Of a stretch of DNA of 52,813 nt, positions 1 to 52,813 are shown piece after piece. Source of the stretch: an uncultured Monoglobus sp. Lineage in GTDB: Bacteria > Bacillota > Clostridia > Monoglobales > Monoglobaceae. Position 1 is the first letter of the stretch. Each line of letters begins with the position of its first letter. The stretch is taken from the NCBI GenBank assembly GCA_947585115.1, contig CANPWW010000007.1, positions 1-52,813 of the forward strand, given 5' to 3'. The position numbers and the translations under genes are program-made. The notes under the pieces are model-generated. The model searched no databases and had not been told where the DNA came from. It saw nothing but the letters and a program-made list of their open reading frames with translations.

Positions 1-80
<80 letters not shown>

Positions 81-158
81 TGTTACGTGCGCGACTTCTT
101 CACGCTTGCGTACATGTTTATCGTTAGTCTCTTAGCTCTAACTAAATCACTAACGTTC

Positions 159-264
159 GTCGCAAATCCCTCCGCTTGTTCGCTTTCACGCAAGCGCGAA
201 AGTCTCACCCGCTTTAGGTTTGCTCCTCTTTCCCACGAAACACACGGTTTCGCGGGAACCCTTG
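159..264. repeat. Dispersed palindromic repeat family R1, copy A (rRNA leader)
   Basis: The unit reads AATCCCTCCGCTTGTTCGC, a hairpin built on CTTTC...GAAAG, then CTCACCCGC, TTTGCTCC and a second hairpin built on CCCACGAAA...TTTCGCGGG. The same order of elements recurs at 438-547 and, inverted, three times at 4364-4675. This copy lies between promoter P2 and the 16S gene and would be transcribed in the rRNA leader. Confidence 0.8.
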
Positions 265-437
265 ACAGCTCTCGCTGTCTTGGTGTAAGTTCGCTTTGAA
301 CCTTTGGAATTGACAAGTTCTTACCCTAACTTTTACATTAGAATCTTACCTTGTGCAATTTCGTCGTAACAGTGTGTTTTCCTTCAATGAAAACATCTAC
401 CGTTACCGCTTTTCCACTATTTATTTTTCAAACACCT

Positions 438-547
438 CGTCGCAAATCCCTCCGCTTGTTCGCTTTCACGCAAGCGTGAAAGTCTCACCCGCTCCGGGTT
501 TGCTCCTCTTTCCCGTAAAACGCACTCCGTTGGCGTTTTGCGGGAGC
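438..547. repeat. Dispersed palindromic repeat family R1, copy B (rRNA leader)
   Basis: Close copy of the element at 159-264, with the same CTTTC/GAAAG hairpin and a second hairpin of the form CCCGTAAAACGC...GCGTTTTGCGGG. It is followed by CCTAGTCCCTACG, the end of another dispersed repeat (R2). Confidence 0.8.
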
Positions 548-597
548 CCTGTAAGGCCTAGTTCCTATTCCCTAGTCCCTACGTTAGCAACTTTTTA

Positions 598-626
598 AGT
601 TTACCACATCTTTTCTGCCTTGTCAA
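598..626 (-). promoter_or_regulatory. Probable rRNA operon promoter P2
   Basis: On the minus strand TTGACA is followed by a 17-base spacer and TAAACT, pointing toward the 16S gene about 500 bases away. The -10 is imperfect but the -35 is consensus. Confidence 0.6.
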
Positions 627-685
627 GAACTTTTTTAAACTTTTTTCAAAAAATTTTTTGACCGGGCCTTATCCGCTGTGATAAA

Positions 686-711
686 AGGCTGCTCCTTATT
701 TGGAACAGCCT
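686..711 (-). terminator. Terminator-like hairpin in the rRNA operon leader
   Basis: Minus-strand AGGCTGTTCC and a matching GGAGCAGCCT form a stem with a short loop followed by TTTT. It sits between the two putative rRNA promoters, so it could end transcripts started at P1 or act as an attenuator. The function is inferred from position only. Confidence 0.45.
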
Positions 712-715
712 AATC

Positions 716-744
716 ATATTATCACCTTATCCTTGTTTTGTCAA
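716..744 (-). promoter_or_regulatory. Probable rRNA operon promoter P1
   Basis: On the minus strand TTGACA, a 17-base spacer and TAATAT. It lies upstream of P2, giving the tandem arrangement usual for Firmicute rRNA operons. A hairpin with a short U tract follows it directly (686-711), so some transcripts may end early. Confidence 0.6.
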
Positions 745-840
745 TATACTTTTTACAACTTTTTTCAACTTTTTCTTTTTTTATTAAATTTGCTGTATTG
801 CGCCTTTCTTTAGGGCCCGCCGCCTTGTTACTTTCTACCA

Positions 841-1401
841 TTAATACCGCCCGAACAGTTCACTCAAAAACGGTATGTTCAGGTTTTCAAGCGCGCCGCC
901 GGTCCATTTGGCAATATTTATCACCAATATATAAAGCAGGAACCCGATCACAAACCCCAGCAGTGCCTTGAACAAAAGTCCCGCGATCGTGCGCCCGATA
1001 TGCTTTTCTTTGCGTACCGGCTTCGCCTTTTTTTGTTTGTACTGCTGCTTTGCCGCCTTTTTTGCCTTGCGGGCGCGCTTATCCTCCGCTTCCGGATCGT
1101 ATCTGTAATACTGTCTCTTTGGCTGTTGCGCGTGCTCAACGCGGCGGTTCACCTCGTCTCGGACCTGTCTGCTGCTCTCAAATCCGCCCGGCGCGTTTTT
1201 CTGAGGAAAAACACGTGTCTCGCCCAAATCGCGCTCCGCCGAATTTCGATCTTCGCGAGTTTTCTCCCGTCTCGGCTCGGGCTCCGGGTCGGGGAACAGC
1301 CGCGAATCCGGCCTTTTTCTCGGAGGCGTCAATGCGGTGCCGCAGTATTTGCAGATGCGCTCGTTGTCTCCGACTTCTTTGCCGCAAAATTTACAAATCA
1401 T
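841..1401 (-). CDS. Zinc-ribbon membrane protein of unknown function
   Basis: A 186-residue protein. The N-terminus carries a CxxC-CxxC zinc ribbon (CKFCGKE...CKYCG, residues 3-20) of the kind annotated as zinc_ribbon_2. A long hydrophilic, Arg/Lys/Glu-rich middle follows, then one strong hydrophobic segment near residues 145-170 that is probably a C-terminal transmembrane anchor. The start is set at the ATG preceded by AGAAGGAG six to seven bases upstream; an ATG 18 bases earlier lacks a ribosome binding site. Such proteins are common in Firmicutes without a settled role. It is transcribed away from the van-type operon. No enzymatic domain is visible. Confidence 0.75.
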   Translation of the reverse strand: MICKFCGKEVGDNERICKYCGTALTPPRKRPDSRLFPDPEPEPRREKTREDRNSAERDLGETRVFPQKNAPGGFESSRQVRDEVNRRVEHAQQPKRQYYRYDPEAEDKRARKAKKAAKQQYKQKKAKPVRKEKHIGRTIAGLLFKALLGFVIGFLLYILVINIAKWTGGALENLNIPFLSELFGRY

Positions 1402-1483
1402 AGCGATTCTCCTTCTCATATAAATCCGCCTATATTATAACATATTTTACCGTTTAGTCAACCCGCCGGCGATAATATTTTAT

Positions 1484-1512
1484 TTGACAACTTTTCGGCG
1501 CGCTGATATAAT
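1484..1512 (+). promoter_or_regulatory. Promoter of vanR-vanS
   Basis: TTGACA, 17-base spacer, TATAAT, with the vanR start 32 bases after the -10. This position rules out the in-frame start at 1484. Confidence 0.85.
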
Positions 1513-1543
1513 CATTTGTATAAAACATGAAAGGAGCGCCGAA

Positions 1544-2248
1544 ATGTCTGACAAGATACTTATCGTGGACGACGAACCCGAGATCGCCGATTTGATAGAA
1601 CTCTACCTTAAAAACGAAGACTTCACGGTATACAAGTTCTGCACCGCGAAAGAGGCGCTCGACTGCGCCCAAAACACGGACATCGATCTCGCCGTTTTGG
1701 ACATTATGCTGCCCGATATCAGCGGGTATACTCTGTGCCGCAAAATACGCGAGCGCAGCTCGTGCCCCATAATTATGCTGACCGCGAAAGACGGCGAGGC
1801 GGACAAGATCACGGGGCTGACCCTCGGAGCCGACGACTATGTGACCAAGCCTTTCCGCCCGCTGGAGCTGGCGGCGCGCGTGAAAGCCCAGCTTCGGCGC
1901 TACAAAAAATACAATTCTCCTCGAAAAGAGAGCGATAGCGATAACACACTCTCATATCTCGATATTGAGCTTAACACCAAAACGCATGACTGCACGCTGG
2001 CCGGAACTCCGCTCGCTCTGACGCCGACCGAGTTTTCAATATTGGAAATTTTGCTGCGGCAAAAGGGCAGCGTTGTCAGCGCGGAGGACCTGTTCCGCGA
2101 AATTTGGAAGGACGAGTATTATACCAAAAACAACACTATCACCGTGCACGTCCGTCACCTGCGCGAAAAGCTGAATGACAGCGTTGAAAACCCGAAATAT
2201 ATAAAAACCGTATGGGGAGTGGGATATAAAATTGAAAAACAAAAATAG
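1544..2248 (+). CDS. vanR: VanR-type OmpR-family response regulator
   Basis: A 234-residue response regulator. The receiver domain (about residues 3-115) has the acidic pair D9/D10, phospho-acceptor D53 in VLDIMLP, T80 and K102 in DDYVTKPFRP. A winged-helix Trans_reg_C domain follows (about 135-232, including NTITVHVRHLREK and TVWGVGYKIEK). From memory the sequence closely follows VanR of the Tn1546 vanA cluster, including RPLELAARVKAQLRRYKK. In characterised systems VanR activates resistance or carboxypeptidase genes when phosphorylated by VanS. The start has AAGGAG seven bases upstream. The gene overlaps vanS and is followed by vanY, so it probably controls vanY; no vanHAX genes are present. 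Confidence 0.9.
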   Translation: MSDKILIVDDEPEIADLIELYLKNEDFTVYKFCTAKEALDCAQNTDIDLAVLDIMLPDISGYTLCRKIRERSSCPIIMLTAKDGEADKITGLTLGADDYVTKPFRPLELAARVKAQLRRYKKYNSPRKESDSDNTLSYLDIELNTKTHDCTLAGTPLALTPTEFSILEILLRQKGSVVSAEDLFREIWKDEYYTKNNTITVHVRHLREKLNDSVENPKYIKTVWGVGYKIEKQK

Positions 2249-3371
2249 CGGCTATGAATATCTGCGGCTCAAGAAAAAGCTGTACCTGCGCCTTGTCGGC
2301 ATAACGGCCGTCTCGTTTCTGATAATTTTCGCCCTCTATATTTTAATATGGCGCGGAAGAGGCGGCGATCGGGTCGTGGCCGCGCTGCAGAACATTTTGG
2401 ACGTGCCGTACGAAAAAGCCTATTATATCTATCAATACGGATTCAGAAATTTTTCGCAAATAATCTGGCTGGCGGCCGTGCTGATCGTGTTTGTCATTCT
2501 GATGCGCGTGATCCTGCGCTGGTTCTCAAAATACTTCGATATGACGAACCGCGGAATAGACGCGCTGCTTTCGGATGACGAGAAAATCGAGCTGCCGCCC
2601 GAAATGTCCGGGACCGAGCGCAAGCTGCGCGCCGTCAAATCCGAGCTCAAACAGCGGGCCATGGCCGCCGAGCTCGCGAACCGCCGCAAAAACGAGCTGA
2701 TCATGTATCTGGCGCACGATATACGCACACCGCTCACCTCGGTTATCGGGTACCTCAGCCTTATGTCCGAAGTTCCGGAAATGCCCGCCGAGCAAAGGGC
2801 GAAATATGTCAACATCTCCCTCGAAAAAGCCAACCGATTGGACAAAATGCTCGACGAGTTTTTTGAAATAACGCGCTATAATCTGCAAAATATAGATATC
2901 GAAAAGAAACAAATTGACTTGTATTACATGCTGATGCAGATCTGCGACGAGCTCTCGCCCGTTCTGTCGGCTAACGGCAACACCGCAGCGGTCGAGGCCG
3001 ACGAAAACATAACGATCTGCGGCGATCCCGACAAGCTGGCGCGGGTGTTCAACAATATTTTAAAAAACGCTGCTGCCTACAGCTTTCCCGATACCGAGAT
3101 CATTGTTTCGGCCGTTCAAAACGACCGCGAAACTATTATTTCATTTAAAAACAAGGGAAAAACCATACCGAAAGACAAATTGCCTCTGCTTTTTGAAAAG
3201 TTTTACCGCTCGGACGACTCGCGCGCCTCAAACACGGGCGGCGCCGGGCTGGGTCTTGCGATCGCCAAGGAGATCATCGCGCTGCACAGCGGAACGATCG
3301 GCGCCGAAAGCGGGAACGAGACGACGACCTTCACCGTCCGCATACCGTCAAGGATCCCCGAAAACTTATGA
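2232..3371 (+). CDS. vanS: VanS-type sensor histidine kinase
   Basis: A 379-residue membrane sensor kinase that overlaps vanR by 17 bases and starts at TTG. Two transmembrane segments (about residues 21-40 and 77-95) bracket a short extracytoplasmic loop of about 35 residues. The H box is YLAHDIRTPLTS with the phosphorylated histidine at 162. The N box is FNNILKNAAAYS and the G box GGAGLGLAIAKE. The kinase core resembles VanS of the vanA type strongly, down to EFFEITRYNLQ and CGDPDKLARVF. VanS proteins detect glycopeptides or the cell-wall state they cause. The short loop gives few clues to the ligand, so the inducer here is unknown. Confidence 0.9.
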   Translation: MKNKNSGYEYLRLKKKLYLRLVGITAVSFLIIFALYILIWRGRGGDRVVAALQNILDVPYEKAYYIYQYGFRNFSQIIWLAAVLIVFVILMRVILRWFSKYFDMTNRGIDALLSDDEKIELPPEMSGTERKLRAVKSELKQRAMAAELANRRKNELIMYLAHDIRTPLTSVIGYLSLMSEVPEMPAEQRAKYVNISLEKANRLDKMLDEFFEITRYNLQNIDIEKKQIDLYYMLMQICDELSPVLSANGNTAAVEADENITICGDPDKLARVFNNILKNAAAYSFPDTEIIVSAVQNDRETIISFKNKGKTIPKDKLPLLFEKFYRSDDSRASNTGGAGLGLAIAKEIIALHSGTIGAESGNETTTFTVRIPSRIPENL

Positions 3372-3420
3372 TCTTAATAAATTCTTATGAAAACCTCAAT
3401 TAAATATTAAAGTTTGCACA

Positions 3421-3465
3421 GCCTTTGCCCGCTATAATAAAAGCGAGCAAAGGTCTTTTATTTTC
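3421..3465 (+). terminator. Hairpin with T tract between vanS and vanY
   Basis: CCTTTGCCCGCT pairs with AGCGAGCAAAGG and is followed by TCTTTTATTTT. It looks like an intrinsic terminator or attenuator, so vanY may be read through or have its own VanR-dependent promoter. Confidence 0.6.
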
Positions 3466-3493
3466 GGACTGCTAAAAAATGAGAGGTGCGATC

Positions 3494-4222
3494 ATGAGAA
3501 ACAATTTCGGAATTAAATTTTTAGTCACGGTTCTTTGTGTCTGCTGCGCGGCGGCTTTGGCGCTGTCTCTGCCGCGCTTGGAAAGCGGCAATGCGCTTGG
3601 GGAGATAAAAGCGATTTTTTCACCGCGTTCTGAGCCCTCGGAAACAGACGAAAACTCCGAGGATGACGCGTGGCAGCTTATTCTCGTAAACGCGGACAAC
3701 CCTCTGCCCGAGGATTTTCACCCCGAGCTGACCGAGCTCTCGGGCGGACACAGGATCGACAAGCGCGTATATCCGCACCTGCAAAAAATGTTCGACGACG
3801 CGCGGCAAAAGGGCATACGCCCGGCGATATCGTCGTCGTACAGGACGGCCGGGCAGCAGCAAGCCGAGCTTGACCAAAAAACCGAGGAATACATAAGACA
3901 GGGTTATTCCCGCGAAAAGGCTCTTGAGACCGCGAAAAAGTGGGCCGCGGTCCCGGGAACGAGCGAGCACCAAACCGGCCTCGCGGTCGACATCACCACC
4001 GCCGACGCGTCGGTCCAGGCGGCGGATATCGTGTGGAAATGGCTTGAGAAAAACTCATATAAATACGGATTTATAAAACGCTACCCCGAGGGCAAGACCG
4101 ACATAACCGGCATCAGCAACGAGCCCTGGCACTTCCGCTACGTCGGCCCCGAGGCCGCGAAAGAGATCAAAAAACGCGGTATCTGCCTTGAGGAATACCT
4201 TGAAACTCCGCGCAAAAAATAA
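3494..4222 (+). CDS. vanY: VanY-type D-Ala-D-Ala carboxypeptidase, exported
   Basis: A 242-residue peptidase M15B/VanY family protein with an N-terminal hydrophobic segment (about residues 5-27) acting as signal peptide or anchor. Zinc ligands are H159 and D166 in SEHQTGLAVDI and H213 in EPWHFRYVG, with E210 as catalytic base. The family removes the terminal D-Ala of peptidoglycan stem peptides outside the membrane, which lowers the number of vancomycin targets. The ATG at 3494 is chosen because GAGAGGT lies just upstream; an ATG at 3479 has no ribosome binding site. It follows vanRS, a regulatory link also known from van operons. Alone it could equally serve ordinary wall trimming. Confidence 0.88.
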   Translation: MRNNFGIKFLVTVLCVCCAAALALSLPRLESGNALGEIKAIFSPRSEPSETDENSEDDAWQLILVNADNPLPEDFHPELTELSGGHRIDKRVYPHLQKMFDDARQKGIRPAISSSYRTAGQQQAELDQKTEEYIRQGYSREKALETAKKWAAVPGTSEHQTGLAVDITTADASVQAADIVWKWLEKNSYKYGFIKRYPEGKTDITGISNEPWHFRYVGPEAAKEIKKRGICLEEYLETPRKK

Positions 4223-4363
4223 AACGCGCGCCAAGCCGCGCAAACCGCCCACACCCTGTTTTTCGCCGCGCCGAAAAATTTTTCGAAATTTTTTCAAAAA
4301 AGACTTGATTTTTTATTTTACATGTGCTATAATTTAAAACTGTCGTAAGAAAACGGCACAAGA

Positions 4364-4675
4364 ACTCCCGAAAACGCTTGCGTTTTTGGGAATAAGGAGC
4401 AAACCCGCAGCGGATGAGACTTTCGCGCTTGCGTGAAAGCGAACAAGCGGAGGGATTTGCCCACAGGGCTCCCAAAAAGCGCCAGCGAAGCGCACTTTTT
4501 GGGAATAAGGAGCGATCACGAAGCGGGTGAGACTTTCCTGCTTGCAGGAAAGCGAACAAGCGGAGGGATTTGCCCACAGGGCTCCCGAAAACGCTTGCGT
4601 TTTTGGGAATAAGGAGCAATCGCGGAGCAGGTGAGACTTTCCTGCTTGCAGGAAAGCGAACAAGCGCAGCGAATT
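4364..4675. repeat. Three tandem inverted-orientation copies of repeat family R1
   Basis: Three units (about 4364-4463, 4464-4576, 4577-4675) read GGGCTCCC, a hairpin ending TTTTTGGGAATAAGGAGC, GTGAGACTTTC, a second hairpin, GAAAGCGAACAAGCG and GAGGGATTTGCCCAC. The CTTTC/GAAAG stem differs between copies (inner part CGCGCTTGCGT in one, CTGCTTGCAG in the others), but pairing is kept. The third copy ends a few bases before the tRNA-Pro. No coding potential is credible here. Confidence 0.85.
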
Positions 4676-4682
4676 GCGACGT

Positions 4683-4759
4683 CGGGGTGTGGCTCAGTTT
4701 GGTAGAGTACCTGAATGGGGTTCAGGTGGCCGCTGGTTCGAATCCAGTCACTCCGACCA
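4683..4759 (+). tRNA. tRNA-Pro (anticodon GGG)
   Basis: Full cloverleaf: acceptor CGGGGTG pairs with CACTCCG, anticodon stem CCTGA/TCAGG with loop ATGGGGT, T arm GCTGG-TTCGAAT-CCAGT, encoded CCA. It lies directly after the R1 repeat cluster. Confidence 0.93.
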
Positions 4760-4761
4760 TC

Positions 4762-4803
4762 AAAAATACCGTGAAACCGTTGGTTTTGCGGTATTTTTAT
4801 TTT
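4762..4803 (+). terminator. Terminator of tRNA-Pro(GGG)
   Basis: AAAAATACCG and CGGTATTTTT form a 10-base stem followed by ATTTTT, directly after the tRNA. Confidence 0.8.
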
Positions 4804-4871
4804 TGTCCGCAGTTTCATATAAATTAAAGTCCGTCGCCCTAAAGGTATCAATATAAAACACCGACGCGCTA

Positions 4872-4900
4872 TTGCGTTTTTACCCGAAATATGATAATAT
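4872..4900 (+). promoter_or_regulatory. Promoter of the secreted protease gene
   Basis: TTGCGT, 17-base spacer, TAATAT, 35 bases before the start codon. Confidence 0.6.
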
Positions 4901-4935
4901 ATCCATGACATTAATTCATGGGGGAGGCGGTTGAC

Positions 4936-7587
4936 ATGAATATTCGCAGCGGATTGCGGTGTTTCGCGGCGCTTGTTTTAAGCGCGGCTTTATTGCTGTA
5001 CCCTATCTCCCCCGTTCATGCGGCAATCGACGTTAAGTGGAGCGACACAAAGCTTCGCGAGGGCGTCTTGTCCGCGTCCGTATCGGGCGCGGCGGATGGA
5101 CAGTCGCTAATTTTGGCCGTATATTCCGACAACAGGCTCCTCGGCTTAAGCATTGCCGCCGCGCAAAACGGCTCAGCTTCCGCGGATACAACGATCGAAG
5201 CGGCGGCGGACACGGCAAAGCTGTTCCTTTGGGATATGGAAACCTTGATGCCCGCGTGTGATGTGCTGTCAACGCTCACCCGCGAGAACACGCCCGCGCC
5301 AGCTTCGACGCCAACGAACGCGCCAACTCCGACAATTACGGCTGTGCCGACACCAATACCAACGACTGAGCCAACTCCGACGCCAACAGCTGTGCCAACA
5401 CTAACACCAACGACTGTGCCTATGCCGGCACCAACGGCCTCGCCTACTCCGACATCAACAGACGCGCCAACTTCTACAGCCGTTCCGACACCTACCCCAA
5501 CGACTTCACCGACACCGATGCCAACGAACACATCTACTCCTATACCAACGGTTGCGCCTACTTTTACGTCAACTCTGACACCGACAGCTTTACCGACGCC
5601 GACACCGACGACTGTGCCAACTCCTACACCCGCGGCTGTACCGACACCCACGGCTGCGCCAACGCCTACGCCCGCGGCTGTACCGACACCCTCGGCTGCG
5701 CCAACGCCAACGGCTTCACCAACACCCACACCAACGATTGCGCCGACACCTGCGCCCACGGCTGAGCCGACACCGACACCGACACCGAACATTGACACAT
5801 CGCGCGAACCCGAAAGCCCGGATGAGCTTCGTTCCGCCAACGACGCGGCTGTTGACGAGCTAGCGAAGCTGCCGACATTCGACGGACGCAAGTACAATAT
5901 TGTAACGCCCGTCAGAAATCAATCTAACAATATCTGCTGGGCATACGCTGTCGCAGGCGCGGCGGAAATAAGCGTTCTGCGCAAGGGAATAGATCCGAAC
6001 GCGTCAGCCGAGTCGCTCGACTTTAACGACCAGCATCTCGCCAACGCCTGCTTAAACCCCGCCCTCGACCCTTTGGGCAACAATCTGCCCGACTATAACG
6101 GCTTCTTCAGCGGCTGGTACTCTGGCGGCGAAACGCACGAGGGCGTCTATGCGATGCTTCGCTGGAACGCGCCCGCGCTGCAGTCCGTTTCGGACAACGA
6201 GCTGATAAACAAGCCCGCGTACCTGCTTGAAAACGCAATCAATCTTCCCAACAGCAGCGCCGGCACAGACGCTCTGAAACGCGCGATCGTCAAATACGGC
6301 GGCGTGGCGGTAAGCTGGTACTGCAATTCCGGGCTGTACCGAAACGGCTATTATAACAACGACATATCCGGCGGTTTATACGGGTCGGGACACGCGAGCG
6401 TTATAGTCGGCTGGGATGACACCATAGATAAAAACCTGTTTCGCTTTGATGACAAAACCCCGTGTCCCGCTTCGCGCGACGGCGCGTGGATCTTGAAAAA
6501 CAGCTGGGGCAAAAGCTACGGTTTTAGCGGATACTACTACGTATCCTATGACGTTCTGCTTTCAAAATGCTACGCTCTCGATATGTGCTCTGCCGATGAG
6601 TATGATAACAACTACCACTATGATTCATCCGTAATGACAAGCTCGAGCTGGACGCTTGATCCGGGCGAACGCGCCGCGGCGATGTTTGAGGCGAGAACGG
6701 CGTTTGCCGATCGGCACGAGTCTATTACCGGCGTCAACGTGGCCGTTGGCGAAGGCAGCAATTACAAGATCAAGGTGAAAATATACAAAGACCCCGACGC
6801 CGATTTTACCGATATATACAATCCGGAAAACGACCCCGGATCCGGCTCTCTTGCCGCAGAGGCGGAATCGGATACATTGATGTACCCGGGAGCGTACACG
6901 GTGAAGCTCAAAGAACCGGTGGAACTAAAGCAAAATCAAGTATTCAGCGCGGTCGTGGAACTGACAGGCGATGCCAAAATACGCGTTGTGACCGACCACG
7001 AAAAAACCTCCGGCATTTATCCGGCTAACGATATGACCTTCTCAAATTCCGGCGACGGCTGGAAGAATACGCGCTCGAGAGCGAATTACGTCGCCCAGAT
7101 AAAGGTGTTTACGAAAAACATTCCCGCCCGGCAGCATAAGGATAATTCGCTTGATTACGCGGATATTCGCTTTGACCGCCGCGCCGTGACATATAACCAA
7201 GAGGCACAGCATCCCGATCTCACCGTATATTTTGACGGCAAAACGCTTGCCGAAGGAAAGGATTATACCGTGGACTACCCCGACTCCGTGCGCATAGGAC
7301 GGTACCGGGCAACCGTTAAGGGAACAGGCGATTACAGCGGAAGCCGCGATATAGACTACTCCGTTAAGCAAGCGCCTGCGCCGCTTAATAAACCGCCGCG
7401 GATAATGGAGGTCACGGGCAATTACGAAACCTACAAAGAGGTGCCGCTGCCCGACGGCTGGGTCTGGGGCGATCCGGATATGCTCGTCGCTTCGGAATGC
7501 TCCAATTACGCCATATACAAAGGCGACGACGCTTACTGCTATATAAACACTATGGCAGATGTCCGCGCCGTGCTCAAAAACGAATAA
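4936..7587 (+). CDS. Secreted papain-like (C1) cysteine protease with Thr/Pro-rich linker
   Basis: An 883-residue protein. The start at 4936 follows GGGGGAGG and gives a clean signal peptide of about 28 residues ending near PVHA. An N-terminal beta-rich segment is followed by a long low-complexity PTP/TPT linker (about residues 115-290). The C1 peptidase domain (about 300-545) has C334 in NNICWAYA, H486 in GHASVIVGWDD and N522 in LKNSWGKSYG. After it comes a region resembling the lectin-like domain that accompanies such proteases (about 560-720), then an Ig-like repeat with YTVDYPDSVRIGRYRATVKG. It is probably exported and held at or released from the cell surface. The substrate is unknown. 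The linker codes are degenerate enough to keep the reading frame stable. Confidence 0.88.
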   Translation: MNIRSGLRCFAALVLSAALLLYPISPVHAAIDVKWSDTKLREGVLSASVSGAADGQSLILAVYSDNRLLGLSIAAAQNGSASADTTIEAAADTAKLFLWDMETLMPACDVLSTLTRENTPAPASTPTNAPTPTITAVPTPIPTTEPTPTPTAVPTLTPTTVPMPAPTASPTPTSTDAPTSTAVPTPTPTTSPTPMPTNTSTPIPTVAPTFTSTLTPTALPTPTPTTVPTPTPAAVPTPTAAPTPTPAAVPTPSAAPTPTASPTPTPTIAPTPAPTAEPTPTPTPNIDTSREPESPDELRSANDAAVDELAKLPTFDGRKYNIVTPVRNQSNNICWAYAVAGAAEISVLRKGIDPNASAESLDFNDQHLANACLNPALDPLGNNLPDYNGFFSGWYSGGETHEGVYAMLRWNAPALQSVSDNELINKPAYLLENAINLPNSSAGTDALKRAIVKYGGVAVSWYCNSGLYRNGYYNNDISGGLYGSGHASVIVGWDDTIDKNLFRFDDKTPCPASRDGAWILKNSWGKSYGFSGYYYVSYDVLLSKCYALDMCSADEYDNNYHYDSSVMTSSSWTLDPGERAAAMFEARTAFADRHESITGVNVAVGEGSNYKIKVKIYKDPDADFTDIYNPENDPGSGSLAAEAESDTLMYPGAYTVKLKEPVELKQNQVFSAVVELTGDAKIRVVTDHEKTSGIYPANDMTFSNSGDGWKNTRSRANYVAQIKVFTKNIPARQHKDNSLDYADIRFDRRAVTYNQEAQHPDLTVYFDGKTLAEGKDYTVDYPDSVRIGRYRATVKGTGDYSGSRDIDYSVKQAPAPLNKPPRIMEVTGNYETYKEVPLPDGWVWGDPDMLVASECSNYAIYKGDDAYCYINTMADVRAVLKNE

Positions 7588-7619
7588 AACTTTTACAAAA
7601 ATGACATATAGCCTCACGC

Positions 7620-7648
7620 TTGCAATCACATAAAATTTGTGATATAAT
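7620..7648 (+). promoter_or_regulatory. Sense promoter of toxin-antitoxin-like locus 1
   Basis: TTGCAA, 17-base spacer, TATAAT, reading toward the small peptide at 7734. Confidence 0.7.
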
Positions 7649-7733
7649 GTCAGCAATGAGTGCAGACCAAAGGAACGGCGGCGGCTGTTCCGCTCCCTAT
7701 AGGCCGGAATAAGGTATAAAGAGGGTGGGGCTT

Positions 7734-7811
7734 ATGGACTACATAGAGATCTTGATGTTGGCGATTTTTATAATCGCCTTATCGGAACTTGTGAAGAACA
7801 TAAAAAAATAG
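7734..7811 (+). CDS. Small hydrophobic peptide, type I toxin candidate (locus 1)
   Basis: A 25-residue peptide beginning MDYIEILMLAIFII and ending in KNIKK, with one membrane-spanning stretch and a basic tail. The start follows AGAGGGTGGGG. The pattern Y-E-x-LM with a single hydrophobic segment and lysine-rich end resembles the TxpA/BsrG and 'putative holin-like toxin' peptides of Firmicutes. A promoter 86 bases upstream and a convergent antisense promoter at 7891-7919 frame it, and the stop codon lies in the bidirectional terminator. By analogy the peptide would depolarise or damage the membrane if its antisense RNA were lost. This is inferred from organisation and peptide character; no homology search was run. 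Confidence 0.68.
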   Translation: MDYIEILMLAIFIIALSELVKNIKK

Positions 7812-7886
7812 CCGCCCAAGTTTGACGACATCGGCGGCTATATTTATGTAGCTAACGGTGGAACAGCCAAAGTCGTTCCTCTGTAC
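7803..7886 (-). ncRNA. Putative antisense antitoxin RNA of locus 1
   Basis: A consensus promoter on the minus strand starts an RNA of about 80 bases that ends at the hairpin overlapping the toxin stop codon. Its 3' part is complementary to the toxin mRNA 3' end. Its leader (7860-7888) reads GAGTACAGAGGAACG...GGCTGTTCC, matching the toxin mRNA leader (7658-7691). Confidence 0.62.
7808..7841. terminator. Bidirectional terminator of locus 1
   Basis: ATAGCCGCC and GGCGGCTAT form a perfect 9-base stem. The minus-strand side is followed by a seven-T run and the plus side by a T-rich stretch, so it can end both convergent RNAs. Confidence 0.8.
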
Positions 7887-7890
7887 TCAG

Positions 7891-7919
7891 ATTATAGCAT
7901 ACTCCGCTTTATATGTCAA
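7891..7919 (-). promoter_or_regulatory. Antisense promoter of locus 1
   Basis: Minus strand TTGACA, 17-base spacer, TATAAT: full consensus, convergent with the toxin gene. Confidence 0.85.
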
Positions 7920-8028
7920 GATTTTTAAATAATATTTCAAACCTTAATCATTTCATCTATCCCTGTACAATTATTTGCACATGCGCCGTGATATAATGAG
8001 TATAACAAATTTGAATGGAGGTACAAAA

Positions 8029-8259
8029 ATGTTAATACTCATCGCTATTATTTATTTCGGTTATCAGCTGATCAAAGAGACCAACGAGGACATAAAAATG
8101 AGACAATGGGCAATCAATAAAGGCTACGACTCGTATCCGTCGAACACGGGTCTGAGAGACGTCAGAACCAACAAACCGTATGTAAGCAAACAACAAAACG
8201 GGCTGACGCCTCACACCTTCACGACCACGACGGGCGAGAAAATGACATTCTATAAATGA
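8029..8259 (+). CDS. Small membrane-anchored protein, unknown function
   Basis: A 76-residue protein. The ATG at 8029 follows GGAGG with good spacing; upstream in-frame ATGs overlap a TGATATAAT extended -10 sequence and are not used. An N-terminal hydrophobic segment (about residues 2-13, LILIAIIYFGYQ) is followed by a polar domain ending in Thr-rich and basic residues. I do not recognise a family. It lies just after toxin-antitoxin-like locus 1 and before mreB, with its own promoter and that of mreB between them, so it appears to be a single-gene unit. The topology suggests a protein tethered to the membrane with a cytoplasmic tail. Confidence 0.65.
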   Translation: MLILIAIIYFGYQLIKETNEDIKMRQWAINKGYDSYPSNTGLRDVRTNKPYVSKQQNGLTPHTFTTTTGEKMTFYK

Positions 8260-8321
8260 TACCGCTCCGGCCGCGCTCGAACTTGCTCGAAAATTGCAAA
8301 CAGGTTTAGTAGATGATTTTA

Positions 8322-8350
8322 TTGACATTTACGGAGTTTTAATATAAAAT
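8322..8350 (+). promoter_or_regulatory. Promoter of the mreB-like gene
   Basis: TTGACA, 17-base spacer, TAAAAT, 48 bases before the start codon. Confidence 0.75.
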
Positions 8351-8398
8351 AATCATAATGTAACTAAATTGTAATATTCGGAAAGGGGGCGCCGGGCT

Positions 8399-9400
8399 AT
8401 GCTCGGGCAGGATATAGGGATAGATTTGGGAACATCCACCGTTTTGGTGTATGTGAAAGGCAAGGGAATAGTTGACCGCGAGCCGTCGGTCGTGGCGGTC
8501 GAGTCTCCGGGAGGCAAGGTTATCGCGGTCGGCGCCGAGGCCCAAAAAATGCTGGGCAGAACGCCGGGCAGCATAACGGCTGTGAAGCCTCTTAAAGAAG
8601 GCGTTATCTGCGACTATTCCGTGGCCGAAAAAATGATACGGCATTTTATCAACAAGGCGGTCGGCGGCAGCTTTATCGGCGCGTTTATCAAGCCGAGAAT
8701 TATCGTCAGCGTGCCCAGCAACATCACCGAAGTCGAGGAACGGGCGGTTATCGACGCAGGGCTCCAGGCGGGCGCCGGAAAGGTGCAGCTGATAGAGGAA
8801 CCGTTGGCGGCCGCGCTGGGCGTCGGCATCGACATTGACGAGGCCCACGGCAACGTCATAGTCGACATCGGCGGCGGCACCTGCGACATCGCGGTCATCT
8901 CCCTGGGCGGCATCGTTATAAGCGACTCGATCAAGATCGCGGGCGACAGCTTTGACGACGCGATAATCAGATATATACGCAAAAAATACAATGTGCTGAT
9001 CGGCGAGCGCTCGGCGGAGCAGCTGAAGATCAAGATCGGCTGCGTTTACCGCAGGGACAAGCTTCTGGCCATGGAGGCCAGGGGCCGCAGTCTGGTGACC
9101 GGTCTTCCGAAAACGGTGCAGATCTCCAGCGACGAGATACTCGAGGCGCTGAAAGAGCCGGCCGGCTCGGTGGTGGACGCGGTGCGCACCCTGCTTGAAA
9201 AAACGCCGCCCGAGCTCATCGGCGACATATGCAGAAACGGTATAATACTTACGGGCGGATGCTCGCAGATCTACGGCATGACAAACCTGATCCGCCGCGA
9301 ACTCGACATGAAGTCGCGGGTCGCGGACACCCCTGAGACCTGCGTGGTGACCGGCCTCGGCAAAGCCATCGGCCACCCCGAACTGTTCAAAAGAAAATAA
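8399..9400 (+). CDS. mreB: MreB/Mbl-family rod-shape actin homologue
   Basis: A 333-residue actin-fold ATPase. The phosphate 1 motif GIDLGTSTVLVYVKGKGIV is near residue 5, phosphate 2 region IVDIGGGTCDIAVISLGG near residue 160 and the adenosine motif ILTGGCSQI near 282. Length and motifs fit MreB/Mbl. These proteins form membrane-bound filaments that organise lateral wall synthesis in rod-shaped cells. It stands alone with its own promoter and terminator, without mreC-mreD, so it may be a second paralogue of the Mbl or MreBH type; the symbol is a family name. The start has GAAAGGGGG upstream. Confidence 0.88.
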   Translation: MLGQDIGIDLGTSTVLVYVKGKGIVDREPSVVAVESPGGKVIAVGAEAQKMLGRTPGSITAVKPLKEGVICDYSVAEKMIRHFINKAVGGSFIGAFIKPRIIVSVPSNITEVEERAVIDAGLQAGAGKVQLIEEPLAAALGVGIDIDEAHGNVIVDIGGGTCDIAVISLGGIVISDSIKIAGDSFDDAIIRYIRKKYNVLIGERSAEQLKIKIGCVYRRDKLLAMEARGRSLVTGLPKTVQISSDEILEALKEPAGSVVDAVRTLLEKTPPELIGDICRNGIILTGGCSQIYGMTNLIRRELDMKSRVADTPETCVVTGLGKAIGHPELFKRK

Positions 9401-9402
9401 CT

Positions 9403-9428
9403 AACGGGCGGATAACCTCCGCCCGTTT
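9403..9428 (+). terminator. Terminator after the mreB-like gene
   Basis: AACGGGCGG and CCGCCCGTT form a stem around ATAACCT and are followed by TGT. The GGGCGGATAA...CCGCCC pattern also recurs in other intergenic regions here, so it may be a repeat used as terminator. Confidence 0.6.
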
Positions 9429-9825
9429 GTCTGCCTCGCCCCAAATTCGTAGGGGACGGCGCCCTCGACGTCCCGTCCCATATGATTGTATTATGCAAAA
9501 ATACCGTAGGCGCGGACGACCTCGGCCGCCCGTTTGCCTCCTCCCGGGAGGAGGTGGATTTCCGCCATAGGCGGAAAGACGGAGATGGGAACGTAGGGAC
9601 TAGCGAATAGGATCTAGGGACTAGGCTTCCCCCCCTCAGTCGCCTTCGGCGCCAGCTCCCCCAAGGGGGCGCCTATTTATTGCCTCCCACTCAGTCAGTT
9701 GCCCTAACAGCATCATGGAAGCTCAAGTAAGAGGAGCCGGGACGTCGAGGGCGCCGTCCCCTACGAAATTTGGAGACTATCGTGCGGGTTGCGGCAATTT
9801 GATATATCGGAGCGGATATTATTCG
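9429..9825. repeat. Intergenic mosaic of dispersed palindromic repeats
   Basis: About 400 bases without a credible gene. It contains GTAGGGGACGGCGCCCTCGA near 9451 and its inverted counterpart near 9740-9770, an R2 unit (GTAGGGACTAG...CTAGGGACTAGG, 9593-9626), and a CCCCCTCAGTCGCC...CCCCCAAGGGGG unit (9632-9671). Related units occur at 17.2, 21.8, 35.5 and 37.2 kb. Confidence 0.75.
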
Positions 9826-9830
9826 CCCGT

Positions 9831-10895
9831 TTATTTTTTAGATTTTTTTAATTCTCTGATTTTGTCGGTCACGTGGCGCTCCATGTAGCTTTTGGTGTTT
9901 TTGAGGCGGCCGTGGCGGGCCGAGATCACAAAACGCCGCTTGTATTTCAAAAACTCCTCAAGGTCCATCAGTATGTGACAGAGCAGCGCCCGATCCTCGA
10001 ACTCCTTTCGGGTTTTTGGCAGTTCTTCCTCTTTCATGGCGCCGAGCAGTCTGTCGAGCTGCGCCAGCTGCGCGGCCGGGTCATTCATCTCGGTGACGTA
10101 ATTCTTCAGATACATTATGTAGTCGGCCACTATCCCGGCCTGCTTGGGTGTGCCGCGCATCCGCTCCATCTCGTGGTGCAGGCTGTGGAGCACGCCGCAT
10201 TGCTTTCCGCGCATCTCGAAATAGTCGATATAATATCCGGGCTGCGCGCTGAAAGTGTTGTCCTGGTACTCGTGCGCAAGATTAATATAATCCTCAATAT
10301 CCGCTTCGAGCGTTTTTATGTCCTCCCAGACACCGCCGCCGGTTTCGTCGTCGCTCATTAAATATTCGGCCAATTTGCCGAGGGTCGATGTGAGCCCCGT
10401 CTCGACCGCAGCCACGCCGATGAGCACCCGCTTTTTCCGGTGCGCGTTGTTGTTATAAAGATTCAGCAGCACAGCAATCGAGACGCCCAGCAGCACCAGA
10501 TAGAATTCATTCAGGATAAACTCGGGCGAAAAGTTGTCGGTCGCGAGGAAGTGGGTGCAGATGACCGCGTTGACCGACAGCGCTGCGCGCCATCCGAAGC
10601 CCTCCAGCAGCGCGGTCATGACGAACAGAAACAAGCCGTAGGCTATCCAGCCGCTCGGAATGTGCTCGAAAAATATAAAAGACAGCGCCACCGTGACCGC
10701 GAAGCTCAGCAGCCGCACCAGCGACAGCCTAAGCGTCTCCCATTTGGTGGTGAGCAGGGTGAGCAGCGTGATCGAGCCGGCCGACACGGCGAACTCGAGG
10801 TTAAGAACCTCGGCGATATACATGGCCGCGCAGCTGCCAACCGAGATTTTAAGCGCCGTTATAAGCGTTTTTTTGATGCGTGATTCTCTGTCCAT
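9831..10895 (-). CDS. ArAE-type (aromatic acid exporter/FUSC-like) membrane protein
   Basis: A 354-residue protein. The N-terminal half (about residues 1-150) contains five to six hydrophobic segments, with ITLLTLLTTKWETLRLSLVR matching the conserved loop of the ArAE_1 / DUF939 membrane domain. The C-terminal half is soluble and helix-rich, resembling the ArAE_1_C domain. Relatives are annotated as aromatic acid exporters by similarity to FUSC proteins, but the Firmicute members are mostly uncharacterised. The gene is on its own, leftward, with a TATTAT-like -10 about 40 bases upstream. Substrate cannot be deduced from the sequence. Confidence 0.75.
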   Translation of the reverse strand: MDRESRIKKTLITALKISVGSCAAMYIAEVLNLEFAVSAGSITLLTLLTTKWETLRLSLVRLLSFAVTVALSFIFFEHIPSGWIAYGLFLFVMTALLEGFGWRAALSVNAVICTHFLATDNFSPEFILNEFYLVLLGVSIAVLLNLYNNNAHRKKRVLIGVAAVETGLTSTLGKLAEYLMSDDETGGGVWEDIKTLEADIEDYINLAHEYQDNTFSAQPGYYIDYFEMRGKQCGVLHSLHHEMERMRGTPKQAGIVADYIMYLKNYVTEMNDPAAQLAQLDRLLGAMKEEELPKTRKEFEDRALLCHILMDLEEFLKYKRRFVISARHGRLKNTKSYMERHVTDKIRELKKSKK

Positions 10896-11038
10896 AAGAT
10901 CTCCCGTCCGAAAATTTCTGATTATATAATACCACAGAATCGCCGCGGCTTAAAGAGCTGTCTCAAATTAAAATATTTTTGTGAGATACGCACTAAAGCC
11001 GCCCGTTAATTTTATGGATTCTGACGATTAAATATGCA

Positions 11039-11064
11039 AAAAAAGAACCGCCGCGGCGGTTCTT
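11039..11064 (-). terminator. Terminator of the ferredoxin gene
   Basis: On the minus strand AAGAACCGCC and GGCGGTTCTT form a perfect palindromic stem followed by TTTTT, 20 bases after the ferredoxin stop. Confidence 0.85.
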
Positions 11065-11083
11065 TGGTTGCTAAGTACAAAAA

Positions 11084-11251
11084 CTATGCAGACGGAGCGT
11101 CAACGGGACATACGTTCGCGCAGTTGCCGCAATCGATGCACTCGTCAGCGTTTATCTGATACTTCGCATCGCCCTCCGAAATGCAGGATACGGGACATTC
11201 GCTCGCGCAAACACCGCACTTGATGCAATCGTCACTGATCTGATAAGCCAT
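11084..11251 (-). CDS. 2[4Fe-4S] ferredoxin
   Basis: A 55-residue clostridial-type ferredoxin, complete. Two classical cluster motifs are visible: CIKCGVCASECPVSC (about residues 9-23) and CIDCGNCANVCPVDAP (about 38-53), each of CxxCxxCxxxCP form. Such ferredoxins carry low-potential electrons between oxidoreductases such as pyruvate:ferredoxin oxidoreductase and hydrogenases. AGAGAGGTG precedes the ATG, and a consensus promoter and strong terminator make it a single-gene transcript. The [FeFe] hydrogenase lies just upstream on the same strand, so it is a plausible partner, although transcribed separately. Confidence 0.95.
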   Translation of the reverse strand: MAYQISDDCIKCGVCASECPVSCISEGDAKYQINADECIDCGNCANVCPVDAPSA

Positions 11252-11295
11252 TGTATTCACCTCTCTTAATTAAATTCGATCAAAACTACAAAAGC

Positions 11296-11324
11296 ATTAT
11301 AAAGCATTTATGCGGTTTTGTCAA
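11296..11324 (-). promoter_or_regulatory. Promoter of the ferredoxin gene
   Basis: Minus strand TTGACA, 17-base spacer, TATAAT, 45 bases before the ATG. Confidence 0.88.
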
Positions 11325-11361
11325 GTTCATTTTGTTGATTTGACTTAAATTTATGGTATTT

Positions 11362-12825
11362 CTACAAATTACTGATGGCGTCTTCTATAGATATGCCCGA
11401 TTCTTTGCTGAATTTGTCAACTTCGATCTTGTTTCTCGGGCCGTGAGTCAGGCATCCGGCGCCGCCTATGCAGCCGCCGACGCAGGCCATTCCCTCGATA
11501 AAGTTAATGCCGCCTATCCCGCGGGAGGCCTTGAGCAGCGCCGTCCTGCACTCCTCGATGCCGTCGCACGACACGGCGTTCAGCACAAAATCACCCTCGC
11601 CCTGCTCCTTGAGCGCCTCGGCGACAGCCTCGGCCAATCCGCCGCAGCGGGCAAATATTCTGCCGAACGGCGACGCGCCGCCGAACGACGCCGAATCCAC
11701 ATCGCTTTCCTCGAGGCTCTCGAGGTCTATCTCGCGCGCGTCGAACAGAGCCTGAAGCTCCTCAAAGGTCAGCGCGCTGTCGACATAATCCTTATTTTCC
11801 TCAAGGCGTATCTCAGCCTTTTTGGCGGTGCAGGGGCCTATAAACACAACCTTGCCCTCGGGGTCGCGCTCTTTTATAAGCATTGAGATCGCCACCATGG
11901 GCGAGGGGTTGTGGGAAATGTTGTCCTTGAGCTGAGGAAAGTTTTTCTTCACGAAATCCACGAACGCGGGGCAGCACGAGCTTGTCAAGAACCCGGTCTC
12001 GGCCAGCTCCTTGGCCTCGTAGTACGCCACAATGTCGGCGCCCAGAGCGGCCTCGACAACCTCGTCAAAACCCAGCTCCTTGATGCCGGACACCAGCTGT
12101 CCGAGACTTATGTCGGTGTATGAAAACTGGCCCGATATCGAAGGCGCGATAACCGCGTACAGCTTGCCGCTGTCCCGCTTTTCGGTGCCGCGCTCCTTTA
12201 TCATGTTCACGACCTCGATTATGTAGGACTTGTCGGTGATGGCTCCCCACGGGCACTGATAAACGCAGGCGCCGCAGTTGATGCACTTGCTTATGTCGAT
12301 CTGGGCCGCGTGCTCCTCGTTCATGCTGATGGCCTTGACCTTGCAGGCCTTCACGCAGGGGCGCTCCACGTTCATGATCGCGCTGTAGGGGCAGACCTTA
12401 GCGCACATGCCGCAGTTGACGCATTTTTCCTTGTCGATATGCGCCTTCTGGTTCTCGTCAAACGTGATGGCGTTCCGCTTACATACGCTCTCGCAGCGGT
12501 GGGCGAGACAGCCGCGGCACATATGGGTGACCTCGTAGCCGTCCATGGGGCACTCGTCGCAGGCAATATCAAGGACCTCGATCACGTTGTCGATATCCTT
12601 GTGTCCGCCGCTGGCGAGGCCTATGCGCTCGTTGACGATCGCCCTCTCCTTGTATATGCAGCAGCGCATCGTCGCCTTGTTCTGAACTATCTGCTTGGCT
12701 ATGTCGTTAAAGCTGCCTCTCAGCGTGTCGTCGTAGGCGTGGCGCGCCACCTCGCGCAGGACCTTGTATTTAAGGTGCTGCACCTTTGTGTCAAATTTCT
12801 TTTGGGTATTGATATCCTTGTTCAT
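11362..12825 (-). CDS. [FeFe] hydrogenase, group-B-like
   Basis: A 487-residue cytosolic iron-sulfur protein. The N-terminal half has several cysteine clusters: a CDECP...CRGCLAHRC region (about 89-111), CVNCGMCAKVCP (about 135-146), a CVKAC pair and CINCGACVYQCPWG (about 181-194). The catalytic H-cluster domain follows with L1 motif TSSCCPAF (about 281), L2 motif GPCTAKKAE and L3 motif EGMACVGGC. The TSCCP form of L1 and the GPC form of L2 fit group B [FeFe] hydrogenases, whose physiological role is little studied. The ATG at 12825 is chosen for its GGGAGG; the TTG 18 bases upstream lacks one. It has its own consensus promoter. Maturases HydEFG are not in the window. Confidence 0.88.
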   Translation of the reverse strand: MNKDINTQKKFDTKVQHLKYKVLREVARHAYDDTLRGSFNDIAKQIVQNKATMRCCIYKERAIVNERIGLASGGHKDIDNVIEVLDIACDECPMDGYEVTHMCRGCLAHRCESVCKRNAITFDENQKAHIDKEKCVNCGMCAKVCPYSAIMNVERPCVKACKVKAISMNEEHAAQIDISKCINCGACVYQCPWGAITDKSYIIEVVNMIKERGTEKRDSGKLYAVIAPSISGQFSYTDISLGQLVSGIKELGFDEVVEAALGADIVAYYEAKELAETGFLTSSCCPAFVDFVKKNFPQLKDNISHNPSPMVAISMLIKERDPEGKVVFIGPCTAKKAEIRLEENKDYVDSALTFEELQALFDAREIDLESLEESDVDSASFGGASPFGRIFARCGGLAEAVAEALKEQGEGDFVLNAVSCDGIEECRTALLKASRGIGGINFIEGMACVGGCIGGAGCLTHGPRNKIEVDKFSKESGISIEDAISNL

Positions 12826-12869
12826 AACCTTATCCTCCCACAATCATAACAATCTTTTTTACATAAACA

Positions 12870-12898
12870 ATTATATCCGAAAACGCCCGAATTGTCAA
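12870..12898 (-). promoter_or_regulatory. Promoter of the [FeFe] hydrogenase gene
   Basis: Minus strand TTGACA, 17-base spacer, TATAAT, 45 bases before the ATG. Confidence 0.88.
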
Positions 12899-12917
12899 CG
12901 CAATTATTGAATTCGGC

Positions 12918-13799
12918 CTAATATTTATCGCCCTTTATAAGGGTCCCTATTCCCGATTTTGTGAATATCTCAAGCAGCAGACAATGAGGGATCCTGCCGT
13001 CTATGATATGCACGCCGCTGACGCCCGCGTCTATCGCGTCGCAGCAGCCCAGAACCTTGGGTATCATGCCGCCCTTTATAACTCCGGTGCCTATCATCTG
13101 GTCGATCTCCTTGGTGTGGGCCTCGTATATGATGTTTCCGTCGTCGTCCTTCAGTCCCTCAACATCGGTCAGCAGCACCAGCTTTTCGGCCTGGACCGCC
13201 TTGGCCACCGCGGAAGCCACCGTGTCGGCGTTTATGTTGTAGCTGTTGCCGTGCTCGTCGGTGCCGATAGGAGCGATGACCGGGATATACTGGTCGGACG
13301 AGAGCAGATCGAGAATACAGTTCTTGACATGCACGATGTCGCCCACGTACCCCAGTTCCTTGACCTCCCCGTTTTCTACCGTGGTCTGCCGCTTGCACTC
13401 GATAAAGCTGGCGTCGATGCCGCTTATTCCCACGGCTCTTCCGCCCTTGGTGTTAAGCAGCGACACGATCTCCTTGTTGGTCTTGCCGATAAGCACCTGC
13501 TGGGCTATGTCCATGGTCGCCTTGTCGGTATACCTGAGGCCGTTTATGAATTTGCTCTCAATGCCCGACTTTGTGAGCGCCGCCGAAATGTCGGGGCCTC
13601 CGCCGTGGACCACGATGGGTTTTAAGCCTATGTACTTGAGCAGTATGATGTCGTCCATGACCGAGTTTTTAAGGTCCTCGTTTATCATGGCGTTGCCGCC
13701 GTATTTTACCACTATCTTGGCGCCCTCGAATTTCTGCATATACGGCAGAGCCTCGATCAGAATTTCCGCTCTGCTTATCAAATCATCCATTTTTGCCAT
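12918..13799 (-). CDS. argB: Acetylglutamate kinase
   Basis: A 293-residue amino-acid-kinase-family enzyme that phosphorylates N-acetylglutamate in the second step of arginine synthesis. Visible motifs are KYGGNAMI near residue 29, [12 protein letters not shown] near 63, [12 protein letters not shown] near 187 and [11 protein letters not shown] near 209. Full length for the family. It follows argC by 38 bases with AAAGGGAAAG upstream of its ATG, so argC-argB form an operon. Other arg genes are not in the window. The N-terminal helix [18 protein letters not shown] is the type associated with hexameric, arginine-inhibited forms, but inhibition is not proven by this. Confidence 0.95.
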
Positions 13800-13837
13800 T
13801 TTGCTTTCCCTTTCTTTCCGTATAAATACGCGTATCT

Positions 13838-14878
13838 TTATAAATACATGCCCGCGGCGCGCAGGCCCTCGCCCTCGTCAAAGCCGCAGATCAGGTTCAT
13901 GTTCTGGACCGCCTGTCCCGCGGCGCCCTTTATCAGATTGTCGATGCAGGACACGACGACGGCGCGGCCCAGTCTCTCGTCGATAACTATTCCGATGCCC
14001 GCGTAGTTGGAGCCCGACACGTGCTTGATCTCGGGCAGGGTCCCCGCATCGTACACGCGGATAAACTCCTCGCCCTCGTAATATTTTTTGTAAAGCTCGA
14101 CCGCCTCGGCCGTCGTCATCGGCTTTTTGAGGTCGGCGTAGCAGGTCGCGAATATGCCGCGCTGCATGGGCACAAGATGCGGAGTGAACGACAGTTTTAT
14201 GTCCGCACCCGCGATCAGCGACAGCTCCTGCTCGATCTCGGAGGTGTGGCGGTGGGTCGCCACCTTGTACGCCTTGAGCGACTCGTTGACCTCGCAGTAT
14301 ATGTTGGGCAGAGCCGCGCTTCGGCCCGCTCCGGTAACGCCCGACTTGGCGTCAATTATCAGGCTTTTGAGCCCGGCCGCGCCCGCGTCAACAAGCGGCG
14401 CCAGCGCCAAGATCGAGCAGGTGGTGTAGCAGCCCGGATTTCCGATAAGACGGCTCTTTTTTATCTCGTCCCGGTGCAGCTCGCACAGGCCGTAGACCGA
14501 TTCGCGCAAAAGCTCGGGAACCGAGTGGGGCTCACCGTACCACTCCTCATACACCTTTGGGTCGTTGTATCTGAAATCGCCGCTCAGGTCGATAACCTTA
14601 AGTCCCCTTTTATATAAGTCGGGAATAACCGTTTTTGACGCGCCGTGGGGCAGCGCCGTGAACACAACATCACAGCTTTCCGCTATATCGTCCGCGTCAA
14701 GACCGCAAAGCTCGATATCGCATATGCCCTTGAGGCTCGGATAAACGTCCGAAATTTTTTGCCCCGCAAAGCTATGGGAAACCGCGCGCTCAAGCCGAAC
14801 ATTCGGATGCGAAAGCAAAAGGCGCACGACCTCGATCCCGGCGTAGCCCGTGGCGCCCAAAACTCCAACTTTTACCAT
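13838..14878 (-). CDS. argC: N-acetyl-gamma-glutamyl-phosphate reductase
   Basis: A 346-residue NADPH-dependent reductase for the third step of arginine synthesis. The nucleotide-binding motif [17 protein letters not shown] is at residues 5-21 and the catalytic cysteine is C150 in IGNPGCYTT. The substrate-binding region has KSGVTGAGR and [10 protein letters not shown]. Full length. It leads the argC-argB operon; a sigma-A promoter and a candidate ArgR operator lie immediately upstream, so arginine repression is likely. Confidence 0.95.
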
Positions 14879-14903
14879 TATATATCAACTCCGTATCAAA
14901 ATT

Positions 14904-14918
14904 TGCATAAATTCTGCA
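14904..14918. promoter_or_regulatory. Candidate ArgR operator upstream of argC
   Basis: TGCATAAATTCTGCA is a near-palindrome with flanking T/A runs (TTTGCAT...TGCATTT), resembling ARG boxes. It covers about +6 to +20 relative to the predicted argC start of transcription. Confidence 0.55.
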
Positions 14919-14930
14919 TTTTACAAGGCT

Positions 14931-14959
14931 ATTATACTATCAAAGGCAAAATATATCAA
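14931..14959 (-). promoter_or_regulatory. Promoter of argC-argB
   Basis: Minus strand TTGATA, 17-base spacer, TATAAT, about 50 bases before the argC start. Confidence 0.8.
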
Positions 14960-15155
14960 GACCGCGCCAAAAATTTGTGCAGTATTACCTAAATTTTAAA
15001 AACAGCCAAATTTTGCTATGCAAGTTGCCTAAAATATTTTTTTCAATTTTGGTTAATTAATCTCTTTTTTTCTTGTTTCAAGTATGCTAAAATAGATAAT
15101 GTAAAAAATTCGTTAACTTTATAGTTTAAAAAATATATTAGGAGGTCATTTAGTT

Positions 15156-16265
15156 ATGGCAAGTTTAAGTTTAAGAGGTATCTACAAAACCTATCCGGGC
15201 GGTTTCACCGCGGTTAAGGATTTCAATCTTGAAATCGAAGACAAAGAGTTTGTTATTTTCGTTGGTCCTTCCGGCTGCGGTAAGTCAACAACTCTGAGAA
15301 TGATCGCCGGTCTCGAAGAGATCTCCGAGGGCGAGCTGTACATCGGCGACAAGCTGATGAACGACGTTGTTCCCAAGGACAGAGATATAGCGATGGTTTT
15401 CCAGAACTATGCTCTGTATCCCCATATGTCGGTATTTGAGAACATGGCATTCGGCCTGAAGCTCAGAAAAGTTCCCAAGGATGAGATAAAGAAAAAGGTT
15501 ATCGAGGCTGCTCAGATCCTGGGCATCGAGCACCTGCTCGACAGAAAGCCGAAGGCTCTGTCCGGCGGTCAGAGACAGCGTGTTGCGCTGGGCCGCGCTA
15601 TCGTTCGTACTCCTAAGGTATTCCTTATGGATGAGCCTCTCTCCAACCTGGACGCTAAGTTGAGAGTTCAGATGAGAACCGAGATCGGCAAGCTGCACAA
15701 GAAGCTGATGACAACGTTCATCTACGTTACGCATGACCAGACCGAGGCTATGACGATGGGTACCAGAATCGTTGTTATGAAGGACGGTATCATCCAGCAG
15801 GTTGACTCCCCGACAAACCTCTACAACTATCCCTGCAACATGTTCGTTGCCGGATTCATCGGCTCACCGCAGATGAACTTCCTGAACGTAACTGTTGACA
15901 GCGCGAGCGACGGTACATACTTAAAGAGCGGCCAGTTCAAGATCAAGCTGCCCGACGGCAAAGTTAACGCCGACCTCAAGAAGTACAACGGCAAGGAAGT
16001 TGTTATGGGTATCAGACCCGAGGATATGTATGACGATCAGGCTTCCATCCAGAACTATCCCGGATGCAGCATAGACGTTAACATCGACCTGGTTGAGATG
16101 ATGGGCGCCGAGACATACCTGTACTTCAAGGTAGCCGGCACAGACTTCACAGCGAGAGTTAACCCCCGCTCGACAACCAAGCACGGCGATCACATCCCCG
16201 TTACGATGGACCCCAACAAGATCCACATCTTCGACAAGGACACCGAGAACATCATCACTCACTAA
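15156..16265 (+). CDS. msmX: ABC transporter ATPase of the MsmX/UgpC type (multiple sugar import)
   Basis: A 369-residue ATPase. Walker A is GPSGCGKST (about residues 38-46), signature LSGGQRQRVALGRA (about 135), Walker B FLMDEPLSNLD (about 155), and a C-terminal MalK-type OB/TOBE regulatory region follows. In Firmicutes one such ATPase energises several sugar importers whose operons lack an ATPase; its solitary location with its own terminator agrees with that. Codon use (GTT, CTG, AAG, GGC heavily favoured) differs from the neighbours and looks like that of a strongly expressed gene. AGGAGG precedes the start. An extended -10 (TATGCTAAAAT) lies about 60 bases upstream. Confidence 0.9.
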   Translation: MASLSLRGIYKTYPGGFTAVKDFNLEIEDKEFVIFVGPSGCGKSTTLRMIAGLEEISEGELYIGDKLMNDVVPKDRDIAMVFQNYALYPHMSVFENMAFGLKLRKVPKDEIKKKVIEAAQILGIEHLLDRKPKALSGGQRQRVALGRAIVRTPKVFLMDEPLSNLDAKLRVQMRTEIGKLHKKLMTTFIYVTHDQTEAMTMGTRIVVMKDGIIQQVDSPTNLYNYPCNMFVAGFIGSPQMNFLNVTVDSASDGTYLKSGQFKIKLPDGKVNADLKKYNGKEVVMGIRPEDMYDDQASIQNYPGCSIDVNIDLVEMMGAETYLYFKVAGTDFTARVNPRSTTKHGDHIPVTMDPNKIHIFDKDTENIITH

Positions 16266-16276
16266 AAACAAAAACC

Positions 16277-16306
16277 GCCGGACGGGAAAATCCCGTCCGG
16301 CTTTTT
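16277..16306 (+). terminator. Terminator after msmX
   Basis: GCCGGACGGG and CCCGTCCGGC form a 10-base GC stem with loop AAAAT, followed by TTTTT. It also lies 14 bases after the fabZ stop on the opposite strand. Confidence 0.92.
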
Positions 16307-16319
16307 GTCAGTCTTTGTT

Positions 16320-16757
16320 TTATTTTTCGATCAGGGCGAAAGAGATCTCGCCTTTGGCGGCGACGACGTCGCCCACATAGGCGCACACGTCGGCCTTGCC
16401 CATGACCGAGCGGAACTTTGTCAACTCGACCTCAAGGCGCAGCGTCTCGCCCGGCACCACCTGATGCTTGAACTTGAAGTTGTTGATCCCGGTAAACACC
16501 GCCAGCTTGTCCTTAAACTCGGGCTTGCTGAGAATTACGACAGCGCCCACCTGCGCCAGCGCCTCGCAGATAAGCACGCCGGGCATTATGGGGTTGCCGG
16601 GAAAGTGCCCCTGAAAGAACGGCTCGTTCATAGTGACGTTTTTTATGCCTACCGCGCGCTTGCCTTCTTCGAACTCGACGATCTTGTCGATCAGCAAAAA
16701 CGGGTAACGATGCGGGATCGTGTCCATGATTTGTTTTATATCCATTTGATTGCTCAT
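16320..16757 (-). CDS. fabZ: 3-hydroxyacyl-[acyl-carrier-protein] dehydratase
   Basis: A 145-residue hot-dog-fold dehydratase of type II fatty acid synthesis. The catalytic pair is H51 in [14 protein letters not shown] and E65 in [20 protein letters not shown] is the conserved N-terminal element. Full length, ATG preceded by AGGAGG. It converts 3-hydroxyacyl-ACP to trans-2-enoyl-ACP. No other fab genes are adjacent, so it is separated from the usual cluster; it lies tail to tail with msmX and divergent from tRNA-Pro. Confidence 0.95.
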
Positions 16758-16839
16758 AATATTTCCTCCTGAATTTTATTATATCAAGTTAATATTATCA
16801 CAACGTAATGATTTTGGCAAGTGAATTTTTGAATCTACC

Positions 16840-16868
16840 TTGACAAACAAATAAAAAGACGTTATAAT
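16840..16868 (+). promoter_or_regulatory. Promoter of tRNA-Pro(TGG)
   Basis: TTGACA, 17-base spacer, TATAAT, 13 bases before the mature tRNA. Confidence 0.9.
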
Positions 16869-16881
16869 AATTAGGCAGTTT

Positions 16882-16958
16882 CGGGGTTTGGCGCAGTTTG
16901 GTAGCGCACTTGGTTTGGGACCAAGGGGCCGCAGGTTCAAATCCTGTAACCCCGACCA
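16882..16958 (+). tRNA. tRNA-Pro (anticodon TGG)
   Basis: Acceptor CGGGGTT pairs with AACCCCG, anticodon stem CTTGG/CCAAG with loop TTTGGGA, T arm GCAGG-TTCAAAT-CCTGT, encoded CCA. Confidence 0.95.
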
Positions 16959-17032
16959 GCGGAAAAATGACCGCTCGTTTACAAAAGTCATGCAAAGCAT
17001 GACTTTCTTTTTTTAACGGTCATTTTTCCGCT
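16958..17032 (+). terminator. tRNA-Pro terminator nested inside a larger palindrome
   Basis: An inner hairpin AAAGTCATGC...GCATGACTTT (16984-17006) followed by a T run is the intrinsic terminator. It is enclosed by a perfect 16-base outer inverted repeat, AGCGGAAAAATGACCG at 16958-16973 and its complement at 17017-17032. The outer right arm lies beyond the T tract. Confidence 0.85.
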
Positions 17033-17033
17033 T

Positions 17034-17282
17034 ATCCCACGAAACGCGCTCCGCTGGCGTTCCGTGGGAGCCCTGTTTTGACCGCCTTTCCCTAATCAGC
17101 AAGCTTGCTTGCGGGTTCAAAGCGACCTTTGAAAATCGCTTGCGATTTTCACCAAGAGCTTCCTTGATGCTGCCAACGTAGGGACTAGGAAATAGGCTCG
17201 CCCCTTGGGGAGAGCTGTCTGCGGTTTGTCCGCAGACTGAGAGGGGTTCCTAGTCCCTAGTTCCTAATCTCTAGTCCCTATG
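17034..17282. repeat. Cluster of dispersed palindromic repeats
   Basis: From left: a CCCACGAAACGCG...CGTTCCGTGGGAGCCC hairpin unit (17037-17073), a unit with CAGCAAGCTTGCTTGCGGG and AAAATCGCTTGCGATTTT (17097-17172), an R2 unit TAGGGACTAGG, a CGCCCCTTGGGGAGAG...CAGACTGAGAGGGG unit, and a closing R2 CCTAGTCCCTAG...AGTCCCTATG. The last runs straight into the -35 of the next promoter. Confidence 0.8.
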
Positions 17283-17311
17283 TTGACAAAACGTGATATA
17301 GCGGATAAAAT
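17283..17311 (+). promoter_or_regulatory. Promoter of the ydcF-like gene, -35 abutting repeat R2
   Basis: TTGACA, 17-base spacer, TAAAAT. The TTGACA directly follows AGTCCCTATG, the end of an R2 repeat, as also seen at 20820. Confidence 0.7.
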
Positions 17312-17380
17312 ATTAATTAACTTTGAAACCGGCCATTAGGGTGTGAACCGAAATAAGTCGACGTTTGAAAAGGAGACAAA

Positions 17381-17983
17381 ATGCGCAGAAAACGTGGAAA
17401 GATATACGCAGCCGCGGTAATACTGATAATTTTAGTAGTAATTTACATTATTACAAACGCGGTAAGTATTTGGATATTCAGAAATACGGACGAAAAAACC
17501 AAATCGGATGTTGCGATTATTCTTGGCGCTTCAACATATAACGGCGAGGTTTCGCCCGTGTATAAAGAGCGAATTAATCATGGAATTGAGTTGTACAACG
17601 AGAATTATGTTGATAAATTAATAGTCACCGGCGGTATTGGCGAAGGCAACGATGTGTCCGACGCGGAGTCCGCCAAAAACTACGCCGTGATGTGCGGAAT
17701 ACCCGAAATTGATATTTTTATTGAAGATAAATCTGCCATTACACAAGAAAATTTGGAAAATTCTAAAGCTATCATGGACGAAAACAATTTAAAAACAGCC
17801 ATTATCGTGAGCGATCCGCTGCATATGCGCCGCGCAATGTTGCTGGCGAAGGACGCCGGAATAACAGCATACAGCTCGCCGACAAAAACCACAAAATACG
17901 TCAGCTTAAAAACAAAAGTTCCATTTTTGGCGAGAGAAGTATTTTTTTACATAGGATATAAATGGTGGAGAATATTTAATTAA
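17381..17983 (+). CDS. YdcF/SanA-family (DUF218) membrane-anchored protein
   Basis: A 200-residue protein with an N-terminal basic segment and a transmembrane helix (about residues 9-28) followed by a DUF218 domain. Typical elements are DVAIILGAS near residue 45, DKLIVTGGIGEGN near 87 and AIIVSDPLHMRRAMLLAK near 147. The family includes E. coli SanA, linked to vancomycin sensitivity and envelope integrity, and YdcF, which binds S-adenosylmethionine; the biochemical role is unsettled. AAGGAG precedes the ATG. It is a single-gene unit. Confidence 0.85.
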   Translation: MRRKRGKIYAAAVILIILVVIYIITNAVSIWIFRNTDEKTKSDVAIILGASTYNGEVSPVYKERINHGIELYNENYVDKLIVTGGIGEGNDVSDAESAKNYAVMCGIPEIDIFIEDKSAITQENLENSKAIMDENNLKTAIIVSDPLHMRRAMLLAKDAGITAYSSPTKTTKYVSLKTKVPFLAREVFFYIGYKWWRIFN

Positions 17984-18016
17984 AAAACATACCGAATGTT
18001 TCAAGTTTCGATAAAG

Positions 18017-19630
18017 TTATAACGCGCTCAGCTCTTCCATCATAGCCTTGCGGCGTCGGTATTTCTCTCTCCATTCAGCCGCTATCTTTTGGACGCGCTC
18101 TTCTCCCCGGGGCAGTTCGCGCATTTCGCGCAAAACCGAAACGATTCTTTTATAAGTTTCTCGACCCGATGTGAATCCGGCCTCTTTTTGGACCACAGCC
18201 GTGTATTTGTCAAGTATTTCCTTAGGAAACAGCGGAAGCAGCGCGTCTTTGTATTTGCGTATCATTTCGAGCCCGTTATCGGAGACCGCGCATTTAAGCA
18301 AACGGTCATAAAGACCTTCTGTATAGAATACCTCCGCTTTTTGATAATTTGATTTTACGGCTTCAAACACGCGCTCGCGCTTTTGTTCCCATTCGCTCTC
18401 GGTGTATTGCGCCTTAAGTTCCATATAATCCGATAATGCAAACGATTTAAGAACAATCCTCCAAAGCGTGCTCATATAATTATCATAATCATTGGTTATT
18501 TTATAAAGTTCTTTTAATTTATCGAGGTATTCGCGGATCAGACCGGGAAAATCTTTATCGGTTTTAAGACTTTCATTCAGTATATTGATCGCGTTCTCAT
18601 ATTTTTCTTCCTCGATATATTTGTCGGTCAAAAATCTTCTGATATTCGTATGAGCCCAATATTTACGGCAAAACTTTTCGATTTCGTCATCGCCGCATGT
18701 CTCTTGCATAAGCTCAAGCCGCGCAGTCAGATATTGCGGCACGGCGTATTCACGGTGATACGAATCGGATTTTTCATAAATATCTATCATTTCATCAATA
18801 TAGGCAAATTTGTCGTCCAGAAATTTTTTATCATTAAAATGAGTCATGACAAATTCGTCATAACAACTTCTCGCGAGATCATAAGGTGTTTTTCGCGCCG
18901 CCTTAAGTATTTCTTCAAAAACTTTTTCTTTCGTCCGCGCGCCGCATTCTTTGATTATGTCCAGCAATAATTCCTCACAGCCGCCAAGCAGCAAGCCTAT
19001 ACAGCCGTCGGAATCGTCAATATCAAGCCCGCACAGAAATTCGGTCATGAACAGAGAAAGCTCCAAAGCCTCGTCATAGCGTTTGTTTTCTATGAGATAT
19101 TCCGCCGTGTCGCTGAATTCATGACTGATCTCCTCATCGAAAAAATAAGCGTCACGATATGAAATGTAACCGTAATTGTCCGAATGTTCTTCGGCTATTT
19201 CGTTCGCCCGCATTTTGTAATAATTCAAATCAAAATCATCGGGCTCCGATAACGCGCGTTTAAACTGCGCGCACAGGTTTTTATCATTCCGAAGCGCGTT
19301 TATTAAAAACCGACGGACAAAAGCATCGTCCGCGGCGTTTACGGATTTTTCAATATCGAAAGCGGCCTCACGGGAATCATTTTCTTCATAGGCGTACAAA
19401 ACCGCGGCCATATGCTTGCAGTTATTGCCGCCGTCCGCGTATGGACAGGAGCAATACATATCATCAATTTTATTGTTTTTTAAGCATATCTCAACTTCAT
19501 AATCCTCGGTTCCCGAGACCGTGGCACGAACAACGTCACCGTCCGCTTCAAACTCGGCCACGGCGCCGTTTTTATAATAGTCATACCCGCGCATTAAAAT
19601 ATGGTCTTTAAACAAGTGCTCCCATTTCAT
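18017..19630 (-). CDS. SWIM zinc-finger protein
   Basis: A 537-residue protein. The SWIM motif CSCPYADGGNNCKHMAAVLY (about residues 58-77, CxCx(n)CxH) is near the N-terminus. The rest is almost entirely helical with acidic, Tyr- and Leu-rich repeats of TPR-like character (for example EKYENAINILNESLKTDKDF). SWIM domains bind zinc and are thought to bind DNA or proteins. Bacterial relatives are often found next to SNF2-type helicases, but none is near here. I cannot assign a function. Confidence 0.85.
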   Translation of the reverse strand: MKWEHLFKDHILMRGYDYYKNGAVAEFEADGDVVRATVSGTEDYEVEICLKNNKIDDMYCSCPYADGGNNCKHMAAVLYAYEENDSREAAFDIEKSVNAADDAFVRRFLINALRNDKNLCAQFKRALSEPDDFDLNYYKMRANEIAEEHSDNYGYISYRDAYFFDEEISHEFSDTAEYLIENKRYDEALELSLFMTEFLCGLDIDDSDGCIGLLLGGCEELLLDIIKECGARTKEKVFEEILKAARKTPYDLARSCYDEFVMTHFNDKKFLDDKFAYIDEMIDIYEKSDSYHREYAVPQYLTARLELMQETCGDDEIEKFCRKYWAHTNIRRFLTDKYIEEEKYENAINILNESLKTDKDFPGLIREYLDKLKELYKITNDYDNYMSTLWRIVLKSFALSDYMELKAQYTESEWEQKRERVFEAVKSNYQKAEVFYTEGLYDRLLKCAVSDNGLEMIRKYKDALLPLFPKEILDKYTAVVQKEAGFTSGRETYKRIVSVLREMRELPRGEERVQKIAAEWREKYRRRKAMMEELSAL

Positions 19631-19824
19631 AAAATATTACCTCATAAATTGCTGAATCAATAATTAGTTTGATTTTACCATATAAAATTTATTTGGTCAA
19701 GCAGTTGAAAAAACTACATGAACTTTTTAGAAAATCGATGTTCTATCAACGGATTTTATTATTGAATGTAAAAAAGCGTTGTGAAATAATAATATCAACA
19801 TACATAATTCGGAGGTAAAGTTTT

Positions 19825-20274
19825 TTGAAGATATGTCAAGCAAACTTTGATGATTTGCATGAAATATTACAACTCCAATATCTTTCCTATCAAAGCGAAG
19901 CAGCGCTCTTTGGGAAAAGGGATATTCCGCCGCTAAAGCAAACGCCGGATGAGTTAGCAGACGAATATAATAACGGCGTCATACTCAAAATGGTTAATGA
20001 TGATAATGCTATCATTGGTTCAGTTCGTGCCAAAGAATTTGAGGGAACAGTATATATCGGAAAATTAATGGTTCACCCTAACTACAGACACAATGGGTAT
20101 GGCACAAGATTAATTAAAGAAATAGAAAAATACTTCCCCAATAAGCGATATGAGCTCTTTACAAGCACAAGAAGCAAAGATAACATTCGTTTATATAAAA
20201 GTTTGGGATATAAAATCTTCGACAGCAAAGTGATCAATAATGAGCTTCAATTTGTATATATGGAAAAAGTTTAA
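19825..20274 (+). CDS. GNAT-family N-acetyltransferase
   Basis: A 149-residue protein that starts at TTG with GGAGGT eight bases upstream. The acetyl-CoA-binding motif A is visible as IGKLMVHPNYRHNGYGTRLI (about residues 73-92), followed by the beta-5 element YELFTSTRSKDNIRLYKSLGYK. The substrate cannot be told. It is lower in GC than neighbouring genes and is followed by the hicB relic. Confidence 0.85.
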   Translation: MKICQANFDDLHEILQLQYLSYQSEAALFGKRDIPPLKQTPDELADEYNNGVILKMVNDDNAIIGSVRAKEFEGTVYIGKLMVHPNYRHNGYGTRLIKEIEKYFPNKRYELFTSTRSKDNIRLYKSLGYKIFDSKVINNELQFVYMEKV

Positions 20275-20333
20275 ACCGCGAAACATATTAAAGGCATATC
20301 AGGCGCAGAATTTGATTAATGATTTAAAGGAGC

Positions 20334-20582
20334 GTGATCTCATATGAGGGAGACACGGTGGAAAGCCTGATCCGAGATTTTCATGACGCTGTTGACGAAT
20401 ACTTGGTGTTTTGTGCCGAAAACAGGAAAGAGCCTCAGCAGCAATACAAAGGCAGCTTTAACGTGAGGATAAGCCCGGAGCTTTGCAGGCAAGCGAGCCT
20501 TATGGCGCAATCGCGCCACATATCGCTAAACAGCTTTATCGAGCAGTCGGTGAAAAACTATGTCGCGCATGGCGCGGAATAG
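20334..20582 (+). pseudogene. HicB-family antitoxin remnant, N-terminus missing
   Basis: The 82-residue frame SYEGDTVESLIRDFHDAVDEY...YKGSFNVRISPELCRQASL matches the central and C-terminal parts of HicB antitoxins, including the ribbon-helix-helix DNA-binding end. The preceding HicB residues are absent: the frame is closed by TAA at 20325 and the only available start is a GTG with AAGGAG one base away. Another frame just upstream can be read as LINDLK, recalling the lost part. No HicA toxin is nearby. It is probably a decaying toxin-antitoxin remnant, though a short HicB fragment could still be translated. Confidence 0.65.
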
Positions 20583-20593
20583 TATTTAACAAA

Positions 20594-20621
20594 AACTCCG
20601 GCAGCCAAAGCCGCCGGAGTT
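20594..20621. terminator. Bidirectional terminator between hicB relic and tRNA-Glu
   Basis: AACTCCGGC and GCCGGAGTT form a 9-base stem. On the minus strand it is followed by TTTTTGTT, so it serves the tRNA-Glu transcript at least. Confidence 0.75.
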
Positions 20622-20637
20622 CGCCCATATTAAGGAT

Positions 20638-20712
20638 TGGTGATCCGTAGGGGAATTGAACCCCTGTTACCGCCGTGAAAGGGCGGTGTCTTAACCTCTT
20701 GACCAACGGACC
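20638..20712 (-). tRNA. tRNA-Glu (anticodon TTC)
   Basis: Acceptor GGTCCGT pairs with ACGGATC, anticodon stem CCGCC/GGCGG with loop CTTTCAC, T arm AGGGG-TTCAATT-CCCCT, encoded CCA. Confidence 0.95.
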
Positions 20713-20730
20713 GAATCAATAACGGTCTGT

Positions 20731-20759
20731 ATTATAACACAATTAATATTTTCTGTCAA
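20731..20759 (-). promoter_or_regulatory. Promoter of tRNA-Glu
   Basis: Minus strand TTGACA, 17-base spacer, TATAAT, 18 bases before the tRNA. Confidence 0.9.
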
Positions 20760-20819
20760 GCTTTTTTTGAGATTTCTTGTTTTTGCCTAGATCCTAGTCC
20801 CTATTTTCTAGTCCCTACG

Positions 20820-20848
20820 TTGACTTTTCTTTCTTTTTGTGTTATAAT
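20820..20848 (+). promoter_or_regulatory. Promoter of the RNA methyltransferase gene, -35 abutting repeat R2
   Basis: TTGACT, 17-base spacer, TATAAT. The -35 immediately follows CTAGTCCCTACG, the end of an R2 repeat unit (20788-20819). Confidence 0.75.
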
Positions 20849-20924
20849 TATTCTGTGTTATTATGCGGCGGAGCAGATCCGCCCGGTATAGATTTTGACA
20901 AGATTTCAATGCCCGGAGGTTTAT

Positions 20925-21812
20925 ATGTTTTTATCCCGTGACTGGAAAGAATACGAGCTGATCGACGCGTCGCGCGGAGAGAAGCTGGAGCGCTGGGGCG
21001 GCGTTATACTCAGGCGTCCCGACCCTCAGATCGTGTGGTCCGTGCCCGATAAGGATAAGTCCGAATTATGGCGCAGGGCGGACGCGAGATACATCCGCAG
21101 CTCAAAAGGCGGCGGAAGCTGGAAAACATTCAAAAAATTTCCCGAATACTGGACTATCGGTTACAAAAATCTCAGGTTCAAGATCACGCCTATGGGCTTT
21201 AAGCACACCGGACTTTTTCCGGAGCAGGCGTCGAACTGGGACTGGTTCTCGGACATAATCCGAAAAAGCGGCAGGAGCCGAAACGATATACATGTTTTAA
21301 ACCTATTCGCCTACACGGGAGGCGCGTCTTTGGCGGCTCTTGAGGCCGGAGCCTCGGTCTGCCACGTGGACGCGGCGAAGGGAATGGTGACCCGCGCCAA
21401 GGAGAACGCGGCGCTGTCGGGGCTTTCCGAGCTTCCGATACGCTATATCGTGGACGATGTGAAAAAATTTGCGGAGCGCGAGCTGCGGCGCGGACACAAG
21501 TATGACGGGATTATAATGGATCCGCCATCCTACGGCAGAGGTCCCGGAGGCGAGGTCTGGAAAATCGAGGACGAATTGTTCTCCCTGATTGAGCTCTGCG
21601 CGGAGCTTATGAGCGACGATCCGCTGTTCTTTCTGGTGAACACCTACACAACGGGCCTCTCGGGCAGCGTGATGGACAACATATACAAACTGACTTTGCG
21701 AAAAAAATTCGGCGGCGTATCTAAAATCGACGAGATAGGGCTGCCGATAACAAACGGAAAGCTGACCCTGCCCTGCGGCTGCGCCGCGAGATGGCAACAA
21801 CATAGGAACTAG
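20925..21812 (+). CDS. Class I SAM-dependent methyltransferase, RlmI/RlmK-like
   Basis: A 295-residue protein. Motif I is LNLFAYTGGASLAALEAGAS (about residue 125), followed by VDAAKGMVTRAKENA and the catalytic-site motif IMDPPSYGRG (about 203). This layout is that of the RlmI/RlmK branch of rRNA cytosine-5 or guanine-N7 methyltransferases, but the PUA domain of RlmI is missing. It probably modifies rRNA; the site is unknown. ATG at 20925 is preceded by GGAGGT. Single-gene unit with a promoter next to a repeat. Confidence 0.82.
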   Translation: MFLSRDWKEYELIDASRGEKLERWGGVILRRPDPQIVWSVPDKDKSELWRRADARYIRSSKGGGSWKTFKKFPEYWTIGYKNLRFKITPMGFKHTGLFPEQASNWDWFSDIIRKSGRSRNDIHVLNLFAYTGGASLAALEAGASVCHVDAAKGMVTRAKENAALSGLSELPIRYIVDDVKKFAERELRRGHKYDGIIMDPPSYGRGPGGEVWKIEDELFSLIELCAELMSDDPLFFLVNTYTTGLSGSVMDNIYKLTLRKKFGGVSKIDEIGLPITNGKLTLPCGCAARWQQHRN

Positions 21813-21985
21813 AAAATAGGGACTAGGATCCAGGGCTCCTGCAAAAGCTTGCTTTTGTGAAAAAAGCAGATACAGGGATCGGCAACGCTCAATATATCTA
21901 TTCACTATTCGCTAATAACTAATCGCTACGTTTGGGGGCGGATATTACTCGCCCGCCCGACTAAACACATATACGGCACGGAATT
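21813..21985. repeat. R2 and related repeats before the ECF operon
   Basis: AACTAGAAAATAGGGACTAGG, then a GGGCTCCTGCAAAAGCTTGCTTTTG hairpin, TTCACTATTCGC... AT-rich stretch, and GGGCGGATATTACTCGCCCGCCC. No gene and no clear promoter is visible. Confidence 0.6.
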
Positions 21986-21998
21986 TCAAAAATAAAAA

Positions 21999-22865
21999 AT
22001 GGATAATATTGTAGAAATTAAAGATTTGGTATTTGAATATAAGGACGAGGAGACGGGGGAGAGCCTGCGGGTTCTTGACGGCGTGAGCCTTCATATCGAG
22101 CGCGGCGAGTTTCTGGCTGTGCTGGGCCGCAACGGCTCGGGCAAATCCACCCTCGCCAAACACATGAACGCGATACTGACTCCCGCGAGCGGCACCGTTT
22201 TGGTGGACGGGATCGACACCTCGGACGAGAGCCGTCTGTTTGACGTGCGGCGCAGGGTCGGCATGGTCTTTCAGAATCCCGACAACCAGATGGTCGCCAC
22301 CATCGTTGAGGAGGACGTGGCGTTCGCGCCCGAAAACCTGGGCGTGCCGCGGGAGGAGATACGCAGGCGGGTCGACGAGACTCTCGATATCGTGGGCATG
22401 AGCGCTTTTAAGCAGCACGCGCCTCACATGCTGAGCGGCGGCCAGAAACAGCGCGTCGCGATCGCGGGCGCTCTGGCCATGCGCCCCGAGCTTTTGGTTA
22501 TGGACGAACCGACCGCGATGCTTGACCCGGGCGGCCGCGCCGAGGTCATCGAGACGGTTAAAAAACTGAACCGCGAGGGCGGCATGACCGTGGCACTCAT
22601 CACCCACTATATGGACGAGGCTGTTCGGGCAGACCGCGTGATTGTTATCGACAACGGAAGGATAGCGCTGGAGGGCAAGCCGCGGGAGGTTTTCTCTCAG
22701 GTTGAAAAGCTGATCTCGCTGGGGCTTGACGTGCCGCAGTCGACATATCTGATACACATGCTGAGCGAAAAGATCCCCGGTCTTGACAAAACGGTGCTCA
22801 ACGACGAGGAGTGCGCTGCCGAGCTGCTGCGCGCGATGGGAATAAAAAAGGAGGCGCGGCCGTGA
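21999..22865 (+). CDS. ecfA1: ECF transporter ATPase, EcfA1
   Basis: A 288-residue ABC ATPase of the energy-coupling factor module. Walker A is LGRNGSGKSTLAKH (about residue 42), Q-loop VFQNPDNQMVATIVEEDVAF, signature LSGGQKQRVAIAGALA (about 145), Walker B LLVMDEPTAMLDP. It forms a heterodimer with EcfA2 and drives vitamin or metal uptake through EcfT and interchangeable S components. ATG at 21999 lacks a strong ribosome binding site. It is translationally coupled to ecfA2 by a GTGA overlap. No S component is in the operon, so this is a shared group II module. Confidence 0.93.
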   Translation: MDNIVEIKDLVFEYKDEETGESLRVLDGVSLHIERGEFLAVLGRNGSGKSTLAKHMNAILTPASGTVLVDGIDTSDESRLFDVRRRVGMVFQNPDNQMVATIVEEDVAFAPENLGVPREEIRRRVDETLDIVGMSAFKQHAPHMLSGGQKQRVAIAGALAMRPELLVMDEPTAMLDPGGRAEVIETVKKLNREGGMTVALITHYMDEAVRADRVIVIDNGRIALEGKPREVFSQVEKLISLGLDVPQSTYLIHMLSEKIPGLDKTVLNDEECAAELLRAMGIKKEARP

Positions 22866-23722
22866 TAAAGCTTGAAAACGTCAGCTACACATATATGAGC
22901 GGCGGACCCTTTGAAAAAAAAGCTCTGGACGGCGTCAGCCTCCAAATCGACCCCGGCGAGTTTGTGGGCATAATCGGCCACACAGGCTCGGGAAAATCAA
23001 CGATGATACAGCTGCTGAACGGACTTTTAAAGCCCGACGGCGGCAAGGTAATAATAGACGGCGAGGATCTGTCCGACAAAAAGACCGATCTCCGCAAAAT
23101 CAGATTCAAAGTCGGGCTCTGCATGCAGTATCCCGAATATCAGTTGTTTGAGGAGACGGTGCTCAAGGACATATGCTTCGGGCCGCTCAACATGGGTCTT
23201 TCCAAAAAAGAAGCCGAGGAGCGCGCGAGATTTGCGGCAAACATGACGGGGCTGCCCGAAAGCCTGCTTGACAAATCGCCCTTTGACTTATCGGGCGGAC
23301 AGAAGCGCCGGGCCGCGATCGCCGGAATACTGGCGATGGAGCCGAAGGTTCTGATACTCGACGAGCCCACGGCAGGGCTGGATCCGGCGGGCAGAGACGA
23401 GATACTTTTCAAGATACGCGACATGCACAAGCGCATGGACCTGACGGTGCTGCTGGTGTCGCACAGCATGGAGGACGTGGCAAAGCTGGCCGACAGGATA
23501 TTCGTGTTGAACTCCGGAAAAGTCGAGATGAGCGGAAGTCCGTCCGAGGTGTTCGCCAAAAGCTCGCGCCTGCGCGAGATCGGGCTGAACGTGCCGCAGA
23601 TAACAAGAGTTGCCGACAGGCTGCGCGAGGCGGGAGCCGACATACCTCCGGGAATATACACGACCGGCGACGCCTACAGGATCCTTCTTCCTCTTTTAAA
23701 CAAACAGATCAAAAACAATTAA
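22862..23722 (+). CDS. ecfA2: ECF transporter ATPase, EcfA2
   Basis: A 286-residue ABC ATPase starting at GTG with AAGGAGG upstream, overlapping the ecfA1 stop by four bases. Walker A is IGHTGSGKSTMIQLLNG (about residue 37), the Q-loop segment MQYPEYQLFEETV is characteristic of EcfA2, signature LSGGQKRRAAIAGILA, Walker B VLILDEPTAGLDP. It pairs with EcfA1. Only 15 bases separate it from ecfT. Confidence 0.93.
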   Translation: MIKLENVSYTYMSGGPFEKKALDGVSLQIDPGEFVGIIGHTGSGKSTMIQLLNGLLKPDGGKVIIDGEDLSDKKTDLRKIRFKVGLCMQYPEYQLFEETVLKDICFGPLNMGLSKKEAEERARFAANMTGLPESLLDKSPFDLSGGQKRRAAIAGILAMEPKVLILDEPTAGLDPAGRDEILFKIRDMHKRMDLTVLLVSHSMEDVAKLADRIFVLNSGKVEMSGSPSEVFAKSSRLREIGLNVPQITRVADRLREAGADIPPGIYTTGDAYRILLPLLNKQIKNN

Positions 23723-23737
23723 CCGAAAGGCGGCTTT

Positions 23738-24547
23738 ATGCTTAAAGACATAACTTTGGGTCAATACTTTCCGGGGAACTCTTTTATTCACCGGCTCGAC
23801 CCCCGAACAAAAATACTGATAATAATCGCGTACGTGGTGATGGTGTTTCTGGTGCAAAACTTTATCGGATACGCCGCGCTGGCTCTGTTTCTCGCAGTCT
23901 GCACTGCGGTCTCGAAAATCTCGCCGAAATATCTGATACGCGGCCTGAAGCCTATCCTGGTTTTTATCGTGTTCACCGGAATATTCAATCTGTTCCTGAC
24001 AAGCGGCGAGGTTATCTGGAGCATGGGATTTCTGAAGATCACCCGCGAGGGCGTACGGTTCGCGGCGTTTATGGTGCTGAGACTGATATTTCTGATACTC
24101 GGGACCTCGCTGCTTACGCTGACAACGTCGCCCATTGCGCTGACCGACGGCATGGAACGGCTGCTTTCGCCCTTTAAAAAAATACACCTGCCGGCCCACG
24201 AGATCGCGATGATGATGACGATAGCGCTCCGCTTTATACCGACGCTGCTGGACGAGACCGACAAGATCATGAAGGCCCAGTCCGCCAGAGGCGCGTCGAT
24301 CGACAGCGGAAACATATTCGCCCGCGCGAAGGCCATGGTGCCGATACTGGTGCCGCTGTTTATCAGCGCTTTCCGCAGGGCCGACGAGCTGGCGACCGCC
24401 ATGGAGTGCCGCTGCTACAGAGGCGGCGAGGGCAGGACGCGCCTTTATGAACTCAAATTCGGCAAAGTTGACTTTTTGGGCTGGGTATACGCGGCCGCAC
24501 TTTTGGCTGTGATAATTTTGCTAAATATAACGTTTGGAAGTTTTTGA
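23738..24547 (+). CDS. ecfT: ECF transporter transmembrane subunit EcfT
   Basis: A 269-residue membrane protein with five to six transmembrane segments. The coupling-helix motifs with the A-R-G/A signature are visible as KAQSARGASIDS (about residue 182) and AMECRCYRGGEGRTR (about 222), which contact the two ATPases. ATG follows GAAAGG. It completes the EcfA1-EcfA2-EcfT module, directly upstream of truA as in many Firmicutes. Confidence 0.93.
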   Translation: MLKDITLGQYFPGNSFIHRLDPRTKILIIIAYVVMVFLVQNFIGYAALALFLAVCTAVSKISPKYLIRGLKPILVFIVFTGIFNLFLTSGEVIWSMGFLKITREGVRFAAFMVLRLIFLILGTSLLTLTTSPIALTDGMERLLSPFKKIHLPAHEIAMMMTIALRFIPTLLDETDKIMKAQSARGASIDSGNIFARAKAMVPILVPLFISAFRRADELATAMECRCYRGGEGRTRLYELKFGKVDFLGWVYAAALLAVIILLNITFGSF

Positions 24548-24548
24548 T

Positions 24549-25292
24549 ATGAGAAACATAGCGATGCGCCTGCGGTTTGACGGCGGCGCTTATCACGGCT
24601 GGCAGTTTCAGCTGAACGCCGTCACCGTGCAGGAAACAATTGAAAACGCTCTGTCCGAGACCTGCGGAGAAAAGATCCGTGTGACCGGATGCAGCAGGAC
24701 CGACGCGGGGGTCCACGCCCTTGACTATGTTATGAACTTTAAGTCAAACACGAGGATCCCGGCGGAAAAGCTGCCCTATGCGCTGAACTACCGCCTGGGC
24801 GGAGACATATCGGCGCTTGAGGCGTGGGACGCGCAAAAAAATTTCAACGCCCGATTTTCGGCGAAGGGCAAGCGGTACATTTATCTGATACACAACGCGC
24901 CACACAGCGATCCGTTTTTGCGGCGGTACAGCTGGCATTATCCGTACGATTTGAATTTTGAAAACATGCGTGCGGCGACGAAGCATTTTATAGGTACCCA
25001 CGACTTCAGGGGATTTATGGCGTGCGGCGGACAGCAAAAAACAACTGTGCGCACGATCAGGGTCTGCGGCGCGGAAAAAGTGCCCGATCTTAAAGACGTT
25101 ATAAAGGTGACTGTCGAGGCCGACGCGTTTTTATACAACATGGTGAGAATAATAACCGGCACGCTGATATACGTCGGCTGCGGAAAAATTGACAAAGACG
25201 ATATTCCCGAGATAATTAAAAGCGGAGACAGAAAACGGGGCGGAGTGACCGCTCCGCCGCAGGGGCTGTTTCTCAAAAAAGTTTATCTTTAG
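24549..25292 (+). CDS. truA: tRNA pseudouridine synthase A
   Basis: A 247-residue enzyme that makes pseudouridine at positions 38-40 of the anticodon arm. Catalytic aspartate D52 lies in GCSRTDAGVHALD; FDGGAYHGWQ near the N-terminus and GGVTAPPQGLFL near the C-terminus are conserved family elements. The ATG at 24549, one base after the ecfT stop, is preferred over the TTG at 24534; GGAAG provides a weak ribosome binding site. Co-transcription with the ECF genes is likely. Confidence 0.94.
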   Translation: MRNIAMRLRFDGGAYHGWQFQLNAVTVQETIENALSETCGEKIRVTGCSRTDAGVHALDYVMNFKSNTRIPAEKLPYALNYRLGGDISALEAWDAQKNFNARFSAKGKRYIYLIHNAPHSDPFLRRYSWHYPYDLNFENMRAATKHFIGTHDFRGFMACGGQQKTTVRTIRVCGAEKVPDLKDVIKVTVEADAFLYNMVRIITGTLIYVGCGKIDKDDIPEIIKSGDRKRGGVTAPPQGLFLKKVYL

Positions 25293-25326
25293 GAAATCAA
25301 ACTTAATATAACGGGGATGAAACAAT

Positions 25327-26550
25327 ATGAAATTTGATATCAACAAAGAATTCAGTCTGTCTCAGATTTTCGACTTTTTTAAACAAAAAGCGAAAGACGC
25401 GAAAAACTTAGTCTCAAAAATTGACAGAGGCAGCATCAAAACAATAACCGTAAGCGGCAGGAGCATACGGCTGAACGCCGTGCGGCTCGGTCTCATTGCC
25501 GCGGTTTTTGCGATAGCTCTTGCGCTCCTCATCAATCTTGCGGTGCTGCCGGGCACGAAGTACCGCCAATATTGGGGAATAGAATTTGATACCGTGGGCG
25601 ATTATCAGCAGCACGCCTGCGGCAGCGACATCCTGCTTTTTAACCACAGCGGAATGAAGCTTATCAATAACCGCGGCCAGTATAAATGGGAGGTGCCGCT
25701 GACGCTGACGAATCCCTCGGTCGATATAGACGGAAAATACATTCTGCTCTCCGACCTTGAGGGAAACTGCAGCCTTAATCTCTACAATCTAAAGGGCAAA
25801 AATATCGTTTCATATCCCATAAACACCGAGCTGCTGTCGGCGAAAATAAATAAAAAAGGCACCGTCGCGGCCGCGGTCAGCGAGGAAGGCTACAAAGGCT
25901 CTGTCGTGGTATATAACCGAAAGGGCGAGGAGATCTTTAAATGGAACAGCGGCGAAGGATATATCACCGATCTTGACATATCAAACGACGGAAAATCCAT
26001 AGCGGTGGCTCAGATGATGAGCGACGGGGACGAGACCTATTCGAAAATACATATCATAAGCATTTCGAGCGGAAAAGAGACCGGAAGCTATGTCTGCGAA
26101 AAATCTCTGACTGCAAGCGTAACATTTGACGAGAGAAACAGGATTATCGCCGCGGCTCAAAACAAAATATACGGGCTCAGCAAAAACGGAGACGAGAGAT
26201 TTGTTATCGACCTTGCCGGAAAATCCGCCGAAAAATACAATATAACCGACGGAAACAGTATCACAATTTTATGCCGCGGCAACAGAGGCGGCTCCGTGCT
26301 TGAAATTTACAACAAATCCGGCAAACTGACCGGAGTTTACAGCACGGACGATCAGATAAAAAAGATGTCCTTATGCGGCGACACGATTGCTGTCTCGACT
26401 TCCAGAAGCGTTATGCGCGTCAGCTCGAACGGAAAGCTCAGAAAAAGGAAAGAGATCGACCATGACATCATGAGCATCGGCGTTTACGGCAACGGCAGAA
26501 ACGTTCTGGTTCTGGGAGGAAACAGCGCGGACATAACAAGAATGAAATAA
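25327..26550 (+). CDS. DUF5711-like membrane protein with beta-propeller-like domain
   Basis: A 407-residue protein. After a basic cytoplasmic N-terminus it has a single transmembrane helix (about residues 55-77, LIAAVFAIALALLINLAVLP). The outer part is a repeated beta-rich region with spaced D-G-K and S-D-L-E-G-N elements, reminiscent of WD40/PQQ-like repeats. Proteins of this size and layout are annotated DUF5711 in Clostridia; function unknown. It lies between truA and a cvpA-like gene, ahead of rho. Confidence 0.7.
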   Translation: MKFDINKEFSLSQIFDFFKQKAKDAKNLVSKIDRGSIKTITVSGRSIRLNAVRLGLIAAVFAIALALLINLAVLPGTKYRQYWGIEFDTVGDYQQHACGSDILLFNHSGMKLINNRGQYKWEVPLTLTNPSVDIDGKYILLSDLEGNCSLNLYNLKGKNIVSYPINTELLSAKINKKGTVAAAVSEEGYKGSVVVYNRKGEEIFKWNSGEGYITDLDISNDGKSIAVAQMMSDGDETYSKIHIISISSGKETGSYVCEKSLTASVTFDERNRIIAAAQNKIYGLSKNGDERFVIDLAGKSAEKYNITDGNSITILCRGNRGGSVLEIYNKSGKLTGVYSTDDQIKKMSLCGDTIAVSTSRSVMRVSSNGKLRKRKEIDHDIMSIGVYGNGRNVLVLGGNSADITRMK

Positions 26551-26593
26551 AAAATAAAATTAAATATATAAAAAATAAAAAGAAGATGATAAA

Positions 26594-27238
26594 TTGATAG
26601 ATATTCTGACTGCCGGCATAATAATTCTGTTTATATTTATCGGATACAAAAACGGATTTTTAAAGTCGGTGTACCGCGTGGCGGCGTTTGCTGTCGGCAT
26701 ATTTCTGGCATATATTCTGTATGAGCCTCTAAAAAACATACTGATCGACCTCGGCTTTATGAATAAAATCGGAGACATAATAAAGGATCTTAATAATTCA
26801 TACGCCGAAGAACACCGTATTGATCTGGGTGAGGGAATTTTGCCGGGATATATGAAAAGTATGGTAGCAAACGGCCAAGTTTCATTAAGCGATGCTCTGA
26901 ACGGGTTTTTAACGACAATGGTTATTAATATTCTGACCTTTTTGCTCATATTTATATCGGTCAGAATACTGATCGCCATAGTCGGAAAATTGCTCCGGAT
27001 AGTGTCAAAACTGCCTGTTATCAGCTTTTTTGACCACGGCTTCGGAGTAATTCTGGGGATAGCGGAAAGCGTGATGCTTATATATATGGTCCTGGCTCTA
27101 ATATACGCAATCACGCCTATGAGACAAAATCCCGCTGTTATAGAATACATATCGGAATCGACCCTGACGAAAACAATGTACGAAAATAATCCGATCGTCG
27201 GACTCATTTCACCGACCGATTACGAAAGTTTAATTTAA
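26594..27238 (+). CDS. CvpA-family membrane protein
   Basis: A 214-residue protein with about four transmembrane segments. The N-terminus IDILTAGIIILFIFIGYKNG followed by KSVYRVAAFAVGI is typical of CvpA/DUF1646-like proteins, known from E. coli colicin V production and broadly linked to envelope stress. The start is TTG with AGAAGA upstream; alternative starts are worse. Twelve bases separate it from rho. Confidence 0.8.
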   Translation: MIDILTAGIIILFIFIGYKNGFLKSVYRVAAFAVGIFLAYILYEPLKNILIDLGFMNKIGDIIKDLNNSYAEEHRIDLGEGILPGYMKSMVANGQVSLSDALNGFLTTMVINILTFLLIFISVRILIAIVGKLLRIVSKLPVISFFDHGFGVILGIAESVMLIYMVLALIYAITPMRQNPAVIEYISESTLTKTMYENNPIVGLISPTDYESLI

Positions 27239-27250
27239 AGGAGAGTATAT

Positions 27251-28855
27251 ATGAACATTACTTCGCAAAAAATAGAAAGTATGAAGATCCTTGAACTCAG
27301 AGATTATGCCAAAACTTTAGGTATAAAGAGCGCATACAAATATAAAAAGAAAGAGCTCAAGGAATTGGTTTACGACTTTTTGAACAAAAACAAAATTGAG
27401 GAAGAAAATCAGCCTTCCGATAAAAAAACCGAGAATAAACCGAAAATTAATGAATCCGAAAAGGATTCCAAACCTCCTCTGTTAGATTACGCTCCGAAAA
27501 GCCAGGCCGGAGAGTATAAGCAGCATATCGAGAAAGAGAAAGAAAAAGAAAAAGAAAAAAGCCGGGAAAGCTTAAAACCGCAGGCGGATAAAAAAGAGGA
27601 AACTCCCGCGCCGCTGCCCGTAAAAAGAGAGAAAACTTTCCAAACCGAGAGCCGTGACAAAAAAGACGGAGAAGTCAAAAAATTTGAACGGCCGTATTAT
27701 CAGAAAAAAGTTCAGGAAATCGAATATACCGATCCGGTGCACAGATCAAATCTTATGGAAGGCGTGCTTGAGATCATGGAGGAAGGCTACGGATTCCTGC
27801 GCTCCAACAATTATCAGAGCGGCCCGAACGACGTCTATGTGCCCATGGCCCAGATAAAACGCTTCAGGCTCAAAACCGGCGATTATATTATCGGAAACAC
27901 CAGAATGCAGCACGAGGGCGAAAAATTTCAGGCCCTGCTCTACGTTCAGTACGTTAACGGGGACCGCGTGGACGCCGCGCTGCGCAGAAAAGCCTTTGAG
28001 GACCTGACCCCGATATATCCCACCGAGAGAATAAGGCTTGAGACCCAGAGAACGGATTATTCCATGCGGTTAATTGATTTGATCGCGCCGATAGGCAAGG
28101 GCCAGAGAGGAATAATAGTCGCGCCTCCGAAGGCCGGAAAGACCACGATCCTCAAAAATATAGCCAACAGCATAACAAAAAACAATCCCGAGGTCCAGCT
28201 CATTGTGCTGCTTATCGACGAAAGGCCCGAGGAAGTCACCGACATGCAGCGCAGCATCAAAGGCGACGTTATATTCTCAACCTTTGACGAGGAGCCCGAG
28301 AATCACACAAAGGTCGCGGAGATCGTGCTCGAGCGCGCAAAGCGTCTGGTTGAGCACAAAAAAGACGTGGTTATCCTGCTCGACAGCATAACCCGCCTCG
28401 CGAGGGCTTACAATCTGACTATCGCGCCCACCGGCAGGACGCTTTCCGGCGGACTTGACCCGGGCTCGCTTTACAAGCCGAAAAGATTTTTCGGCGCCGC
28501 CCGAAACATAGAGGAAGGCGGAAGTTTAACTATCCTCGCCACAGCTTTGATAGAGACCGGCAGCCGCATGGACGACGTTATATTCGAGGAATTCAAAGGC
28601 ACCGGAAATATGGAGGTGCATCTTGACAGAAAGCTCCAGGAGCGCAGGATATTCCCCGCGATCGACCTTCAGAAATCGGGCACGCGAAAAGAAGAACTGC
28701 TGCTCACCCAGCGCGAAAAGGAAGCGATATACAGAGTCCGCCGCGCGCTGATGGGCCAGAATTCGCCCGATGTTATCGAAAGTCTTTTGAGATACGTTAT
28801 CGGCTCCAAAAATAATGACGAGCTGATAGCGGTAATAGAAAAAATGTTCAGATAA
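27251..28855 (+). CDS. rho: Transcription termination factor Rho with charged insertion
   Basis: A 534-residue hexameric RNA helicase. The N-terminal Rho_N helix bundle (about residues 1-45, [20 protein letters not shown]) is followed by a highly charged Lys/Glu-rich low-complexity segment (about 48-150), an RNA-binding cold-shock fold with EEGYGFLR (about 170-240), and the ATPase with P-loop APPKAGKTT (about 293), [12 protein letters not shown] and the Q/R-loop region [12 protein letters not shown]. coli Rho is about 420 residues; the extra length is the charged segment, as in other Clostridia and Actinobacteria. AAGGAG precedes the ATG. Confidence 0.95.
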
Positions 28856-28872
28856 TTTACAGGAGAATGATA

Positions 28873-29958
28873 ATGAAAAAATTAACATTAATAATCGCCT
28901 CGGTTCTTACCGTTTCGATCTTTGCGGGCTTCGCTCCAAAGAGCACCGAGGAACCGGCTCCAAGATCCGACAATCAAGGCGTGCCCGCCTGGCTGAATCA
29001 AGCCAACGCGACACCGACGACGGCGCCGACCGAAAAGCCCTCTCCCACTCCGCGCCCGACCGCGAGACCCGCGGGAGTGACTCCCGAGCCGACGGCGGAC
29101 CCGAACGCCTCGCCCGAATCCGAAAATCAATCTACGGAACAGCCGTCAAACACGCCCGCGGCGACACAAACTCCCAAACCCGATTTTGTGAGAGCGGGAA
29201 CACCCGAAGCGGAAACCGTGAAGGTGCCTATACTTTTATATCATCACATCTCGGACGACTTTAATTTGACAAACGCCATCTCAATTATCTCGCCCAGAGA
29301 CTTTAATCTGCACATGACCGCCATAAAAACGCAGTACACGCCGATAAGTCTCAGAGAATATGTGGATTTTGTAAATTGCACCGACGGCTCAAAAACGCTT
29401 CCGACCGACCCGATAATAGTCACCTTTGACGACGGGTACCTTTCAAATTACGAGGTCGCCTATCCAATACTCAAAAAGCTGGAGATTCCCGCCACAATAT
29501 TTATCGTGACCGACACGGTGGGAGAAAAAAGCGGCGACGGCAAAGTCAATTATTCGCATTTTACCTGGGAGCAGGCCAAGGAAATGCAGGACAGCGGCCT
29601 GATAGATATTGAGTCTCACACAAACGACCATGTGAAGCTGGGGCAGCTTGATATCGACACGGTCAATTATGAACTCAGAAAATCAAAATATCAAATAGAA
29701 AAGCATCTGGGCAAAACCTGCGACATGATAGCCTATCCGTACGGTTCATATTCCGACGAAGCCATACAGGCTTCAAAAAAAGCGGGATTCAAAGCTCAAT
29801 GTCTGGTGGGAGACGACGCCACCGATATTGATTATGAGGTCAACATACCGCGCGACGGCGTTATGAATCTGACAAGGATCACCGTCAGCGGCACCATGGG
29901 CAACGTCAATATAATAGAACTCGTAAGAAAATCGATTGCAAACAAAAAAATCGATTAA
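28873..29958 (+). CDS. Secreted polysaccharide deacetylase (NodB domain)
   Basis: A 361-residue exported protein. The ATG at 28873 is preferred because AGGAG lies seven bases upstream, and it gives a signal peptide of about 20 residues. A Pro/Thr/Ser-rich linker (about 35-110) follows. The NodB domain has ILLYHHIS, VTFDDGYLSN with the catalytic and metal Asp pair, ESHTNDH supplying the zinc-binding HxxxH, and IAYPYGSYSDEA. Such enzymes remove acetyl groups from peptidoglycan or other wall polysaccharides. It follows rho by 17 bases and ends at a strong terminator. Confidence 0.9.
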   Translation: MKKLTLIIASVLTVSIFAGFAPKSTEEPAPRSDNQGVPAWLNQANATPTTAPTEKPSPTPRPTARPAGVTPEPTADPNASPESENQSTEQPSNTPAATQTPKPDFVRAGTPEAETVKVPILLYHHISDDFNLTNAISIISPRDFNLHMTAIKTQYTPISLREYVDFVNCTDGSKTLPTDPIIVTFDDGYLSNYEVAYPILKKLEIPATIFIVTDTVGEKSGDGKVNYSHFTWEQAKEMQDSGLIDIESHTNDHVKLGQLDIDTVNYELRKSKYQIEKHLGKTCDMIAYPYGSYSDEAIQASKKAGFKAQCLVGDDATDIDYEVNIPRDGVMNLTRITVSGTMGNVNIIELVRKSIANKKID

Positions 29959-29970
29959 AATACTACACCT

Positions 29971-29997
29971 ATGCCTTTCCCCTTGAGGGAAAGGCAT
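29971..29997 (+). terminator. Terminator after the deacetylase gene
   Basis: ATGCCTTTCC(C) and (G)GGAAAGGCAT form an 11-base stem with loop CTTGA. The T run after it is weak (AAATATATAT). It also lies just beyond the dtd stop on the other strand. Confidence 0.65.
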
Positions 29998-30007
29998 AAA
30001 TATATAT

Positions 30008-30457
30008 TTATATTCCGTTTCCGTCCTCCAAAATCACGGTAAAGGGCCCGTCGTTTGTGAGACTTACTTTCATATCCGCGCCGAATATACCGTGCTCAAC
30101 TTTATTAAAAAGCTTTTTTGAATATTCTATAAAATATTCATAGAGATCTTCCGCGCGGTTTGGAACTCCGGCGTTTATAAAGCTGGGACGGTTGCCCTTT
30201 CGGCAGTCGGCATAGAGCGTAAACTGCGACACGACCAGAATTTCTCCTCCTATATCATTTATCGAAAGATTAGTTTTTCCGTTTTCATCCGAAAAAATTC
30301 TGAGCCTTGATATTTTTTGCGCGGCTTTTTCGATCTTTTCTTTGGTATCGTCGTTTGAAATTCCGAGCAGGATCAAAAAGCCTCTTCCTATTTTTCCAAC
30401 GATTTTATTTTCGACCTCGACCGACGAGTTCAAAACCCGCTGTATAACAATTTTCAT
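30008..30457 (-). CDS. dtd: D-aminoacyl-tRNA deacylase
   Basis: A 149-residue enzyme that frees tRNAs charged with D-amino acids or glycine mischarged on tRNA-Ala. Family signatures are the N-terminal KIVIQRVLNSSVEV, the SQFTLYADCRKGNRPSF segment (about residues 78-94) and NDGPFTVILE near the C-terminus containing the cross-subunit GP motif. The ATG at 30457 has GGAGGTT upstream; longer forms start without a ribosome binding site. Full length. Single-gene unit following rplL. Confidence 0.94.
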   Translation of the reverse strand: MKIVIQRVLNSSVEVENKIVGKIGRGFLILLGISNDDTKEKIEKAAQKISRLRIFSDENGKTNLSINDIGGEILVVSQFTLYADCRKGNRPSFINAGVPNRAEDLYEYFIEYSKKLFNKVEHGIFGADMKVSLTNDGPFTVILEDGNGI

Positions 30458-30480
30458 AACAACCTCCGAAATAACCGTTA

Positions 30481-30510
30481 TAAAAACGGGACTGCGCTGT
30501 GCAGCCCCGC
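30481..30510 (-). terminator. Terminator of rplJ-rplL
   Basis: On the minus strand GCGGGGCTGC and GCAGTCCCG form a stem with loop ACAGC, followed by TTTTTA. Confidence 0.85.
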
Positions 30511-30525
30511 TTTTTAAAATCAAAC

Positions 30526-30897
30526 TTATTTGAGTTCAACCTGTGCGCCAACCTCTTCGAGCTTGGTCTTGATCTCCTCGGCCTCTTCCTTGGAAACGCC
30601 TTCCTTAACGGGATTGGGAGCACCGTCAACCAGCTTCTTGGCATCAGCCAGACCAAGACTTGTGATCTCGCGGACAACCTTGATAACCTTGATCTTCTGA
30701 GCGCCCGCGCCTGCCAGAATTACGTCGAATTCTGTCTGCTCAGCCTCAGCCGCGCCGCCTTCACCGCCGCCGCCTGCCATCATAACGGGAGCAGCAGCGC
30801 TTACGCCGAACTCTTCTTCCAGAGCCTTTACCAGATCATTAACCTCAACCAGAGTTAACTCTTTGATTTCATCAAGAATTTTTGTTATATCTGCCAT
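30526..30897 (-). CDS. rplL: 50S ribosomal protein L7/L12
   Basis: A 123-residue stalk protein. An N-terminal dimerisation helix ([31 protein letters not shown]) is followed by an Ala/Gly-rich hinge (about 36-52, [20 protein letters not shown]) and the globular C-terminal domain with [16 protein letters not shown] and [19 protein letters not shown], which recruits translation factors. GGAGG precedes the ATG at 30897. It is the second gene of rplJ-rplL. Confidence 0.97.
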
Positions 30898-30994
30898 TTT
30901 TTTATCCTCCATTTTTTAAAATTTTAAGATTACTTTTCAAATTTTTGTGCCCTTCATAATTTCGGGCAAATGCCGCTTATTCCGCGGCGGGTGC

Positions 30995-31615
30995 TTATTC
31001 AGCGGGAGCCTCATCGGCCGCGGACGCTTCCTCTGCGGGCGCCTCTTCCGCCGTTGTCTCGGCCGCGAGTGCTTCTTCAGCCGCGGGAGCAACGATATCC
31101 GTCATTTTCTCAACGCCGGCTTCGGACGCCTTGTCGGCCATAGCCTGCAGAGCGCGGGCAAGAGCGCCGATCGGCGAGAGCATAGATCCCATCATCTTGG
31201 AAATAAGAACATCCTTTGAGGGGATAGAAGCGTATTTCTTTACCTCATCAATCGAGATAACCGCGCCTTCCACAAATCCGCCCTTAATTTCAAGCTGATC
31301 GTTTTTCTTTGCGAAATCGCAGAGAACCTTCGCGGGCGACACAACGTCGTCGCTGCATGTGGCGAGAGCCGTGGGTCCTTCCAAAATGCTGTCAAGTCCC
31401 TCAAGTCCGGCTTCTTTTACCGCAAAATGTATAATACTGTTTTTGATTACCGTATATTCAACATTCGCCTCGCGGAGCTTGCGTCTGAGTTCGGTATCCT
31501 GATCGACCGTGAGACCTCTGTAATCAGCGAGCACGCCCGCCTGAGAATTATTCAGTCTCTCAACCAGCTTCTGGACCATTGCCTTTTTGCTTTCCAATAT
31601 TTTTGCGCTTGGCAT
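30995..31615 (-). CDS. rplJ: 50S ribosomal protein L10 with acidic C-terminal tail
   Basis: A 206-residue protein that anchors L7/L12 dimers to the ribosome and binds 23S rRNA. Conserved elements are KKAMVQKLVERLNNSQAGVLADYRGLTV (about 9-36) and EGPTALATC. Typical L10 is 165-175 residues; here an extra Glu/Ala-rich tail of about 30 residues follows the L12-binding helix (AEEAPAEEASAADEAPAE). AAGGAGG precedes the start. A structured leader upstream fits autoregulation by the L10-L12 complex. Confidence 0.95.
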   Translation of the reverse strand: MPSAKILESKKAMVQKLVERLNNSQAGVLADYRGLTVDQDTELRRKLREANVEYTVIKNSIIHFAVKEAGLEGLDSILEGPTALATCSDDVVSPAKVLCDFAKKNDQLEIKGGFVEGAVISIDEVKKYASIPSKDVLISKMMGSMLSPIGALARALQAMADKASEAGVEKMTDIVAPAAEEALAAETTAEEAPAEEASAADEAPAE

Positions 31616-31629
31616 GAATTTATATCCTC

Positions 31630-31778
31630 CTTCCGTAAAAAATCCCTCGCAAACAAAACGAGGGATAATATTACGCGTATAACAATAATATATATCATCC
31701 TCGGCAGGACTTACGGCTCACGCCGCTTTTGCGGCTTTACCCCCTGCTGTCTGCGGAAAAATATCTTAACAAATAATT
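31630..31778 (-). promoter_or_regulatory. Ribosomal protein L10 leader (autoregulatory)
   Basis: The transcribed region between the promoter and rplJ contains an AGCAGGGG...GTAAAGCCGCAAAAGCGGCGTGAGCC segment and CCTCGT/ACGAGG pairing. The hairpin CCGCAAAAGCGG and the GTAAGTCC neighbourhood match the kink-turn-containing L10 leader layout of Firmicutes. L10-(L12)4 would bind it to repress its own operon. Confidence 0.7.
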
Positions 31779-31807
31779 ATTTTAACACAAAAATTATTAT
31801 TTGTCAA
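31779..31807 (-). promoter_or_regulatory. Promoter of rplJ-rplL
   Basis: Minus strand TTGACA, 17-base spacer, TAAAAT, just after the rplA stop. It gives rplJ-rplL a transcript separate from rplK-rplA. Confidence 0.8.
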
Positions 31808-31809
31808 TA

Positions 31810-32505
31810 CTAAGCTTCTAATCTGTTCGCGGCAATTTTAACGCCGGGGCCCATCGTCGACGCGATAGTTACCGACCTTAAATAAATACCTTTTGCCGCC
31901 GCGGGCTTCGCCTTTATGATAGCACTCATCAGAACCTTAAAGTTTTCCATGAGCTTATCGGGGCCGAATGAAGCCTTGCCTATGGGACAGTGGATAATAT
32001 TCGCCTTATCCAGTCTGTACTCGATCTTACCGGCCTTAGCCTCCTGAACGGCTTTCGCCACATCGGGAGTAACGGTACCGGCCTTGGGGTTAGGCATAAG
32101 TCCCTTAGGACCGAGTATTCTACCGATCCTGCCGACAACGCCCATCATATCGGGGCTTGCGATGGCAACATCGAAACCAAACCAGTTTTCCGTCTGGATC
32201 TTTTGAGCCATATCCTCGGCTCCTACAAAATCGGCGCCTGCCTCTTTCGCGGCCTCGGCCTTATCGTCGCGGGCGAACACGAGGACTTTAACGTCCTTAC
32301 CGGTTCCGTTGGGGAGAACGACCGCTCCTCTTACCTGCTGATCCGCGTGTCTTGAGTCAACTCCCAGCTTTGCGTGAAGCTCGATAGTCTCGTCAAACTT
32401 AGCGGTAGCCGTCTTGCAAACCAGCTTAAGCGCCTCATCGGGATCATACAGCTTGCCCTTTTCAATGAGCTTTGCCGCGTCCTGATATTTTTTACCTTTC
32501 TTCAT
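31810..32505 (-). CDS. rplA: 50S ribosomal protein L1
   Basis: A 231-residue ribosomal protein that forms the L1 stalk at the E site and can repress its own operon. Signature [12 protein letters not shown] (about residues 126-138) and the N-terminal [25 protein letters not shown] are present. Full length, start preceded by AAGGAGG. It follows rplK by 61 bases. Confidence 0.97.
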
Positions 32506-32566
32506 AAAATAAATCCTCCTTCGTGGTTACGCAGAATTAAAAATTCCTCCCACTTTACTAATAAGC

Positions 32567-32992
32567 TTACTCCGCTACCGTTATGCCCATCGATCGGGCA
32601 GTTCCGGCTATCATGGACATTGCCGCCTCGACCGACGCCGCGTTCAGATCGGGCATCTTTTTCTCGGCTATCTCCTTAAGAGCGTCTTTTGATATCTGAG
32701 CCACCTTGGTCTTGTTGGGAACTCCCGAACCCTTTTCAATGCCGCAGGCCTTCTTTATAAGAACCGGAGCCGGCGGAGTTTTGGTGATGAAAGAGAACGA
32801 TCTGTCCTGATATACCGTGATAACTACCGGTATAATAGTACCCATATCGGCTCTTGTCTTTTCATTAAACTGCTTTGTGAACTCCATAATGTTCACGCCG
32901 TGCTGACCGAGAGCCGGACCAACGGGGGGAGCCGGTGTAGCCTGTCCCGCGGGGATCTGCAGCTTAATATAACCTGTGATTTTCTGTGCCAT
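32567..32992 (-). CDS. rplK: 50S ribosomal protein L11
   Basis: A 141-residue protein of the GTPase-associated centre. The N-terminal domain begins [32 protein letters not shown], and the C-terminal RNA-binding domain contains [31 protein letters not shown]. Full length. AAGGAGG precedes the ATG. The 150-base space to nusG holds hairpins that may contain an L1-binding or terminator structure. Confidence 0.97.
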
Positions 32993-33142
32993 GTGAATAC
33001 ACCTCCTTGTACACTTTTGTAAACACTGATCATTATGTTTGATAAGCGGTTACATTTGTGGTATTATCGGGCATACGCCCTCCCACAGGCCTGATAAGAT
33101 CAGGCATATATAAACGGAAAAATATCCGTGTGGGTAACAAAT
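32993..33142 (-). other. nusG-rplK intergenic leader with hairpins
   Basis: Reading leftward it contains ACGGATATTTTTCCGT (a hairpin after nusG), GCCTGATCTTATCAGGC (a strong hairpin) and GGGAGGGCGTATGCCC. These may be a weak terminator after nusG plus a regulatory leader of rplK-rplA. No promoter close to consensus was found. Confidence 0.45.
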
Positions 33143-33667
33143 TTATGCAATTGATTCTATCTGATTAAATTCAAGCTCAACGTCGGTGTCTCTGCCGAAC
33201 ATCGAAACCTTAACCTTAACCTTTTTCTTTTCAAGGTTGATCTCATTGATAACTCCCAAAAATCCCTCGAGAGCTCCGTACTTGACCCTGATGCTGTCTC
33301 CCACCTCAAAGTCAAGCTTAACGGTCTTGTGCTCAAGACCCATTTTTTCGATCTCCTCATCGGTGAGCGCCACGGGCTTTGAACCCGGGCCGACAAATCC
33401 CGTCACTCCGCGGCAGTTGCGCACCACGTACCAGCTCTGGTCGTTCATTATCATCTTTACCATAACATAGCTGGGAAATATCTTGCGCTCGGTAACCTTT
33501 TTCTTATTATCCTTTATCTCGATTACCTCTTCCATCGGCACCTTGACATCCTGGATAACATCTTCCATACCGCGGTTCTCAACGGTCTTTAAAATATCGT
33601 CCATTACCTTGTTCTCATATCCCGAATAAGTATGGGCGACATACCATTTAGCTTTATTGTCTGCCAT
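33143..33667 (-). CDS. nusG: Transcription termination/antitermination factor NusG
   Basis: A 174-residue factor that binds RNA polymerase and, depending on partner, Rho or ribosomal S10. The NGN domain starts WYVAHTYSGYENKV and includes FPSYVMVKMIMND and GFVGPGSKP; the KOW motif is FEVGDSIRVKYGALEGFLGVI (about 120-140). Full length for Firmicutes. It lies between secE and rplK, the common order. Confidence 0.96.
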   Translation of the reverse strand: MADNKAKWYVAHTYSGYENKVMDDILKTVENRGMEDVIQDVKVPMEEVIEIKDNKKKVTERKIFPSYVMVKMIMNDQSWYVVRNCRGVTGFVGPGSKPVALTDEEIEKMGLEHKTVKLDFEVGDSIRVKYGALEGFLGVINEINLEKKKVKVKVSMFGRDTDVELEFNQIESIA

Positions 33668-33684
33668 AAAATATCACCTTACTT

Positions 33685-33894
33685 TTATCTGTTGATTATA
33701 AACGATATTCCCCATGTAAACAGAGCGTCCAAAACCCAGATAACTATGCCGACAATAAGAACATAGAGCATAACAACAAGAGTGTTCTGCCGTATCTTTT
33801 TGAAAGTGGGCCAAACGACCTTTTTCATCTCGGCTTTAACTTCTCTCACATATTTTGCTATTCTCTGAAAAAAGCTCATTTTTGTTTTTTCCAT
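33685..33894 (-). CDS. secE: Preprotein translocase subunit SecE
   Basis: A 69-residue single-span SecE. The amphipathic KYVREVKAEMKKVVWPTFKKI segment (about 14-34) is the conserved cytoplasmic helix preceding the transmembrane segment VVMLYVLIVGIVIWVLDALF. ATG at 33894 has GAGGTG upstream. It follows rpmG by 17 bases in rpmG-secE-nusG. Confidence 0.95.
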   Translation of the reverse strand: MEKTKMSFFQRIAKYVREVKAEMKKVVWPTFKKIRQNTLVVMLYVLIVGIVIWVLDALFTWGISFIINR

Positions 33895-33911
33895 TTTCTA
33901 CACCTCAATAA

Positions 33912-34061
33912 TTACTTCGTTTCTCTGTGAACAGTGTGCTTTCTGCAGAATCTGCAATACTTTTTCATTTCGATCCTGTCAGGGCAGTTCTGCTTGTTTT
34001 TAGTAGTGTCGTAATTTCTCTGTTTGCACTCGGTGCAAGCCAGCGTAATCTTTGTTTGCAT
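33912..34061 (-). CDS. rpmG: 50S ribosomal protein L33, zinc-binding type
   Basis: A 49-residue ribosomal protein. It starts [22 protein letters not shown] and includes the second cysteine pair [16 protein letters not shown], so it is the CxxC-containing (zinc-requiring) form. GAGGTG precedes the ATG. First gene of the rpmG-secE-nusG unit, directly after a sigma-A promoter. Confidence 0.95.
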
Positions 34062-34114
34062 AATTTCACCTCAAATTCTAAAACACAAATAAAGCCTCCA
34101 AAGAGGCAATATCT

Positions 34115-34143
34115 ATACTAACACATTTTTTTCAAGTTGTCAA
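34115..34143 (-). promoter_or_regulatory. Promoter of rpmG-secE-nusG
   Basis: Minus strand TTGACA, 17-base spacer, TAGTAT. The leader contains the hairpin GCCTCTTTGGAGGC. Confidence 0.8.
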
Positions 34144-34244
34144 CAATTTTTTTAGAAAAATTTTGAATAAAATTAACATAAAAAACTTGTCCTCAATATA
34201 TAGTAACATATAAATCAAAACATACAATATAATGAGGTAAATTT

Positions 34245-35285
34245 ATGGACAGCTTAAAAATTATTTTTGTTTACATAGGATTAATAATCGGCGCGGGCTT
34301 CGCCTCGGGACGCGAAATATGCGAATATTTCAATTTCTTCTCAAATTCCGACTACGGCGGAATCGTTCTGGCGTCGCTGCTGTTCGCCTTTATCTGCTAT
34401 ATTATACTCAAAAGATCCGCTAATTACAATTTATATAATATAAAAGACTATGTCTGCCATACCTTTTCATACTCAAAAATACTTCAAAAGCTGTTTCTGG
34501 CCCTCATTTTCGCCGATCTCGCCGTCGGACTTGTTGTGATGCTCTCCTCCTTCGGAGAGATAATAAGCGCGAAATTTGAAATAAACAAGCTTTCGGGTTC
34601 GATCATATTGGCTCTTTTATGCGCCGCGGTATTTATTTTTGATATCAGAGGCATCGCTGCCGTTAATATAATACTTGTTCCTATAATTATTTTGACCGTC
34701 ACCGTAATATGTCTTTTTTCCATACTCTCAAAAATTTACAGTCCGGCCTTTAATCCGAGAGATTTTTTTATGGGCTTTGACCGAAACATATTGCTTATGT
34801 CGGTTTTTTACGTGAGCTATAATACTCTGACAGCCGCGTCGGTGCTGTCTCCCCTTTCAAAAACTATAAAATCAAAAAAGAATATAATTATCGGCTCGGC
34901 GGCCGCCGGATTTATTATAGGCCTTCTGATTTTTCTTGTCTGGCTGGCCGTTAAATTAAACTTCAAAACTCTGTGGTACGAGAGTTTTCCGTTAAAAAAG
35001 CTGGCCGGAGCAATAAACAGCAATTTTGAGGATATATATTCCCTCTGCCTCATTTTTTCTATATTCACCACCGCCGTGTCCGAAGGCTACGGAATACTTT
35101 CATATTTTAAACCCTATTCCGCCCTGAAGAGAGGTCTTTACTCAATAATAATTTTCGCCGCTCTTCTTCCTCTGTCCCGCCTCGGCTTTTCGTACTTAGT
35201 CAAAAATCTGTACTTCGTGATGGGAGCCCTCGGCACAATCTGGACGGTTTTTATTATAACAGACTTTTTAAAAAACAAATATTAA
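34245..35285 (+). CDS. YkvI-family membrane transporter
   Basis: A 346-residue integral membrane protein with about ten hydrophobic segments. The N-terminal YIGLIIGAGFASGREI is the hallmark of the YkvI family, a branch of LeuT-fold/amino-acid-polyamine-like transporters with a broken first helix. Substrate unknown. AATGAGGT precedes the ATG; a weak promoter TTGTCC-16-TATAAA is upstream. It is divergent from rpmG. Confidence 0.8.
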   Translation: MDSLKIIFVYIGLIIGAGFASGREICEYFNFFSNSDYGGIVLASLLFAFICYIILKRSANYNLYNIKDYVCHTFSYSKILQKLFLALIFADLAVGLVVMLSSFGEIISAKFEINKLSGSIILALLCAAVFIFDIRGIAAVNIILVPIIILTVTVICLFSILSKIYSPAFNPRDFFMGFDRNILLMSVFYVSYNTLTAASVLSPLSKTIKSKKNIIIGSAAAGFIIGLLIFLVWLAVKLNFKTLWYESFPLKKLAGAINSNFEDIYSLCLIFSIFTTAVSEGYGILSYFKPYSALKRGLYSIIIFAALLPLSRLGFSYLVKNLYFVMGALGTIWTVFIITDFLKNKY

Positions 35286-35439
35286 CACTTTAACCATTAA
35301 TAAACTGTTTATAACATGTGGAAAATTTTTCAATCACTCAAAACCGGTATAAAATGTTAATATTAAATTTAATTTACAAACCCGTTATAAACCCGTTAAA
35401 TTTAAGTTAAAATAAGTCCGAACCGAGTTTTATACATTT

Positions 35440-35795
35440 CCCACCGCCCCAACAACAACTCCCGCAACAAAAATAAATAAAATATATATTATTATATAAA
35501 TATAAAAGGCTCCCCTTTGAGGTGAAGCTGCCGCCGAAGGCGGCTGATGAGTTGCCAACGTAGAAACTAGGAAATAGGAACTAGTAAATAAAAAAGGCGG
35601 ATAATATCCGCCCCTACGGTATTTTGCATGACACGATCGCCGGGGAAGTTTGGCTCGCCCCTTGGGGATAATCAGCAAGCTTGCTTGCGGGTTCAAAGCT
35701 ATCTTTCAAAATTGCTTGCAATTTTGACCAAGAGCTTCCTTAATGCTGTCGGGCATTGTCCGACTGAGGGGGGATCCTAATTATTATTTTTTAAT
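35440..35795. repeat. Intergenic repeat mosaic
   Basis: About 350 bases without a gene. Contents: a CTCCCCTTTGAGG...GCCGAAGGCGGCTGATGAG unit (35509-35553), an R2 unit AACGTAGAAACTAGGAAATAGG, GGCGGATAATATCCGCCCCTAC (35597-35618), a CGCCCCTTGGGG unit, and the CAGCAAGCTTGCTTGCGGG / AAAATTGCTTGCAATTTT unit (35672-35742) ending CCGACTGAGGGGGG. The second hairpin of the last unit has A-T in place of G-C at matching positions compared with the copy at 17.1 kb, so pairing is kept. Confidence 0.75.
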
Positions 35796-35802
35796 TACTA
35801 CG

Positions 35803-36042
35803 TTACTTAATTGCATACTTTAAAATCTTCCTGCAATTTTCACAAAGCGATATATTATCAAATTTCTCAAGCCCCTCCTCTTCGCCGCAGTTGGCGCATC
35901 TCGGCGTCAGTCTGAACAGCGATACTCCGATCCCGTCGGGCAGCGGCAGCATATTGGCCTCGGAATCAGGCTTTAGGTTAAACTCATCCCTATATTTTTT
36001 TGGAACGGTTATTCTTCCTATAGAATCAATTTTGACGATCAT
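35803..36042 (-). CDS. AbrB/SpoVT-type DNA-binding regulator with zinc ribbon
   Basis: A 79-residue protein. The N-terminal swapped-hairpin AbrB domain (about 1-45) has VKIDSIGRITVPKKYRDEF. The C-terminal part carries CANCGEEE and LCENCRKIL, a CxxC-CxxC zinc ribbon typical of many clostridial members. These act as dimeric or tetrameric transition-state regulators. GGAGGT precedes the ATG. Its transcript has an unusually long and structured leader (36043-36230). Confidence 0.88.
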   Translation of the reverse strand: MIVKIDSIGRITVPKKYRDEFNLKPDSEANMLPLPDGIGVSLFRLTPRCANCGEEEGLEKFDNISLCENCRKILKYAIK

Positions 36043-36230
36043 AATAATACCTCCGTAAATTTAAGTAAAATAAAAAGGCGCGAAGCATAGCGCCGCGCCC
36101 AAAAACGCTATGCTCATAATCGCCAGATTATTATTATTTTTTACCGCACAGTATGTGAAGCAGAGCATGCATTTTTGCCGAAACAAAAAAACATACTGTA
36201 CAAATAAAAAATATTAATAATAAACTGGCA
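36043..36230 (-). promoter_or_regulatory. Highly structured 5' leader of the AbrB-type gene
   Basis: The region between promoter and gene folds into two hairpins. The first pairs 36191-36229 with 36122-36156 (arms of about 36 bases, imperfect, both ending GCCAG...ACAGTATGT) around a 34-base loop with its own AGCATGCAT palindrome. The second has GCATAGCG/CGCTATGC arms (near 36088-36115) and encodes a possible 18-residue peptide starting MSIAFLGAALCFAPF without a clear ribosome binding site. The role is unknown. Confidence 0.6.
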
Positions 36231-36236
36231 ATTCTT

Positions 36237-36265
36237 ATTATATCACAGCCCGCAACATAAGTAAA
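36237..36265 (-). promoter_or_regulatory. Promoter of the AbrB-type gene
   Basis: Minus strand TTTACT, 17-base spacer, TATAAT with an upstream TG. It gives a leader of about 190 bases. Confidence 0.65.
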
Positions 36266-36343
36266 TAAAAACTTTAAAACAAATTTCGACAAAATATTTA
36301 AATAATAAATAAATATAAATTTTAATATAAATTAAAATCCCCC

Positions 36344-36373
36344 TTGACAAAAAGGGGGATCAGATGTTATAAT
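36344..36373 (+). promoter_or_regulatory. Antisense promoter of toxin-antitoxin-like locus 2
   Basis: TTGACA, 18-base spacer, TATAAT. The -35 lies inside the palindrome CCCCCTTGACAAAAAGGGGG. Confidence 0.82.
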
Positions 36374-36379
36374 TAATTT

Positions 36380-36466
36380 AATAAAACGGCACCGCAAACG
36401 CGGTATAGCCCCAAATTTGGTTATAATATAACCGCTTTTAATGACCACGTGAAGCGGTTATATTAC
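36380..36466 (+). ncRNA. Putative antisense antitoxin RNA of locus 2
   Basis: Predicted RNA of about 85 bases. It begins with a hairpin GGC-ACCGC-AAAC-GCGGT-ATA-GCC and ends over the last codons of the toxin gene at the shared hairpin 36427-36462. The leader (36375-36410) closely matches the toxin mRNA leader (36593-36625, minus strand). Confidence 0.6.
36427..36462. terminator. Shared terminator hairpin of locus 2
   Basis: TATAACCGCTT and AAGCGGTTATA form a perfect 11-base stem overlapping the toxin stop codon. T runs on both sides are weak. Confidence 0.65.
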
Positions 36467-36538
36467 TTTGTTCGGAAAAATTGCGAACAGAATCAGTATG
36501 ATAAACATTATAAGTAATGTTTTTAATACGTTCTTCAT
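36458..36538 (-). CDS. Small hydrophobic peptide, type I toxin candidate (locus 2)
   Basis: A 26-residue peptide beginning MKNVLKTLLIMFIILILF and ending in PNKVI: a positively charged start followed by one membrane span. AAAGGAGGT precedes the ATG. A promoter (36644-36672) and a convergent antisense promoter (36344-36373) flank it. A hairpin TTCATATA/TATATGAA just upstream of the ribosome binding site could hold translation back. The leader from the -10 on aligns with that of locus 3 (GATGTTT.ATAA.TTAATAAA), although the peptides differ. Function is inferred from organisation. Confidence 0.65.
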   Translation of the reverse strand: MKNVLKTLLIMFIILILFAIFPNKVI

Positions 36539-36643
36539 AAGCAATACCTCCTTTATGTTTCATATAAGCATTCACCTATATGAAATTCGGAAGCTATACC
36601 GCTTTACACCGCCGTTTATTAAATTATTAAACATCTTATAAAA

Positions 36644-36672
36644 ATAATATCACAATATAAAGTTTTTATCAA
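36644..36672 (-). promoter_or_regulatory. Sense promoter of locus 2
   Basis: Minus strand TTGATA, 17-base spacer, TATTAT. The sequence after the -10 is shared with locus 3. Confidence 0.7.
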
Positions 36673-36730
36673 GTTAAAAATTCGTTACAATCCATTATTC
36701 AAAATTTTATAAATAAATTCAAAAAATCCC

Positions 36731-36759
36731 TTGACAATGGGCTTTTTGAGTGTTATAAT
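36731..36759 (+). promoter_or_regulatory. Promoter of the tRNA-Leu/fMet/Ala cluster
   Basis: TTGACA, 17-base spacer, TATAAT, 24 bases before tRNA-Leu. Confidence 0.9.
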
Positions 36760-36783
36760 ATCTAAGCTGTGTTGGTAACATGT

Positions 36784-36872
36784 GCCGGAGTGGCGGAACT
36801 GGCAGACGCCCGGGACTTAAAATCCCGTGGGATTAATTTCCCGTACCGGTTCGATTCCGGTCTCCGGCACCA
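36784..36872 (+). tRNA. tRNA-Leu (anticodon TAA)
   Basis: Class II tRNA with a long variable arm. Acceptor GCCGGAG pairs with CTCCGGC, anticodon loop CTTAAAA, T arm ACCGG-TTCGATT-CCGGT, encoded CCA. Confidence 0.95.
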
Positions 36873-36881
36873 TTCATATAT

Positions 36882-36958
<77 letters not shown>

Positions 36959-36973
36959 CATTTTTTATTATCC

Positions 36974-37049
36974 GGGGCATTAGCGCAGCTGGGAGCGCAC
37001 AACACTGGCAGTGTTGGGGTCAGGGGTTCGAATCCCCTATGCTCCACCA
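36974..37049 (+). tRNA. tRNA-Ala (anticodon GGC)
   Basis: Acceptor GGGGCAT pairs with ATGCTCC, anticodon stem CAACA/TGTTG with loop CTGGCAG, T arm AGGGG-TTCGAAT-CCCCT, encoded CCA. Confidence 0.94.
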
Positions 37050-37050
37050 C

Positions 37051-37113
37051 GTCGCGGTACGCGGCGTTTTTACGAAGTCACTGCAAGCAGTGACTTCTTT
37101 TTTGAGCCGCGAC
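37051..37113 (+). terminator. tRNA-Ala terminator nested inside a larger palindrome
   Basis: Inner hairpin GAAGTCACTGC...GCAGTGACTTC (37074-37097) followed by TTTTTT, enclosed by GTCGCGG at 37051-37057 and CCGCGAC at 37107-37113. It has the same architecture as after tRNA-Pro(TGG) and tRNA-Arg. Confidence 0.8.
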
Positions 37114-37117
37114 CGCT

Positions 37118-37320
37118 CCTTTTTCCCACAAAGCGCGCTGCGCTGGCGTTTTGTGGGAGCCCTTATATGCGGCATTTTACAAAAAATATTTGTAGGGGCG
37201 GATAATATCCGCCCGGCTCTCCATTTGGGGAGAGCTGTCAGCGAAGCTGACTGAGAGGGGTTAGGTTGATTACAATTGCTAAGTTTTTTTAATTATGCCG
37301 CCGGAGGCGGCGGAGAGGGA
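37118..37320. repeat. Dispersed palindromic repeats after the tRNA cluster
   Basis: A TTTCCCACAAAGCGCGC...GCGTTTTGTGGGAGCCC hairpin unit (37120-37162), GTAGGGGCGGATAATATCCGCC (37192-37213), and a CATTTGGGGAGAGCTGTCAGC...TGACTGAGAGGGG unit (37223-37262). Confidence 0.75.
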
Positions 37321-37395
37321 GGTCTAATTTTTTTCTTGTATATATTTATCTTTTGTGTTATAATCATTTAAAATTATTTATTGAGGTAAAATATT

Positions 37396-38253
37396 ATGAA
37401 ATTATATAACAAATCGGAGCTTATGCCGCTGCTTGAAAAATTCGGCTTTCATTTTTCAAAAACGCTCGGTCAGAATTTTTTGATTGATAAGAATATACTT
37501 GACAAAATTATTGATAATTCGAATATTAATAAAAATACTAACGTTTTGGAAATCGGGCCGGGCGCGGGAACTTTGACTTATGAATTATGTAAGCGCGCAA
37601 AAAAAGTAGTTGTGATTGAAATTGACAACGCTCTTGTTCCCATACTTGAGCATAATTTATCCGAATTTAATAATTTTACCTTAATAAATGATGATATTAT
37701 GAAAATTGATTTGAAAAAATTGACGGATGAATATTTCGGAAGCGAAAAATTTATCGTCGCCGCAAATCTGCCTTATTATATAACCACACCTATCATTATG
37801 AATATGTTTGAGGGCGGATTTAACGTTGAGTCAATGATACTGATGATACAAAAAGAGGTCGCCGACCGCATATACGCAAGGCCCGGAACCAAGGATTACG
37901 GGGCACTGACAGTCGGCGTCGGATTTTACGCTTCGCCGGAAATAATTTGTCATGCGCCGCCGCACTGCTTTACTCCGCAGCCGAAGGTCAACTCGGTCGT
38001 AATAAAATTAAATGTTTACGAAAATCCGCCGTATCATGTAAATAACAAAGAAATGTTTTTTAAAACGGTTAAATCGATTTTTTCGCAGCGCAGAAAAACA
38101 TTGGTTAATTCTCTGTCGGGAAGTCCTTTTATAAACTGCGATAAATCTCAGATTGAGAACGCGCTTAAAGCTATGAACCTTGACTTAAAAATTCGCGGTG
38201 AAAAATTTGATATAGGGCAGCTGGCGGAACTTTCAAATCATTTATTTAAATAA
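37396..38253 (+). CDS. rsmA: 16S rRNA dimethyladenosine transferase
   Basis: A 285-residue KsgA/RsmA enzyme that dimethylates the two adjacent adenines of the 3' terminal hairpin of 16S rRNA. SAM-binding motif LEIGPGAGTLTYEL (about residues 51-64), catalytic NLPYYITTPI (about 124-133) and the N-terminal SKTLGQNFLIDKNI are present. Full length. TGAGGT precedes the ATG. It begins a run rsmA-rdgB-parA-parB on one strand. Confidence 0.95.
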   Translation: MKLYNKSELMPLLEKFGFHFSKTLGQNFLIDKNILDKIIDNSNINKNTNVLEIGPGAGTLTYELCKRAKKVVVIEIDNALVPILEHNLSEFNNFTLINDDIMKIDLKKLTDEYFGSEKFIVAANLPYYITTPIIMNMFEGGFNVESMILMIQKEVADRIYARPGTKDYGALTVGVGFYASPEIICHAPPHCFTPQPKVNSVVIKLNVYENPPYHVNNKEMFFKTVKSIFSQRRKTLVNSLSGSPFINCDKSQIENALKAMNLDLKIRGEKFDIGQLAELSNHLFK

Positions 38254-38271
38254 TCGGGGAGATATAAAAAT

Positions 38272-38859
38272 ATGAAAACATTTGTGCTTGCAAGTCAAAA
38301 TAAACATAAGGCCGAGGAAATAAAAAAAATTCTCGGCTCGAACTTTGAGATTAAAACCATGTATGAAGCGGGACTTTCAAATTTTGAAATTATTGAGGAC
38401 GGAAATACATTCGAAGAAAATGCCGCTAAAAAAGCTGTTTCGGTTTTTAATGAGATCAATATGCCGGTTATAGCAGACGACAGCGGGCTTTGTGTGGAAC
38501 ATCTCGGCGGCGCGCCCGGAGTTCATACCGCCAGATTTGCCGGAGAAAACGCTTCGGACAGCGAAAATATAGATAAATTATTATCCGAGCTTAAAAACGT
38601 TCCTTTTGAAAAACGCGCCGCTAAATTTGTGTGCGTTATTGCTTTTATTGAAAATTCCGCCGATAATATCAAATATTTCAGAGGCGAGTGTTCGGGATTT
38701 ATTTTGGATGAAAGAAGAGGAATATCGGGTTTTGGGTATGATCCTGTGTTTTATTATAAGGAATATGAAAAAACCTTGGCGGAGCTCGGAGAAGATGTTA
38801 AAAATACTATAAGCCACAGATATAAGGCTCTAAAAAAATTTTACGATTCCTTAAAATAA
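38272..38859 (+). CDS. rdgB: XTP/dITP diphosphatase
   Basis: A 195-residue house-cleaning pyrophosphatase that removes non-canonical purine nucleotides. Signatures ASQNKHKAEEIKKIL (about 7-21), DDSGLCVEHLGGAPGVHTAR (about 67-86) and GFGYDPVFYYKE (about 148) are present, and the C-terminal SHRYKALKK. Full length. It follows rsmA by 18 bases. Confidence 0.94.
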   Translation: MKTFVLASQNKHKAEEIKKILGSNFEIKTMYEAGLSNFEIIEDGNTFEENAAKKAVSVFNEINMPVIADDSGLCVEHLGGAPGVHTARFAGENASDSENIDKLLSELKNVPFEKRAAKFVCVIAFIENSADNIKYFRGECSGFILDERRGISGFGYDPVFYYKEYEKTLAELGEDVKNTISHRYKALKKFYDSLK

Positions 38860-38870
38860 TTGTCAAATAA

Positions 38871-38886
38871 TGTTTCATATGAAACA
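38871..38886. promoter_or_regulatory. parS-like palindrome upstream of parA
   Basis: TGTTTCATATGAAACA, a perfect 16-base palindrome differing from consensus TGTTTCACGTGAAACA only at the two central bases. It lies 73 bases before parA. Confidence 0.6.
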
Positions 38887-38959
38887 AATTTTTAAAAAAC
38901 TATTGAAAATACTTTGAAATGTGTTATAATGGTAATATTGAAAAGGACGGTATAAAAAT

Positions 38960-39724
38960 ATGGGTAAAATTATAGCTATCGCAAATCAAAAAGGCGGCGT
39001 GGGAAAAACAACCACGGCGATTAATTTATGTGCTTGTTTGGGACTTAGAAATAAAAAAACGCTGCTTATTGACATTGACCCTCAGGCGAACGCAACCAGC
39101 GGTCTTGGCGTAAACGGAAAGGACGCGGAGTATACAAGCTATGATTTTATTGTGGGGGACGAGCCTGTTGAAAAGGCCGTTGTGAAAACCGAATATAAAA
39201 ATCTTTGGATAACTCCGGGAGATTTGAATCTGGCCGGCGCGGATATTGAACTCAGCGGTAAGGAGAGGCGCGAATTCAGATTAAAAGAGCAACTTTCAAA
39301 AATAAAAGATGATTATGATTTTATAATCATTGATTGTCCGCCGTCTCTTGGTCTTATAACATTAAACGCGTTTGCCGCCTGCGACAGCGTGATAATGCCG
39401 ATACAGTGCGAATATTACGCTCTTGAGGGACTTTCTCAGCTTACTAAAACAATTAAGAACGTTAAACGGACGATAAATAAAAATCTTATGATAGAGGGCG
39501 TTTTGCTGACGATGTTTGATAAGCGCACAAATCTCGCGATCCAGGTAGTGGAGGAAGTGAGAAAATATTTTTCTTCCACTGTGTTTAAAACGGTAATACC
39601 CAGAAATGTCCGTCTTTCCGAGGCTCCGAGCTTCGGCATGCCGGCTATAGAATATGACAAAAACTCAAAAGGCGCCGAAAGCTATAAAAAACTCGCGGCG
39701 GAAATAATAAAGAAAAATAAATAA
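38960..39724 (+). CDS. parA: Chromosome-partitioning ATPase ParA (Soj)
   Basis: A 254-residue MinD/ParA-type ATPase. The deviant Walker A is NQKGGVGKTTTAINL (about residues 8-22), followed by DIDPQANATSGLG, DYDFIIIDCPPSLG and QCEYYALEGLSQL. It works with ParB and parS to segregate the origin region and, in Bacillus, to control DnaA. AAGGAC precedes the start. It is followed by a parS-like site and parB. Confidence 0.95.
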   Translation: MGKIIAIANQKGGVGKTTTAINLCACLGLRNKKTLLIDIDPQANATSGLGVNGKDAEYTSYDFIVGDEPVEKAVVKTEYKNLWITPGDLNLAGADIELSGKERREFRLKEQLSKIKDDYDFIIIDCPPSLGLITLNAFAACDSVIMPIQCEYYALEGLSQLTKTIKNVKRTINKNLMIEGVLLTMFDKRTNLAIQVVEEVRKYFSSTVFKTVIPRNVRLSEAPSFGMPAIEYDKNSKGAESYKKLAAEIIKKNK

Positions 39725-39740
39725 TGTTTTACGTGAAACA
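39725..39740. promoter_or_regulatory. parS-like site between parA and parB
   Basis: TGTTTTACGTGAAACA differs from TGTTTCACGTGAAACA at one base. It begins at the base after the parA stop. Confidence 0.75.
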
Positions 39741-39761
39741 TTGAATTAAGGAAGTGAAACA

Positions 39762-40664
39762 ATGGCATCGAGAAAAGTTATGGGAAAAGGTATCGGTGTG
39801 CTGTTTTCGGATATGGATTTCAATGATGACGGAGAAAATATAGACATTTTTAAAGATTTAAATGAAGAAATAGACGAAAGCAGTATTAAAAATATAAGAA
39901 TACGCGATATCGAGCCGAATAAAAATCAGCCCAGAAAAAATTTTGATAAGGAAAAGCTCGAGATTTTAAGCAACTCGATAAAAAATCACGGGATAGTTCA
40001 GCCAATTCTTGTTAAGAAAAAAGAAAATTCAACATATATGATCGTCGCTGGCGAAAGACGCTGGAGAGCGGCGAAAATGGCGGGACTTAAAGAAATTCCG
40101 TGCATTGTCAAGGATTTCGAAAACGACACCGTGATGGAGATAGCACTGATTGAAAATCTTCAGCGCGAAAATCTCAATCCGATAGAGGAAGCGGAAGGAT
40201 ATAAAAGCCTGATGAGCGCTTTCGGACTTACGCAGGAGGAAGTCGCCGAGCGCGTCGGAAAAAGCCGCAGCGCGGTGGCAAATTCTCTGCGCCTGAATAA
40301 TCTGTGCGATGAAGTAAAAAAATTTGTGATCGACGGAAAAATAAGCCAGGGCCACGCCAGAGCTATACTTTCGGTAACCGACCCCGAAAAACAGACTGAA
40401 ATCGCAGATATAGTAATTGAAAAAGGACTTAATGTGCGTCAGGTTGAAAAAATGGTTTCCGAGCTCGGAAAAACAAAAATAAAAAAACCCGGTAAAAAGA
40501 TTTCTGGAATGATGAAAAAATATTTTGAAGAAGTTGAAACATCACTCGGATCAAAATTCGGGACTAAAGTCAAAATTTCCGAGGGCGCCGGCAAAGGAAA
40601 AATTGAGATCGAGTATTATTCGAAAGAGGATCTTGAAAGAATATTATTTGAATTAAAAAAATAA
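39762..40664 (+). CDS. parB: Chromosome-partitioning protein ParB (Spo0J)
   Basis: A 300-residue parS-binding CTPase. The N-terminal ParB/Srx domain has EPNKNQPRKNFD and IVAGERRWRAAKMAGL (about 92-107), with ENLQRENLNPIEEA; the helix-turn-helix is LTQEEVAERVGKSRSAVANSLRL (about 155-177). The C-terminal dimerisation region follows a basic linker. Full length. Two parS-like sequences lie within 900 bases upstream. Confidence 0.95.
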   Translation: MASRKVMGKGIGVLFSDMDFNDDGENIDIFKDLNEEIDESSIKNIRIRDIEPNKNQPRKNFDKEKLEILSNSIKNHGIVQPILVKKKENSTYMIVAGERRWRAAKMAGLKEIPCIVKDFENDTVMEIALIENLQRENLNPIEEAEGYKSLMSAFGLTQEEVAERVGKSRSAVANSLRLNNLCDEVKKFVIDGKISQGHARAILSVTDPEKQTEIADIVIEKGLNVRQVEKMVSELGKTKIKKPGKKISGMMKKYFEEVETSLGSKFGTKVKISEGAGKGKIEIEYYSKEDLERILFELKK

Positions 40665-40840
40665 AATATATTAAATCTAGTATATTTTATAAAAAACGGC
40701 GCCTTAAAAAAAGGGTCAATTTAATCAATTTGGACTGTTTGTAATGATAGCATATTAAAATCGCGTCAAATTGATTTTAAGGCTGTTTTTGAGGCATATA
40801 AGAAAAACAACTTTTTAAGAAAATTTAAGAAGGTGAAAAA
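40665..40840. other. Intergenic region with nested inverted repeats
   Basis: AAAATATATT...TATATTTT after parB may be a weak terminator. Then GCCTTAAAA (40700-) and TTTTAAGGC (40778-) enclose a second pair AATCAATTT/AAATTGATT around a 36-base loop. No peptide or convincing promoter is seen. It may be a structured RNA or a leader of the next gene. Confidence 0.45.
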
Positions 40841-41266
40841 TTGAGCGACGAAAATAAAAAATCGGATAAAAAACAGAGAAACATTTTCAGCTACGCCGTA
40901 ATTATGATTATATGTGTGATTATAATTATTTTATTCGCGGCCATGGCGGATAATCGCGAAAATGAAATTGATGACAGAATCAGTGAGACACAAAGAACAA
41001 ACGAGACGATTCAAAATGAGCTGGTTCGGCTTAAGGATGAAAATTATAATTTAAATAAGCAGATTCAGGAAAATGAAACGGCGGCTTCGGCTTACGCCGT
41101 GATGACTGAGCAGCAAAATCAATTGACCGAGATAAAAAATCTTATAACAGCCGGAAAAGAGGATGAGGCCAAAGCAAAAATTCAGGCGATCGACGCGTCC
41201 GCGTTTGATGAAAATACTTTGGCTTATTATTCGGCGCTGTGTGAGATATTGAATATCGGCGAATAA
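40841..41266 (+). CDS. Membrane-anchored coiled-coil protein, unknown
   Basis: A 141-residue protein starting at TTG with GAAGGTG upstream. A basic N-terminus (KKSDKKQRN) precedes a transmembrane helix (about 17-36, AVIMIICVIIIILFAAM). A heptad-rich coiled coil follows (about 45-85), then a short helical domain (LITAGKEDEAKAKIQAID) to the end. I do not recognise a family. It is type II in topology, so the coiled coil is probably outside. It lies between parB and serS with 31 bases to serS and could be co-transcribed with it. Confidence 0.72.
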   Translation: MSDENKKSDKKQRNIFSYAVIMIICVIIIILFAAMADNRENEIDDRISETQRTNETIQNELVRLKDENYNLNKQIQENETAASAYAVMTEQQNQLTEIKNLITAGKEDEAKAKIQAIDASAFDENTLAYYSALCEILNIGE

Positions 41267-41297
41267 AAATGAGAATTAAAAATTTGGAGGAAATATT

Positions 41298-42569
41298 ATG
41301 TTAGATATGAAAATAATCAGAAACGAAACGGAAAGAGTAAAGGAAGCGCTTAAAAACAGAAACTCGAAGGATATAGACATAGACGGACTTCTTGAGCTTG
41401 ACGCGGAGCGCCGCTCGTTATTGTTTAACGTGGAACAAAAGAAGGCGCAGCAGAATTCCGTTTCAAAGCAGATACCCGTATATAAAAAGGAAGGAAAGGA
41501 CACGACCGAGATTTTCACTCAGATGAGAGAGCTTTCCGACAGCATAAAACAGGACGATGAAAAGGTAAGACAGATCAATGAAAAAATAAAGAATATAGTT
41601 CTGACAATACCGAATATACCCGACTCGAGCGTGCCGATCGGAGAAAGCGACGAGCAAAATGTCGAGGTTCGCAGATATTCGACGCCCAGAGAATTTGATT
41701 TTGATCCAAAGTCGCATTGGGATATAGGCAAGGATCTGGATATTCTCGATCCAGAGACCGCTGCCAAAATAACCGGCGCCAGGTTCCATGTTTATAAGAA
41801 TATGGGTGCGCGCCTTGAGAGAGCGATAATCAATTATTATCTCGACACTCACGGCAAAAATGGCTACAGTGAGGTGTTCACGCCGTTTATGGTAAGCAGA
41901 AAGAGCATGGTGGGAACGGGCCAGCTGCCGAAATTTGAAGAGGACGCCTTTAAGGTAACGGACACCGACTATTTCCTGGTGCCGACAGCTGAGGTTCCTG
42001 TGACAAATATGTACAGCGGAGAAATAATCGACGGCGATAAGCTGCCGCTCAAATACTGCGCCTACACCGCCTGTTTCAGAGCCGAGGCGGGAAGCGCGGG
42101 CCGCGACACCAGAGGTCTTATCCGTCAGCATCAGTTTAATAAGGTTGAGCTGGTTAAATTTTCAAAGCCCGAAACCTCGTTTGACGAGCTTGAGGAAATG
42201 ACAAACGAGGCCGAAAAGGTACTTCAGGGTCTCGGCCTGCCGTACAGAGTGGTATGTCTGTCGACCGGAGATATGGGATTTTCGTCCGCAAAGACCTATG
42301 ATATAGAGGTTTGGATGCCAAGCTACGGCAGATACGTTGAGATCTCGTCCTGCTCAAACTGCATGGACTTCCAGGCGCGCCGCGCAAATATAAAGTTTAA
42401 AAATTCGCCCAAAGAAAAGGCGCAGTATGTTCACACTTTAAACGGCAGCGGAGTGGCAATCGGCAGAACGACCGCGGCGATACTTGAAAATTATCAAAAC
42501 GCCGACGGCACCGTGACGATCCCCGAGGCGCTCATTCCCTACATGGGCGGAGAGACTATAATAAAATAA
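41298..42569 (+). CDS. serS: Serine-tRNA ligase
   Basis: A 423-residue class II synthetase. An N-terminal antiparallel coiled-coil arm (about 30-100) grips the long variable arm of tRNA-Ser. The catalytic core includes the motif 2 region [21 protein letters not shown] and motif 3 [18 protein letters not shown] near the end. GGAGG precedes the ATG at 41298. Full length. No T-box leader is seen upstream. Confidence 0.96.
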
Positions 42570-42585
42570 AATATAATAATGTAAT

Positions 42586-42614
42586 TTGAAAAAATTGCAA
42601 AATTATGTTATTAT
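42586..42614 (+). promoter_or_regulatory. Sense promoter of toxin-antitoxin-like locus 3
   Basis: TTGAAA, 17-base spacer, TATTAT. The sequence following the -10 is shared with locus 2. Confidence 0.7.
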
Positions 42615-42752
42615 ATTACCGATGTTTGATAAGTTAATAAAAAGGCAAAGTAGAGCGGTTACAGCCATCCCTATCTTTTTATAGAAGGGAGGTGACTTCC
42701 CAAATATAAATTTGATTTATTTCAAGAGTTTATATAAAGGAGGTTATGCGCT

Positions 42753-42824
42753 GTGAAACAATTTTTAAGAATAATATTTTTAACAATATTGTTTCTCGTG
42801 ATATTCACGATAAAAGCAGTGTAG
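42753..42824 (+). CDS. Small hydrophobic peptide, type I toxin candidate (locus 3)
   Basis: A 23-residue peptide beginning MKQFLRIIFLTILFLVIF and ending in TIKAV: basic start, single membrane span. The GTG start is nine bases after AAAGGAGG; an overlapping ATG in another frame is too close to it and gives a hydrophilic product. Upstream lies a second strong ribosome-binding-like GGGAGGTGA in a small palindrome (about 42688-42702) with only a five-codon frame VTSQI. The stop codon lies in the terminator stem, and an antisense promoter faces it. Function is inferred from organisation shared with loci 1 and 2. Confidence 0.63.
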   Translation: MKQFLRIIFLTILFLVIFTIKAV

Positions 42825-42900
42825 CCGCCCTCTGCCAAGGACGACTACATATAAAAATTAGTTTTCTTTGGCTGTAACCGCGTTTGCGGTGCCTTTTATT
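42815..42900 (-). ncRNA. Putative antisense antitoxin RNA of locus 3
   Basis: A predicted 85-base RNA from a consensus promoter. Its leader (42870-42906) is AATAAAAGGC-ACCGC-AAAC-GCGGT-TACA-GCC; the last part, GCGGTTACAGCC, is identical to the toxin mRNA leader at 42655-42666. It runs across the toxin 3' end to the shared hairpin. Confidence 0.6.
42821..42848. terminator. Shared terminator hairpin of locus 3
   Basis: GTAGCCGCCC pairs with GGACGACTAC through two wobble pairs in one RNA orientation, leaving a short loop. Placed like the terminators of loci 1 and 2. Confidence 0.6.
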
Positions 42901-42906
42901 AAATTT

Positions 42907-42935
42907 ATTATAACATTAATTTTTCCCTTTGTCAA
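42907..42935 (-). promoter_or_regulatory. Antisense promoter of locus 3
   Basis: Minus strand TTGACA, 17-base spacer, TATAAT. The -35 is the right half of the inverted repeat CCCTTTGTC/GACAAAGGG, as in locus 2. Confidence 0.85.
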
Positions 42936-42952
42936 CCGACAAAGGGGATTTT

Positions 42953-43555
42953 TTACTTTTGATTTTTTGAGTAGACGCAGCCGCAGTAGTTTTGGCGGTA
43001 GAGGCTGTATTTTTTTGAAAGCTCGATCGACTGCTTAAAGCCCTCTTTCTTTTTAAAATCCGATGGAAGAAAGTTCACGCCGTATTTTTTTGAAAGATCG
43101 TTTCCGATCTCGTTGATTTTTTGCGCGTTTTTGAGCGGACTGATCGTAAGAGTGGTGCAGAACCAATCAAAATTATGGTTTTTCGCAAGCTCCGCCGCTT
43201 TTTCAAGCCTTAATTCATAGCACTTAAAGCAGCGTTCGCCGCCCTCGGGACAATCTTCGAGATCTTTTGATATTTCAAAAAATTTGTCCGGCTCATAGTC
43301 GCAGTCAATAATTTCGATCGGATTTTCCGCCGGCAGCTCGGATATCAGTCTTATCTGCTCGGCTTTGCGCTTTTCGTACTCGTTTTCGTCCGTTATATTC
43401 GGATTATAATATAATACCGTTATTTTAAAATACTTATTGAGATAACTCAAAACATAGCTGCTGCATGGCGCGCAGCAGCTATGGAGCATAAGTGTCTGTC
43501 CGTTTGTGTTTAAAAGTATTTTATCAAGTTCCTTTTGGTAGTTAATCTTGTTCAA
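42953..43555 (-). CDS. queH: Epoxyqueuosine reductase QueH
   Basis: A 200-residue protein of the former DUF208 family that completes queuosine synthesis in tRNA without cobalamin. Conserved cysteines are HSCCAPCSS near residue 25, RCFKCYELRLEKAA near 107 and YCGCVYS at the C-terminus, which hold an iron-sulfur and a second metal centre. Full length. It follows a 84-residue unknown gene by 31 bases. Confidence 0.9.
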   Translation of the reverse strand: MNKINYQKELDKILLNTNGQTLMLHSCCAPCSSYVLSYLNKYFKITVLYYNPNITDENEYEKRKAEQIRLISELPAENPIEIIDCDYEPDKFFEISKDLEDCPEGGERCFKCYELRLEKAAELAKNHNFDWFCTTLTISPLKNAQKINEIGNDLSKKYGVNFLPSDFKKKEGFKQSIELSKKYSLYRQNYCGCVYSKNQK

Positions 43556-43586
43556 TTTGTTTCCTCTTATTTATATTAAATAAATT

Positions 43587-43841
43587 TTAGCCGTTAACCG
43601 TTTGTTTGAAAAACTCGTACGCGTAATCGGGTGTTATTTCTTTATTGTCAACCAACACTCTGAGCTTTGAGATAATATTGGTTTTGAAAAACGCGTTAAA
43701 CTCGTCGAGTTTTCCGTAATAATCGGCAACCTGCGCCGGGTTGATTCCGTTCATAAGCATTTTTTCAATATCTGTTTCATTCTGTTCGGTAAGTATCGCC
43801 AAAAGCTTGGTAATATTGCCGCTTTCAACGTCGCAAAGCAT
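43587..43841 (-). CDS. Small protein of unknown function upstream of queH
   Basis: An 84-residue, mostly helical protein beginning MLCDVESGNITKLLAILTE and ending in AYEFFKQTVNG. GGAGTG precedes the ATG. No membrane segment, cysteine motif or familiar domain is seen. It probably shares a transcript with queH. An extended -10 (TGTGCTATTAT) lies about 75 bases upstream. Confidence 0.7.
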   Translation of the reverse strand: MLCDVESGNITKLLAILTEQNETDIEKMLMNGINPAQVADYYGKLDEFNAFFKTNIISKLRVLVDNKEITPDYAYEFFKQTVNG

Positions 43842-44011
43842 GATTTTTTCACTCCTTTCCGTCTGAAATTTAGGTTGCCTTGTAAAGAAAAAGCGTTACT
43901 TTTAACTTACGGTACCATAATAGCACATCATTGTTAAAAATTCATGAACAAAAGATTAATTTTAAATAAAAAATTGTATAATTTATAAAAAGAGATTTTT
44001 ATAATTTGCGC

Positions 44012-44040
44012 TTGATTTAATTAAAAAAAAATGGTATAAT
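44012..44040 (+). promoter_or_regulatory. Promoter of tRNA-Arg
   Basis: TTGATT, 17-base spacer, TATAAT, 19 bases before the tRNA. Confidence 0.82.
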
Positions 44041-44059
44041 AATTTAGTTCGAAAAATTC

Positions 44060-44136
44060 GCGCCTGTAGCTCAGCTGGATAGAGTGAACGGCTACGAACC
44101 GTTAGGTCGGGGGTTCGAATCCCTCCAGGCGCGCCA
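44060..44136 (+). tRNA. tRNA-Arg (anticodon ACG)
   Basis: Acceptor GCGCCTG pairs with CAGGCGC, anticodon stem AACGG/CCGTT with loop CTACGAA (A34 to be edited to inosine), T arm GGGGG-TTCGAAT-CCCTC, encoded CCA. Confidence 0.94.
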
Positions 44137-44210
44137 GCGGAAAATCAACCGCTTCTTTGCGAAAGTCATGCAGAGCATGACTTTCTTTTTTATGCGGTTG
44201 ATTTTCCGCT
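44136..44210 (+). terminator. tRNA-Arg terminator nested inside a larger palindrome
   Basis: Inner hairpin GAAAGTCATGC...GCATGACTTTC (44161-44185) with TTTTTT, enclosed by a perfect 17-base outer repeat AGCGGAAAATCAACCGC (44136-44152) and its complement (44194-44210). Confidence 0.85.
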
Positions 44211-44217
44211 TTTCCCT

Positions 44218-44330
44218 AATCAGCAAGCTTGCTTGCGGGTTCAAAGCTACCTTTCAAAATCGCTTGCGATTTTGACTAAGAGCTTCCTTAATAGAAACGC
44301 GCTGCGTTGGCGTTTTGCGGGAGCCATAAT
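44218..44330. repeat. Dispersed palindromic repeats after tRNA-Arg
   Basis: The CAGCAAGCTTGCTTGCGGG / AAAATCGCTTGCGATTTT unit (44221-44291) followed by GAAACGCGCTGCGTTGGCGTTTTGCGGGAGCC, the same pair of units found after tRNA-Pro(TGG). Confidence 0.78.
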
Positions 44331-44334
44331 TATA

Positions 44335-44363
44335 AAGCTCCGCCGTGGCGGAGCTTTTTTTCT
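44335..44363 (+). terminator. Rightward terminator before the pfp stop
   Basis: AAGCTCCGCC and GGCGGAGCTT form a 10-base stem followed by TTTTT. It would end any rightward read-through from tRNA-Arg. A second, AT-rich hairpin (44369-44397) lies at the end of the leftward phosphofructokinase gene. Confidence 0.8.
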
Positions 44364-44395
44364 TTGGTTAAGCGTTTCTTTTTTAAAAGAAATGC

Positions 44396-45622
44396 TTAGT
44401 CGAGATACAGGTGTCTGGGCAGGCCGTCTACCATGAAGGGGATCAGCTCGCCGATTATCAGCGGGCGGCAGTAGGCGATAAAATCGTCCGAAACATATGT
44501 GCCGTCGTTGATTATCCACTCATCGGGAACAACCTTCTCGATGTTGGCGATCTTGTTGACGTCATAGGTCGATGTGGTGATGTTGTAGGGCTCGTTGGAG
44601 GTCCTGGTGAAGATTATCATCTTGCCGGTCTCTCCGTTGAACGCCGCCTGAGCTGCCTCGCTGCCCGCCATAAACGCCTCGGTTATATCGCGTCTTGAAA
44701 CGATATGGGAAGCGCAGCGCTGCAGCGTGCTGAACACGATACCTCTCGACTTGATGCCCAGCTTGGCGCCGATGAGGTCGGCTAAGTAGAGGGCGGTGCC
44801 GCCCAGCGACTTGTGGCCGAAGGAATCCTCGAATGTGGCCTGCTTGTTATCCTCGCAGACATATTTGCCGTTAGCCAGCTTTATGCCCTCGGAAACCGCA
44901 ATAATAACGGCGGTCTTTTTCTTTTTGATTTCTTTTACCTTCTCGATAAATTTGTCATAGTCGAATACTACCTCGGGGAGATAGATCAGGTCGGGACCGC
45001 AGCAGTCCTCGGCCTTCGAGAGAGCCGCCGCCGCTGTGAGCCAGCCCGCGTTTCTTCCCATTATCTCTACGATCGTAACCGACTCTGTGGGGTAGGTGTT
45101 AACGTCGCGGATGATCTCTTTCATAGCCGAAGCTATGTATTTTGCCGCGCTGCCGTAGCCCGGTGTGTGGTCTGTTACCGCCAAATCATTGTCGATCGTT
45201 TTGGGAACGCCCATGAACTTGATATCGCTGCCGATCTGCTCGGCGTAGTTTGAAAGCTTTTTGATCGTGTCCATCGAGTCGTTTCCGCCGATATAGAAGA
45301 AATACTTGATGTTGAGCTCGTTCATGTTGTTGAACAGCAGGCTGTATGTGGACTCGCTCTCCTCAACGTCGGGCAGCTTAAAACGGCAGGTGCCCAAGAA
45401 TGACGAGGGGGTTCTCTTCAAAAGCTCGATGTCCAGCTCGTTCTTCACATAGTCGGACATATCGATGACCTTTTTGTTGAGGAATCCCTCAATTCCGTTG
45501 CGCATACCGTAAATCTTTTCAACGCCCGCGTCCTTCGCGGCCTTGAATACGCCGACCAGACTGGAGTTGATAACCGAGGTGGGACCTCCCGACTGGCCGA
45601 CAACTACATTTCCTTTAATCAA
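44396..45622 (-). CDS. pfp: 6-phosphofructokinase, probably PPi-dependent
   Basis: A 408-residue phosphofructokinase-family enzyme. The nucleotide/PPi loop is VVVGQSGGPTSVINSS; the discriminating motif GGNDSMDT has Asp where ATP enzymes have Gly (GGDGS), which points to pyrophosphate as phosphoryl donor. The catalytic PKTIDND and EIMGRNAGW are present. The TTG at 45622 with AAGGAG eight bases upstream is chosen over the TTG 18 bases earlier. PPi-PFK works reversibly in glycolysis of many anaerobes. A 110-base leader holds a hairpin (45667-45698). Confidence 0.88.
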   Translation of the reverse strand: MIKGNVVVGQSGGPTSVINSSLVGVFKAAKDAGVEKIYGMRNGIEGFLNKKVIDMSDYVKNELDIELLKRTPSSFLGTCRFKLPDVEESESTYSLLFNNMNELNIKYFFYIGGNDSMDTIKKLSNYAEQIGSDIKFMGVPKTIDNDLAVTDHTPGYGSAAKYIASAMKEIIRDVNTYPTESVTIVEIMGRNAGWLTAAAALSKAEDCCGPDLIYLPEVVFDYDKFIEKVKEIKKKKTAVIIAVSEGIKLANGKYVCEDNKQATFEDSFGHKSLGGTALYLADLIGAKLGIKSRGIVFSTLQRCASHIVSRRDITEAFMAGSEAAQAAFNGETGKMIIFTRTSNEPYNITTSTYDVNKIANIEKVVPDEWIINDGTYVSDDFIAYCRPLIIGELIPFMVDGLPRHLYLD

Positions 45623-45666
45623 ATTAATCGCTCCTTTCAATTTTTTCCCGTAACAAACAGGATAAG

Positions 45667-45698
45667 GCCTGATTTTGAATCAAAATTAGGCTTTTTTT
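45667..45698 (+). terminator. Rightward terminator within the pfp leader
   Basis: GCCTGATTTTG and CAAAATTAGGC pair around AAT, followed by TTTTTTT on the plus strand. It is antisense to the pfp leader, with no rightward gene upstream of it. Confidence 0.65.
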
Positions 45699-45747
45699 AT
45701 AAATTTTTATAAATACTTTTTAAAATAATATTAATTTTACACAAATC

Positions 45748-45776
45748 ATTATATCAAATCCGGGAAAATAATTCAA
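45748..45776 (-). promoter_or_regulatory. Promoter of pfp
   Basis: Minus strand TTGAAT, 17-base spacer, TATAAT, about 125 bases before the start. Confidence 0.75.
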
Positions 45777-45908
45777 TGTTTTTTTTATAAAATTTTGGGT
45801 CTGAAAATTGGTAAAAAACACAATAAAAAATTTACCTGTTTAATTATATTAAACGAATCAATAATATATGTAGCAAAACTTTATTATAAAAAGAAAGGCG
45901 GTATTATC

Positions 45909-46115
45909 TTGAAAAACGAAAACACATGGATAAATAACACAAAAAACGGAATAAAAAAGAAAAGCAAAAAAAAAAGAGCGGACGATAAATTCGATATGGG
46001 CGGTGCCTCGTCGGCGACCGACTGCACCGGAGTGCAGCAGCAGGCCATAGTGACACATGACGAGCAGGAAAATCTGAAAGGGGTGTACGATTACGGCCAG
46101 CCGGATGTGGATTAG
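45909..46115 (+). CDS. Small hydrophilic protein, unknown
   Basis: A 68-residue protein starting at TTG with AAAGGCGG seven bases upstream. The first third is very basic (KNGIKKKSKKKRADD); the rest is acidic and Gln/Asp-rich, ending YGQPDVD. No membrane segment or known domain. The charge split and small size recall nucleic-acid-associated or spore-surface proteins of Clostridia, but I cannot assign it. It lies between pfp and spoVG, transcribed rightward. Confidence 0.55.
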   Translation: MKNENTWINNTKNGIKKKSKKKRADDKFDMGGASSATDCTGVQQQAIVTHDEQENLKGVYDYGQPDVD

Positions 46116-46232
46116 GAATGGCGGCCGGGGTCGTCCGCTCCTACGACTTTTGGGTTCTTCGGACAGATAGTATTCAACAATACAATATAACGAAGGAAGG
46201 CGGGGACGGATAAAAATATACCAACGACATTC

Positions 46233-46260
46233 AAAAAGGGCCGCGCGTCTGCGCGGCCCG
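46233..46260 (-). terminator. Terminator of spoVG
   Basis: On the minus strand CGGGCCGCGC and GCGCGGCCC form a GC-rich stem followed by TTTTTGA, just after the spoVG stop. Confidence 0.88.
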
Positions 46261-46268
46261 TAAATTTC

Positions 46269-46556
46269 CTATAATTCTTGTTCCTGCGGTGCCTCTTCAT
46301 CCAATACTTCCTGATACTTCGCGAGTATCTGCTCGTTAAGCATTGTTCTTGTAGTAGAATTAATCGGATGCGCTATGTCCTTGTATTCTCCGTCCGGTGT
46401 CTTTCTGCTGGGCATAGCCGTAAACAGTTTGCCTTCCTGGCCTTCGATGATTTTTATGTCATGAACCACGAATGCGTCATCAAAAGTTACTGAAACAACT
46501 GCCTTCATTCTTCCGTCAGCGTTAATCCTTCTGACTCTGATATCTGTAATCAGCAT
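46269..46556 (-). CDS. spoVG: Septation regulator SpoVG
   Basis: A 95-residue nucleic-acid-binding regulator. The N-terminus [38 protein letters not shown] and [17 protein letters not shown] are characteristic. SpoVG binds RNA or DNA and affects sporulation, division and virulence genes in Firmicutes. AAGGATGGAG precedes the ATG. It is divergent from murC. A complete gene with its own terminator. Confidence 0.95.
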
Positions 46557-46666
46557 ACTACTCCATCCTTTCCCGGATTTCTCCGCATATTTTTGACCAT
46601 TACCTTATTCTAACCACAATCCTTTCTGCCTCTTCCGAAAAATTTGAACTTTATGCGTATATATTC

Positions 46667-46695
46667 TTGAAATTTTTTCAAGTATATAGTATACT
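46667..46695 (+). promoter_or_regulatory. Promoter of murC-rsmG
   Basis: TTGAAA, 17-base spacer, TATACT, 40 bases before murC. An inverted repeat CTTGAAATTTTTTCAAG covers the -35. Confidence 0.75.
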
Positions 46696-46735
46696 ACAAC
46701 ATAAGAACAATTATCGAAAGAGGGTAATCATTACT

Positions 46736-48133
46736 ATGAGTAACTTTACAATTGCCGATCTCCAAAAAGGCGCACATATACACATGATCGGAATCGGCGG
46801 AATAAGCATGAGCGGCATTGCGGAAATGCTTCTCAGCTTCGGTTACAAGGTGTCCGGCAGTGATACAAAATCCTCCGGCCTTACCGACAGGTTAAAACAA
46901 AATGGTGCGGAAATATTTATCGGTCAAAAGGCCGAGAATGTTAAGAGTCCCGATGTTGTTTGCTATACCGCCGCGATAAGCAGCGATAATCCCGAGCTCG
47001 CAGCCGCCCGCAAACTCGGCGTTCCGGTAATCGAGCGCGCGGAAATGCTCGGCGAGCTGCTCAAGCTTTACAAGTATCCCGTGGCGGTCGCGGGAACCCA
47101 CGGAAAGACAACAACATCTTCAATGCTGTCGTTGGTGCTCCTTCACGCGAAGAAAGACCCCACCGTCCTCATCGGAGGCGAACTCAGGCAGATCGGCGGG
47201 AACTACCGCATAGGCGGCTCCGAATACCTGCCCTTTGAGGCCTGTGAATACGTTGAAAGCTTCCTTCACTTCAAACCGTTTGTATCGATAGTCACGAACA
47301 TAGAAGAGGACCACCTTGATTATTTTAAAGACCTTAATCACATTATATCATCTTTTATGAAATTTACAAGACTAACTGATGATAATGGGTGTAATATTGT
47401 TTGTATTGACGAAAATAGCACCCAAAATATTGTGCAAAATGTCGAAAAAAATATCTTGACATATGGTCTGAAAAATGAAAACGCGGACTACACAGCCAAA
47501 AACATATCTTTGCGAGATAAAGGTTATCCCTGTTTTGATATTTATAATAAAGATAGATTAATATGCCATGTTGATTTAAATATCGTGGGCGAGCATAATA
47601 TTTGCAACGCGGTGGGCGTAGCGGCGGCCTGCGATTTTCTTGGAATAGCCCCCGAATATATCAAAAAAGGTCTCGAGGAATTCACCGGCACACACAGAAG
47701 ATTCGAAAAGCTCGGCAAGGCCGACTGCGGCTCCGACGTGGTCGACGACTATGCCCACCACCCGACCGAGATCAGAGCCACCTTGGGCGCCGCAAAAAAA
47801 ATGGGATACGACAAGGTGTGGGTCGTATTCCAGCCCCACACATACAGCAGGACCGCGGCGTTTTTAGACGATTTCGCCGCGGCTCTCAGCGAGGCCGACA
47901 GAGTTATGATAGCCGACATATATCCTGCCAGGGAGAAATACGACGGCACCGTCCACTCCTGCGACCTGGCGAGGAGGATAAAGGGCGCGGTCTACATGAA
48001 CGACATGCGGGCGATAAAACGCTATCTGCTTGAAAACGCGGGCAAAAACGACCTGATAATCACCATGGGAGCGGGAAATATCTGCAATCTGGGCTACGCG
48101 CTGACCGACAGCTCAAAGGAAGATCTCATATGA
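46736..48133 (+). CDS. murC: UDP-N-acetylmuramate-L-alanine ligase
   Basis: A 465-residue cytosolic Mur ligase that adds L-Ala to UDP-MurNAc. N-terminal IHMIGIGGISMSGIAEML, P-loop VAGTHGKTTTSSM (about 117-129), central NIEEDHLDYFKD and C-terminal DDYAHHPTEIRATL are diagnostic for MurC. The ATG at 46736 is used; the TTG at 46667 lies in the -35 and cannot be the start. Part of the middle (47340-47600) is distinctly more AT-rich than the ends. It overlaps rsmG by four bases. Confidence 0.95.
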   Translation: MSNFTIADLQKGAHIHMIGIGGISMSGIAEMLLSFGYKVSGSDTKSSGLTDRLKQNGAEIFIGQKAENVKSPDVVCYTAAISSDNPELAAARKLGVPVIERAEMLGELLKLYKYPVAVAGTHGKTTTSSMLSLVLLHAKKDPTVLIGGELRQIGGNYRIGGSEYLPFEACEYVESFLHFKPFVSIVTNIEEDHLDYFKDLNHIISSFMKFTRLTDDNGCNIVCIDENSTQNIVQNVEKNILTYGLKNENADYTAKNISLRDKGYPCFDIYNKDRLICHVDLNIVGEHNICNAVGVAAACDFLGIAPEYIKKGLEEFTGTHRRFEKLGKADCGSDVVDDYAHHPTEIRATLGAAKKMGYDKVWVVFQPHTYSRTAAFLDDFAAALSEADRVMIADIYPAREKYDGTVHSCDLARRIKGAVYMNDMRAIKRYLLENAGKNDLIITMGAGNICNLGYALTDSSKEDLI

Positions 48134-48831
48134 ACGGAGAGCTTTTTGAAAAAGGGCTGGGCGCGCTCGGTCTCAAGGCGGACGGGGAAATTATTTTAAA
48201 ATTTGCGCGGTACTCCGAGATGCTTAAAGAATATAACGAGAAAGTCAATCTGACCGCCATCACCGACGACGACGGGATCGCGGTCAAGCATTTTCTGGAC
48301 TCGCTGCTGCCCCTCAAATACATCGACATAAGCGGCTCCACTGCGGACATCGGCACAGGAGCGGGCTTTCCGGGCATTCCGATAAAACTGACGCGGCCCG
48401 ATATAAAGCTGACGCTCATAGACTCGCTGAACAAAAGGGTCACTTTTCTGAAGGCAGTCTCGGACGAGCTGGGCCTTAATGCCGGCTGCGTTCACGGCAG
48501 GGCCGAGGAGCTGGCGCGCAAAGAGTTCCGCGAGAAATTCGACTTTACGCTGTCGCGCGCAGTGGCGAACATGACCGCTCTCTCGGAATACTGTCTGCCC
48601 TTTGTAAAGGTCGGCGGAAAATTCATCGCTCTTAAATCCAAAGACGCGGAGGCCGAGATCGATGCCGCGAGGCCCGCGATCGGCACTCTGGGCGGCAGGG
48701 TATCGGAGATCATAACCGCTCCGCTGCCCGAAAGCGATATAGTGCGCAAGATCGTCGTGATAGAAAAAATCAAGCCGACGCCCAAAGCCTTTCCGCGGTC
48801 GGCGAAAAAAATAAATCGGGCCGGAAAATAA
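48130..48831 (+). CDS. rsmG: 16S rRNA m7G527 methyltransferase
   Basis: A 233-residue SAM-dependent enzyme (GidB). Motif I is ADIGTGAGFPGIPIKL (about residues 72-87), with FLKAVSDELGL and the FTLSRAVANM segment after it. N-terminal YNEKVNLTAI is conserved. It is translationally coupled to murC through ATGA. rsmG usually lies near the origin in Firmicutes. Confidence 0.95.
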   Translation: MNGELFEKGLGALGLKADGEIILKFARYSEMLKEYNEKVNLTAITDDDGIAVKHFLDSLLPLKYIDISGSTADIGTGAGFPGIPIKLTRPDIKLTLIDSLNKRVTFLKAVSDELGLNAGCVHGRAEELARKEFREKFDFTLSRAVANMTALSEYCLPFVKVGGKFIALKSKDAEAEIDAARPAIGTLGGRVSEIITAPLPESDIVRKIVVIEKIKPTPKAFPRSAKKINRAGK

Positions 48832-48978
48832 ACGGCGCTTGCGGGCATATAAACCAAAATTTTTCAAAAATTATCTCTGACTATTGACTTGTCCATAGGT
48901 GAACATGATAAAATAATACTATAAGAGATGAACCGGCAGAACATATAAAAATATGAGTATTGGAGAAGGAGACAAAAA

Positions 48979-50196
48979 ATGAAAACAACGAACAATAATA
49001 GGTTTGTTTTTATATTGCTCGGCGCCGCGGCGGGCGCGGTTATCGGCGGAATAATCTGGGCGTTCATGCGCGTTATGCACCTTCTCATTGAATTGCTTTG
49101 GGACTATATTCCGGGCGTTGTGCATATTCCGGGCTACACGGTGCTGATGTGCTTGCTGGGCGGCATTGTAATCGGAATTATACAGAAGAAGTGCGGCCCG
49201 TGTCCCGACGACCTTCATCAGGTCATGGCAAAATACAAGCGAGACGGCAGGTATCCGTATCATAATGTTTTGATTATGCTGATCGCCGCGCTGTTGCCCC
49301 TGATATTCGGCGGAGCGATAGGCCCCGAGGCAGGCCTTACGGGAGTTATTGTGGGACTGTGCTGCTGGGCGGGAGATAATTTTAAATATGCGGGCAAGTA
49401 TATGTCCGAGCTGCCGGAAATAGGTATCTCGGCAACTCTTGGTATTGTGTTCCGTTCCCCGCTTTTTGGATTTATAGAACCGATCGAGAACGATGATGAA
49501 GATGAATTTGTTCTCCCGAAAGCCTCAAAAACAACCGCAATATTCTGCGCTGTGTTGGCGGGTTTCGGTATATTCATGCTGCTAAGCAAATTTTTTGGTT
49601 CAGGCGCCGGAATGCCGCGTTTTGAAAAAGTGTCGATAGAGAGAGGCGAGCTGTTGTTTGCCGTGCCTGTGCTGGCGATCAGCGTTGTCCTTGGCTATGT
49701 GTACATGGCTTTTGACAAATTGACACAAGCGGCGGCGGAAAAACTCGGAGAAAGATATTTTATAATGGCGGTTATTGCGGCGCTTGTTCTGGGAATAATC
49801 GGCGCCGTGTTCCCGATCGCAATGTTCTCCGGCGAGGAGGAGATCCAAAAGCTCACCGAGACATACGCTCAATATCCGGTGTATCTGCTGTTTATAATAC
49901 CTGTTATAAAGGTTTTTTTAATAAATATGTGTATACGTTTCGGGTGGCGCGGCGGAAGCTTTTTTCCGTCGATATTTGCCGGAGTCTGCTTGGGCTACGC
50001 CTGCTCGGCCGCGTTCGGTATTGACCCTGTTTTCGCGGTCTCGATATCGGCCGCGGCGGTTATGACCACCATTATGCGAAAACCGCTGGCGGTTGCGCTG
50101 CTGTTGCTGCTGTGTTTCCCGGTGAGCAACCTTATTTATATACTCGCCGCCGCGTTCCTGGCCTCAATAATGCCTGTTCCGAAAAGCCTTAAATAG
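48979..50196 (+). CDS. ClC-family chloride channel or transporter
   Basis: A 405-residue membrane protein with about ten hydrophobic segments. GGAIGPEAGLTG (about residues 111-122) is the second ClC selectivity motif (GxxxGPEA), and GWRGGSFFPSIFAG is the third. The first motif GSGIP is not evident, and a Glu/Asp-rich loop (EPIENDDEDE) is present near residue 170. The Glu in GPEA corresponds to the gating glutamate of exchangers. ATG follows GGAGAAGGAG. Ion and direction are not determined by this alone. Confidence 0.83.
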   Translation: MKTTNNNRFVFILLGAAAGAVIGGIIWAFMRVMHLLIELLWDYIPGVVHIPGYTVLMCLLGGIVIGIIQKKCGPCPDDLHQVMAKYKRDGRYPYHNVLIMLIAALLPLIFGGAIGPEAGLTGVIVGLCCWAGDNFKYAGKYMSELPEIGISATLGIVFRSPLFGFIEPIENDDEDEFVLPKASKTTAIFCAVLAGFGIFMLLSKFFGSGAGMPRFEKVSIERGELLFAVPVLAISVVLGYVYMAFDKLTQAAAEKLGERYFIMAVIAALVLGIIGAVFPIAMFSGEEEIQKLTETYAQYPVYLLFIIPVIKVFLINMCIRFGWRGGSFFPSIFAGVCLGYACSAAFGIDPVFAVSISAAAVMTTIMRKPLAVALLLLLCFPVSNLIYILAAAFLASIMPVPKSLK

Positions 50197-50231
50197 TATA
50201 TAGTCGGAAATAAAATTTTTTCAAAAAACTA

Positions 50232-50261
50232 TTGACAATACGGGCTTTGATGTGCTATTAT
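50232..50261 (+). promoter_or_regulatory. Promoter of tRNA-Asp-tRNA-Thr
   Basis: TTGACA, 18-base spacer, TATTAT, 15 bases before tRNA-Asp. Confidence 0.82.
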
Positions 50262-50276
50262 AGTATAGCTGTTTAT

Positions 50277-50353
50277 GGTCCGGTAGTTCAGTTGGTTAGA
50301 ATGCCAGCCTGTCACGCTGGAGGTCGTGGGTTCGAACCCCATCCGGATCGCCA
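50277..50353 (+). tRNA. tRNA-Asp (anticodon GTC)
   Basis: Acceptor GGTCCGG pairs with CCGGATC, anticodon stem CCAGC/GCTGG with loop CTGTCAC, T arm GTGGG-TTCGAAC-CCCAT, encoded CCA. Confidence 0.95.
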
Positions 50354-50355
50354 AC

Positions 50356-50431
50356 GCTGCCTTAGCTCAGCAGGCAGAGCACTTCCTTGGTAAGGAAGAG
50401 GTCGGCAGTTCGAATCTGCTAGGCAGCTCCA
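50356..50431 (+). tRNA. tRNA-Thr (anticodon GGT)
   Basis: Acceptor GCTGCCT pairs with AGGCAGC, anticodon stem CTTCC/GGAAG with loop TTGGTAA, T arm GGCAG-TTCGAAT-CTGCT, encoded CCA. Two bases after tRNA-Asp. Confidence 0.95.
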
Positions 50432-50464
50432 AAGGCGCCGCGCAAACGCGCGGCGCCTTTTAAA
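50431..50464 (+). terminator. Terminator of the tRNA-Asp-tRNA-Thr unit
   Basis: AAAGGCGCCGCGC and GCGCGGCGCCTTTT form a 13-base stem around AAAC. No outer palindrome here, unlike the other tRNA terminators. Confidence 0.92.
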
Positions 50465-50508
50465 CCATAGTCATATGTTAAAAATATATTTGTTTTGGAG
50501 GGAAAGAC

Positions 50509-52500
50509 ATGCAGCTGTTCCATAACTCTCACGACACGGCGTATCGCTCACCGTTCGGCGCGGCGCCCACCGACAGCTTTGTGCGTCTGGGCATAAAGAT
50601 CGACTCGGATGTGAAACCGGACAGGGTCCGCGCGCGCTTCTGGGTCGACGACAACGAGGTCTTTTTCGAAATGAACCCGGCAAAAAAAGCCGTTAAAACC
50701 ACGCCCCACTACCCCGACCTGACTTTGGCGCAGGGCGACGAGGGCAGCGTTATGTACACCGCCAAGATCCCGACCCCCGAGACCGGCCAGCTCATATGGT
50801 ACTACTTTGTTGTCGAGGTCGGCGGTGAGACGATATACTACACCAACAACCGTGAAAAACTGGGCGGCGTCGGACAGGTCGATACCGAGCCGCGGGACAA
50901 CAGCTATCAGATAACGATTTACGACAAGAACTACAAAACGCCCGACTGGTTCAAAGGACGCGTCATGTACCAGATATTCACCGACCGCTTTTTCGGCGAC
51001 CACAGCGAAACCGGCGGCGCCATACCCAAAAAACGCAACGAATACGTGATACACAACGATTGGTACGAGCAGATCTCATTCAACTCGCACCCGTTTGAGA
51101 TGGGCCCCGCCTGCAATGACTTCTACGGCGGAAATTTAAAGGGCATAATCGAAAAGCTCGACTACTTAAAAAGCCTGGGCGTGGGCGTTATTTACTTAAA
51201 CCCCATATTTGACGCGTATTCCAACCACAAATACGACACCGCCGACTATATGAACGTCGATCCTATGTTTGGAACCAACGAGGTCTTTACGCAGCTTTGC
51301 GAGGAAGCGAAAAAGCGCGATATACGAATAATACTCGACGGCGTGTTCAGCCACACCGGCTCGGACAGCGTGTATTTCAACAAGTACGGCAGCTACGGCA
51401 GCGATGTGGGCGCTTACAAAAATCCCGACAGCCCGTACCGCGAATGGTACCAGTTCACCAACTATCCCGAATATGAGAGCTGGTGGGGCTGTAGCAACCT
51501 GCCGAACGTTAAAGAAATGACCCCGTCGTATCTTGACTACATCCTGCGCGGCGACGACTCGGTAATAAAAACATGGCTCAGGCGCGGCGCCTCGGGCTGG
51601 AGGCTCGACGTGGCGGATGAGCTGCCCGATGAGTTTATAAAGATCCTGCGCCGCGAGGTCAAGAGCCAGAACAAAAATGCTGTGATAATCGGCGAGGTGT
51701 GGGAGGACGCGTCAAACAAGGTCTCCTATGACATTCCGAGGGAATACCTGTTCGGCGAGGAGCTTGACTCGGTGATGAACTATCCTTTCAAGGACAACAT
51801 GCTGGCGTTTTTGATGGGCAGCATAGACGCCGCCACCCTGAACGCGCGCATGATGTCGATATTTGAAAACTATCCCAAAGAGACCGTCCACGCTCTGATG
51901 AACATAGTCGGCACCCACGACACCATGAGGATAAAAACCCTGCTGGGCGGGCTTTCGCAGGACTGCGGAACCAGAAAGCTCAGCTCGGGCAACGAGGATC
52001 TGGCGACCTACCGCCTGAAGCTCCTGTCGTTCATTCAGATGACTTATGTGGGCGTGCCCTGCATATACTACGGCGACGAGGTCGGGATGCAGGGCGGCGG
52101 CGATCCCTTTAACCGAGGCACCTATCCTTGGCGGGCTGTCGACCCCGATCTTCGCCGGTGGTACGCCGATCTGGGCGCCCTGAGAAACAAGCTCGACTGC
52201 CTGAAAACCGGCAGATACAAAACGCTGTACGCCTCGGGCGACATATATATCTACGCCCGCTACACCTCGGACGGCAAAGACTCGTTCGGCAAAAAGGCGA
52301 AGAGCAGCGTGGCGGTTTGCGCGGTGAACCGCAGCTTTGAGCGCAGGCGCGTCGACCTTGACGTATCGGTGCTGGGCGACTTCAAGTATTTCGCCAAAGG
52401 AATCAAAAATCCCGACATAACCCCCTGCCGAGACAACATTCTCGAGGTCAACCTCGACCCCCTCGGCTGCCGGATCTATATCAATTCCGACGAGATATAA
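50509..52500 (+). CDS. Glycoside hydrolase family 13, neopullulanase/cyclomaltodextrinase-like
   Basis: A 663-residue cytoplasmic enzyme without signal peptide. An N-terminal beta-sandwich domain (about 1-125) precedes the (beta/alpha)8 barrel. Region I is DGVFSHTG, region II GWRLDVADE with nucleophile D367, region III IGEVWE with acid/base E396, and region IV NIVGTHD with D471. A C-terminal beta domain follows. The layout fits enzymes that degrade cyclodextrins, pullulan or maltodextrins after uptake. GGAGGGAAAG precedes the ATG. The MsmX-type ATPase at 15.2 kb could power uptake of its substrates, which is only an inference. Confidence 0.92.
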   Translation: MQLFHNSHDTAYRSPFGAAPTDSFVRLGIKIDSDVKPDRVRARFWVDDNEVFFEMNPAKKAVKTTPHYPDLTLAQGDEGSVMYTAKIPTPETGQLIWYYFVVEVGGETIYYTNNREKLGGVGQVDTEPRDNSYQITIYDKNYKTPDWFKGRVMYQIFTDRFFGDHSETGGAIPKKRNEYVIHNDWYEQISFNSHPFEMGPACNDFYGGNLKGIIEKLDYLKSLGVGVIYLNPIFDAYSNHKYDTADYMNVDPMFGTNEVFTQLCEEAKKRDIRIILDGVFSHTGSDSVYFNKYGSYGSDVGAYKNPDSPYREWYQFTNYPEYESWWGCSNLPNVKEMTPSYLDYILRGDDSVIKTWLRRGASGWRLDVADELPDEFIKILRREVKSQNKNAVIIGEVWEDASNKVSYDIPREYLFGEELDSVMNYPFKDNMLAFLMGSIDAATLNARMMSIFENYPKETVHALMNIVGTHDTMRIKTLLGGLSQDCGTRKLSSGNEDLATYRLKLLSFIQMTYVGVPCIYYGDEVGMQGGGDPFNRGTYPWRAVDPDLRRWYADLGALRNKLDCLKTGRYKTLYASGDIYIYARYTSDGKDSFGKKAKSSVAVCAVNRSFERRRVDLDVSVLGDFKYFAKGIKNPDITPCRDNILEVNLDPLGCRIYINSDEI

Positions 52501-52509
52501 AAAAACACA

Positions 52510-52546
52510 AAAACCACCCCTCGGAATTTCCCGAGGGGTGGTTTAT
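52510..52546. terminator. Terminator after the GH13 gene
   Basis: AACCACCCCTCGG and CCGAGGGGTGGTT form a 13-base stem around AATTTC. T/A runs on both sides let it serve the leftward gene at 52556 too. Confidence 0.92.
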
Positions 52547-52555
52547 TATCGCCGA

Positions 52556-52786
52556 TTAGGAACGCTGCGACTGCGACATATTTGCGACATTTTGTATTAT
52601 TTCGTCGCTTATTCCCGCTTTGCGCATGTTCGCTATCATCGCGTCTATGCCTTCCATTCGGCCTCTTGTTTCGCCTTCTTTTATGCCTTCTTTTATGCCT
52701 TCCATTCGGCCTTCTTTGCGGGCATCTCTCATCATTGCTTTTTGTATCTGCTCGTCGTCATACAGTGAAAACATTATATCATGCAC
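52556..52786 (-). CDS. C-terminal part of an Rpn/PDDEXK transposase-like protein
   Basis: The readable 76 residues begin HDIMFSLYDDEQIQKAMM, continue with a GRMEGIKEGIKEGETRG repeat and end in a short helical segment. This is the usual C-terminus of Rpn-family recombination-promoting nucleases (PD-(D/E)XK nuclease family transposases). The nuclease domain is not in the window. The frame stays open to the right edge, so this may be the end of a larger gene, or a relic translated from the GTG at 52786, which has no good ribosome binding site. Confidence 0.6.
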   Translation of the reverse strand: MHDIMFSLYDDEQIQKAMMRDARKEGRMEGIKEGIKEGETRGRMEGIDAMIANMRKAGISDEIIQNVANMSQSQRS

Positions 52787-52813
52787 CCCAACATAGTGAT
52801 TAGTAATTAGTGA

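Follow-up and report, generated by a model that had tools for sequence, protein, structure and literature searches.

Locus 3 of the DNA analysed here (the window, 52,813 nucleotides from an uncultured Monoglobus sp.) is probably a chromosomal type I toxin–antitoxin locus, in which the toxin mRNA would be closed by a helix between its 5′ and 3′ ends and an antisense RNA would act on its 3′ end. The layout of the locus, its conservation, the co-variation of the two helix arms and the strand on which they pair could be established computationally. A sequence motif shared by the toxin and antisense leaders is, in the predicted folds, the two arms of the helix that closes the toxin mRNA.

Layout and distribution of locus 3

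Locus 3 is flanked by serS on one side and queH on the other. It occupies the same syntenic place in two other species, where its core is 95–96% identical, compared with about 91% for serS and 90% for queH. The parts of the locus are listed below with the two other loci of the window that share its layout.

42586–42614, + strand: toxin promoter, TTGAAA (42586–42591), 17 nt, TATTAT (42609–42614); 10 of 12 consensus positions
42621–42667, + strand: 5′ arm of the toxin mRNA, which contains TTAATAAAAAGGC and GCGGTTACAGCC; partner 42869–42917 (RNAalifold on 8 sequences, arm tests)
42668–42690, + strand: leader hairpin TCCCTATC...AAGGGA (RNAalifold; pairs invariant across the 8 sequences, hence without covariation)
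42696–42743, + strand: Shine–Dalgarno (SD) hairpin in predicted folds, CTTCC paired with the SD AAGGAGG (42737–42743)
42753–42824, + strand: toxin-like peptide MKQFLRIIFLTILFLVIFTIKAV, GTG start, TAG stop at 42822–42824 (homologues, codon-position bias)
42811–42900, − strand: predicted antisense RNA of about 90 nt, start near 42900, placed from promoter and terminator
42820–42849, no strand assigned: stop-codon hairpin, followed on the − strand by CTGCTTTTAT, the predicted antisense terminator (terminator scan)
42869–42917, + strand: 3′ arm of the toxin mRNA, GGCTGTAACCGC...GGTGCCTTTTATTAA, up to the antisense −10 region (RNAalifold)
42877–42890, + strand: local hairpin ACCGCgtttGCGGT within the 3′ arm, an alternative to 5′–3′ pairing
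42907–42935, − strand: antisense promoter, TTGACA (42935–42930), 17 nt, TATAAT (42912–42907); 12 of 12 consensus positions
42923–42954, + strand: predicted toxin mRNA terminator, with the antisense −35 box inside its stem and loop
36344–36672, − strand: locus 2, a paralogue of locus 3 with the same layout; peptide MKNVLKTLLIMFIILILFAIFPNKVI (ORF 36538–36461)
7672–7919, + strand: locus 1, same layout; peptide MDYIEILMLAIFIIALSELVKNIKK (7734–7811), antisense promoter 7891–7919 (− strand)

The toxin mRNA is predicted to start near 42621. It has a leader of 132 nt, an SD and a GTG-started reading frame for 23 residues. The peptide is hydrophobic with a net charge of +3, and is probably a membrane toxin. 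The same character holds across 64 ORFs of 23–27 amino acids (hydrophobic fraction 0.73 on average, net charge between +2 and +5). Differences at the three codon positions, counted over 125 ORF pairs, amount to 353/134/507, which indicates that the peptide is under selection as a protein. The stop codon is paired, in a fold below all 50 shuffles, in 57 of 69 copies.

A profile built from five peptides found six copies in the window's genome at E ≤1.9e-7 (eight rows at E up to 10). It matched 15 of 60 genomes, two matches (L055 and L056) being dropped as false and kept out of all counts. Among same-genus genomes 10 of 12 matched, while G007 and G008 gave no match at E 0.01. The resulting working set consists of 56 peptide gene copies, drawn from the genus and its family. 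At E 0.001, a wider profile matched 20 of 391 genomes of the class; 10 of these lie outside the family, one of them with a probably false match inside a long frame. At E 1e-4, the single match in a phylum sample of 398 genomes was the window's own. A genome pattern scan returned 13 stretches, nine from Monoglobus and one from an uncultured member of the Clostridia; matches in Pseudalkalibacillus, Chitinophagales, Clostridium drakei and one viral contig may be due to chance. A tblastn search of plasmids and phages with one 23-residue relative gave no match, with a query too short to say much.

The locus 3 peptide has no match in NCBIfam or PHROGs. Its best Pfam match (Nodulin_late, E 1.3, below the cut-off) and the Rfam near-misses of the locus (lowest E 0.18, none at gathering score) were taken for chance. 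A literature search, covering parts of the sources, yielded no description of the peptide family. Within these libraries and sources, the suggestion of the first-pass annotation that the system is undescribed holds.

That annotation also called locus 2 a paralogue. This view is supported inasmuch as one peptide profile, built with loci 2 and 3 both, locates both among further copies. The locus 2 peptide also matches phrog_3098 (function unassigned) at E 3.2e-4, which hints weakly at relatives in phages. The locus 1 peptide is absent from the matches of the profile built with loci 2 and 3, and looks unrelated to their peptides. A layout scan of five locus 1 relatives was positive for four and negative for L167. 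In L166, an orthologue of locus 1, both arms differ at many letters and yet remain paired. One control layout may serve several toxins. By layout alone, a further pair of hydrophobic peptides came to light: MKKVFFKIAFALMVIAVILTVFSPSVQ and MKHWALKAAVMLFVIVIIHIAFAPVVH, in L136 and in L140 near position 1400.

The window holds other repeats as well. A long array of 24-nt direct repeats occupies 5290–5777. Two repeats that are 82% identical and foldable as stem-loops (16956–17038 and 44134–44216) lie immediately after two tRNA genes, and more repeats common to both places follow downstream.

The matched motif and its pairing partner

Direct reading confirms that the toxin and antisense leaders of locus 3 carry the same motif. 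The toxin leader (+ strand) has TTAATAAAA from 42634, GGC at 42644–42646 and GCGGTTACAGCC at 42655–42666; the opposite strand has GCGGTTACAGCC at 42881–42870, GGC at 42893–42891 and TTAATAAAA at 42902–42894. Locus 2 contains GCGGTATAGC twice, and locus 1 contains GGAACG...GGCTGTTCC twice. The convergent toxin and antisense layout described in the first-pass annotation is likewise predicted here, with motifs that differ between loci and match inside each. The two copies at locus 3 are inverted, so that both RNAs carry the same sequence and not complementary ones. A motif arranged in this way can pair only inside one long RNA and cannot join the two leaders.

That the match exceeds chance is indicated by its recurrence in relatives and by RNA folding of 42620–42940, which gave −105.6 kcal/mol, at a z of −7.7 relative to 100 dinucleotide shuffles (−61.3, sd 5.75). 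The predicted helix joins 42621–42667 at the 5′ end of the toxin mRNA to 42869–42917 at its 3′ end. RNAalifold on eight sequences of the locus 3 group (alignment A5) pairs columns 2–48 with 254–303, with one broken cell in the helix and both-side changes at 6/299, 43/259 and 48/254. Among 57 predicted full-length RNAs, 55 have at least eight expected 5′–3′ pairs, a figure without a shuffle control.

To score the arms we used an ungapped scan; free duplexfold of leader and tail ran far past them. Counts refer to the 45 of 56 copies with a leader, 11 having been set aside by eye: four with the 5′ part broken by an inserted repeat (L048, L071, L076, L079), five with this part replaced or missing (L062, L078, L084, L088, L091), one cut by a contig end (L087) and one doubtful (L086). 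The inserted sequence is a dispersed repeat, GTAGTGATTAG..., which in the leaders of L034, L048, L071, L076 and L079 directly follows GCGGTACA or GCGGTATA, as if these were its target site. Four of these five leaders were checked, and none of the four has an SD any more.

The first-pass annotation had named copies with unmatched leaders as evidence against its reading. A helix of at least nine pairs is kept in 44 of the 45 copies (in two of these, L054 and L063, the scan chose the outer part of the arms), and L039 keeps seven pairs. Counted with G·U and A·C scored alike, the 31 distinct helices of the 45 copies contain 390 Watson–Crick, 38 G·U, 10 A·C and 23 other oppositions. Since A·C in the toxin sense corresponds to G·U in the antisense, the excess of G·U says that it is the toxin strand that folds. 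Nine helices of a second set, mostly from other Clostridia families, gave G·U:A·C of 14:2, or 12:2 without L112, which is the same copy as L057 of the first set. Locus 1 and four relatives show no bias (7:10), and each of their arms can also self-fold.

The arms change in pairs, as in TTACAGCC/GGCTGTAA to TTATAGCC/GGCTATAA, GGTACAGCC/GGCTGTACC to GGCACAGCC/GGCTGTGCC, and GGTTAGCC/GGCTAACC to GGTTATCC/GGATAACC. For 21 motif representatives picked by eye, own arms score 31.7 on average and foreign arms 21.5, a result reached in 0 of 20000 permutations; the copies are related, and the counts are therefore not independent. Only 8 of the 21 beat every foreign 3′ arm. In the other 13 the arms are less than fully specific: one to eight foreign arms equal or exceed the own arm in pairing, with eight doing so for L067. 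Two copies of the window's genome (on C59 and C32) have the same 5′ inner arm. With arms that diverge and yet stay paired, the copies serve as naturally occurring mutants in which long-range pairing within a toxin mRNA can be studied.

These observations bear on two other readings of the repeat. The first-pass annotation took the matched motif for an element by which the toxin mRNA and antisense RNA of one locus recognise each other, so that paralogues do not cross-talk. The motifs do differ between paralogues while matching within each, and the 5′ leader of the antisense RNA can pair with the toxin 3′ arm. We nevertheless rejected this role, which we consider quite unlikely: the leader copies of loci 1, 2 and 3 are identical instead of complementary, the G·U bias indicates that the toxin strand pairs with itself, and an antisense RNA encoded in cis needs no such motif to be complementary to its target. 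The inner arm shared by the copies on C59 and C32, and the ease with which foreign arms pair in 13 of the 21 representatives, also speak against it. The case illustrates that recognition between two RNAs may be read into what is an inverted repeat. Alternatively, the repeat could be a matter of DNA, either as the ends of a small mobile element or as duplicated convergent promoters. It does extend to the two −10 regions, and its copies are dispersed. However, DNA symmetry does not explain arms that vary in a paired way with an excess of G·U, and locus 3 keeps a single syntenic position across three species, with a conservation above that of the flanking genes. For these reasons we rejected mobile-element ends as the source of the repeat, and regard a DNA-level origin as a whole as most improbable.

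The predicted antisense gene and the ribosome site

The antisense promoter matches TTGACA/TATAAT at 12 of 12 positions in 49 of 56 copies, at 11 in six and at 10 in one. Shuffled regions never reached 12 in 1120 trials and reached 11 twice. The best sense promoter scores 9–11 in 51 of the 56 copies. Further copies from other families have a 12/12 promoter at stop +81 to +93 in all 11 cases scored; two of these are near-identical, and the count omits L122, which lies inside a 959-residue frame. Perfect promoters (TTGACA, 16–18 nt, TATAAT) are common in the window's genome, with 141 instances and none in the reversed control, so that position counts more than quality. Among 36 perfect promoters checked in the window and the fetched loci, the layout with a hydrophobic small ORF occurs at loci 1, 2 and 3, L136 and L140; the remaining 31 are without this combination.

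The predicted antisense terminator lies at the stop codon, so that the antisense RNA would stop some 70 nt downstream from the SD. The RNA would span the last toxin codons and the 3′ untranslated region, excluding the ribosome-binding site. In its 5′ part it would carry a second copy of the toxin mRNA's 5′ arm.

Nine copies have lost the toxin leader or carry a broken one, all of them without an SD, and score 11–12 (eight copies) or 10 (one copy) for the antisense promoter. L062, situated where locus 2 lies, is one such case. All 45 copies with a leader have an antisense promoter of 11 or 12; loss of this promoter alone was not seen among them. Leader loss with the antisense promoter kept is what would be expected from a toxin and its antidote, and recent decay would look similar.

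On the reading we favour, the toxin mRNA (about 42621–42954) would be closed on itself by the 5′–3′ helix, and a convergent antisense RNA (about 42900 to 42811) would run from its perfect promoter to the stop-codon hairpin. Because it begins with a copy of the toxin 5′ arm, the antisense RNA could pair with the 3′ arm and displace the toxin's own 5′ arm. The resulting long duplex would be open to RNase III. In the locus 2 group and many other copies, the freed 5′ arm and an anti-SD might then hide the SD, as happens upon SR4 binding to bsrG mRNA. The transcripts, the toxicity, the part played by RNase III and the order of events are what we infer in this scheme. A more ambitious proposal, which we hold to be conceivable but doubtful, describes a portable RNA control cassette of the Clostridia for unrelated toxic peptides. 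The antisense RNA would swap with the 5′ arm by strand exchange and release an anti-SD that shuts translation from a distance, and arms that have drifted apart between paralogues would lessen exchange among them.

We modelled antisense binding by deleting the covered part of the toxin mRNA in 57 RNAs, a set that omits L057 (counted as L112). For 34 of them, the bound state makes the ribosome site harder to open by 1 kcal/mol or more, and for 10 it makes it easier. By a simpler measure, SD accessibility averages 0.18 at full length and 0.14 when bound or 3′-truncated, low values in either state; truncation raises it by more than 0.1 in 6 RNAs, lowers it by more than 0.1 in 15 and leaves the rest within 0.1.

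The groups behave differently in these predictions. In the locus 2 group, the median opening cost is 4.3 kcal/mol at full length, 10.0 with the antisense-covered part removed and 9.5 with a shuffled tail. These values suggest that the native tail keeps the site open because it captures a 5′ arm with an anti-SD. The native tail opens the site in 13 of 14 copies, an effect equalled by 7 of 112 shuffled tails. Among other copies, 24 of 35 lean like the locus 2 group and 5 the opposite way (63 of 280 shuffles do as well). For the locus 3 group, the corresponding costs are 9.2, 8.9 and 9.3 kcal/mol; the effect appears in one of eight copies, and 29 of 64 shuffles do as well. Locus 3 itself costs 10.3 kcal/mol at full length and 9.5 when bound. 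An SD switch by antisense binding is a fair prediction for the locus 2 group, but not for locus 3. With a ribosome site predicted to be closed in both states, duplex decay appears the likelier route in the locus 3 group, and for locus 3 itself the folds favour duplex decay or end protection over a switch.

Eleven leaders (L065, L080, L081, L082, L085, L050, L083, L051, L064, L090 and L093) carry an upstream SD-like GGAGGTG, followed by a start codon joined to a stop codon (ATGTGA, ATGTAG or GTGTAA). This arrangement, absent at locus 3, is a possible standby or stalling site.

The same predictions allow two further roles for the helix to be weighed. As in hok or AapA systems, it could make the full-length mRNA inert until 3′ trimming renders it translatable. 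That scheme turns on a 5′–3′ helix within a type I toxin mRNA, according to the part of the literature consulted (PMC6733600), and the six RNAs whose SD becomes more accessible upon truncation would fit it. Against these stand the 15 in which accessibility falls, the 34 of 57 in which the bound or trimmed state is harder to open compared with 10 in which it is easier, and a 3′ arm at locus 3 without a CCTCC-like anti-SD. We judge this switch to be rather unlikely. The helix might instead serve mainly to shield the ends of the toxin mRNA from nucleases, without any translation switch, such that a stable mRNA and an unstable antitoxin would kill after loss of the locus. This is a real, if lesser, possibility. 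It agrees with a helix that begins at the predicted first nucleotide in the locus 3 group, and with the lack of a predicted ribosome-site effect in that group. It does not account for the locus 2 group, where the native tail specifically opens the ribosome site and only 7 of 112 shuffled tails match it.

Comparison with known type I systems

The comparisons below draw on parts of the cited papers. Among the closest systems are bsrG/SR4 and bsrE/SR5 of B. subtilis, in which a convergent antisense RNA pairs with the 3′ end of the toxin mRNA. Pairing leads to RNase III decay, and SR4 also induces a longer SD hairpin on bsrG (PMC6562991, PMC7430163). Locus 3 resembles bsrG/SR4 in several predicted properties: an antitoxin promoter stronger than that of the toxin (reported for sr4), a ribosome site closed by local structure, and a main toxin mRNA helix (P1 in bsrG) of which the 3′ part is invaded by the antitoxin (PMC6562991, PMC7430163). 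It differs from both systems in the length of the peptides, 23–27 residues compared with 30–38 as described there, and in a predicted antisense RNA of about 90 nt compared with 163–180 (PMC6562991, PMC7430163). The diverged copies make remote translational control of the bsrG/SR4 type testable by comparison. In txpA/RatA of B. subtilis, the antisense RNA likewise overlaps the toxin 3′ end, by about 75 nt and away from the initiation site. Decay there is by RNase III, a step that is only presumed here, and the toxin has 59 residues, unlike that of locus 3 (PMC4147584). The source consulted reports no conformational change at the ribosome site for this pair (PMC6562991).

The long-distance 5′–3′ interaction in the toxin mRNA is described for aapA/IsoA and cited for earlier systems such as hok/Sok (PMC6733600); at locus 3 and its relatives, prediction and covariation point to the same feature. 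In those systems, however, the SD is concealed by the interaction, and trimming of the 3′ end is what activates the mRNA (PMC6733600), a direction that our predictions do not favour. With Fst/par of pAD1, locus 3 has in common a GUG start and, by prediction, convergent RNAs, an SD hairpin and a sequestered 5′ end. In par, direct repeats place complementary copies in the two RNAs, whereas the repeats here are inverted; par also has a shared bidirectional terminator, whereas the terminators predicted here are separate (PMC7472228). The type I pair timP/TimR is similar in that the small RNA acts away from the ribosome site through mRNA structure, but TimR binds the 5′ untranslated region of timP and the structure is a pseudoknot (PMC11228461).

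Modules of Clostridioides difficile such as CD2517.1-RCd8 are also clostridial and convergent, occur in several copies per genome and encode small hydrophobic peptides. Their toxins, described as having 34–59 residues and charged C-termini, are set apart from that of locus 3, and 8 of the 13 modules lie on prophages or the skin element (PMC6563280). What locus 3 would contribute to the type I systems is a new peptide family, unnamed in the libraries searched and present in dozens of copies in uncultured gut Clostridia. It is not a new principle, as the 5′–3′ helix and antisense control at the 3′ end are known already.
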